Below the pieces are notes generated by a model. It was not told the origin of the DNA, searched no databases, and saw only the letters and a program-made list of their open reading frames with translations. Below are positions 1 to 37,074 of a stretch of 37,074 nucleotides of DNA, piece by piece. The translations under genes were made by a program, and so were the position numbers. The stretch spans positions 1-37,074 of the forward strand of contig JAGTQU010000018.1 of the NCBI GenBank assembly GCA_018396695.1, in the 5' to 3' direction. The first letter of the stretch is position 1; the number at the start of each line of letters is the position of its first letter. The stretch comes from Candidatus Bathyarchaeota archaeon (GTDB lineage: Archaea > Thermoproteota > Bathyarchaeia > TCS64).

Positions 1-2
1 GG

Positions 3-110
3 AAAACCGTCAAGATAAGCATGAAGCAGAGGCAGATATGGGCGAGGGTCGCCGCATACATCGCCCAGATCATGAACAGCGTAGCCGAAGGCTTCGACGA
101 GAGAGCCTAG
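3..110 (+). CDS. C-terminal end of an unrecognised protein (partial at window edge)
   Basis: This is an open frame entering from the left edge and ending at a TAG at 108-110. The 35 visible residues are basic and helical-looking (KQRQIWARVAAYIAQIMNSV) and end in GFDERA. I do not recognise the family. After the stop, a neighbouring frame continues with protein-like codons (LEKIKSLYQNTLE) to a TAG at 146-148. One missing base near 107 would join the two into a slightly longer C-terminus. That reading is inference, though it resembles the other frame breaks in this window. Confidence 0.4.
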   Translation, partial: KTVKISMKQRQIWARVAAYIAQIMNSVAEGFDERA

Positions 111-148
111 AGAAGATTAAGAGCTTATACCAAAATACCCTCGAGTAG

Positions 149-478
149 GTACAAACAGCGAAGTAAACCTGAGCATAGGACCCATCCTTCACATCCACTA
201 TGACAAGCCCCTGTCCTAGGCGATCAACGCCGAGAGATACGAATTCGCGAAAACGGGCAGGATCCACTTCAACTATCCAGCCGAGACTCATGACAACAGG
301 CTCTAGAGCATAGCCCTAGCAATAAACACCAACACAGAAGAAAACCACAGCACTACCGGAGATACGGTAGTGCTGAAATGAAAGATCCGATTTTTTCCTT
401 GATCCTATTGGAGAATAGGTAGGTGAAGCTGTCGACAATATTAAAATAGGATGAAAGTGTTACAATGCTAGGAAGGCT
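149..478. other. Intergenic stretch without a convincing gene
   Basis: About 330 bases hold no gene I can defend. A 73-codon minus-strand frame (291 to 70) begins with ATG, but it overlaps the end of the preceding plus-strand gene and lacks a ribosome-binding site. A plus-strand frame around 160-300 also has protein-like codons but is interrupted by TAG near 217. The region could contain gene debris. A perfect inverted repeat at 349-374 and a TATA-like stretch near 436-447 (upstream of the prephenate dehydrogenase) are the only other features seen. Confidence 0.4.
349..374. other. Perfect 10-bp inverted repeat (hairpin)
   Basis: AGCACTACCG (349-358) and CGGTAGTGCT (365-374) are perfectly complementary around a six-base loop, gagata. 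No T-run follows on the plus strand, so it does not look like a simple terminator. It lies about 100 nt upstream of the prephenate dehydrogenase start and could be an operator or an RNA stem. Confidence 0.5.
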
Positions 479-1367
479 ATGAAGATAGGTGTGATAGGTA
501 CAGGGAAAATGGGGGAGCGTCTTTACAAGGTTTTTTAACGCGCTAGGACACTCCCTAATGCTTTTCGATGTTGAAGTTTCGAAGGCGAAGACGATCGCTG
601 AAAAGTTTGGGGCAGCCCCCTTCAACTCTATAACGCAAATAGCGTGTGAAGCCGACTTGATTTTCCTCTGCACGCCGATAAAGGAGACTCCTAAAGTGAT
701 TAGAAGCATCATCCCACATATGAAAGACGGCTCGATCCTATGCGAGATCGCATCTCTGAAATTGAAAGTTATAGAGGCTTTGAAAACCTGTTCCGCTCAA
801 AATGTTCAGCCAGTTTCAATTCATCCGATGTTTGGACCAGATGTTGAACGGATAGAGGGCCAGACGATCATCCTAGTGCCAGTATTAAAACCGGAAAATG
901 AGTTGAATATAACGAGAAAACTATTCCCCGACAACGAGTTCATAATCGTAGATGCGGAGTCGCATGATTCCTACATGGCAGCCATACTGTCTTTATCCTA
1001 CTTCGTGAACTTGGCGTTCGCGAAAAGCATTCAAACAATGGATTTTAAATTACTCAGAAGACTAGCTGGGTCAACTTTCACCGTACAATTTGCTTTAGCT
1101 CAAAGCGTTCTAGACGAGTCTTCAGAACTAGTAGAGTCCATCATCAACGAAAACCCTTATGCTAAAGATATGATAAACAGGTTTATAGACGAGTCTAAGC
1201 ATCTTAGAAGGGTTTTGAAGAAGTATCCAGAAGGGTTCAAAGCCCTATGCAAGGATCTCCAAGCAACTATGAATCTTGAGGATGAGGGGAGAAGAATACG
1301 TAGAGAACTGTTCAAAGCCTTAAGAAATAGGAGGACAGAATGTTTCAAAGATGATTCGAGTCTCTGA
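479..1367 (+). CDS. tyrA: Prephenate dehydrogenase (TyrA family), frameshifted near the 5' end
   Basis: This is a predicted NAD(P)-dependent prephenate dehydrogenase of tyrosine biosynthesis. The ATG at 479, with AGGAAGG just upstream, opens MKIGVIGTGKMGERLYKVF with the Rossmann glycine motif GVIGTGKMG. It then hits TAA at 536-538 after a run of six T. The frame one base further on reads NALGHSLMLFDVEVSKAK and runs to TGA at 1367. It carries the TyrA hallmark SIHPMFGPD and the helical HDSYMAAILSLSYFVNLAFA stretch typical of the dimerisation domain. Removing one T from 531-536 restores a single protein of about 295 residues, shorter than fused TyrA enzymes and close to small archaeal ones. The break may be an indel, an assembly error or a +1 frameshift site. 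Family assignment is strong; whether the gene is functional is open. Confidence 0.8.
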
Positions 1368-1515
1368 CCGAATAGGTTGAGTTTATAATGATTCTCTCCA
1401 TGATAAATTAAAGGATTGACGAGATAATTCGCATTCATGGAGAGATAGATGATACAATCCTCAATATTCACTAAAAATTTTTAAGCAATATATACTACAT
1501 ATATCTTGGAAAAAG

Positions 1516-2841
1516 GTGAAAAATTTGGAACAGAAATCATTAACACTAGTAATAGTGATGCTCGTAGTAGGTCTAGCAATCGGTGGAGGCTTAGGATACG
1601 TAATGGCGCCAACGAAAGAGGTTGTGAAAGAAGTGCAAGTAACTGTTACCAAAAACCCATTAAAGGATGCGACTCTTAAGATTGGAGACATTGTAGCAAG
1701 CACTGCGGGATTGGAGACTGAGAAACCTCTAATAGATAAGATAATGGTTCCAGATCTGAACGAATACGTTTCAGCTTTAGGTTTCGGAATGAAGGTGCAG
1801 ATCCTGCTTGACGATGCCCAGTCTCAGCCTTCAATACACCTTGAGAAGGTCCAGTCCTTCAAGTCGCAAGGCATAACTCAGATAATGGGTGGTAGATGGT
1901 CTTCACAGGCGCAGGGATCCATCTCCTACATGAATGAGAACAACATGATACTAGTTAGCTCAAGTTCCACATCCCCCTTGCTGAAACAAAAGGATAACCT
2001 CTTCAGAATATGCCCAACAGACCTTGTCCAGGCTCCGGCAAACGCCGAGATGATGAAGACTTGGGGAATTAAGGGTGTAATAATCTTCATGCGCATCGAC
2101 CCATGGGGTGAAGGACTATACCAGGTTATCGTGCCAGCCCTTCAAGAACGAGGCATAGAGCTGATAGACGCAATCAAGTACGCGCCTGAGACCACGGACT
2201 TCAGCAGCTACCTGCAGAAACTTGAAGACGATGTGAAGGCAGGAGTCGCCAAATATGGCGACAAGAAGTACGTCGCCGTACAGATCTTCAGCTTTGACGA
2301 GCAGATAACGTTCCTAACAGCTGCTGAAAGCTATCCAACAATCAAGGACATAATATGGTTCAGCACTGAGAGCGGAGGCAGAGACCAGAGATACATCAAT
2401 GAGATCGGTGAGCCACTAGTTGCTAAGAGGATGTTCAGCTCCTATATGGGGGTCGCTGAAACATCATGGAAGTTCATAAACCTTGATAGAAGATTCTTGG
2501 CTGAGACGGCACAAACTGCAGGGTTCTACACTGGTACCACTCACGATGGATTATGGTTGATGGTACTCTCCACCCTTGAGGCTGGAAGCACAGATGCTAA
2601 GGATGTCATACCAATATTCATAAACGTAGCTGCAAACTACTTCGGCGCCACAGGCTGGTGCGACCTAGACGAGTTTGGAGATAGGAAGGCTCAGGTATTC
2701 GACATTTGGGGATACTATAAGGATACGGATGGAACAGTCAAATTCAGAAAATATGGCGAATACGACGGTCGTGTGATACAAGTCAAATGGGACGACGCGG
2801 CTCTCGCGGCAGTAGGCTTACAGAGACCAGCGTTAGGCTAA
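1516..2841 (+). CDS. ABC transporter substrate-binding protein, branched-chain amino-acid type (LivK-like)
   Basis: This is a 441-residue periplasmic-binding-protein type I protein that would capture substrate outside the membrane for the LivH/LivM-like permeases downstream. An N-terminal hydrophobic segment (LTLVIVMLVVGLAIGGGLGY) acts as signal or membrane anchor. It is followed by a charged linker (KEVVKEVQVTVTKNP) and a two-lobed Leu/Ile/Val-binding fold with the usual early patch ITQIMGGRWSSQAQ and SSSSTSPLL. The frame can start at GTG 1516, but AGGTGA at 1514-1519 sits six bases before an in-frame TTG at 1525, which is equally likely. A T6 run at 2858-2863 and a fresh TATA-like box before the permeases suggest separate transcription. 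The substrate is inferred from family only. Confidence 0.88.
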   Translation: MKNLEQKSLTLVIVMLVVGLAIGGGLGYVMAPTKEVVKEVQVTVTKNPLKDATLKIGDIVASTAGLETEKPLIDKIMVPDLNEYVSALGFGMKVQILLDDAQSQPSIHLEKVQSFKSQGITQIMGGRWSSQAQGSISYMNENNMILVSSSSTSPLLKQKDNLFRICPTDLVQAPANAEMMKTWGIKGVIIFMRIDPWGEGLYQVIVPALQERGIELIDAIKYAPETTDFSSYLQKLEDDVKAGVAKYGDKKYVAVQIFSFDEQITFLTAAESYPTIKDIIWFSTESGGRDQRYINEIGEPLVAKRMFSSYMGVAETSWKFINLDRRFLAETAQTAGFYTGTTHDGLWLMVLSTLEAGSTDAKDVIPIFINVAANYFGATGWCDLDEFGDRKAQVFDIWGYYKDTDGTVKFRKYGEYDGRVIQVKWDDAALAAVGLQRPALG

Positions 2842-2857
2842 AACTCATATTATCCTA

Positions 2858-2863
2858 TTTTTT
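2858..2863 (+). terminator. T-run terminator candidate after the binding-protein gene
   Basis: Six consecutive T follow the stop of the binding-protein gene by about 17 nt. Archaeal termination commonly uses oligo-T without a hairpin. The next gene has its own TATA-like element, which fits termination here. Confidence 0.4.
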
Positions 2864-2963
2864 CTCATCTTAATGTTGTGGTTAAAGAATATTCTACATT
2901 CAAGTCTCTATTTTTAAATCAATAGAAAAAGCTTCTTTTACATCCCTAAACCTCTAAACAACC

Positions 2964-2976
2964 AAAAATATTAATA
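2964..2976 (+). promoter_or_regulatory. TATA-like promoter of the permease genes
   Basis: An A/T-rich box (aaaaatattaata) lies about 30-35 nt upstream of the ATG at 3004, and there is no Shine-Dalgarno sequence before that ATG. The distance fits an archaeal TATA box driving a leaderless or nearly leaderless mRNA. Confidence 0.4.
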
Positions 2977-3003
2977 CTCTTAGATGCTCCCATATTTTTA
3001 CAA

Positions 3004-3966
3004 ATGGAAATATCAGCGATCTATATATCAACGGTGGTATACTCCTCTCTAATAACAGTCCTCAGCATAGGGTTCACATTGACATATCTAACTGCTAAAA
3101 TTCCAAACTTCGCTCACGGGACGTATGCGGGCATAGGAATCTACATCACCTTCAGTCTGACGAGGCTGATGGGGCTTTCTCCCTATGTGAGCATCCCCAT
3201 AGCCTTCCTGTTCGGCGGAGCCCTCAGCATGCTAATTTTTATTCTCGTCATAGGCACTCTGCAGAAGATAGGTGGAGGAGCGATAGTCTTGACAATCTCG
3301 ACCCTCGCCATCCAGATATTCATGACCGCTGCAATAGGAATCTATGCTTTCTGGGTTCTGCTAACCTTCCATACATATACACAACCCTTTATCCTGAGGG
3401 ATAACGATATACAGATAAGCGGATTGCCTGGGGTATTCCCCTTTGCATTAATCTTCTGCATCGCAACAGTAATAGTCCTCCACTTCCTCTTAACCAAAAC
3501 TAACATGGGAATAGCTATGAGAGCGACAGCTGAAGATCCTTCTCTAGCATCGGTCCTAGGGATAAACATTTACAGGGTTCAGCTATTCTCTTGGTTCCTA
3601 ACAGGAGGATTAGCATGCCTTGCAGGGTCACTCCTTCCACTTTGGTTCTCCTCCAGCCCGATAACAGGGTCAGGAATGATAACAAGCATCATGGCAGGCA
3701 GTCTGCTGGGAGGCTTGGACAATATCTACGGAGCCATCTTCGGAGGGTTCGTCGTAGGCACCTCAGAGCAGCTTCTAACCTACATGCTAGTCGGCTTATT
3801 CGGGAACTATATAGGCGAATATAGACCCTTAATCCCCATGATAATCCTGATAATCGTCCTCATATTCGAACCTCGAGGGCTGAACGGTGTATACGAAAGA
3901 TGGCAAGTGCGGAAGATAAGCAAAGCTAGGGTTGTTGAGAAGTCTAACGCCCAGGAGGGTGCTTAA
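3004..3966 (+). CDS. livH: Branched-chain amino-acid type ABC permease (LivH-like)
   Basis: This is a 320-residue polytopic membrane protein of the LivH permease family, one half of the transmembrane channel of the importer. It has about eight hydrophobic segments. Family hallmarks include IPNFAHGTYAGIGIY near residues 34-48, the cytoplasmic coupling loop around MGIAMRATAEDPSLASVLGI, and the C-terminal IFGGFVVGTSEQLL and LIFEPRGL. The ATG at 3004 has no ribosome-binding site and lies close downstream of a TATA-like box, so translation is probably leaderless. It is separated from the second permease by a single base and is presumably co-transcribed with it. Confidence 0.9.
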   Translation: MEISAIYISTVVYSSLITVLSIGFTLTYLTAKIPNFAHGTYAGIGIYITFSLTRLMGLSPYVSIPIAFLFGGALSMLIFILVIGTLQKIGGGAIVLTISTLAIQIFMTAAIGIYAFWVLLTFHTYTQPFILRDNDIQISGLPGVFPFALIFCIATVIVLHFLLTKTNMGIAMRATAEDPSLASVLGINIYRVQLFSWFLTGGLACLAGSLLPLWFSSSPITGSGMITSIMAGSLLGGLDNIYGAIFGGFVVGTSEQLLTYMLVGLFGNYIGEYRPLIPMIILIIVLIFEPRGLNGVYERWQVRKISKARVVEKSNAQEGA

Positions 3967-3967
3967 A

Positions 3968-5143
3968 ATGATTGGAATCTTAGGAAACTTGGTTTCAGAG
4001 ATTACCGGTCCAAGCAGGCTTATAATAGACATAGCGATGTTCTTCGGTCTTCAGGTAATCGTAGCTATGGCTTTGAACTTCCAATACGGTAATGCAGGGG
4101 TTCCTAATATGGGCTGCGCGTTCCAAGTCATCACGGGAGCCTTCACAGTCTCCGCTATAACTACACGACTAGCCTTCTGGTTTGCAGAGCAGGCAGGCAT
4201 CCAGCTTCTACCATATAATACAGGTCAACTCTGGATGTGGAACAGCAATAACAACGTCTTCACAACAAACAAGTTTCTAGCACCGAATGCAGGCTTAAGC
4301 ATCTCACTTCTACTCTTCTCTCTAGCTGTCTCGTTAGTTCTAGGGGCGCTGATAGGTTACGTCATATCTCTCCCCGCGATCAGGCTTAGGGCAACCTACC
4401 TTATTATAGTGCTAATAGCTTTAGCGGACGCATCACAGATATTCGGCAGAAACGTACTAGAGATATGCGGTGGCCCTCTCGGAATGTACGTGCCAAATGT
4501 CTTCGGATGGTACCCAGGTGATAGAAGCTTGATAACGGCTATCGTCACCATGACTATTGGGCTCATCTCATTCTTTATCTTCAGAACGATGCTGAACTCT
4601 CCTTACGGGAGACTCATGAGGGCGATAAGGGAGAACGAGGTCACGGTTGGCAGCGTAGGCAAGAACGTTACAGGGATCAGGAGAAACGTTCTAATGTTCG
4701 CTTCAGGCATAACCGCTCTAGTCGGCGTCCTAAACGCCTTCTACGCCTCCTTCGTCGTTGAAGGAGCGTACCAGAGAGCCTATTGGACTTATTGGCCTTG
4801 GCTGATGTTAATCTTGGGTGGACCAGGAAACAATGCAGGGACTTTCATCGGGACAGCAGCCATCATCGCTCTTAGGCGAATCATCATAGTCTACAAATTC
4901 AATATCGAGAGCCTTATCTTCTTCCCCATCTCCTACTTTGAAGAGATCCTCCTCGGAGTACTACTGATAGTCGTCATGATCTTCAGGCCGAGCGGACTTA
5001 TTCCTGAGAAGCTCCTATACATACCAGGGCTCAACTATAGTAAGTTAGTGCGAGAGGAGGTTAAAGTGGACTGGAGGGCAGCTACCAAGGCTAGAAAAGG
5101 CAAGTCGAGATTCTCCTTCAGGAGGAAGGAGGAGGAAGAGTAA
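3968..5143 (+). CDS. livM: Branched-chain amino-acid type ABC permease (LivM-like)
   Basis: This is a 391-residue permease, the LivM partner of the preceding LivH-like protein. It contains the family signature [20 protein letters not shown], the core [19 protein letters not shown], and the coupling-loop stretch [23 protein letters not shown]. It ends in a basic tail rich in Lys/Arg/Glu. The start at ATG 3968 is chosen because GGAGGGTG at 3954-3961 is a strong ribosome-binding site with suitable spacing; an upstream TTG in frame would overlap livH. Its stop TAA (5141-5143) overlaps the ATG of a small membrane-protein gene. No LivG/LivF ATPase genes follow, so the ATPases must be encoded elsewhere. 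Confidence 0.9.
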
Positions 5144-5271
5144 TGGACTATGATTCAATACTATTCTGGATTCTAATAGTGCTATGGGTTACCATGCCTG
5201 CGTTCATCATCTTCGAAGAGATCAGAGAGCGTAAAGCCCTCGCGAAAGACAGGCAAGCTGAAGCATCTTGA
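5143..5271 (+). CDS. 42-residue single-span membrane protein coupled to livM
   Basis: A short frame starts with ATG at 5143, sharing its A with the livM stop codon, and ends at TGA 5269-5271. Its product has a short acidic start (MDYDS), one hydrophobic segment ([19 protein letters not shown]) and a charged tail ([18 protein letters not shown]), the pattern of a single-span membrane peptide with a cytoplasmic tail. The GGAGG-rich end of livM gives it a ribosome-binding site, and the overlap implies translational coupling. The family is not recognised. A role as a small accessory subunit of the transporter is inference from position and topology. Confidence 0.65.
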
Positions 5272-5293
5272 GACCTAAAAGCCTTTCAATCAC

Positions 5294-5300
5294 TTTTTTT
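5294..5300 (+). terminator. T7 run, terminator candidate of the permease operon
   Basis: Seven T followed by CTTT occur about 23 nt after the stop of the small membrane-protein gene, just before the convergent minus-strand gene. This is typical of an archaeal oligo-T terminator. Confidence 0.5.
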
Positions 5301-5345
5301 CTTTAAGATGTGTGGACTCTATATTATAGAAAGATAGCATCTTTT

Positions 5346-5351
5346 AAAAAA
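5346..5351 (-). terminator. T6 run on the minus strand after the convergent gene
   Basis: The plus strand shows six A, which gives T6 on the minus strand about 14 nt after the stop of the 121-residue hypothetical gene. Together with the T7 run at 5294-5300 it forms a back-to-back terminator pair. Confidence 0.4.
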
Positions 5352-5364
5352 TAATTAGATAGGT

Positions 5365-5730
5365 TCACCCAGTCTTTAAGGTATAATAACATCCTAAGCT
5401 GCTGAGGGCTTTATCGATCTTTTCTATCAGCATCTCAATCTGCTTTTTAGATGGTTTCTCCCTCCATTCGAAGAAAAAGTCATTTTCTCCCAGCATGTCA
5501 TGAGCTTGGCTTATGAGTTTCGCTGGCTCATAGCATTCAACATAGGTCTTCTCAAGATTCTTGAGATAAGAATCCCAATCCTTCTGCTCACCTAAAGCTC
5601 TAGGATACGGTATACACTTGTGGCTAAAGGTTATCTCTGCAGCCTTATTCATCTCCACGGCTACACCCTCTAGAGCCTTCAAAGCTTTAAGTACGGGTGG
5701 TCCATAGATTTTCACGTAACTTCTAACCAA
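5365..5730 (-). CDS. Hypothetical protein, 121 residues, helical
   Basis: I do not recognise the family. The product is soluble and mostly helical by composition, with charged amphipathic stretches (PSKKQIEMLIEKIDKALSSL near the C-terminus), scattered aromatic residues and four Cys/His-containing positions that do not form an obvious metal site. The frame opens at TTG 5730 with no clear ribosome-binding site; an in-frame GTG about 15 bases in is an alternative start. It stands alone between the convergent transporter operon and the nop10 end of the information-processing operon. It could be a standalone lineage-specific gene. Confidence 0.55.
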   Translation of the reverse strand: MVRSYVKIYGPPVLKALKALEGVAVEMNKAAEITFSHKCIPYPRALGEQKDWDSYLKNLEKTYVECYEPAKLISQAHDMLGENDFFFEWREKPSKKQIEMLIEKIDKALSSLGCYYTLKTG

Positions 5731-5836
5731 TCTAGTTCACAATAAAGGATCATGGAAGATAAGAGATAAGTTTTATGTAAGATTCCCCTTTTAATCTATG
5801 CGAAAATCCTTTTTTTTTGCGTGTAATAGGTGATTC

Positions 5837-6025
5837 TTACCCTATTTCAGACTCTTCTTCATCCTTTTTCAATACTCTTCGCATGAGCAATTTATACTTG
5901 CCATATTTATCATCCAAGGAGAATTTAGCAGGGTGCGGGATCTTCACAGGCCCGTCGCAGATCGGGCAAACCTGCTTCAGAGTATATCTGTCGCATCTTT
6001 TACAGTATCTTAAAAGCCAGACCAT
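5837..6025 (-). CDS. nop10: H/ACA RNP component Nop10
   Basis: This is a 62-residue archaeal Nop10, the small zinc-ribbon protein that binds Cbf5 in H/ACA guide RNPs making pseudouridine in rRNA. The sequence shows the two Cys pairs (YCKRC near residues 7-11 and CPIC near 20-23), the central PHPAKFSLDDKYGKYK block that wraps around Cbf5, and a short acidic tail. Length matches the family. It is the last gene of the operon and lies 22 bases after aIF2-alpha, the classic archaeal arrangement. The PAC2-family gene that often follows is absent. Confidence 0.95.
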   Translation of the reverse strand: MVWLLRYCKRCDRYTLKQVCPICDGPVKIPHPAKFSLDDKYGKYKLLMRRVLKKDEEESEIG

Positions 6026-6047
6026 GGGAGCCCTCAGGCGTTAGGAT

Positions 6048-6845
6048 TCACTCCCTCTTGAAGGAGAATCTGCCATCATGGCTTGACCAAGAGGTTTGCA
6101 CCGTCTCCACGATACTCTCTAGGACGGATTCAGCCTTCTTGTAATCTGCAGAAGTCACTTCAATCCGATATTTTGGAGCCCCAAGCATGTATAGGTTCAC
6201 CTCAGCCTCACTATTTTCGCCTAATTCCTTCGCCTCCGCTAGAACTTTTTTGATCGCTTCTATGCCTCTAGGCTCCATCGAAGTTATCTCGAATGTGCCG
6301 TAGATCGTCACACCTTTAGTAATGATCTTCTCGCGGGCTATCTCCGCTAAGACTTGGGCTGTCCCCTCCAACAATCCCGCATCAACAAGGGCTCTCGCTC
6401 CCTTCTTAACTGACTCTTCTAACCCTGAATATATGCTCCCAAACCTCTCTTCAAGCTTAGGAGCAACCTCTCTGTAAAGTTCGAGCTCGTTGACTTTGAG
6501 GATGCTAGCGGCCGCTTTAATCAGCATCTCAGCTCTACGGTTCTTCTTCCACTCCTCTATCTTCTTACGTTGCTCATCCCTGGAGACGCGCCTCAGGGAG
6601 AGGTCAATCTGCCTTCGAGCCGGGTCGACTCGGAGAACCTGTAGGACAACCTTCTGCCCCTCGCGGACGTAGTTACGTATGTTCCTCACCCATGTTGAAG
6701 AGATCTCGGAGATGTGTAAGAAACCCTCCTTAGAAGGGTACTCATCAAGGGAGACGTAAGCACCATAACTCTCTAGACTCTTCACTGTGGCGACGACGAG
6801 GTTTCCGACTTGGGGCCAGATCTCCTGCTGAAACACTAAGATCAC
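6048..6845 (-). CDS. Translation initiation factor aIF2 subunit alpha
   Basis: This is a 265-residue alpha subunit of the heterotrimeric factor that delivers initiator tRNA to the ribosome. The N-terminal S1 domain (about 10-85) contains the family stretch WPQVGNLVVATVKSLESYGA, then KEGFLHISEIS and VRVDPARRQIDLSLRRV-like strands. It is followed by the helical domain and a C-terminal alpha/beta domain with the GTFEITSMEPRGIEAIKKVL region. The GTG at 6845 overlaps the S27e stop (GTGA), indicating translational coupling; a second GTG three codons later aligns slightly better with relatives. It sits between rps27e and nop10, as in most archaea. Confidence 0.95.
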   Translation of the reverse strand: MILVFQQEIWPQVGNLVVATVKSLESYGAYVSLDEYPSKEGFLHISEISSTWVRNIRNYVREGQKVVLQVLRVDPARRQIDLSLRRVSRDEQRKKIEEWKKNRRAEMLIKAAASILKVNELELYREVAPKLEERFGSIYSGLEESVKKGARALVDAGLLEGTAQVLAEIAREKIITKGVTIYGTFEITSMEPRGIEAIKKVLAEAKELGENSEAEVNLYMLGAPKYRIEVTSADYKKAESVLESIVETVQTSWSSHDGRFSFKRE

Positions 6846-7039
6846 CCTAGAACCGAGATTATCGAGCCTTTAATAATCGCCTTCCCACCTGTTGGAATCG
6901 CAAGGTCTTCCCCGCATGTTCTACATTTAACCAGATGAGTCGAGTGGCTGTAAACTATCTGTTCACCCTCGCATTTACCACACTTTACTTTTAAGAATCT
7001 TGACGAAGGCCTGGGAATGAGGGCTTCCCAATCTGACAA
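6842..7039 (-). CDS. rps27e: 30S ribosomal protein S27e
   Basis: This is a 65-residue small-subunit ribosomal protein with a C4 zinc ribbon: CGKC (20-23) and CRTC (39-42). The SRFLKVKC and PTGGKAIIKG blocks are conserved in the family. A longer frame begins at 7108, but the start is placed at TTG 7039 because GGAGGTGG lies about seven bases upstream, because the resulting 65 residues match family length, and because the longer version would read through L44e codons. Only two bases separate it from the L44e stop. Confidence 0.93.
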   Translation of the reverse strand: MSDWEALIPRPSSRFLKVKCGKCEGEQIVYSHSTHLVKCRTCGEDLAIPTGGKAIIKGSIISVLG

Positions 7040-7041
7040 GA

Positions 7042-7317
7042 CTAGACCACCTCCGCCTTCTTGAGCCTGATACCCTTCCTCTGCATCATGTAGTTGCACT
7101 CCTTGCAACTGAGCTTCAAACTCTGCTTCTTTGTGGTCTTAGCCTGATTGTGTTGGAGGGGGAACTTCTGACCGCCATAGCCTTTCTTCCTCTCAGCCTG
7201 CCTCCTCTCACCTAGCTTCGAACCTCTTCGTTTCCCTGCCTTGTACAGAGTGATCGTGAACTCTCTATGCGTCTTGCATTTCGGGCAGTACGTTGTTAAC
7301 GTTTTTGGAATCTTCAT
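7042..7317 (-). CDS. rpl44e: 50S ribosomal protein L44e
   Basis: This is a 91-residue large-subunit protein of the L44e/eL42 family. It has the two zinc-binding pairs CPKC (about 11-14) and CKEC (about 75-78), a very basic middle (KRRGSKLGERRQAERKKGYG), and the GGQKFPLQ block that contacts the E-site tRNA region. Its ATG lies within four bases of the end of the GINS gene, and S27e follows two bases later, so the whole set is tightly coupled. Confidence 0.95.
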   Translation of the reverse strand: MKIPKTLTTYCPKCKTHREFTITLYKAGKRRGSKLGERRQAERKKGYGGQKFPLQHNQAKTTKKQSLKLSCKECNYMMQRKGIRLKKAEVV

Positions 7318-7877
7318 TCTGGGACCACTATCTCCTTAGCTATTCCCCGCCTTATTAGGTTTTCAGCGTTTTCAGCCGGGAGTGATGCTACGTCCTCAGG
7401 TTGGAATGGGCCATACGTTTTCATATCTATGCCTATGATCGCTGGAAGCGGCTCCATGAACCTCACCACCTTAAACCTCGAGGCTTTAGACTCAACCCCT
7501 ATCCGAGTGGGGTATCCCATTAATATGTTTTTCACCCATTCAGAGTGTTCCCGCAGTATACGCTTCAACTCCGCCTGCAGTTTCCTCTCCTCTGGTGTAA
7601 GCGAGGAAGCTTCTACCGTTTTCCCTTCGAGTTCAGTGTTCAAGATCTTCCTTAACCTGATTCGGGCGAGGTCTTCCAGCATCTGCTCGGCATTCTCTTT
7701 CTCCTTCTCGGATATCCTCCGCTTCATAGACCCCTTCTCGAGCATCCTAGTCTGCCCCCTCAGCTTCGAAGCATACTCTCCCATCTCAGCATAGAAAGAC
7801 TCTGGCAGAGTCTGGATGTCTACGGTGGAGCTCTCCCTCTCCCAAGCCTCGAAAAGCTTATCGTACAGCCCTGTCAA
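7314..7877 (-). CDS. GINS replication complex subunit (Gins51-like)
   Basis: This is a 187-residue GINS protein, part of the CMG replicative helicase with MCM and Cdc45/RecJ. It has the Gins51 domain order: a helical A domain first (YDKLFEAWERE, LPESFYAEMGEYASKL, long charged helices to about residue 120), then a small beta-rich B domain (FMEPLPAIIGIDMKTYGPFQ, ENLIRRGIAKEI). TTG at 7877 overlaps the priS stop codon (TTGA) with a G-rich ribosome-binding region just upstream. Linkage to primase genes is typical in archaea and supports a replisome role. Telling Gins51 from Gins23 rests on domain order only. Confidence 0.88.
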   Translation of the reverse strand: MTGLYDKLFEAWERESSTVDIQTLPESFYAEMGEYASKLRGQTRMLEKGSMKRRISEKEKENAEQMLEDLARIRLRKILNTELEGKTVEASSLTPEERKLQAELKRILREHSEWVKNILMGYPTRIGVESKASRFKVVRFMEPLPAIIGIDMKTYGPFQPEDVASLPAENAENLIRRGIAKEIVVPE

Positions 7878-9103
7878 CCCTCAACCCTCGCGGCTCTCCT
7901 GCATAGAAGAAACACAGCCCCAGCGACTGGGAGAATCGTCTGCTCATCTTTGAAGGGGCCGAGTACTTCATTGCCTATCCTGAACTTGGGAGCTCTCTTA
8001 ACCATGACTCTGATCCGATCTCCTTTGAAAGCGATCGCCCTCGTTAAAGGGTCGTAATCCTCGAGATCGTCTAGGTTCACTCTCTGAGCCATGAATCCAG
8101 TCTTCCCGTGAAGCGTATTCGGGAGTCTTATCAATCGATGGAGGTCAGTTGTCACAACCGTGTCGATGGCTGATGCCTGCTTTTTAATAGATGCTTCAAC
8201 GAGGGCTTGAAGAGACTTTAAATCAAGGTATTTTAAAATCCTGCTCGAATGATCCTCTCTGAGAACCTTCAGGATTTCACTCTTCTCCTCTAGTATGTTC
8301 TTCAAAGCTTGACTACTCAGCTTGAGACCTTGGATAGACGCTTCATCAGCTTCGGACAAGTAATCATACACAGCCCTGGCGGTTCTTCCCCTCCAGCCTG
8401 GGTCAGCCATCGTTGAAGCTCCGCCCCGGGTTCTCGAGAAGCCGTGAAACTCAACCTTCAACCCTGTACCCGTGATGTAGTCTACTATTTCCCGCCTCCC
8501 GATCTGGTCGAGTTTATGAATCATAGGCGCTTTCACATGGACGTGGTATCCCCGGTTCCCTGTGAAGTTAACCTCGAGGTCGAGGGGCGTGAAGCCGAGA
8601 TCCTGGATTAGGATATCAATGAGCTTCTGAGCCTCGAATTTTGCAGCTTCGAGACATCTATCGCATAGCCAGGCCTCTTCTTCGAAGGAGTTCTTTCCGC
8701 ATCTAGAGCAGGTTTGAGGAGCTCGGCCCCTCCCCTCTAAACCGCATGATTTACAGATCCAATTATCATGGTCCTCCTTGCATGCTGTATCGATGTGGTC
8801 GGCGTCTATGTCGAAAACCAGGTCTGCCCCTAGCCAGCACTTCTTATCCATCTCCGCTTCAGGGTTCTTATAGTAGGCAGAGGAGTAGTAGATATGAGCA
8901 GGAGTGTTCTCAACTATGGCTGACCTCAACTGATCCTCGTTGTTGAATGAGAGGTGACGTATCATGGTCTTCCCCTCGAAGGATAGGAAGCCGAACTCTC
9001 TTCGGAGAATCTCTGTTGGAGCTTTCACAAATTTAGATTTGGCCTCGTAGAATCGTCTGAACTGATTCTTCACGAATCTAATGCTTCCCCAATCTTCACT
9101 CAT
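7874..9103 (-). CDS. priS: DNA primase catalytic small subunit PriS
   Basis: This is a 409-residue archaeo-eukaryotic primase catalytic subunit that synthesises RNA/DNA primers with PriL. Visible motifs are FGFLSFEG, RHLSF, the metal-binding VFDIDADHID (Asp98, Asp100), a zinc-binding insert with Cys pairs at about 117/120, 132/135 and 147/150, the nucleotide-binding TGNRGYHVHV (181-190), and HRLIRLPNTLHGKTGF. The frame extends upstream to 9199, but ATG 9103 is chosen because AGGAGG lies about nine bases before it and family alignments begin there. The upstream part overlaps a small Cys-protein gene in another frame. Its stop overlaps the GINS start. Confidence 0.94.
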   Translation of the reverse strand: MSEDWGSIRFVKNQFRRFYEAKSKFVKAPTEILRREFGFLSFEGKTMIRHLSFNNEDQLRSAIVENTPAHIYYSSAYYKNPEAEMDKKCWLGADLVFDIDADHIDTACKEDHDNWICKSCGLEGRGRAPQTCSRCGKNSFEEEAWLCDRCLEAAKFEAQKLIDILIQDLGFTPLDLEVNFTGNRGYHVHVKAPMIHKLDQIGRREIVDYITGTGLKVEFHGFSRTRGGASTMADPGWRGRTARAVYDYLSEADEASIQGLKLSSQALKNILEEKSEILKVLREDHSSRILKYLDLKSLQALVEASIKKQASAIDTVVTTDLHRLIRLPNTLHGKTGFMAQRVNLDDLEDYDPLTRAIAFKGDRIRVMVKRAPKFRIGNEVLGPFKDEQTILPVAGAVFLLCRRAARVEG

Positions 9104-9116
9104 TCTAAGCTTCCTC

Positions 9117-9278
9117 CTAAGTTGCTGAGGCGATGGAGGATTGATCCCTTGCCTTTTGAACCCCGTTGAATGGACAGATCCCACATAGTTCAGCATCATA
9201 TCTGACCAGATTCATATAGCGCCGGCAGTAGTGTAAACCCCTCAGCTTAAACTGCTGCTCTTCAATCTTCTCAGCCAC
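9117..9278 (-). CDS. 53-residue Cys-containing protein between priL and priS
   Basis: A small frame runs from GTG 9278 to TAG 9117-9119. GGAGG stands about seven bases before the GTG, the start follows the priL stop by one base, and its stop lies inside the priS ribosome-binding region. The product begins MAEKIEEQQFKLRGLHYC and contains Cys18 and a CGIC pair at 32-35 in the context YMNLVRYDAELCGICPF, which could bind one metal ion with another ligand such as His16. I do not recognise the family. Spacing and ribosome-binding site make it a convincing gene. An involvement with primase is inference from position. Confidence 0.65.
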   Translation of the reverse strand: MAEKIEEQQFKLRGLHYCRRYMNLVRYDAELCGICPFNGVQKARDQSSIASAT

Positions 9279-9279
9279 T

Positions 9280-10362
9280 CTATATTCCTCCTTGATGATT
9301 AGAACCAGTTATCCCTAGACTTGTTTTCTCTCCTCCCTTAATCGATTGAACTCTACGCTTATAATAGGTTAGAGGATGCTTAACTCCTTTACAGTAGATG
9401 TCAGGGTTATAGCAGACGCCGTGGGTACGCATTGTGGCGCAGTTTGGAGGCGTATACCTCGTCCGGCTACCCCTGAGACCGGCGATGTGCTCGATCTGGT
9501 ATTTTGTAAGCTGCTCATCAAAGTCCGTTACAGAGACGAAGAGCTGCAAAATCTGCTCAAGGTCCATCCCAGAGTTGACGAGGAACGATGTAAGCGCGAA
9601 CCTCTCCATGTGCGAAGCCCTCCTGCCTGAGAGGAGCCCCTCGAAGGCGTGCTTGATACATGGCGGAAAGGCTTCGCTTACAGCTTCGGGTGGAAGCTCT
9701 GCTCCACTGATCCTTCTTCTATGCTCCTCAAAGAGCTTGGAGATATTTTCAACCCTAGCTTGAACCGTTTCAGGAATCTCGACCCTGATATGCTTAGAGA
9801 CTCTGCCGAGTACGAAATCTTCAACCTCTACCTGTAGTAGCCTTATTACCTCCATCCTAGTCAGGAGGACCCTTCCACCGGATAAGACGCGGTTAACCAG
9901 CTTCCATTTATCCTCATGGAAGGATCCAGCGTTTCTCAGGTAGTCTACGAAACCCACTTCGAAAAGGTATGTCTGCTCATCCAGCTCACGCCGCGCATAT
10001 TTTATCTCCCAACCGAATTGCCTCTTAGCAAGCTCGGCTATGAAGGCTTCACTCTCACTCCAGAGTAGCTTCTGAGCCCTCGCCGCTTCTGCGTGAGCGT
10101 ATCTCCTTTCAAGAAATCTGTCTCCAACTGCAGAAACGAGCATTATGGCGACGGGCATTGAGAGTAACTCCGTCAAATCATCTGGGACTCCATTCCCTAC
10201 TATGCCATCGATTATTGCTTCGGAGACGCGTCTCTCACCCCGATCGAGGATCCTCGAGTAATTTGGGTTAGCTAAGTCTTCCACTTTGATGTTCAGAGTC
10301 TCCACGAGGGAGGTCGCCTCTTTCAGGAACGGATATTTGGCTGCCTCCCTCTCAGATATCAT
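9280..10362 (-). CDS. priL: DNA primase large subunit PriL
   Basis: This is the 360-residue Fe-S subunit of archaeal primase, which regulates PriS and helps initiate primers. The N-terminal two thirds are helical. The C-terminal domain carries four Cys expected to hold the 4Fe-4S cluster: Cys235 (PPCIKHAFEGL), Cys308 (PPNC), Cys317 (GVC) and Cys324 (YC), with the typical TRYTPPNCATMRTHGVC and GVKHPLTYYKRR blocks. The start ATG 10362 follows a TATA-like box at 10390-10401 at a distance suggesting a very short 5' leader. It heads the eight-gene minus-strand operon ending in nop10. Confidence 0.94.
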   Translation of the reverse strand: MISEREAAKYPFLKEATSLVETLNIKVEDLANPNYSRILDRGERRVSEAIIDGIVGNGVPDDLTELLSMPVAIMLVSAVGDRFLERRYAHAEAARAQKLLWSESEAFIAELAKRQFGWEIKYARRELDEQTYLFEVGFVDYLRNAGSFHEDKWKLVNRVLSGGRVLLTRMEVIRLLQVEVEDFVLGRVSKHIRVEIPETVQARVENISKLFEEHRRRISGAELPPEAVSEAFPPCIKHAFEGLLSGRRASHMERFALTSFLVNSGMDLEQILQLFVSVTDFDEQLTKYQIEHIAGLRGSRTRYTPPNCATMRTHGVCYNPDIYCKGVKHPLTYYKRRVQSIKGGEKTSLGITGSNHQGGI

Positions 10363-10389
10363 TCCAATCTAAATGAAGTTTAAGTAGCG

Positions 10390-10401
10390 TTATATTATAC
10401 T
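10390..10401 (-). promoter_or_regulatory. TATA-like promoter of the priL-nop10 operon
   Basis: On the minus strand the sequence reads AGTATAATATAAC about 30-40 nt upstream of the priL ATG. No other TATA-like box is evident between the tightly packed genes downstream, so it may drive the whole operon. Confidence 0.45.
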
Positions 10402-10623
10402 TTACTCGAAGCTTCTAAAGTAGTAGCTGCTTTGATGAGGTTTAGCCAGATTGTTGAATTGGTTCTCTAAGTTTATGAGGTTTTCGAGTTCAATCTTTGA
10501 GGCTTCTTGAGTGTTTACGGCTCTCGGCTGAACAGCTATATCTTTAGGTCTCTTGAGACGTGTTAGAGGAGTTCTAGATGGAGTAGAGAATGTGCAAAAT
10601 GAATCCCACGGAAATAGGGATTG
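10402..10623 (-). other. Protein-like open frame without a start codon
   Basis: Between two TAA codons this frame stays open for 73 codons and contains no ATG, GTG or TTG. Its last part reads like real protein, for example KRPKDIAVQPRAVNTQEASK, then IELENLINLENQFNNL, ending YYFRSFE. It overlaps the end of the phosphatase-kinase fusion gene in a different frame and ends at the priL promoter. It may be the tail of a decayed or frameshifted gene. It is listed as a remnant, not as an expressed gene. Confidence 0.25.
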
Positions 10624-11818
10624 TTAGATTATCATTGATTGGTAGGGGGAGCAGCTCGACAGCCATTCCTATAAACGATGCGTAAAACGCAGTTAAAGGG
10701 TCGACGAAGGCTAATGACCCGATGAAGGATGCCGTAAAGAAGGTAGCTGAACCCGTTAGAGTTTTACCTTTATTAAGCTTGTTTCTTCCCCTTCTGAAGC
10801 CCTTACCTGCTAGAGACGCGAAACCATCTCCCAACGTTAAAGCCATTATCGCAGAGTATCCCCTGGGGTTTGGGAAGATTAAGAGCGTGATGATGATCCC
10901 GAAGGCATAGAAGATTGGAGCAGTCACATACTCTTCATACTCGTATCTCTCAGATGCTGCCCGGGTTATATGCGAGATTATAGGGAGCTCTCTGCGAAGC
11001 ATTCTAAGCGTCTCTGATGTAAGATAGAGGAGAGTCATGGAAAAGATGACCAACGCCATATATGCTGGGGGTATGAGACTAATACATGCGAATGGTATCA
11101 GAAATCCTCCAATATGGATCAACTTCCTTAGAAGAAGCCTTCTCGTAATCTGAGCACCCCCTTTTTCCTCTTTTCCAGTAATAATAGGCAAGATCTCCTC
11201 AAGCTCCCCCTTAACCACGTGATCAGCTTTGAAGCCTAGGAGGAAATCAGGATTGTACGCTATCCTCAGGCTGCAGACTTCGAACAATGAGGCATTGTTC
11301 CTATCGTCTGCTACAGCTACGCAGCTTGAAAGTGTGGAGTCTTTTCCAAAGATCCTCCTCAAAGCTAAAGCTTTCCCCTCTGGTTCTAGGACGTCTCCGC
11401 TGATCTCTCCTGTTAGAAGCCCCTCGGAGACGCCAACCTCTAATCCTGAAACATAGTCGGCACCTAATCTTTCAGCAAGTAACTCCAAACCTTCCTGAGG
11501 GATCCCTGAACTTATGAGAGCAGTTTTAAACCCTTCCCTCTTCAACTCTGAAAATACTTTCGCCACAGTCGGCATTAGGGGTAGATCATTGAGCAGGGTT
11601 ATTAGCTTGCTATATGGGAAGCCTTCAAGGAGTTTGAAGATCCTCCTAGAAGCTTCATCAAGGGAGAGCAGCCCCATCCAGTATAGAAGCCCGTAGGTTG
11701 CTGCTTTCGCAAACTTTTTCAAGCCGACCCTGCTGAAAACTTCGAAGAGGAGGAAACGTGCCTTAGGGATGAGAACCCCCTCAACATCAAAGACGACCAG
11801 TTTTGAAACAGTGTTCAC
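10574..11818 (-). CDS. HAD-type phosphatase fused to a CTP-dependent prenol/diacylglycerol kinase-like membrane domain
   Basis: This is a 414-residue two-domain protein. Residues 1-210 form a phosphoserine-phosphatase-like HAD domain: motif I FDVEGVLI (Asp11; the usual second Asp is Glu13), motif II ALISSG, a Lys in GKALALRR, and motif IV VAVADDRNN. Residues about 220-414 form a multi-span membrane domain of the DGK1/SEC59/VTE5 type, with the signature LTLGDGFASLAGKGF, the NKGKTLTGSATFF block and the C-terminal ELLPLPINDNLTIPI. Members of that family phosphorylate dolichol, phytol or diacylglycerol using CTP. The fused pair suggests lipid- or isoprenoid-phosphate metabolism, but the substrate is unknown. 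Start is an ATG. It is transcribed toward priL, with a possible gene remnant between them. Confidence 0.82.
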   Translation of the reverse strand: MNTVSKLVVFDVEGVLIPKARFLLFEVFSRVGLKKFAKAATYGLLYWMGLLSLDEASRRIFKLLEGFPYSKLITLLNDLPLMPTVAKVFSELKREGFKTALISSGIPQEGLELLAERLGADYVSGLEVGVSEGLLTGEISGDVLEPEGKALALRRIFGKDSTLSSCVAVADDRNNASLFEVCSLRIAYNPDFLLGFKADHVVKGELEEILPIITGKEEKGGAQITRRLLLRKLIHIGGFLIPFACISLIPPAYMALVIFSMTLLYLTSETLRMLRRELPIISHITRAASERYEYEEYVTAPIFYAFGIIITLLIFPNPRGYSAIMALTLGDGFASLAGKGFRRGRNKLNKGKTLTGSATFFTASFIGSLAFVDPLTAFYASFIGMAVELLPLPINDNLTIPISVGFILHILYSI

Positions 11819-11950
11819 TTCAAGCCACTATAAACTAATTAATTCATGTGGTTCTAGATTTTAAGCTCTATCTCATAATAGGCATTCCAGTTCGCAGTGA
11901 ATCCACATGGTACATACGAGTTTGTGATAAGATCGGAATCCTGAAAGATA

Positions 11951-12505
11951 GTGAACTTTTTATCTGGGTTTAAAAAGTTGGGGCTCTACGAAGTTATGAG
12001 GACAAGGAGGAGCATAAGATCTTTTAAGTCTGACCCGATCCCTGACAATACCTTGAGGAGGGTTCTAGAAGCTGCTAGGATCGCACCGTCAGGAAGTAAC
12101 CGGCAACCGTGGAGGTTTACCGTCGTTAAAAATAGGGGGTTAATAGGAAGCATTGTAAATGCTTGTGAGCGTCAGGGATTCGTATCTGAGGCTCCGATGC
12201 TAATGATTGCTTGTGGTCAAGATATGAAATATTAATTGGGGAGGATATACGAGTGGTCTGAGCATGCTGATAGACCTCTCGATAGCTGTGGTCATCTCAT
12301 CCTAGCTGCTAGGGCTGAAGGATTAGAAAGATGCTGGATCGGTAGCTTCAGAAATGAAGAGTTGGAGAAGGTCCTCCAAATCCCGCAAGAATGGAATATT
12401 GTAGCAGTAACACCCTTAAGCTTCCCTAAGGAACCCTGCTTTAAGTCTAAGGCGCCGAAACCTCTAGAGGAGATCGTATTCTTCAACAGTTTCTCAACCT
12501 CCTGA
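11951..12505 (+). pseudogene. Nitroreductase-family protein interrupted by an in-frame TAA
   Basis: One continuous reading frame encodes a 185-codon nitroreductase-like FMN oxidoreductase, the normal family length, but TAA at 12233-12235 splits it after residue 94. The first part has the FMN-binding YEVMRTRRSIRSFK start and the APSGSNRQPWRF motif. The second, in the same frame after the stop, has DSCGHLILAARAEGLERCWIG and LSFPKEP, the typical C-terminal half. The start is GTG 11951 or a nearby TTG. Cause may be a point mutation, sequencing error or decay. No ribosome-binding site before 12236 suggests that the second half is translated alone. Confidence 0.8.
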
Positions 12506-12619
12506 AGGATTTAAAAATGATTGGATCATAATTTCAAAGACGGCTCGGAACAAGTCTAGACTAAACAATTAGGAAGAATTTTCAGCCTAAGAGATTCTCG
12601 AATATTTAAGCATCCATGT

Positions 12620-12877
12620 CTAAATATTCTGAGGGATCAGGATCTCTGCTATGTGGTGGGGCATTTTAGGATGCCTGTGAATGTTGTGAGCCATTCTGAT
12701 GAAATCCTCATATGATTCAACCTCGAAGATCCAAACATAATTCCACTTCAAGTTGAGGGGGCCATATATTCCCATGTATTTTACCTTCTCGTCTTCGCAT
12801 GATTTTTTTATCTTCTCATTCAAATCTTTGAGCTCGCTCAATCCTCCAACCCAATCAAAGTATAATAGAATGATCAT
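12620..12877 (-). CDS. Small alpha/beta protein, 85 residues, unknown function
   Basis: The family is not recognised with confidence. The pattern of hydrophobic strands and helices (MIILLYFDWVGG, then a charged helix KDLNEKIKKSCEDEKVK, then YMGIYGPLN, YVWIFEVESYEDFIRMAHNI and a final IAEILIP) suggests a ferredoxin-like alpha/beta fold as in dimeric barrel proteins. The ATG start lies downstream of an A/T-rich stretch on the minus strand. It is divergent from the MFS transporter and convergent with the broken nitroreductase. Confidence 0.6.
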   Translation of the reverse strand: MIILLYFDWVGGLSELKDLNEKIKKSCEDEKVKYMGIYGPLNLKWNYVWIFEVESYEDFIRMAHNIHRHPKMPHHIAEILIPQNI

Positions 12878-13020
12878 ATGGATCCCTTCACATTATCCTT
12901 TAATTGAATAATAAAACCCATATATCTGTTTCTGATCCAAGTTCAATTTTATTATCAAACGATTATCCAGAACGGTCTTGGGGTCGATGTGATAGAAAGG
13001 GTGAGACTGTGTATATGGTA

Positions 13021-13031
13021 AGGTTTAAATC
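13021..13031 (+). promoter_or_regulatory. TATA-like promoter of the MFS transporter
   Basis: AGGTTTAAATC fits the archaeal BRE/TATA pattern and lies about 50 nt upstream of the GTG start. That leaves a leader of roughly 25 nt containing GGGTGG as ribosome-binding site. Confidence 0.4.
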
Positions 13032-13076
13032 GCTGTCTTGAGTGCATGCTTAGACTCAGTAGGGTGGCATTAAGGA

Positions 13077-14348
13077 GTGGTTGGGCAAATTTCTCTGCGG
13101 CAGCTGATGCATGGAAATGTCCTCGTTCTCACTGTAAGTCGCATTCTTTGGAGTATGGGTGACTCTGTAGTATACGCATACTTCTCTCTATATCTTATCT
13201 CTATGGGGGCAAGTAAACCTGTAGTCGGATTCATAAACTCCCTTGGAGCGCTTTCAGCCTGCATTCTTTACCCTCTTGGAGGATATATCGCCGATAAGGC
13301 TGGTAGAGCCAAGTTTGTAGCCTTTGCAACACTCCTGTATACTTCAAGTTTTCTCGTATTCGCTATATCTCCTAGCTGGGAATGGCTAGCATTCGCCTTC
13401 ATGTACCAACAGATAGCGTTGTTCTACATGCCTGCTCTGAATGCCATCATGGCTGACTCGATTCCTATAGGGGCTAGAGGAAAGATCTATGCTTTGACTA
13501 TCGCGATCCCTGAAGCAGTTCGGATCATTATGCCTTACCTCGGAGGCTATTTGATCGCGGTTTTCACTCTTCAACCAGCTATGCGCTTAGGATATACGAT
13601 AAGCTTCTTCATAGGCGCAATCGTCTCTTTTATAAGATACCGTTATCTGAAGGAGACGATAATTAAACGTGAGGATATCGGCAAAGACGTCCCGAAGATG
13701 CTGAGAGAAGGATACTCGAATGTTTTCACCTCTCTCAAATGGATGTTCTCAAACATTAAAGGATACGCCTTTGTCAGTATTTTGCTTTCTTTCGCTGGAA
13801 GTCTCGTACTCCCTTTCTGGGTCGTCTATGCTTATGAGGTAATCGGGCTCTCAGCTTATGATTGGGGGATTATACTCCTGATCGGAGGCGTCGTTAAAAC
13901 ATTATTCAGCCTTGTAGCCGGGAACCTCGTCGACAGACTAGGCTCAAAGAAGTGTATTATAATAGCTTTTTCTCTTGCTATCCCCTTCATGACAGTGTTC
14001 ACGATGCTTAAATCTTTCGAGCTTGTTGTCCTAGTTTACATACTTTTAGTTATATCAAGTTCTTTAATGTGGATCTCTTCAACGGTCTACCTCGCCAACT
14101 CGATACCGAGAGAGATGAGAGGGAGGATAATGGCAGGGTTAGGCTCAGGGATGAGCATAGGCATAACAGGCGGAGGATATGCGAGTGGTTTCCTAGTGTT
14201 CATTCCCATGAGTCTAGGATCCATGATTAGCGGCATCGTATATAGTCTAAGTCCTGTTCTTCCTTGGTATCTCCAGTCTCTGTTACTTACCTTAGCGATG
14301 TTTATGAGTATAAGACTCATATACGACGCTGAAAGACCGCAAGAATAG
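13077..14348 (+). CDS. Major facilitator superfamily transporter
   Basis: This is a 423-residue membrane protein with about twelve hydrophobic spans. It has the MFS loop 2-3 signature (LGGYIADKAGRAKF), the corresponding C-terminal half repeat (VAGNLVDRLGSKKC) and a basic central loop around residues 190-215. The transported compound cannot be told from sequence; it most resembles drug- or sugar-efflux type carriers. Start GTG 13077 is preceded by GGGTGG about nine bases away; an ATG at codon 11 is an alternative. It is a single-gene unit, converging on the amidohydrolase. Confidence 0.85.
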   Translation: MVGQISLRQLMHGNVLVLTVSRILWSMGDSVVYAYFSLYLISMGASKPVVGFINSLGALSACILYPLGGYIADKAGRAKFVAFATLLYTSSFLVFAISPSWEWLAFAFMYQQIALFYMPALNAIMADSIPIGARGKIYALTIAIPEAVRIIMPYLGGYLIAVFTLQPAMRLGYTISFFIGAIVSFIRYRYLKETIIKREDIGKDVPKMLREGYSNVFTSLKWMFSNIKGYAFVSILLSFAGSLVLPFWVVYAYEVIGLSAYDWGIILLIGGVVKTLFSLVAGNLVDRLGSKKCIIIAFSLAIPFMTVFTMLKSFELVVLVYILLVISSSLMWISSTVYLANSIPREMRGRIMAGLGSGMSIGITGGGYASGFLVFIPMSLGSMISGIVYSLSPVLPWYLQSLLLTLAMFMSIRLIYDAERPQE

Positions 14349-14418
14349 ATTATCTAAAATTCATTATAGCTTGAAAAAGACAGAGAATCCGTTTGGAGTT
14401 TTTCGAGAATGGTTTGTC

Positions 14419-15807
14419 TTATTTTCTGTGGAAGACCTTCTCCTCCCAAGACTTCCTCTGCTCCGGATAATCGTCGAAGAATCTGTCAATGATCTCATCG
14501 ACCCTCTTCTGAGCCTTTAGTAAAGCCTGCTCGAGATCCAGACTTGTAGGCTTGCCCCCTAGCTTTAAAATTCGCCCATCTACGATCACGTTGTCTATGT
14601 CCGATGAGTTTCCGTATAGGACTATACTTGTTAGAGGGTCTCTCGTCGGAGTAATGAACGGGTTCATCAGGTCTACTGTGATAATGTCAGCCTTCTTCCC
14701 AGGCTCAAGGGAGCCTATCTCTCCTCCTAGACCTAACACTTCAGCTCCACCCCGGGTCGCAAGCTCCAGGACTTCGTAGAAGGTGGGTCTCGCTGTTCTT
14801 CGGTTTGATGCAAGCATCTCCTCAGCCCCTCCCGCAGACTTCGCCCTTACCCCTGCTCCCCACAGAATCTCTCTCAAGAGTTGAAGCATGTCATGATGGT
14901 AATCGTCTGTCCCAAACCCTACCTGAATCCCCTGGTCAAGCCATCTTAGTAGAGGGTTTGTAACCGCCCTACAGTGTAGGATGCTGACCCCCGCCTCCCT
15001 TATCAGCGATAGGTCTCTCTCAGTAACGTATGTGCAGTGGGCTCCCATCAACCTGTTATTTAGAACGCCTAGATCCTTCAAATGTTCGGTAGGAGTTTTC
15101 CCGTAAAGCTTTTTAACCTGTGTGACTTCTCGCCAGCTCTGAGAGAGGTGGGTGCTCATCTTCAAGTTGAACTCTTGGGCTAACTCCTTACACTTCAAGT
15201 AGGTTTCAACCGTGACTAGGTCCGCAGCTTTCGGAGCGATTATCGTCGTTATCTTCCCATCAGCCTTTCCATGCCAGTCCCTATAGAGGTTGACAGCTCT
15301 TCTAACCGCAGCTTCCCCCTTCTCATGAACATATTCATAAACTCCTCCCCTGAGCTTCTCTAGGTCAACCTCTTCAACATCCGCTCCTAGGACAACCCTA
15401 TTACCCGCTTCTTCGACAGCCCTCGCGAATCCGTCAGGGTACGTATATATGACGACCGTGGTTGTCGAACCTCCATATATGAGCTCAGCGCATGAGGCTA
15501 AGCCTAGATACTCCATATCTTCAGGGCGCCTATACCCTTCGAGCGGTAAGTTCACCCCGTAGAAGTCTCCGATGAGCTCGTAGACTCCTCGAAAATACTG
15601 TTGAAGATGGGCATGGGTGTTGACGAATCCAGGCATGACAACCTTGTGTTCGGCATTTATGATGAACTCAGGGCTTCTAGGCGCATCAACAGTCTTTCCA
15701 ACACTCTCTATTCGGCCTTCAGAGATGTAGACGCTTCCCTTGGGATAGATCTTCCTCTCAGAATCCATTGTTGCAATGAATCCATTCTTTATCAATATGT
15801 CTCCCAT
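14419..15807 (-). CDS. Metal-dependent amidohydrolase (TRZ/ATZ, cytosine-deaminase-like)
   Basis: This is a 462-residue enzyme of the amidohydrolase superfamily that hydrolyses amino groups or C-N bonds of ring compounds. It has the metal motif NTHAHLQQYFRG near residue 64 (HxH), later His residues in KMSTHLSQSW and GAHCTYVTE, and the catalytic Asp in GFGTDDYHHDM. The composite beta-sandwich is shown by the N-terminal ILIKNGFIATMD and C-terminal GSLEPGKKADIITVD. Relatives include SAH/methylthioadenosine deaminases and guanine deaminases; the exact substrate is not evident. The ATG has GAGGG upstream and a TATA-like box at 15839-15850, so it probably has its own promoter besides any read-through from the CoA genes. 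Confidence 0.85.
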   Translation of the reverse strand: MGDILIKNGFIATMDSERKIYPKGSVYISEGRIESVGKTVDAPRSPEFIINAEHKVVMPGFVNTHAHLQQYFRGVYELIGDFYGVNLPLEGYRRPEDMEYLGLASCAELIYGGSTTTVVIYTYPDGFARAVEEAGNRVVLGADVEEVDLEKLRGGVYEYVHEKGEAAVRRAVNLYRDWHGKADGKITTIIAPKAADLVTVETYLKCKELAQEFNLKMSTHLSQSWREVTQVKKLYGKTPTEHLKDLGVLNNRLMGAHCTYVTERDLSLIREAGVSILHCRAVTNPLLRWLDQGIQVGFGTDDYHHDMLQLLREILWGAGVRAKSAGGAEEMLASNRRTARPTFYEVLELATRGGAEVLGLGGEIGSLEPGKKADIITVDLMNPFITPTRDPLTSIVLYGNSSDIDNVIVDGRILKLGGKPTSLDLEQALLKAQKRVDEIIDRFFDDYPEQRKSWEEKVFHRK

Positions 15808-15838
15808 GTAATCCCTCTAAAATTAAATCCTTCAGGAG

Positions 15839-15850
15839 ACTATATAATAG
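15839..15850 (-). promoter_or_regulatory. TATA-like promoter of the amidohydrolase
   Basis: The minus strand reads ATCTATTATATAG about 35-40 nt upstream of the amidohydrolase ATG, leaving a short leader with a GAGGG ribosome-binding site. Confidence 0.4.
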
Positions 15851-15908
15851 ATCTCTTGTTAGGTGTTAGGAAGATCCGGTTGATTATCGAGTCGGCTTAT
15901 CTAATCGA

Positions 15909-16817
15909 CTATGTTAAGAGCCTCGCGCCATCCTCATCGATCGAGTCTATGAAAACCTCGTAGCTTGGTGCTGCTTCTTTTAGCAGGGAGGCTAGCCTCT
16001 CGGACTCCTCCTCTTCGACGAGGGAGAAAACTGTCTCTCCGAACATCGCCATGCTACATGTGAATCCTAACCTATCCGTTTTCTCGAAAACTCCTCTTAT
16101 CCGAGGGGTTATCAAGCCTACATGCTCGGCGAATCTCCGGGACAGCTTAAGGAAAAGCTCTGCGCTTGGCTCCTTTTTCAACTCATCCACATATCTTCCG
16201 CCAAGCTCATTGATCCTGCTCCTAAGCTCAGGACTCGAAAGCGCTTTCCTAGTTGATATGGGGCCAAAGTGAAGGCAGACTGCTTTAAGGTCGATGTCGT
16301 GTTCAAACTTCACCGTCTCCCCTATGCCTGGTCCACCCGCCTTTGCGATCACTCCGAAGCCGCCGCTCAGTCCAGCCAGCACCGTACCTAGCCCAGTTCT
16401 ACACTCGATCTCTGCGACGTGAGCTACTCTTGCAGCCTCTATGCGGGATAGTCTCAGACTCAGAGCCTCGTTCAAAGCCAACGCTAATCCTAATGCTCCG
16501 GCTCCGCTCGCGCCGAATCCTGAGCCGATCGGGATTTCAGCCCCGTGCTCAACCTCTACTCTGCAAGGCTTGCCGTAACGGGAGGTCATTTTAGAGACAA
16601 CGTTTTCTGACACGAATGCGGTTGTAGTCACCTTACCGTTGATGCCTATCCTCACTAGGCTCCTCTGCGCTTCGATCACCCTCACCCTTGTATGGATTCC
16701 TCGTGAGATGGAAAAGCCTGAACCTCTTGATCCTTTCTTAAGTGGATCCTCTGCCTCATCGCAGATCTGGAAAAACCCCGTAAGGTGACCTGGAACGAAG
16801 GCTGAAGCCTCACCCAT
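15909..16817 (-). CDS. Pantoate kinase (archaeal CoA biosynthesis, GHMP family)
   Basis: This is a 302-residue GHMP-family kinase that phosphorylates pantoate to 4-phosphopantoate, the archaeal replacement for the pantothenate kinase step. Hallmarks are FVPGHLTGFF near the N-terminus, the ATP-binding IPIGSGFGASGAGALGLALA (about 93-112), and the C-terminal SMAMFGETVF. It lies 65 bases after panB and belongs with panB and the phosphopantoate--beta-alanine ligase upstream. The three neighbours catalyse consecutive steps, which makes the assignment secure although GHMP kinases vary in substrate. Confidence 0.92.
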   Translation of the reverse strand: MGEASAFVPGHLTGFFQICDEAEDPLKKGSRGSGFSISRGIHTRVRVIEAQRSLVRIGINGKVTTTAFVSENVVSKMTSRYGKPCRVEVEHGAEIPIGSGFGASGAGALGLALALNEALSLRLSRIEAARVAHVAEIECRTGLGTVLAGLSGGFGVIAKAGGPGIGETVKFEHDIDLKAVCLHFGPISTRKALSSPELRSRINELGGRYVDELKKEPSAELFLKLSRRFAEHVGLITPRIRGVFEKTDRLGFTCSMAMFGETVFSLVEEEESERLASLLKEAAPSYEVFIDSIDEDGARLLT

Positions 16818-16882
16818 GGTAGCTCTATACTCCGCTCTCCACGGATCCCTTAAGCGTTACGCTGCTAACTTGGATCGAATCC

Positions 16883-17648
16883 TTAGTGGAAGGAGTGCTC
16901 TTCGTCAGGGAATTCTCCAGCCCTGACCTCCTTAATGAATCTGGCTACAGCCTCCGAGATGGTCTCTGCTAAGCAGGCGTATCTCTTAACATGCTTGGGG
17001 TTAAAGCTCAAGTCCATGCCGAGCAGATCGTTGACGACTAGGACCTCCGTCGCAGTGGACGCCCGCCCCTATCCCAATGGTTACAGTGCTCACCGATTCG
17101 GTGATGGTCTTCGCCAACCCGAGAGGGATGGATTCGAGCACGATGGAGAAGACGTCATGGCTGTCGAGAGCCTCCGCCTCGCTCCTGATCCTCTCAGCCT
17201 CCTCCGAGCTCTTACCTCTAACCTTGAATGCTTCAGCAGTCTGAGGCAGCAAACCGAGATGACCCATGACGGGTATCCTCGACGAGACTAAAGCATCAAT
17301 CACTTTAGGATTGTATCCCTCCAGTTTCACGGCGCCTGCTCCCGCGTCGATGAGCCTCTTAGCGTTCTTTAACGCATCCCTTGGATTGTTGTAAGAGTTT
17401 ATGGGCATGTCGGAGACGACTAGGGCTGACTCCGCTCCCCGAGCTACGGCTGCCGTATGCCTTAGCATATCATTCATAGCCACGCTCTTCGTATCGGGGT
17501 ACCCGAGCACGACCATCCCTAAGCTGTCGCCGACTAGGATGACGTCGACCCCCGTAGCGTCAAGGATCTTCGCCATCTGGTAATCGTAAGCGGTCAACAT
17601 CACGATCTTCCTAACTCCTTTCAAGCGTTTCAGTTCTTCAATGTCCAA
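16883..17648 (-). CDS. panB: 3-methyl-2-oxobutanoate hydroxymethyltransferase (PanB), frameshifted
   Basis: This is ketopantoate hydroxymethyltransferase, which adds a one-carbon unit from methylene-tetrahydropterin to 2-oxoisovalerate. The N-terminal 200 residues are intact: [10 protein letters not shown], the metal-binding [29 protein letters not shown] and [11 protein letters not shown]. After [10 protein letters not shown] the frame goes astray and stops at 17001. Moving frame at 17045 restores [20 protein letters not shown] and a normal C-terminus ending at TAA 16883-16885. The conserved DGQV motif suggests that two bases are missing. Restored length is about 255 residues. The ATG start lies 61 bases after the ligase gene. 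Mutation and sequencing error are both possible. Confidence 0.85.
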
Positions 17649-17709
17649 CTTTCACTCTCCGTAAATCAGATGAAATCTCCTAGCATTATGTTGTGCTCAG
17701 ATCTATTTT

Positions 17710-18507
17710 TTACTTGTTTCCACCTAGGTCAATATATACGCCCTTCAGTGAAAGATCTCTCAGCCTCTCCTCCATTATGCGCATGGCGTCGGATATCGCT
17801 TCACGGTTGTCGAAGGAAAGAACCTTCTCACGGATCTCTTCTATGCTTTGGCTTTTCAGTTTCTTCGCCTCCGACACTAGGATGGGCATAGCCCGCACAA
17901 TGTTGTCGACGATGGTTATGGAGGCAAGCTGAGCCGTCCTAGACAGGGGGTTCAAGTCGACGGTGATGACGGTTTTACCCATCCGTCTGAGGGCCTCAGT
18001 CCTATCCCCATCTTCAAGAGGTACGAACACAGTGTCCGCTATCAATATGCCTTTGGGGTCAACTCTCCTCCTATCGCTATGCACTTCCTCGATCCGGGCG
18101 GAGGCGGCTTCCCCGACTCCGAGGACTTCCCTAGCTCCGGTCTCTTTCAGAAGTTTTTCGATTGCTGAGTCTCTCCCAGGGAGCCTGTGGTAGAGGTTAA
18201 CTTCAAGCTTCGCATCAGTTGCCTCGGCAAGCTCTATAATCTCCCTTGAGCATAGGGCAGCCGCGTTACCATTCACGGATAAGACTGGCTTCTTAGCTAT
18301 GAGAAGGACTCCGGCAGCAGCCTTTATGGCTTTCAAGGCGGATGGTATGGTTTTCTCTCCAAGAAGGTAGTCGAAAGCTTCTCCTCTCCCGTGTGCTATC
18401 AGTCCTGCGAAGGAGACGACGCCGCTTTGAACATGCCTCGTCAGCTGCTCCCTGATTCTTAGCGACTCTGCTCTCGGATGCTTAGATATCTCAGATCCCC
18501 CGCTCAT
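17710..18507 (-). CDS. 4-phosphopantoate--beta-alanine ligase (phosphopantothenate synthetase)
   Basis: This is a 265-residue archaeal enzyme that joins 4-phosphopantoate and beta-alanine with ATP to make 4'-phosphopantothenate. It shows the strongly conserved family blocks HPRAESLRIREQL, GLIAHGRGEAFDYLLGE, LSVNGNAAAL, EVNLYHR, the long VFVPLEDGDRTEALRRMGK and DLNPLSRTAQLASITIVDNI. Length is normal. It is followed by panB and pantoate kinase, so the whole archaeal route from 2-oxoisovalerate to phosphopantothenate, apart from ketopantoate reductase, is encoded here. ATG start at 18507; threonine synthase ends 86 bases upstream. Confidence 0.94.
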   Translation of the reverse strand: MSGGSEISKHPRAESLRIREQLTRHVQSGVVSFAGLIAHGRGEAFDYLLGEKTIPSALKAIKAAAGVLLIAKKPVLSVNGNAAALCSREIIELAEATDAKLEVNLYHRLPGRDSAIEKLLKETGAREVLGVGEAASARIEEVHSDRRRVDPKGILIADTVFVPLEDGDRTEALRRMGKTVITVDLNPLSRTAQLASITIVDNIVRAMPILVSEAKKLKSQSIEEIREKVLSFDNREAISDAMRIMEERLRDLSLKGVYIDLGGNK

Positions 18508-18593
18508 CTGACCACCTAGACTAGGCTTTACAAAACGTGACTCTAGGAATAAAATGTTACGCGAATCCCCTAACCTATCTTAGGCTGAGGGGC

Positions 18594-19802
18594 TCAGCCT
18601 CGGGAAGAACCATGTACGGGGGCATCTGCCTTGAAGAGGTGAATATATTTGAGCCCAGTGCCGGTATTGAATAAGACGACGCTCTCGTCATGATCGATGG
18701 AGCCATCATCCAAAAGTCTTCTCAAAGCAGCTAAGGTCGCTCCCCCCTCGGGGCATGCGAAGATGCCTTCCACCCGAGCCAGCATCCTTACAGAGTCTAG
18801 GATCTCATCATCGCTCACCGCTACGGCGGTTCCATCACTCTCTCTGACCACTCGGAGTATGAGGAAGTCACCTAGAGCCTTCGGGACCCTCAAGCCATCA
18901 GCTATAGTTTTGGCCCCCTCCCAATACTCTGACTCTTCTCTACCCTCCTTGAAGGCTTTCGGGATGGGGGCGCACCCTTCAGCTTGAACCGAGACCATTC
19001 TCGGGCGCTCTTCACCTATCCATCCCAGCTGCTCAAGCTCGTCGAAAGCCTTCCACATCCCAATTATGCCTGTCCCTCCTCCTGTGGGATAAACGATGAC
19101 ATCGGGAAGCCTCCACCCCATCTGTTCCGCGACCTCGAACCCCATCGTCTTCTTCCCCTCGATCCTGTATGGCTCCCGAAGGGTGGAGATGTTGAACCAG
19201 CCCTTCACAGACTCCCCCTCCGCTGCGAGCCTCCCTGCATCGGTGATGAGCCCCTTAACCAGCTCGACTTCAGCCCCCGCGACCAGGGATTCTACGATGT
19301 TCACTTTCGGAGCGTCCTCAGGCATGAAGACGTAGACCTCCATCCCTGCTCTAGCTCCATATGCTGATATGGCTCCTGCAGCATTCCCTGCAGACGGGAG
19401 GGCGACTCTTTTTATCCCTAGCTCCTTCGCCTTTGATATAGCTGCCGAGAGACCTCGGGCTTTGAAAGATCCCGTAGGAATGATCCCTTCATCCTTGACG
19501 AGGAGGTTTGAAATTCCGAGGAGATCGCCAAGCCTAGGAGTAGGCGTCAGAGGCGTCCACCCTTCACCGAGGGTCACGATATTCCGTTTATCCTTGACTG
19601 GTAGTATCTCGAAGTATCTCCACATCGAAGCCTCTCTGTGGGCGAAATCCTTTCTCGAAAATTGAAGCTTTATAGATTCGATATCGTAACTCGCTAGTAG
19701 GGGTTTCCCACATTTATCGCAGACGCTTTGCACATGGTCAGGATCGAAGACTCTCCCACATTTTGAACATTCAAGGACGGTTAGATAGCTCAATTCTATC
19801 AA
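18594..19802 (-). CDS. thrC: Threonine synthase
   Basis: This is a 402-residue PLP enzyme converting O-phosphohomoserine to threonine. The N-terminal zinc-ribbon-like segment has two Cys pairs (CSKC about 11-14, CDKC about 28-31). Next come LGEGWTPLTPTPRLG, the PLP Lys in PTGSFKARGLS, the substrate loop PSAGNAAGAISAYGARAG, and the phosphate-binding YPTGGGTGIIGMWKAF. The frame opens at TTG 19802 with an alternative TTG at 19793; both are close to a TATA-like box at 19826-19835, implying a very short leader. It may head a minus-strand operon with the three CoA genes. Threonine also supplies the isoleucine branch served by ilvBNC. Confidence 0.93.
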   Translation of the reverse strand: MIELSYLTVLECSKCGRVFDPDHVQSVCDKCGKPLLASYDIESIKLQFSRKDFAHREASMWRYFEILPVKDKRNIVTLGEGWTPLTPTPRLGDLLGISNLLVKDEGIIPTGSFKARGLSAAISKAKELGIKRVALPSAGNAAGAISAYGARAGMEVYVFMPEDAPKVNIVESLVAGAEVELVKGLITDAGRLAAEGESVKGWFNISTLREPYRIEGKKTMGFEVAEQMGWRLPDVIVYPTGGGTGIIGMWKAFDELEQLGWIGEERPRMVSVQAEGCAPIPKAFKEGREESEYWEGAKTIADGLRVPKALGDFLILRVVRESDGTAVAVSDDEILDSVRMLARVEGIFACPEGGATLAALRRLLDDGSIDHDESVVLFNTGTGLKYIHLFKADAPVHGSSRG

Positions 19803-19825
19803 CTATGTTATTGTTGAATACGTAG

Positions 19826-19835
19826 CTATAAAAAT
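19826..19835 (-). promoter_or_regulatory. TATA-like promoter of thrC
   Basis: The minus strand reads ATTTTTATAG about 25-30 nt upstream of the TTG starts of threonine synthase, consistent with a nearly leaderless mRNA. Confidence 0.35.
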
Positions 19836-19875
19836 TGGAGATATCTGAGGACGATCCAGCTTTTTAATCGAAGTA

Positions 19876-19885
19876 TTTTTAATAA
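19876..19885 (+). promoter_or_regulatory. TATA-like promoter of the EF-Tu domain-2-like gene
   Basis: TTTTTAATAA lies about 25 nt before the ATG at 19907 and no ribosome-binding site precedes the ATG, so a leaderless transcript is likely. It is divergent from the thrC promoter, with about 40 nt between the two boxes. Confidence 0.4.
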
Positions 19886-19906
19886 GTAAATACTTTACTT
19901 TTAACC

Positions 19907-20167
19907 ATGTCAAAAACTTTGGAGAAGGTTGGTATTGTCAACCACTTCTTTAGCAAGATAAGCGTAGCCGTAGTCGAGCTTACAGCCTCTCTTAAGGTTG
20001 GTGAGACGATAGCCATCAAGGGTATGACTACGAACTTTGAGCAGACTGTTGACTCGATGCAGATTGAACATGAAACCGTTAACGAAGCTAAGAAAGGTGA
20101 CTCCATCGGTCTGAAAGTAAGAGACAGGGTTAGAGAGGGAGACATCGTCTACAGGGTTAAAGATTAA
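19907..20167 (+). CDS. Translation elongation factor (EF-Tu/EF-1A) domain-2-like small protein
   Basis: This is an 86-residue protein consisting of a single beta-barrel like domain 2 of translational GTPases. Strands are evident in VGIVNHFFSKISVAVVEL, LKVGETIAIKG, the FEQTVDSMQIEHETVNEAKK turn and GLKVRDRVREGDIVYRV. It has no GTPase domain, so it cannot be a factor by itself. Stand-alone versions occur in archaea and bacteria with unknown function; a similar barrel is found at the end of some U32 peptidases. The ATG has no ribosome-binding site. It converges on the racemase gene. Confidence 0.8.
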   Translation: MSKTLEKVGIVNHFFSKISVAVVELTASLKVGETIAIKGMTTNFEQTVDSMQIEHETVNEAKKGDSIGLKVRDRVREGDIVYRVKD

Positions 20168-20229
20168 TCTTCGGAGTAATTACTCAATCCACCGTATTTA
20201 AACTCTAAATGCCATGGTTAGATGTAACC

Positions 20230-20249
20230 TTAAGATTTTTTCATCTTAA
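20230..20249. terminator. Hairpin with T-rich loop between convergent genes
   Basis: TTAAGAT (20230-20236) pairs with ATCTTAA (20243-20249) around a T-rich loop. It lies between the ends of two convergent genes and could terminate the plus-strand gene through its T-run. Confidence 0.35.
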
Positions 20250-20303
20250 AAACACGGTTTTGAAAAGATTTTCAGCCATGTAAAAATCCAAGCTTAAAAA
20301 CTG

Positions 20304-20936
20304 CTATTTAATCCTGTGTTTTGGAGGATACTTTGGGTACGCGACCCTGCTATGCTTCAAGCCTAGCTTAGCCGCCGCCTCGGCCATGATAAGCGACGCC
20401 TCCGCTCCATCTATTATAGGTATCCCTAGCTCCCTCCTCAAAGTCTTGCCTAACCCCCAGAGGGCTAGACAGCCAAGGTAGAAGGAGTCCCCCTCCCCCT
20501 TCTCGACCTTGCTTCTTACCGCATCGCTGACAGCCTTTATCGCTCTCTTCAGATCCTTCCTCATCTCGAGGACGGGTATATCTGGAGTAACCTCGCAAGG
20601 CTTCGAGCCTAGCATAGCGGAGATAAGCCTCATCGATTCTCCTGGACCTATTACTGGTATATCAACCAACTGCCTTGAGGCGTGGAGTGCGGGGTCGCCG
20701 GCACACCATATTATCACCGCATTGCATCCGGAATCCTCCGCCTCCTTCACAAGCCGCAGAATCTCGGGTCCAGCCTCGACAGCATCCACCTCGGACTCTA
20801 TCGCTGGGGGACCAATCTCGACTTGGACGGCATCGACTTCGACACTAGGCGATGCTAAGCTTCTCAGATATTCTAGCCTCTCTCTGATCCCTTCTTCCGT
20901 TAGCCCTTTGATCGGAATAACCAACCTGATCTTCAT
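20304..20936 (-). CDS. Asp/Glu/hydantoin racemase-family protein
   Basis: This is a 210-residue protein of the two-cysteine aspartate/glutamate/hydantoin racemase superfamily. The two catalytic Cys positions expected for proton exchange are visible in VIIWCAGDPALHA and in FYLGCLALWG. The second motif differs from the usual GCAGM-type sequence. The start at ATG 20936 is preferred over ATG 20966 because MKIRLVIPIKG fits the first beta strand of the fold and a GAGGA stands just upstream. The substrate is unknown; hydantoins, aspartate or a relative such as a maleate are all possible. No hydantoinase gene is adjacent. Confidence 0.78.
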   Translation of the reverse strand: MKIRLVIPIKGLTEEGIRERLEYLRSLASPSVEVDAVQVEIGPPAIESEVDAVEAGPEILRLVKEAEDSGCNAVIIWCAGDPALHASRQLVDIPVIGPGESMRLISAMLGSKPCEVTPDIPVLEMRKDLKRAIKAVSDAVRSKVEKGEGDSFYLGCLALWGLGKTLRRELGIPIIDGAEASLIMAEAAAKLGLKHSRVAYPKYPPKHRIK

Positions 20937-21065
20937 ACATCCTCGCTTAGAAGTGTGTTGCAACATCGAAAAACCTTACGTAGTTAAGGTCTTCCTAGCG
21001 ATAATTTATGAGAAGATTCAAAGAAATTAAAGGTTTAGATAATCTATTTCCCCGAAGGTGAGTAT

Positions 21066-21602
21066 TTGGAGAAGGCTTTAAAGTCTAAGACGGTCTGGAG
21101 GGGGAGGTTCTTAGCGTTTAAGTCGGACGAGGTTGAGCTTCCGGACGGTAGAGTGACTGTCCGAGACATAGTCGAACATCCAGGCGCCGTGGCTATAATA
21201 CCCATCCTTTCAGATGGTAGGATACTCCTAGTGAGGCAGTATAGATACGCGGTAGATAAAGAGCTCCTTGAAATCCCTGCTGGAACGATGGAGAGGGGAG
21301 AGTCTCCCAAAGAATGCGCGGCTAGGGAGCTCTCCGAGGAGACGGGCTACGAGGCGGAGCGGATGGAAGAGCTCACGAGGTTCTATACGGCTCCAGGGTA
21401 TAGCAGCGAGTTGATCTACCTATTCATGGCTGAAGGGCTAAAACCTTGTCCCCGAAGCCTTGAGGAAGATGAAGAAATTAGGGTTGAAGCCTTTGAGCTT
21501 GACCAGGTCCTCGAGATGATCTCTAGGCACATCATAGAAGATGGGAAAACTATCTGCGGAGTCCTATACCTAGACTACGTGAAAAACCTAGGCAAGTTTT
21601 AA
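21066..21602 (+). CDS. Nudix hydrolase, ADP-ribose pyrophosphatase type
   Basis: This is a 178-residue Nudix hydrolase. The complete Nudix box spans residues 73-95, beginning GTMERGES and ending with the catalytic RELSEETG (Gly73, Glu79, Arg87, Glu88, Glu91, Glu92). Preceding it, ILLVRQYRYAVDKELLEIPAG is typical of ADP-ribose pyrophosphatases, which cleave ADP-ribose or related NDP-sugars. Start is TTG 21066 with AGGTGA four bases upstream. It converges on the glutamine amidotransferase gene with only 23 bases between the stops. Confidence 0.9.
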   Translation: MEKALKSKTVWRGRFLAFKSDEVELPDGRVTVRDIVEHPGAVAIIPILSDGRILLVRQYRYAVDKELLEIPAGTMERGESPKECAARELSEETGYEAERMEELTRFYTAPGYSSELIYLFMAEGLKPCPRSLEEDEEIRVEAFELDQVLEMISRHIIEDGKTICGVLYLDYVKNLGKF

Positions 21603-21625
21603 GCTTATCAGACGCTGACACAGTC

Positions 21626-22660
21626 TCAGAGAGAATAAGTATATCTGGGGACGTATTCAACCCCTGCTTCAGGTCTCTTAGCTATCCACCTCTTTATCCG
21701 ACCCTTAGAGGCCATCTCATCAAGGGTACCGATGTAAGGGTTCACTATGCTTACTCCCATCTCACGAAGTTTCTCAAACTCTTCTGGTTTAACTCCGTAT
21801 GCTCTCGCCCATCCTAGGGGATATAGCTCATACCATAGGTCTCGAAAGTCGATAGGGCTCCTCCTCTTCAAGACTTCAAGGATCTCCGCCTCGAGAACGC
21901 TTCTGTCGAGTCTAAGGTCCGGCACCTGTCTTCGGCGGTCGAGAAGAGATATCTCCACACCTCTAAAGGTCATCTTGATCAAAGCGTTCTTCGGAGGCTC
22001 GAAGATGCTGTTGAATTCTCCTCGGACCTCCTCGAATCCTATAGGACTGCTGCAGAACATTGCTTCGCTATCGCCTACTCCTATGACGCATGGCTGATAC
22101 CAGTTCGCAATCCACACCGTATCAGGCTCCTCTACGGTTATGCATGCGAGGAGGAAGGAGCCTGTTAGTTTAGGAGCGATCTTCCGCAAGGCCTCTCCGA
22201 CTTTAAGCCCCTTATCCATCTGCTCCTCAATCATGTGGACAACCACTTCACTATCAGTTATAGCATCTATGCCACGTTCGTATGAGCTAAAGGGGTGTCT
22301 TTCTTTGAGGTGATCCCAGTGCTGTTTAAAATTCGCAATATTCCCGTTATGCATCAGGCATAAGGATCCATTACAGTCCATGAATGGGTGAGCCATCTTC
22401 TTTGTATTATATCGAGGATCGAAGAAACCATACCCCCACCGGCTATGGGCGATCCCGACTGAGCCGTCCAACTCCCCAATCCTCGTCGTCTTCCGAACCC
22501 TCTCAACAGGTCCCACATCCTTCTCCATCCTTATGCAGCCATCGGAGACGACACCTAAACCAGAGGCGTGCCCTCCGAAATATGCTTCCTGGAGCTCGAT
22601 CGCTTTGAGAAGGAGTTGAGACTTCATCCTGTCGCCTGAGTAAGCCGCCAGTTGACACAT
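21626..22660 (-). CDS. Class II glutamine amidotransferase, stand-alone
   Basis: This is a 344-residue protein whose N-terminal 200-odd residues form an Ntn-type glutaminase domain. Cys2 becomes the nucleophile after Met removal (MCQLAAYSG), followed by VGIAHSRWGYGFF, the LCLMHNGNIANF oxyanion/Asn-Gly pair, and the DAITDSEVVVHMIEEQ stretch as in GlmS, PurF and GltB. There is no sugar-isomerase or phosphoribosyltransferase domain. The C-terminal 110 residues contain short helices (DRSVLEAEILEVLKRRSPID) that could form a winged-helix-like unit. It would release ammonia to an unknown partner enzyme. ATG start at 22660. Family certain, acceptor unknown. Confidence 0.85.
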   Translation of the reverse strand: MCQLAAYSGDRMKSQLLLKAIELQEAYFGGHASGLGVVSDGCIRMEKDVGPVERVRKTTRIGELDGSVGIAHSRWGYGFFDPRYNTKKMAHPFMDCNGSLCLMHNGNIANFKQHWDHLKERHPFSSYERGIDAITDSEVVVHMIEEQMDKGLKVGEALRKIAPKLTGSFLLACITVEEPDTVWIANWYQPCVIGVGDSEAMFCSSPIGFEEVRGEFNSIFEPPKNALIKMTFRGVEISLLDRRRQVPDLRLDRSVLEAEILEVLKRRSPIDFRDLWYELYPLGWARAYGVKPEEFEKLREMGVSIVNPYIGTLDEMASKGRIKRWIAKRPEAGVEYVPRYTYSL

Positions 22661-22800
22661 TTAGACTCCTATATTTTCCGTCTCGGAGAGTAGATAAACT
22701 CTACTCAACTTTCATGTCCCTAAGGTTTCCTTTTGAACGTTTTTAATCTTAAGAAAAAGATTCAGGGGGGAAGTTTTCTAACTTTTGGAATTTGATTGGC

Positions 22801-23793
22801 TTAAGCATCCTTCTCAAGCCCTGACATTCTGCGTATTTCTTTCCCAACCCTTTCTATCTGTAGCGAATCGCATTCATCAATGAGACGTTTAAACTCCTTA
22901 GACCCAGCAGCATACTCCGCGATCCACTGCTTAGCGAAAATACCGTTCTGCACGTTCTTCAAAGCCTTCCTCATGTTCTCCTCGACATGGTCGTCGACTA
23001 TGAATGGTCCAATCTTCATGCCGCCGTATTTCGCTGTGTCTGAGACTGCCCTATACATCCCGCTTAGCCCAGACTTGTAGATGAGGTCGACGATGAGCTT
23101 AAGTTCGTTGAGAACCTCAAAGTAGGCGAGCTCAGGCGGGTATCCGTTCTCCGTTAGAACCTTGAACCCCCGTCGGATAAGCTGATCCACGCCCCCGCAT
23201 AGGACAGCCTGCTCTCCGAATAGGTCGCTTTCAGCTTCATCTTTGAAAGTCGTCTCTATAATGCCTGCTCTACCAGACCCTAAAGCCTTAGCGACAGCCA
23301 GCGCTTTGTCTAAGGCTCGTCCAGAAGGGTTCTGATGCACCGCTACGAGAGCTGGCACACCGAAGCCTGCCTCATATTGTCTCCTCATCTCAGGTCCAGG
23401 GGATTTCGGGGCGACCATCGTGACGTCTATGTCCGCAGGAGGCTTAATCTGTCCAAAGTGGATGTTAAATCCGTGGGCAAACTGTATGGTCTTTCCCGCG
23501 GTCAAAGCTGGGGCGATATCTTCTCTGTAGACTTTTGGCTGAGCCATATCTGGGATCAGCATGAGGATTATGTCGGATGATTCGGCTGCTTCTCGGAAAC
23601 TTAAAACTTTCAAGCCGTCCGCTTGGGCTTTCTGTCTTGACCCGCCTTGCGGCCTCAGTCCGATGACGACTTCTAATCCGGAGTCCCTCAAGTTTAGGGC
23701 TTGCGCCCTACCTTGGCTGCCGTAGCCTAAAACAGCTATCCTTTTTCCTTTAAGGATATCTGAATCTATGTCTTCATCATGGTATACTTTCAC
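22801..23793 (-). CDS. ilvC: Ketol-acid reductoisomerase
   Basis: This is a 330-residue class I KARI, which isomerises and reduces acetolactate or acetohydroxybutyrate in valine, leucine and isoleucine synthesis. It shows the Rossmann motif AVLGYGSQGRAQALNLRDSG, QFAHGFNIHFG, APKSPGPEMRRQY, and the metal-binding acidic ESDLFGEQAVLCGG and ELAYFEVLNELKLI. Start is GTG 23793, because GGAG lies about ten bases upstream and the protein then begins with the canonical KVYHDEDID; GTG 23802 is an alternative. It is third in the ilvBNC operon, overlapping the region just after the ilvN stop. Confidence 0.95.
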   Translation of the reverse strand: MKVYHDEDIDSDILKGKRIAVLGYGSQGRAQALNLRDSGLEVVIGLRPQGGSRQKAQADGLKVLSFREAAESSDIILMLIPDMAQPKVYREDIAPALTAGKTIQFAHGFNIHFGQIKPPADIDVTMVAPKSPGPEMRRQYEAGFGVPALVAVHQNPSGRALDKALAVAKALGSGRAGIIETTFKDEAESDLFGEQAVLCGGVDQLIRRGFKVLTENGYPPELAYFEVLNELKLIVDLIYKSGLSGMYRAVSDTAKYGGMKIGPFIVDDHVEENMRKALKNVQNGIFAKQWIAEYAAGSKEFKRLIDECDSLQIERVGKEIRRMSGLEKDA

Positions 23794-23806
23794 TTCCTTC
23801 ACACTC

Positions 23807-24304
23807 CTATAGTTTGAGATGCCCCTTCTCAAGGGCTGTAACACCTGTCCTGGAGAGTTCGATCACTCCTAAAGGCTGAACTTTTCGGATGAATTCGTCT
23901 ATAGTGGATGGTTCCCCTGTAACCTCGACGACTATCGAGTCCGGCTCGATGTTTAATATCAACCCGTGGTATTCATTCACGCATCTTAAAGCCTCCTCCC
24001 GAGACATCGGGTCTATCGTGTTAAGCTTGATTAGAACCATCTCCCGCATAACCGTCCGAATCGGGTCAAGGCGCTTCACTTTGATGACATCCACCATCTT
24101 ATCTAGCTGCTCCACAATCTGGTTTATTATCTTCGCATCGGCTTTCACTGAGACCGTCATCCTAGCCAGTTCAGGATTCTCTAAAGGACCAACCGTAATG
24201 CTTTCTATGTTGAAGCCTCTTCTTCGAAAGAGGTTTGTCACATTGAAGAGGACGCCAGGCTTATTCTCAACCAGGAACGCTATAGTGCTTATAGGCATCT
24301 CCAT
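23807..24304 (-). CDS. ilvN: Acetolactate synthase small (regulatory) subunit
   Basis: This is a 165-residue regulatory subunit with an N-terminal ACT domain (ISTIAFLVENKPGVLFNVTN, RRGFNIESITVG) and the C-terminal ALS_ss domain (VREMVLIKLNT-like strand, VVEVTGEPSTIDEFIRKVQP, IELSRTGV). It binds branched-chain amino acids for feedback control of IlvB. Its ATG follows the ilvB stop directly, and ilvC begins within a few bases of its stop, so the three are translationally linked. Confidence 0.95.
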   Translation of the reverse strand: MEMPISTIAFLVENKPGVLFNVTNLFRRRGFNIESITVGPLENPELARMTVSVKADAKIINQIVEQLDKMVDVIKVKRLDPIRTVMREMVLIKLNTIDPMSREEALRCVNEYHGLILNIEPDSIVVEVTGEPSTIDEFIRKVQPLGVIELSRTGVTALEKGHLKL

Positions 24305-24306
24305 GA

Positions 24307-25995
24307 CTAAGCCTCCACAAGAAAGTCTTTCAACCCTCTCCCGGGCGGAACCATCGGGAAGACATTCTCCTCAGGGTCTATTGGCACATCTATGACGGTA
24401 GTTACCTCAGAATCCACCGCCTCCTTGATCGCCTTCTCAAGTTCCACAGTATTACCAGGTTGGAATCCGACCGCTCCATAGGCTTCAGCAAGTTTCACGA
24501 AGTCAGGGGTCTTTCCAAGCTTCGCAGCGATGTATCGTCTACCGTAGAAAAGGCGTTGCCATTGGGCTACCATTCCTAGCATCCTGTTGTTGAGGATTAG
24601 GACGATTACAGGGAGGTCCTCTTCCACCGAAGTGGCGAGGCTGTTCTCAGTCATACCGAAGCTACCATCTCCAGCGATATCGACAACTGTTACGTCCGGT
24701 CTCGCCGCCTTCGCACCTATCGCAGCTGGGAACCCCCACCCCATCGTCCCTAAGCCGCCTGAAGTGAGGAAGGTTCTAGGCGCGTACGTGTCAAAGTAGA
24801 GCGCCGCCCACATCTGGCATTGACCCACCTCCGTAGTCACGATAGCGTTGCGAGGCAGAAACTTCCTAAGCGTTTTAACCACAGAGGGGGCTTTAAAGTG
24901 TGGGTTATCCTTCGACTCAGACATAGCATACTGTTCTCTGAACTCCTTCATCCTCTTAAGCCAGGGGGACTCTGGCGATCCAGTTCTCCGAACCTTTTCA
25001 AGCCTCTTCAAAATGCCGTTTAAAGCTAGCTTGGCGTCCCCTACAACCCTCGTAACCGTCTCGACGTTTTTATCGATCTCACTCCTATCTATGTCTATGT
25101 GGATAATCTTCGAATTGGTCGAGAACTCTTGTATGCTCCCAGTGGTTCTGTCTGAGAATCTGGCGCCAACGACTAAGAGAACGTCTGCTTCACCTATCAG
25201 GCTGTTAGCCTCACAAGTCCCATGCATTCCGCAGCCTCCAGCATAGAGTGGATGGTCACTAGGTATGGCCCCCTTACCCATCAACGTAGTCGCGACTGGA
25301 GCCATCATAAACTCAGCCAGTTTCAGCAGCTCGGATGAAGCATTCGATGCGATAACGCCTCCTCCAGCCATTATCATGGGTTTCTGAGCCCTTGCGAGGA
25401 GGGTTGCCGCCCAGTCAAGCTCGCGAGGGTCAGGCTCCTCGAAAAACCTATAGCCTTTGAATGAAACCTTCTCAGGGAAATCCAATTCTTCAGACAAAGT
25501 CTGAACGTCTTTCGGTATGTCTACTAGAACAGATCCCTTTCTCCCAGTATTCGAAATATGGAATGCCGCTTTAACTGCACGGGGAATCTCTTTAGGTCTC
25601 CTGACCTGTATGTTGTACTTTGTTATCGACGCTGAGACTCCTATGATGTCAACCTCTTGGAATGCGTCTCTACCGATCATGTCTCTGGGAACCTGTCCTG
25701 TGAAGGCTACGACGGGTGAAGAATCTATGTTAGCGGTGGCTATCCCCGTAACAAGGTTCGTCGCCCCTGGACCAGAGGTAGCTAGGCAGACGCCTATTCT
25801 CCCGCTTGCCCTCGCATAACCGTCAGCCATGTGGGCTGCACCCTGCTCGTGGCGTGCAAGCACAAACCTGATGTCAGAGTCGTTAAAGGCGTCGCAGATG
25901 GGCAGTATTGCCCCTCCTGATAAGCCGAAGATGATGTCCACTTTCTCCTTCTCAAGAGACTTGATGAAGGCTTCTGCACCCGTCATGTAGACCAA
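24307..25995 (-). CDS. ilvB: Acetolactate synthase large (catalytic) subunit
   Basis: This is a 562-residue thiamine diphosphate enzyme making acetolactate and acetohydroxybutyrate. The catalytic Glu is in ARHEQGAAHMADGYAR. Other blocks are SGPGATNLVTGIA, the regulatory-type FTGQVPRDMIGRDAFQE, TTLMGKGAIP, and the ThDP/Mg motif GDGSFGMTENSLAT followed about 30 residues later by NNRMLGMV. Start is TTG 25995 if GGAGGG upstream is the ribosome-binding site (spacing about eight); an ATG three codons later (25986) begins MTGAEAF, the usual family start. The preceding 200-odd bases form a structured leader. It heads the ilvB-ilvN-ilvC operon, which supplies 2-oxoisovalerate precursor to panB. Confidence 0.95.
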   Translation of the reverse strand: MVYMTGAEAFIKSLEKEKVDIIFGLSGGAILPICDAFNDSDIRFVLARHEQGAAHMADGYARASGRIGVCLATSGPGATNLVTGIATANIDSSPVVAFTGQVPRDMIGRDAFQEVDIIGVSASITKYNIQVRRPKEIPRAVKAAFHISNTGRKGSVLVDIPKDVQTLSEELDFPEKVSFKGYRFFEEPDPRELDWAATLLARAQKPMIMAGGGVIASNASSELLKLAEFMMAPVATTLMGKGAIPSDHPLYAGGCGMHGTCEANSLIGEADVLLVVGARFSDRTTGSIQEFSTNSKIIHIDIDRSEIDKNVETVTRVVGDAKLALNGILKRLEKVRRTGSPESPWLKRMKEFREQYAMSESKDNPHFKAPSVVKTLRKFLPRNAIVTTEVGQCQMWAALYFDTYAPRTFLTSGGLGTMGWGFPAAIGAKAARPDVTVVDIAGDGSFGMTENSLATSVEEDLPVIVLILNNRMLGMVAQWQRLFYGRRYIAAKLGKTPDFVKLAEAYGAVGFQPGNTVELEKAIKEAVDSEVTTVIDVPIDPEENVFPMVPPGRGLKDFLVEA

Positions 25996-26054
25996 AAATA
26001 GAACCCTCCGTGAGCTTCAACCTTGCAGACTCTACGCTTGTAGAGGAGTTCCGC

Positions 26055-26088
26055 CTTAGAGATTGCGAAGCGGGGTTTAATCTCTAAG
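26055..26088. other. 10-bp perfect stem in the ilv leader
   Basis: CTTAGAGATT (26055-26064) and AATCTCTAAG (26079-26088) are perfectly complementary around a 14-base loop. This is the strongest stem in the leader. No long T-run follows it on the minus strand, so it is not a standard intrinsic terminator. Confidence 0.55.
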
Positions 26089-26112
26089 CATGCTTCAGGA
26101 TTAGGGGTTTTT

Positions 26113-26139
26113 TCAGCTAAGAATAAAGCAATACCCCAT
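26113..26139 (-). CDS. ilv leader micro-ORF B (8 codons)
   Basis: The ATG immediately follows the stop of micro-ORF A (TGA ATG). It encodes MGYCFILS and ends at TGA 26113-26115. A run of six G lies seven bases upstream, but it is partly paired in the hairpin at 26149-26163. Coding status is unproven. Confidence 0.25.
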   Translation of the reverse strand: MGYCFILS

Positions 26140-26185
26140 TCAGCTTCCCCCCTTCCGGAGGGGATTGACAAAGCGATACCCCATT
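26125..26185. repeat. Pair of 16-base direct repeats in the ilv leader
   Basis: AAAGCAATACCCCATT (26125-26140) and AAAGCGATACCCCATT (26170-26185) differ at one base and are spaced exactly 45 bases, or 15 codons. On the transcribed strand each contains an ATG followed by GGGTAT, which begins the two micro-ORFs with Met-Gly-Tyr. Confidence 0.7.
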
Positions 26186-26190
26186 TTCAT
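26140..26190 (-). CDS. ilv leader micro-ORF A (14-16 codons)
   Basis: It starts at ATG 26190 or, more likely, at ATG 26184, which has GGAGAG six bases upstream. It encodes MGYRFVNPLRKGGS and ends at TGA 26140-26142, directly abutting the ATG of micro-ORF B. The middle of the frame forms a 5-bp hairpin (26149-26153 with 26159-26163). Coding status is unproven. Confidence 0.3.
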   Translation of the reverse strand: MKMGYRFVNPLRKGGS

Positions 26191-26226
26191 CTCTCCAGAG
26201 ACTTATAGGTATTTACCCCCTTTTAC

Positions 26227-26241
26227 AAATAAAAACTTTGC
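26227..26241 (-). promoter_or_regulatory. BRE/TATA-like promoter of the ilvBNC operon
   Basis: The minus strand reads GCAAAG followed by TTTTTATTT, resembling a BRE plus TATA box. Transcription would begin near 26205, about 15 nt before the first micro-ORF. Confidence 0.4.
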
Positions 26242-26313
26242 TTCCGAAAAATGATTTGCAACCTGCTGGCATAGCGGAGATCGACTAATATCTAGACGAA
26301 GGCTAGAAAAGTT

Positions 26314-26556
26314 TTGAGAAAAAGATTTTTTGAAGACCAGCTTCCATATTTTTGGATGTATCCGAGCTTCACTGTTAGATGCGTCTCCGAACCCTCAACC
26401 CTAAGAGAGTTCATAAGAAGCCTTGGAAGAGACTACTTATACGCCTATGATAGGAGAGTTCTAGGGGTTTTAGTAAACAATAGACGCCTCTGGCCGTCAG
26501 CGAAGCTGAAGCCTGGCGACGAGGTGCTCATATTCCCCGTCATTGCTGGAGGCTAA
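26314..26556 (+). CDS. ThiS/MoaD-like ubiquitin-fold sulfur carrier protein
   Basis: This is an 80-residue (or about 66-residue) beta-grasp protein ending in the di-glycine VLIFPVIAGG. That terminus is needed for adenylation by an E1-like enzyme and for carrying sulfur or forming a protein conjugate, as in MoaD, ThiS and archaeal SAMPs. Other family features are LREFIRSLG, LGVLVNNRRL and LKPGDEVLIF. The frame opens at TTG 26314; ATG 26356 (MYPSFTVRCV) is a credible alternative start. No thiamin, molybdopterin or E1-like genes are adjacent, so its pathway is not indicated. It is divergent from ilvBNC. Confidence 0.8.
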   Translation: MRKRFFEDQLPYFWMYPSFTVRCVSEPSTLREFIRSLGRDYLYAYDRRVLGVLVNNRRLWPSAKLKPGDEVLIFPVIAGG

Positions 26557-26563
26557 GAAGCAG

Positions 26564-26896
26564 TTATATTATCAGGCTTAAATTCCATACGCATGCTCCG
26601 AGTCGAACCAACCCGAAGACTAGAGGGTACGCTATTAAGCCTTTTAGTGAAGGATGTCTGAAACTTCTGATGAGGAGGAAGGGTATCCCTATTCCTAATA
26701 TAACTACGGCGAGGTCTAAGGGAAGCCATAGACCGTTAGATATGAGCTGACGGACGAAGGGGTTTGACTCGTAAATGCCTTCCTTAGTCAACCCGATCAT
26801 GGTTGAGATTTGGTCTCCTAATGTTCCAACGACGCTGAGAACGTAGGCGAATACTTCTATATTTATAGGACGACCTGGGCTTAGGATGACCTCCAC
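26564..26896 (-). CDS. DUF5658-like membrane protein
   Basis: This is a 110-residue membrane protein with three to four hydrophobic spans. It contains the LGDQISTMIGLTKEGIYESN pattern followed by PFVRQL, in which Asp, Ser/Thr, Glu and Asn-Pro are characteristic of small archaeal DUF5658-type proteins. Function is unknown. It ends eight bases from the stop of the convergent sulfur carrier gene. Confidence 0.65.
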   Translation of the reverse strand: MEVILSPGRPINIEVFAYVLSVVGTLGDQISTMIGLTKEGIYESNPFVRQLISNGLWLPLDLAVVILGIGIPFLLIRSFRHPSLKGLIAYPLVFGLVRLGACVWNLSLII

Positions 26897-27004
26897 CGAG
26901 AAATTATTTATTTAGAATCAGTATTTTAAATCTACGGTGTGTTTCAGTAGGTGTATTACGTAAAAAATATTACGTAGCTTATAATCCTGGATGGAGGCTG
27001 TCCT

Positions 27005-27337
27005 CTATCCTCTTTTCAGTAGCTTAGAGTGGAAGCTTACAATCTTCAATCTATCCTTCAGATATTCTATAACCTCCCTTTCTTTGAAGGTTTTACACGA
27101 GAAAACGTCGATTGAAATCTTATTTCCCTCATCGAAGGTGTGAATCGCTATATGAGACTTGTCAACTATCACAAAGCCTGTAACACCGGGATTCTCAGGA
27201 AGACCTCGAACCGTCAGAGGTCCGGCTAGCGTCCTCATATCGATTATTGCAGGAAGCTCCGATAAGACTTTCTCAAGATCCTTCTCCTCAACCCTGTTCG
27301 AGACTACCCCGTCGATTATAAGGTGTAAGCCTATCAT
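27005..27337 (-). CDS. speD: S-adenosylmethionine decarboxylase proenzyme (SpeD-like)
   Basis: This is a 110-residue class 1B AdoMet decarboxylase-like proenzyme, normally cleaved at an internal Ser to form the pyruvoyl cofactor. Ser61 lies in VIVDKSHIAIHTFDEG, with the processing His66 and catalytic Cys81 (DVFSCKTF) at the expected spacing. The residue before the Ser is Lys60, where relatives have Glu (ESH). In some archaea close relatives act as arginine decarboxylases, so substrate is not certain. ATG start at 27337; a TATA-like GGTTTTAATC lies about 35 bases upstream. The product would supply decarboxylated AdoMet or agmatine for polyamines. Confidence 0.85.
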   Translation of the reverse strand: MIGLHLIIDGVVSNRVEEKDLEKVLSELPAIIDMRTLAGPLTVRGLPENPGVTGFVIVDKSHIAIHTFDEGNKISIDVFSCKTFKEREVIEYLKDRLKIVSFHSKLLKRG

Positions 27338-27515
27338 TCCAGACTCGAATTGAGAAGAAAACTTAGATTAAAACCTTTCCAGCGTTTTAACTCGTCTAAC
27401 GGAAGATGCCTGATCAAGTTATCCAAAATTACTAGCATGTTACCTCAAATATGTTTCAGGAGCATACTGTTATAGAATATTACTGCTTAGGATAATGCAT
27501 AACTCATGATACGAG

Positions 27516-27591
27516 TGGTGCGGCCGCCGGGATTTGAACCCGGGCCGTCTGCGTGGCAGGCAGATATCGTACCAGGCTAGACTACGGCCGC
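27516..27591 (-). tRNA. tRNA-Gly (anticodon GCC), CCA encoded
   Basis: The minus strand folds as a full cloverleaf. The 7-bp acceptor stem is GCGGCCG/CGGCCGC, the anticodon stem is TCTGC/GCAGA with loop CTGCCAC (anticodon GCC), and the T stem is CCGGG/CCCGG with loop TTCAAAT. The discriminator A is followed by an encoded CCA. A TATA-like GATTAATACC lies about 35 bases upstream. Confidence 0.96.
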
Positions 27592-27764
27592 TTGTCTTTC
27601 AGATATGAAAACTATTGAGGTATTAATCTGTTACCCTTTAAAGGGAGCAGATGCCTCAATAGGTTACGCTTAAAGTTTAGGTCTTCTCAGATGCTGACGG
27701 CGTAAGAAGCTTCGGCTATCTACATATGAAGGAAGTTTTAGATGTTTGCGATAAAAAATGGGGG

Positions 27765-28883
27765 TTAAGCTTCTTTGAACCTTGCCTCCAGTTTTTTAAG
27801 CACCAAGGGGAGCGTCGTGTACTCCATCGCCTCTGGACCTAACCTTGCAGGTTCGAACTCACCCATCCTGCGGAGGGCTGCAGCAAGTTCCAAGGCTTCG
27901 CGTCTAGCCATGTCGAAGGCTGGGTCTGCGAAGATGTCGGCGAACATCGGATGCCCCTCGTCATCGGATGCTATCATGCCGTTCGATATCTGGATTCCGA
28001 GGGCGACGATTCTTGGAGGCCCATCGAATACGGTGCACTTGCTGTCTTTGAGCCCCACCGGCATAAATGGTCCCCAGTGGCTCCCCCTCATCCAGCCTGC
28101 GACTAGGTAGCTGTGTAGGAACGGCATCGTGATCTCGCCCATCGCTGGGAAGCCGCTCTGGCTCCTGACGAGGCATACCGGGTCATCTTTTCCAACGTAC
28201 TGTCCCGCGATTAGGGAGAGCTTCGTGGTGCTTGAGGCTGCGGCGATCTCCTTGTCTTCAGCCCTCCAGATTTTTGAGACCATGTAACGCTCCGTTGTCC
28301 CGATCAATGCAATAAGATGGTAGGACTCTTCAGGGGTCTTAAGCCTCACCGTTTTATTCTGCAAAGCGTCTAAAACCTCAAACTCGAACCCCCCGCTCAT
28401 CTTCGGGTCGATGACTAAACCTGCCGTGTTGAACGGGTCTGCGAAAACCTTATACAGCATATAGTTGAAGGCTGCAGGCTCGGTCTTGTCGGCTGCGAAG
28501 ACGACGATAGGATCTGAGCCACGCTCCTTAAACTCCATCTCAGCTACGCCTGGACCCATGCCCCTGACGTTTCCGCTGAAAGCGTCTTTCAGGAGATCCT
28601 GCCCCGCTCCATAGAGTTTCAGCTTTTTCGCTTTATCTGCGGCGGCTTTGAAAGTCTCCCAGGCTAATCCGTGTACCTCTGGGCTGTTCTCCCCCCTGTC
28701 ATGCGTCATGAGTAGCTCAAGGTCGTCTCCGGCGTTGAAGACTAGGAAGCTGTTGATCACGCCGCTCCTCTTCGCATCCTCCAATTTTTCATTAGCTATA
28801 TTAAAGAGGGGTGGAGGCACGACAATATGCCCCGCAAGGCTCCCTATGTCAGCCTTGATCAAAGATACGGTTGTCTTAGCCAT
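27765..28883 (-). CDS. fbp: Bifunctional fructose-1,6-bisphosphate aldolase/phosphatase
   Basis: This is a 372-residue archaeal-type FBP aldolase/phosphatase, the one-enzyme gluconeogenic step from triose phosphates to fructose 6-phosphate. It has the N-terminal SLIKADIGSLAGHIVVP, the metal-binding LLMTHDRGENS and VFAADKTEPAAFN, the Schiff-base Lys in GQYVGKDDPVCLVRSQSGF, and the C-terminal DDEGHPMFADIFADPAFD. Length matches the family. A TATA-like ATTTAAACC lies about 35 bases before the ATG. It is monocistronic, downstream of nothing on its strand, followed by the tRNA-Gly gene. Confidence 0.96.
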   Translation of the reverse strand: MAKTTVSLIKADIGSLAGHIVVPPPLFNIANEKLEDAKRSGVINSFLVFNAGDDLELLMTHDRGENSPEVHGLAWETFKAAADKAKKLKLYGAGQDLLKDAFSGNVRGMGPGVAEMEFKERGSDPIVVFAADKTEPAAFNYMLYKVFADPFNTAGLVIDPKMSGGFEFEVLDALQNKTVRLKTPEESYHLIALIGTTERYMVSKIWRAEDKEIAAASSTTKLSLIAGQYVGKDDPVCLVRSQSGFPAMGEITMPFLHSYLVAGWMRGSHWGPFMPVGLKDSKCTVFDGPPRIVALGIQISNGMIASDDEGHPMFADIFADPAFDMARREALELAAALRRMGEFEPARLGPEAMEYTTLPLVLKKLEARFKEA

Positions 28884-28914
28884 CTATAAGCCTCAACATG
28901 ATATCTTATACAGG

Positions 28915-28923
28915 GTTTAAATC
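28915..28923 (-). promoter_or_regulatory. TATA-like promoter of the FBP aldolase/phosphatase
   Basis: The minus strand reads GATTTAAACC about 35 nt upstream of the ATG, leaving a leader of about 10-12 nt. Confidence 0.4.
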
Positions 28924-29105
28924 TCCTTCCATGAAATCGGCCTAGCAGAGCAGAATTCGACCTGTTGATGATTAAACCGAGGCTTAAATCCGGAAGCTTT
29001 TCCGGCTGCTCGTTCGAACTAGTCTTTAAACCGTTTTTTCAAGCTTTGTCTGAAAATCTAAAATAGCGGAGCGCCAATTATTAGATGGGTGGGTGCTAGG
29101 TCAAA

Positions 29106-30353
29106 ATGCAGGTCGTCAAGGTCAGGGTTAACGAGTTTTACGGTGACAATCACCTATCTCTTGAATTCCCAGACAGTTGGGAGATTATTGAAGTCTGGTC
29201 AAAGAGCAAGGATGCCCCTCAGATGATGGATGATGAGATCCGAAACGCCTTAGATAACACCATCGGTTCGGAAAACATTGTTGAACAGGCTAGAGGTAAA
29301 AGAGGTAGGATTGTCATTACGTGTGATGATCTGTCCAGACCAACGCCTGCTCATAGAGTCCTACCGTTCATAGTCGAGCAGTTACATGAGGCCGGCGTCT
29401 CCGATCATCAAATTTTCATCCTAGGCTCCTTCGGCTGCCACCATCCGATGAATATTGATGCTTTCGCGAGGAAGGTTGGTGAGGAGGCTGTAGCTAGATT
29501 CGATTGCGTAAACCACAACCCGTATGAAAACTTCGAGAATCTGGGGAGAACCAGTCGGGGGACCCCTGTTCTGGTGAACAAGGAATTCGCCTCAGCAGAT
29601 CTCCGCATATGCATCTCGGGTGTGAAGAAACACCATTGGGCGGGGGCCGGTGGAGGCGGCAAGGCTGTTTTGCCCGGGGTGTCATCGATAGAGACGATCA
29701 TGTACAACCATCACATGATCGAGGGTCATCGTCCATTAAACAGGCGTGTCTGGTGGATCAAAGATAATCCAGAGAGGCAGGATATGCAGGAGGTGGCGAG
29801 GATGGCGGGGCTTAACATCTCCGTGAATTGTGTCTACGACGAGGAGCGAAAGCTGATTGGGCTATCAGCAGGGGATGTTGACGCTGCTTGGCTCAAGGCC
29901 GTGAAAGAATGCTACGATGCTCATTCATGTAAGCCCTCAAGAGAAGCAGACATAGTTATTCTGAACTCGTATCCTCAAGCCGACCAGGATGTAGACTGGT
30001 GGGGTGCGAACGAGTCTCTAAGAGAGGGAGGAACGGTAGTCGCTGTTCACCATTTCCCCCTCGGGAAGGCTCTCCTTCATTATCATAACGAGAGGCTCGG
30101 GGCGCCTTGGAGGAGGATGCAGGGGTATCCAAATAGGAGATGGCCTGTCGAGAAGGCGGGGCGCATCATCTTCTATACGAATAGGCTCTCGATGCGGCAT
30201 ATTTTAGAGTACAGTGGAAAAGTTGAGTGGGAGACTGACTGGTCTCGGGTACTGGACCGGTTGAGCAAGGAGCATGGGGCGAAAGCTGAAGTAGCTATTT
30301 ACCATACACCTAAGCTTCAATTCAACCCTGCGAAGTATCCTCTCTCAGTCTAG
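29106..30353 (+). CDS. LarA-like protein (nickel-pincer racemase family, DUF2088)
   Basis: This is a 415-residue LarA-family protein. LarA is the lactate racemase using a nickel-pincer nucleotide bound to a Lys and His residues. The family stretches are present: CDDLSRPTPAHRVLPFIVEQL, the His-containing GSFGCHHPMNID, KKHHWAGAGGGGKAVLPG with His and the cofactor Lys, and NHHM after it. The residues expected to hold nickel are therefore conserved. LarB, LarC and LarE, needed to make the cofactor, are not nearby. Many relatives racemise or epimerise other 2-hydroxy acids, so the substrate is undetermined. The ATG follows a GGGTGGGTGCTAGG stretch. Confidence 0.85.
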   Translation: MQVVKVRVNEFYGDNHLSLEFPDSWEIIEVWSKSKDAPQMMDDEIRNALDNTIGSENIVEQARGKRGRIVITCDDLSRPTPAHRVLPFIVEQLHEAGVSDHQIFILGSFGCHHPMNIDAFARKVGEEAVARFDCVNHNPYENFENLGRTSRGTPVLVNKEFASADLRICISGVKKHHWAGAGGGGKAVLPGVSSIETIMYNHHMIEGHRPLNRRVWWIKDNPERQDMQEVARMAGLNISVNCVYDEERKLIGLSAGDVDAAWLKAVKECYDAHSCKPSREADIVILNSYPQADQDVDWWGANESLREGGTVVAVHHFPLGKALLHYHNERLGAPWRRMQGYPNRRWPVEKAGRIIFYTNRLSMRHILEYSGKVEWETDWSRVLDRLSKEHGAKAEVAIYHTPKLQFNPAKYPLSV

Positions 30354-30778
30354 GTTGGAGGACCGTGCATAGCCCATTCTGGAGTTGAAGCCTCCGGATG
30401 CGCATCTCCTCTCGGAGAGTAGGGCTTTATGTCGATTATCGGAGTCTCCTCTAAGGCATCCAGCCCTGAAACGGTTAAAGTGCATTCTTCAACGCCTTCA
30501 AGTTTGACTACGGTTAACCCTATCGGGTTCGGTCTAGAGGGGCTTCGCGTTGAGAAAACCCCTGTCTGAGGAGCCCCCTCATGTCTAGGAGGTTTAACGA
30601 TCAAGGTTCTTCTGTGCTTCTCATTATCCCTCAGATGCATCCAGTAGATTATGAATAGGTGGGAGTATCCTTCGACTCCTAGTAGCCCCTCGCAATACTC
30701 TGGGAATACTCTTATCTTAGCCCCCTCACCTGAGGATTCAACCTTCCCTATGAACTTTAGTCCTACGTCGTGAGACAT
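30350..30778 (-). CDS. tRNA (N6-threonylcarbamoyladenosine-37-N6)-methyltransferase TrmO family
   Basis: This is a 142-residue TrmO/TsaA-type SAM-dependent methyltransferase acting on t6A37 in tRNA. It has the conserved VEGYSHLFIIYWMHL, GVFSTRSPSRPNPIGLTVVK and GLDALEETPIIDIKPYSP blocks. Those hold the SAM site and the hallmark RSPxRPNPIG sequence. It is convergent with the LarA-like gene, and the two stop codons share the palindrome CTAG at 30350-30353. ATG at 30778. Confidence 0.93.
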   Translation of the reverse strand: MSHDVGLKFIGKVESSGEGAKIRVFPEYCEGLLGVEGYSHLFIIYWMHLRDNEKHRRTLIVKPPRHEGAPQTGVFSTRSPSRPNPIGLTVVKLEGVEECTLTVSGLDALEETPIIDIKPYSPRGDAHPEASTPEWAMHGPPT

Positions 30779-30878
30779 CCAGCTTCTCTCCTATTCATAT
30801 AGTCTCAGAATTTTTAACTTGTATGATTGGTTCGAGGAAATTATTTAGCTTAGCTGATACCTATTCGAATCGAGGGTT

Positions 30879-32033
30879 ATGCACAGAGTTTCCATAGTTA
30901 GAGGAGGCAGGGCGCCGAGCCCTGCGTCCGTTGAATCGATGGTTAGAGACTCGATCGAACTCCTAGGAGGAATAAAGGACTTCATAAAGCCCGGAGACAC
31001 GGTCGCCCTCAAGCCGAACGTTGTCACCGGGAGGCTTTCAGGAAGAGGAGTTACAACCGACCCTGAGGTTCTCAAAGCCCTCATAAGGCTATCCTATGAG
31101 GGCGGGGCGGGAAAGGTCTTCGTTGTGGAGGGTTCAGGGTATGGTTCTCCTACGATGGAGGCGCTTGAGCTGAGTGGTGTTAAGGATGCCGCTGAAGCCT
31201 GCGGGGCTAGGGTCGTAGACGTAGATTCAGATGATCTGGTTGAGGTTAAGGTTCCTAACCCTCTCATCTTGGATAAGATACCTGTCTCGAAGACATTCCT
31301 CGAATCAGATGTCAAAATCAATGTACCCGTGATGAAGACTCATGACCAGATGTTGATGACGCTTGGGATGAAGAATATGAAGGGGATCATTCCTAAGCCT
31401 CAGAAGCGACTATTCCACAGGATTGGCTTAGCTAAAGCGATAGTGGACCTCAACAAGGCTGTACCACTGGACTTAACGGTCGTCGACGCCATATACGCAA
31501 TGGAGGGTTTAGGACCATCCTTCGGAGACATCGTAGAGATGTCTCTAATCCTTGCGAGTAGAGACGTTTATAGTCTTGACGTTATAGGCTCAAAAGTAAT
31601 GGGTTTCGATCCTGAAGAGGTTGAATACCTTAAGCTAGCCTCGGAGCAGGGTCTTGTGAAACTTGACGGCTCCGACATAGAAGTCGTGGGGGAGCCTGTC
31701 GAACGTGTGGCTCGAGTATTCAAAAAGCCGCCGATGGATCTCGCGCCACAGGAGGGGGTCAGGATCATAGAGAAAGGTGCGTGCAGCGCCTGCAGGGGCA
31801 CAATACGGAGCGTCTTCTACGATCTGGAGCAGATTGGTCTCATGAAGGATATCCGAGACTTAACGATCATAGTCGGGCCTCAGGCAGGTCTTCCGAAAGA
31901 TCTGGATAAGACTCCTCTCATCATGGGGACATGCCTGAAGCATCTGGAAAACAAAGGCTGCTACGTCATAGGGTGCCCGCCTAACAACGACCAGATGATC
32001 AAAGCGATCAGGGAGCTGTGTGGCAAGTCTTGA
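30879..32033 (+). CDS. DUF362-domain protein
   Basis: This is a 384-residue DUF362 family protein of unknown biochemical role, often described as a possible iron-sulfur or redox-associated protein. Family blocks are IKPGDTVALKPNVVTG, a KVFVVEGSGYGSPTMEAL stretch, KINVPVMKTHDQMLMTLGMK and NMKGIIPKPQKRLFHRIGL. The C-terminal part has Cys residues in EKGACSACRGT and near the end (GTCLKHLENKGCYVIGCPP), which could bind metal, but no ferredoxin CxxCxxC motif is present. ATG start. It is followed 12 bases later by the deacetylase, probably in one transcript. Confidence 0.82.
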   Translation: MHRVSIVRGGRAPSPASVESMVRDSIELLGGIKDFIKPGDTVALKPNVVTGRLSGRGVTTDPEVLKALIRLSYEGGAGKVFVVEGSGYGSPTMEALELSGVKDAAEACGARVVDVDSDDLVEVKVPNPLILDKIPVSKTFLESDVKINVPVMKTHDQMLMTLGMKNMKGIIPKPQKRLFHRIGLAKAIVDLNKAVPLDLTVVDAIYAMEGLGPSFGDIVEMSLILASRDVYSLDVIGSKVMGFDPEEVEYLKLASEQGLVKLDGSDIEVVGEPVERVARVFKKPPMDLAPQEGVRIIEKGACSACRGTIRSVFYDLEQIGLMKDIRDLTIIVGPQAGLPKDLDKTPLIMGTCLKHLENKGCYVIGCPPNNDQMIKAIRELCGKS

Positions 32034-32045
32034 CGAGGCGAGAGC

Positions 32046-32861
32046 ATGGTTGACTCGGTTTGGCCGGATAATAATCAATGCTGCGTCTGCCTGACCTTCG
32101 ACGTGGATGCCGAGTGGGTCTTCATGGGTAACAAGCCCCAGGTGGCTAGGATGCCCCGCATGTTCTCTCAGGGAGAGTATGAGTGGAGAGCTAACACGAT
32201 ACCTAGGATCCTTGACATTCTAGATGAGCATGGTTTGAAGGCAACCTTCTTCGTGGTCGGGATGAACGCTATTAACCATCCAGAAGTCATGAAGCTGATC
32301 CGTGAACATGGGCACGAGTTAGCCGTCCACGGATTAAGACATGAAGACGTCTCGAATCTTCCGAAGGAGGAGGAGCGGGGGAGGATTCTCGAAGCTAGGA
32401 AGGCGATTGAGGGCGCCTCAGGGTTCAAACCCGTTGGTAACCGTACTGCAGGTGGGGAGCTGAGCCTGAATACCCTCAACATCCTAGCGGAGGAAGGGTT
32501 CCTCTACGACAGCAGTCTCCGAGGAAGCGATCTCCCATATAGGTTGGAGAACGGACTCGTCATAGTGCCAAGCTACTACGAGATGGATGACTTTCACCTA
32601 TTCGCCGATTATCCTGGGACTGCCTACCACGCTAGGATTATGAGCCCCGAGACAGGCTTCGAGATCTGGACTAACGCATTCGACGGATACTACAAGTATG
32701 GTCTATGCTACACCACCATGTTCCACCCCCAGATAATCGGCAAGCCTGGGGGTCTCATGCTCTTCGAGAGGCTGCTCAACTATATTGAACGGTTCCCGAG
32801 AGTGTGGTTCGCTACGGCGGAGGAGGTAGCACGCCGCTGGATTGAAGTATGTGGAGGATAA
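32046..32861 (+). CDS. Polysaccharide deacetylase-family (NodB-like) hydrolase
   Basis: This is a 271-residue carbohydrate-esterase-4 fold protein. It has the metal/catalytic TFDVDAEWVF (Asp-Asp motif), the conserved GLKATFFVVGMNA, the HxxxH motif in HGHELAVHGLRHED, and the NRTAGGELSLNT active-site Arg region. Relatives deacetylate polysaccharides or, in the PuuE/allantoinase-like branch, act on small C-N compounds; the lack of a signal peptide fits a cytoplasmic role. The ATG follows GAGGCGAGAGC, close to the DUF362 stop, and co-transcription is likely. Confidence 0.85.
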   Translation: MVDSVWPDNNQCCVCLTFDVDAEWVFMGNKPQVARMPRMFSQGEYEWRANTIPRILDILDEHGLKATFFVVGMNAINHPEVMKLIREHGHELAVHGLRHEDVSNLPKEEERGRILEARKAIEGASGFKPVGNRTAGGELSLNTLNILAEEGFLYDSSLRGSDLPYRLENGLVIVPSYYEMDDFHLFADYPGTAYHARIMSPETGFEIWTNAFDGYYKYGLCYTTMFHPQIIGKPGGLMLFERLLNYIERFPRVWFATAEEVARRWIEVCGG

Positions 32862-32903
32862 GCCAAGGAAGGCCATTTTTAATCTTCTTAACTGATTCGG
32901 TAT

Positions 32904-33479
32904 GTGGTCTGTTTGAACCCATCTCTGAAAGGTCTTGGAGAGTTTCTTAGGATTGTTGGGAGGCTCAAGAGGCTGCCTCGGACTGGCTGGCTAGAGTCCA
33001 GAATAGAGGATCCGGAGTCCGTTGCAGACCACTCTTTCAGGACAACCGTCCTAGCCATGATTCTAGCCGACTTGGAGAAGTTGGATGTTGAAAAAGTGAT
33101 TAGGATGGCTCTACTCCACGACCTCGCGGAAGCGGAGATCGGCGATTTAACACCTGAAACGAAAAAGGGCATGAGGGAAGAGTATGCGAGGGTGGAGAGA
33201 GAAGCCTTTAGGAGGATCCTTGGCGAGCTTCCTGAACGATTAGCTGAAGAATATATTGAATTGATTAAAGAGTATAAGGATGCTTTAACCCCTGAGGCGA
33301 AGCTTGTTTCAGAGGCGGATAAGGCTGAGATGCTCCTCCAAGCTTTAGACTACGAGGATGTAGGCGTAGAGCATTCGAGGCTCAGACGGTTCTGGGAGAC
33401 CGATTTAGAGGATCCCCTCCTTGAAGAACTGCTTAGGCTTGAGAAACAGAAAAAGAAGGGTTCTTGCATCAAATCTTAG
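32904..33479 (+). CDS. HD-domain phosphohydrolase, YfbR/HDDC2-like
   Basis: This is a 191-residue HD-domain protein resembling 5'-deoxynucleotidases (YfbR, HDDC2), which remove phosphate from deoxynucleoside monophosphates. The metal ligands are visible as VADHSFRTTV, LLHDLAEAEIGDL and EADKAEMLLQAL. The tail is rich in Glu and Lys. The frame opens at GTG 32904, with TTG nine bases later as an alternative. A TATA-like TTTTTAATC about 20-25 bases upstream would make the mRNA leaderless. It converges with the U32-like gene, overlapping it by 11 bases. Confidence 0.85.
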   Translation: MVCLNPSLKGLGEFLRIVGRLKRLPRTGWLESRIEDPESVADHSFRTTVLAMILADLEKLDVEKVIRMALLHDLAEAEIGDLTPETKKGMREEYARVEREAFRRILGELPERLAEEYIELIKEYKDALTPEAKLVSEADKAEMLLQALDYEDVGVEHSRLRRFWETDLEDPLLEELLRLEKQKKKGSCIKS

Positions 33480-34440
33480 GGATAGCTAAATCGGATGCTC
33501 CGCGCTTCGAAACCCTCCCTTTGGGCCAGTTTTCCTCCACGAGTCTGATAATCCTTTCAGCGTAGGTGACTTTCTCCCTTGCAAGGTTTTCTAGTCCTAT
33601 CCCCCAAGGCTTGTATAGAGAGGAGCAGCTGACCCCGGGCTCGATCTTGAAGTAGCATGGGGAGCACACCCTAGACATCTCAGGAGTCTCGTAGAATCTG
33701 TTGAAGCCCCCCCAGGTGTCGAATATGTATACGTGTAGATCCATAGGGATCTTCACAGCTTGCCTGATGGATGCTAATTGTGGTAGCGTGAGGTCGGCGA
33801 CTGGGTTAAACGTGTCCGCGCCGAGCATTTCGAGAAGCTTGGCTCCCGCTGGGTTCGCGTGTCCCGAGAATATCGAGACTTTGAAGACCGTATCTTTAGG
33901 GATGTGTCCAGTCTTTCGAAGCTCATTCAAGGCGTAGAGCCCGCACTCCCCGACGACTAGGAAGCCCCTGAAGCCCATGTCGATCAGGTGGAGCACTTCG
34001 TCTACGAGCTCTATGAGCCCCTTCATCCCCCTGTAACGCATCCCGCTCAGAGCACCCTCAGGGGTTGAGATCTGCCTGCCTATATCCCAGAGGGCGCGGG
34101 GTCCAGGGGTCATTATCACTTCGAGTTTAGTGCTGTGCGCCAGTTCTGCGAACTCCTCCAGCTCCCGGTCGCTTAGAAGGGTCGCGCCCATGACTGTGCA
34201 GATGAGCCTGTGGACGGGAATATCCCGCTTCTCCATCTCGTCGACTAAAGCCTGTAACACGGAGAGCTTCTCGACTCCCGAGATCTCAATGCGGTAGTTG
34301 GCCCCGTCGGGGAAGGCAAGCTTCGAGTCAGGGAGGTCGAAGGCATCCCCTTCAGGAAGTCCAATCTCGGCGAGCATCTTCGCCGTCTTCTTTAACAAGA
34401 AAACCCCGTAGATTGAAACTGTTCTGAAAGTATATAACAT
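33469..34440 (-). CDS. TIM-barrel protein, U32-peptidase-like
   Basis: This is a 323-residue predicted TIM-barrel protein that most resembles the catalytic part of peptidase family U32 or related radical-free barrels. Beta-alpha units are visible in VHRLICTVMGATLLSDRELE, LEVIMTPGPRALWDIGRQ, GFRGFLVVGECGLYALNEL and VPMDLHVYIFDTWGG-like segments. Near the C-terminus CSPCYFKIEPGVSC has three Cys that could bind metal or an Fe-S cluster; archaeal U32 members often have such a site. The assignment is tentative. Starts possible are ATG 34440, TTG 34398 (GGGG upstream) and ATG 34377. A TATATACTT stretch inside the longest version argues for a shorter one. Confidence 0.6.
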   Translation of the reverse strand: MLYTFRTVSIYGVFLLKKTAKMLAEIGLPEGDAFDLPDSKLAFPDGANYRIEISGVEKLSVLQALVDEMEKRDIPVHRLICTVMGATLLSDRELEEFAELAHSTKLEVIMTPGPRALWDIGRQISTPEGALSGMRYRGMKGLIELVDEVLHLIDMGFRGFLVVGECGLYALNELRKTGHIPKDTVFKVSIFSGHANPAGAKLLEMLGADTFNPVADLTLPQLASIRQAVKIPMDLHVYIFDTWGGFNRFYETPEMSRVCSPCYFKIEPGVSCSSLYKPWGIGLENLAREKVTYAERIIRLVEENWPKGRVSKRGASDLAIPKI

Positions 34441-34552
34441 TATTCCTAAAATAATATTTAATTCATTTAGGAATTGAAAATTGCTTCACGAAATCCTGTC
34501 GTAAAAGAAACATTAACTTGAAATATTTCTTGAAAGTTAATCCTATACAGGG

Positions 34553-35191
34553 ATGTTAGACAGGGACACCAGTCTACGCGGCTTAATCATAGGGCTCATC
34601 AAAAGAGCTACCAGCAACAAGACTTTCAACATAATCGCTATCATGGTTTCGCTGCTGATAATAGTCCTATACGTCCCTATCATACCATACGATATCTACG
34701 AATGGCATCCAGTGCTCGAGAAACAGACGCAAACCATAGATTCGGCGAGTGGTTTTATACTCAATCCAGGTTACTATCGTTCATTTGGAGATGTCAAAGT
34801 AGAAGGTGGTAACGGTAACGTAACGTTTGAAATCCGCTCAAGCGCGACAGTAAGAGTTTACGTGCTCACCTTTTCAGAATTCTGGGGTCTATTAGAGATA
34901 AAGAGGATCTCCCATTATCAAGCCAAATCCGACCTGCTAAATGACACTGTGGAATTCACGGGGCTCCAGAAGGCGAGATACTTTTTCATCGCGTCCATCC
35001 CATCTCTCGATGGCGGCTATCTGAAACCTTCTCCTGATGGCAATGTGACGAGTGAAACCATTAGAATATACTCTACCAGAATAGTGGCTCAATGGAACCA
35101 AGAAACTCTTGAGGGCATATATATTAAAAAGCTCATTACCATACAGGAATACCTTTGGCGAGAGTTCATCTACGGACCAAAAATTATCTAG
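34553..35191 (+). CDS. Membrane-anchored hypothetical protein
   Basis: This is a 212-residue protein of unknown family. A basic N-terminus (LIKRATSNK) is followed by one hydrophobic span, about residues 24-45 (FNIIAIMVSLLIIVLYVPII). The remaining 165 residues, predicted outside, are mostly beta-like: GDVKVEGGNGNVTFEIRSSA, VRVYVLTFSEF, ARYFFIASIPS. They contain several Asn-X-Ser/Thr sites that could be N-glycosylated. ATG start; no clear ribosome-binding site. It is followed by the remains of a second secreted-protein gene. The role may be cell-surface, but nothing specific can be said. Confidence 0.6.
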   Translation: MLDRDTSLRGLIIGLIKRATSNKTFNIIAIMVSLLIIVLYVPIIPYDIYEWHPVLEKQTQTIDSASGFILNPGYYRSFGDVKVEGGNGNVTFEIRSSATVRVYVLTFSEFWGLLEIKRISHYQAKSDLLNDTVEFTGLQKARYFFIASIPSLDGGYLKPSPDGNVTSETIRIYSTRIVAQWNQETLEGIYIKKLITIQEYLWREFIYGPKII

Positions 35192-35331
35192 ATGCAATAA
35201 ATCACGTTCGCGTAAAAGAGGTGATCGCATGAGCTTATTTTCCAAAAATAAATTTGTTGCAGAAAATTTTAAATACTAAATTATGTGCTGTTCTAACTAG
35301 AATTTTTAGAGGTTGATTGAACTTAAAGTAT

Positions 35332-36057
35332 ATGAAACTAAGTTTATTAATGATCCTCATTGTACAGGTTGTTCTCCCTGTTTTTCCGATCGGAAAAATT
35401 GACGCGTTGGCTTCTGAGCCAAAGGTTTTATTTAACTATTCTCCTCACAAAGCCTGATGGCTTAAAGAGTTCGACCTTTCTGCCCTACCAATGTATACTT
35501 GGAGGGGAGCCACAGACAATCTAAGGCTAGCCTATTATAACTGGACGTTAAATATCGCGAATGATAACCTGGCAAGTATTTTCGTTAACGATAAGAATAA
35601 TACAGTATTCGTATCTTTAAAACGAATTGATTACTCGATTCAAAACGAGATTTTAAAATAATGAACCCTAAAGAGGTAATTGCAGTAAAACTTCTAAAGG
35701 GAGTGGCATCCTTAATAGAATTAGAGAAGTGGGAGGGTATTATCATAAATAAATCAGAGTTATTTAAGAAAAATAGCAGTAGAAGAAGGTAATGGCTTCC
35801 TCTATTGCTTCTGGGTGGGCTCGGATGTCGACCACATCTACTACTCAGCGAGAGCATCAAGCTGGATTGCCCCCATCGACTGGTTCAATGAGCCCTTCGA
35901 TGCCGAATATCCTACTGGCGGGGTTCTTGGGCTTCGAGTAATTAGCTCCGACATTTGGGTGAACAACAACCTACTCGTCTCGTGTGTCCTCAAGCAGCCC
36001 TTACAGCGTCAGGTTTGTCATACTCCCCACGTTATAGTCAATAACACCTGTATATGA
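35332..36057 (+). pseudogene. Disrupted gene for a secreted protein
   Basis: The region contains successive protein-like pieces in changing frames. ATG 35332 opens a signal-peptide-like start (MKLSLLMILIVQVVLPVFPI), which meets TGA at 35455-35457. The same frame continues WLKEFDLSALPMYTWRGATD to TAA at 35659-35661. One missing A there leads to MNPKEVIAVKLLKG..., and one extra A near 35770 leads to AVEEGNGFLYCFWVGSDVD, then SWIAPIDWFNEPFDAEYP, to TGA 36055-36057. A further slip near 36000 would give SSPYSVRFVILP. The product would be an exported protein with many aromatics, family unknown. Two of the breaks lie in A-runs, so sequencing error is possible, but the extra TGA favours decay. Confidence 0.65.
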
Positions 36058-36090
36058 TTCCTTCGCGAATACACGTTTCTAGTTTTGCTG

Positions 36091-36103
36091 AAAAGTTTAA
36101 ATG
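36091..36103 (+). promoter_or_regulatory. TATA-like promoter of tRNA-Lys
   Basis: AAAAGTTTAAATG lies about 25-35 nt before the first base of the tRNA, matching an archaeal BRE/TATA element at the expected distance. Confidence 0.5.
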
Positions 36104-36127
36104 TTCTTTCCTTATAGTCAGTTGTCA

Positions 36128-36201
36128 GGGTCCGTAGCTCAGCAAGGCAGAGCGGTGGCCTCTTAAGCCATTGGCCGAGGGTTCAAATCCCTCCGGACCC
36201 G
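36128..36201 (+). tRNA. tRNA-Lys (anticodon CTT)
   Basis: This folds as a cloverleaf with acceptor stem GGGTCCG/CGGACCC, D-arm GCTC/GAGC, anticodon stem GTGGC/GCCAT with loop CTCTTAA (anticodon CTT), and T stem GAGGG/CCCTC with loop TTCAAAT. The first anticodon-stem pair is a G-T wobble. Discriminator G at 36201; CCA is not encoded (CTCG follows), unlike the tRNA-Gly in this window. No intron. Confidence 0.95.
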
Positions 36202-36373
36202 CTCGACATGGTTTATGCTTTATTTCATTATTTTTCTTACACAGTCTCTTATAGATAATGTAGTTTGGGGCTAATCGAGAAATTAATTTTCATATAACCA
36301 TAGAGAAATGGTATGTTTTTATCTTCTCTATTTTTAAATTATCAGGGGCTAATCTTTGTCTGGTTTTCTAAAC

Positions 36374-37074
36374 ATGGTCAAAAGGATTGCATGCGTAGGT
36401 AGTGGCTTGGTCGGTCAAGGCTGGGCGGCTCTCTTCGCCCTGCACGGCTACTCCGTGGTTCTCGAAGATGTTTCTGAAGAGATCGTGGATAATGCTAGGA
36501 TGAGAGTCGAGAAGCAGATGCGTTTCCTCTATGATTCAGGGTTAGCTGAAGATTATGAAGCTGCGCTGAAACGTATTGAGACTTCCACGGATCTGCGGGA
36601 GACTGTTGAGAACTCAGACTTCGTCCAAGAGTCAGTCTTCGAAAGCTACGAGGCGAAGAAGAAGGTTTTTTACGAGATGGATGAGGCTGCTTCTCCGGAC
36701 ACCATACTCGCCAGCAGCACCTCGGGTTTGATGATGAGCGAGATCCAGAAGGCTGTGAAGCATCACCCTGAGAGGTGCATAGTCGCGCATCCCTGGAACC
36801 CCTCATATCTCGTGCCGCTCGTCGAGCTCTGCCCTGGGCGTCAAACCTCTCAGGAGACCGTAGAGAAAACCTATGAAGTCATGAAGAGCATAGGGAAGGT
36901 TCCGATAGTCTTGAGGAAGGAGGTGCCAGGGTTCATCGCGAACAGGCTCTCAGTAGCCCTCTGGCGCGAGGCGCTCGACCTGGTTGATAAAGGCGTCGCA
37001 ACAGTGGAGGATGTGGATAAGGCCGTCAGGACTGGACCGGGCTTAAGATGGGCTATCATGGGACCATATCTCAC
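36374..37074 (+). CDS. 3-hydroxyacyl-CoA dehydrogenase family protein (partial, runs off the end)
   Basis: An open frame from ATG 36374 continues to the window end (233 residues seen). It has the N-terminal Rossmann motif VGSGLVGQGWAALFALHGY, the VQESVFESYEAKK stretch, the conserved LASSTSGLMMSEI, AHPWNPSYLVPLVE (catalytic His in the AHPWNP variant of the usual GMHFFNP), and PGFIANRL. The HPWNP variant resembles L-gulonate 3-dehydrogenase and L-carnitine dehydrogenase more than beta-oxidation enzymes, so the substrate may not be a CoA ester. No ribosome-binding site is evident before the ATG. Confidence 0.85.
   Translation, partial: MVKRIACVGSGLVGQGWAALFALHGYSVVLEDVSEEIVDNARMRVEKQMRFLYDSGLAEDYEAALKRIETSTDLRETVENSDFVQESVFESYEAKKKVFYEMDEAASPDTILASSTSGLMMSEIQKAVKHHPERCIVAHPWNPSYLVPLVELCPGRQTSQETVEKTYEVMKSIGKVPIVLRKEVPGFIANRLSVALWREALDLVDKGVATVEDVDKAVRTGPGLRWAIMGPYL

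Follow-up and report, generated by a model that had tools for sequence, protein, structure and literature searches.

In the Sulfolobales, archaeal primase is known to carry a third subunit, PriX, a protein of 154 amino acids that resembles the C-terminal domain of PriL, stands in for its Fe-S domain and binds NTPs through D70, R72 and R74 (PMC5700102). The gene for the small subunit, priS, is known from an archaeal replication-translation cluster, given as PCNA-PriS-Gins15 / L44E-S27E-aIF2alpha-Nop10 in the passages of PMC2643942 that deal with it. Archaeal zinc-finger microproteins have been described in Haloferax volcanii, where HVO_2753 and HVO_0758 have two C(P)XCG motifs (PMC11241148). 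We analyzed a stretch of 37,074 nucleotides from a Candidatus Bathyarchaeota archaeon (contig JAGTQU010000018.1), referred to as the window, in which a gene for a protein of 53 amino acids lies between the genes of the two primase subunits. It appears to encode an archaeal zinc-type microprotein of a family unrecorded in the libraries searched, set within a much-studied replication locus.

The small gene and its surroundings

The features of the locus in the window are as follows.

5837..7317, minus strand: rpl44e, rps27e, aIF2-alpha and nop10, the remainder of the replication-translation cluster
7314..7877, minus strand: gins51/gins15 (PF22090), which comes after priS in relatives also
7874..9103, minus strand: priS, primase small subunit (PF01896; PDB matches to PriS), with the ATG at 9103 backed by relatives
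9113..9117, minus strand: GGAGG, resembling a ribosome-binding site (RBS) for priS, with a 1-base overlap with the small-gene stop and 9 nt 5' of the priS ATG
9117..9278, minus strand: the small gene, 53 amino acids, GTG start, VAEKIEEQQFKLRGLHYCRRYMNLVRYDAELCGICPFNGVQKARDQSSIASAT
9280..10362, minus strand: priL, primase large subunit, 360 amino acids (PF04104), with all four cysteines of the C-terminal Fe-S motif
9287..9293, minus strand: AAGGAGG, RBS-like, for the small gene, within the last codons of priL and 8 nt 5' of the GTG

The genes that flank the small gene match the cluster as set out in PMC2643942, and this cluster is kept around the small gene in relatives. The locus differs from that description in having priL, not the PCNA gene, upstream of priS, and a small gene of such kind is not mentioned in the passages on the cluster.

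Reading of the minus strand places the GTG at 9278 and a TAG stop at 9119-9117, with a single base (9279) between the priL stop (9282-9280) and the GTG. On the plus strand, the reading of 9117-9278 is interrupted by stops. The original prediction had set the gene one base after the priL stop, with a GGAGG of its own and an end within the priS ribosome-binding site, and had located Cys18 and a CGIC pair, which is C32 and C35; all of these agree with the sequence. It had given no strand, which is minus, and had overlooked an invariant histidine, H16.

A mechanically called priS ORF (7874-9199, minus strand) starts at an ATG at 9199, inside the small gene and in another frame; relatives back the ATG at 9103. 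Because the longest priS ORF crosses the small gene in this way, automatic gene callers may hide it.

Conservation, distribution and loss

The length of the ORF is uninformative, since frames of this size are common by chance: the window holds 133 ORFs of at least 53 amino acids, against 128 in shuffles (about 3.5 per kb shuffled). This is the one point in favor of reading it as a chance ORF or as DNA that is conserved but not coding, such as a regulatory RNA or the 3' end of priL. When 60 related genomes were searched with the 53-mer, and a family profile was run as well, homologues emerged in 22 genomes, namely 21 of the 27 genomes of the window's family (the window genome included) and one (G027) of a sister family in the same order. 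In all 22, which span eight genera, the gene sits between priL and priS. The profile matches reach an E-value of 7e-24, and the homologues are 40-65 amino acids long, their starts being partly uncertain. Eight residues are invariant (G14, L15, H16, C18, N23, V25, C32 and C35; pattern G-L-H-x-C-x4-N-x-V-x6-C-x2-C) within an aligned core, residues 14-39, of the form G-L-H-[YFH]-C-x2-[YF]-x-N-[LVI]-V-[RK]-[YF]-[ND]-x3-C-x2-C.

Across the 26 codons of the core the mean pN is 0.26 and the mean pS 0.68 (pN/pS about 0.41), with pN below pS in 228 of 231 pairs, and variability is greatest at third codon positions, by a factor of about two. Shifted into either of the other two frames, this DNA yields a pN of 0.35 and a pS of 0.29-0.32 (pN/pS about 1.1-1.2). 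No stop falls within the core frame in any of the 22 genomes. Comparison at the codon level shows purifying selection on the small gene as a protein; a pN/pS far under 1 that is confined to this frame, the invariant residues, the open core and the profile E-values refute the chance or non-coding reading, to which we give next to no credence. That the small gene is genuine is virtually certain. The original prediction had looked to the priL-priS interval of other archaea for conservation of the three cysteines with mostly synonymous changes, and this was found across 22 genomes; stops in the frame, which it had named as counter-evidence, were not encountered, the core frame being open in every homologue. 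In-frame TAG and TAA codons flagged in the homologue search sit just past the gene's own stop, and so do not point to pyrrolysine or recoding. A separate scan of genome contigs with the 53-mer gave no match; a PriS scan matched QMXQ01000021.1 (Candidatus Bathyarchaeota B46_G15).

The class comprises 257 genomes; besides the carriers, none of the other 235 has the gene, and neither does any further member of the phylum sample (398). The class-wide profile search gave 32 matches at E<=0.05; 22 were accepted as real. Weak class and phylum matches (E 0.002-0.05) were partial or stop-interrupted and were rejected, as was a match in L084 to the CxxC zinc ribbon of a 172-residue ORF. A match in the window's own genome (L002, E 0.08) is to a RICGICPVS motif and is a chance one; from its sequence we take the protein to be the large subunit of a [NiFe]-hydrogenase. 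As judged from these searches, the microprotein gene is restricted to one order-level lineage of Bathyarchaeia.

Six members of the window's family lack the gene: G006, G011 and G016 (genus g7), G001 (genus g2), G018 and G022. G006, G011 and G001 have an intact priL-priS junction, spaced by only 58-142 nt, from which the small gene is missing; in G016 a contig end is near, upstream of priS. No priS was detected in G018 and G022, so that the absence there may be incompleteness. On the PriS tree G001 is nested among carriers, which indicates loss in that genome; the placement of g7 and of f3 is uncertain. Family members that have priL and priS and lack the small gene mark it as dispensable, an accessory gene and not one for an essential core subunit of primase. 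No clear change in PriL or PriS accompanies its absence, only lineage differences that are mostly not seen in G001, and the Fe-S cysteines of PriL are retained in carriers and non-carriers alike.

This dispensability is one reason to consider that the protein is a passenger: a metal-binding microprotein, specific to the lineage and with a function unrelated to primase (perhaps in association with the ribosome, as for L44e and S27e), that was born in the gap and kept there by the stability of the cluster. The host cluster, as described in the relevant passages of PMC2643942, mixes replication and translation genes, many relatives have a promoter-like element belonging to the small gene itself, and the same gap has received another insertion in G030, a genome of a related family without the small gene. 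The genes inserted into the priL-priS gap there (L036:703-1432) encode a minimal nucleotidyltransferase (PF01909) together with a HEPN protein (PF05168) and form a typical toxin-antitoxin-like pair. A passenger is harder to reconcile with a location that is unchanged through 22 genomes and eight genera, the sister family included, and with the tight packing between priL and priS in the window genome. We regard this explanation as possible, if on the doubtful side.

Predicted fold and metal site

AlphaFold2 models of two members both comprise a hairpin, a short helix and a CxxC turn (hairpin 15-18 and 23-26, and helix 29-32, in the numbering of the window protein), with an additional N-terminal helix in the second. 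The core has a pLDDT of about 75-85; confidence for the whole model is low, 67-72. The invariant HxC...CxxC residues H16, C18, C32 and C35 are candidate ligands. In the core, H16 and C18 would sit on a beta-hairpin, after which come the short helix and a C32-x2-C35 knuckle, with one metal ion, probably zinc, held between them. From the invariant residues we consider it likely that the small protein binds a metal, zinc being the probable one; among haloarchaeal microproteins with C(P)XCG-type motifs some are metal-free, a state that AlphaFold2 cannot tell from the other (PMC11241148).

The resemblance to HVO_2753 and HVO_0758 lies in archaeal origin, a length below 70 amino acids, a CxxC and a probable single metal site. 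The two C(P)XCG motifs of those proteins contrast with one CxxC and an invariant HxC here, and family searches found no family common to them and the small protein. Searches of Pfam, NCBIfam, PHROGs and PADLOC yielded no convincing family shared by the members; matches were scattered and weak, the best with an E-value of 0.0018 in one member, and no family appeared in more than five of the 22. The PDB held no sequence family for it, and the fold search gave no match of note. A match to the RBM5 zinc finger (E 0.22) is at chance level. A viral origin was set aside, as one scan of viral contigs gave no relative and PHROGs no consistent match. The open-access literature searched yielded no account of a protein like this.

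PriX offers a parallel as a small, lineage-specific protein tied to PriS and PriL, if an accessory role holds. It differs in its 154 residues against 40-65, and the small protein resembles neither PriL nor PriS. Homology to PriX or to the C-terminal domain of PriL was rejected, the profile comparison being negative (hhalign probability against the PriL profile, 0.6%), and the alignment of the small protein has no conserved D-x-R-x-R of the NTP-binding type that PriX requires for initiation. In contrast to PriX, the small protein does not substitute for the Fe-S domain of PriL, whose motif is complete alongside it.

Expression signals and possible roles

In the window genome, the RBS, the 1-nt gap to priL and the overlap of the small-gene stop with the priS RBS imply joint translation with both primase subunits; neither of the TATA-like boxes seen in relatives is evident there, and the gene is packed between priL and priS with RBSs. 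In 11 relatives (genera g2 and g6), a TATA-like 12-mer close to AACCCTCAAATA has its end 24-30 nt upstream of the start codon, and the same element occurs at other distances in genus g4 and in G004 (example sites of AACCCTCAAATA are G015:C99:6263-6275 and G014:C65:7156-7168). If the element acts as an archaeal TATA box, transcripts would, at the former spacing, start on the start codon or immediately upstream of it and so be leaderless. This spacing suggests that the small gene has a leaderless promoter of its own in the 11 relatives. The element is near-invariant across three genera, whatever the priL frame: it lies over the 3' end of priL in two frames, read as NPQIS in G014 and as PSNT in G003, G015 and others, and in G008 and G004 it falls at or just past the priL stop. 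Overlap with priL in differing frames indicates that it is conserved as DNA and not as a PriL peptide. The exact AACCCTCAAATAY occurs once per genome, always upstream of the small gene, in the five of five relatives searched, and is therefore not a common promoter word. The constraint on the 12-mer exceeds that of an ordinary TATA box.

The distance from the small gene to priS ranges among carriers from 13 to over 60 nt, and in many relatives this interval contains another TATA-like box that is rich in T. Since in most relatives priS and the small gene both seem to be equipped with a promoter, strict stoichiometric co-expression is not general.

These signals bear on the proposal that the small protein, or its translation as a leader peptide, controls priS or the primase cluster as a whole, perhaps through binding to DNA or RNA at the junction. 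Such control would agree with a gene placed directly before the priS promoter or RBS in 22 of 22 genomes, with the overlap of its stop and the priS RBS in the window, and with a near-invariant upstream 12-mer that is single-copy in the five relatives searched. Against it, 26 conserved residues exceed what a leader peptide needs, the spacing of the 12-mer is in keeping with a TATA-like promoter, the window genome has no such 12-mer, and the distance to priS is variable. We consider regulation of this kind quite improbable.

The best explanation as a whole, to which we give close to an even chance but not quite that, is a lineage-specific zinc-type microprotein co-expressed with primase and acting most probably as an accessory of primase or the replisome. 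In the window genome it would be made together with both primase subunits. Its metal-held knuckle might then dock on PriS or PriL, or on nearby primed or single-stranded DNA, and once docked might modulate primer synthesis or hand-off, an action read from the position of the gene. The original prediction had spoken of an unrecognized replication accessory: the protein is real, conserved and without a library family, and the accessory role is read from the gene's position. Adjacency of priL and priS occurs without the gene too (G006, G011, G001, G029, G033 and G051), which makes co-location weak evidence for a physical partnership; we hold a role as an accessory of primase or the replisome as tentative, somewhat short of even confidence. 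A stronger form of the proposal, that archaeal primase gained a third subunit in one lineage of Bathyarchaeia, this metal-holding protein with no kinship to PriX, and that it modulates primer initiation or hand-off, we consider unlikely. If correct, small primase subunits would have been invented twice, independently. Binding to PriSL would place a second small subunit beside PriX and would mean that the two-subunit archaeal primase acquires lineage-specific regulators.

PriS itself has an insert (window 8650-8780, minus strand) with eight Cys/His that are invariant in the sampled class members, the ligand-type residues being C109, H113, C118, C121, C133, C136, C148 and C151. The PriS of S. 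solfataricus gives only a loose alignment at this insert. Solved archaeal PriS structures have a single zinc site, with fewer ligands than the eight of the insert here.
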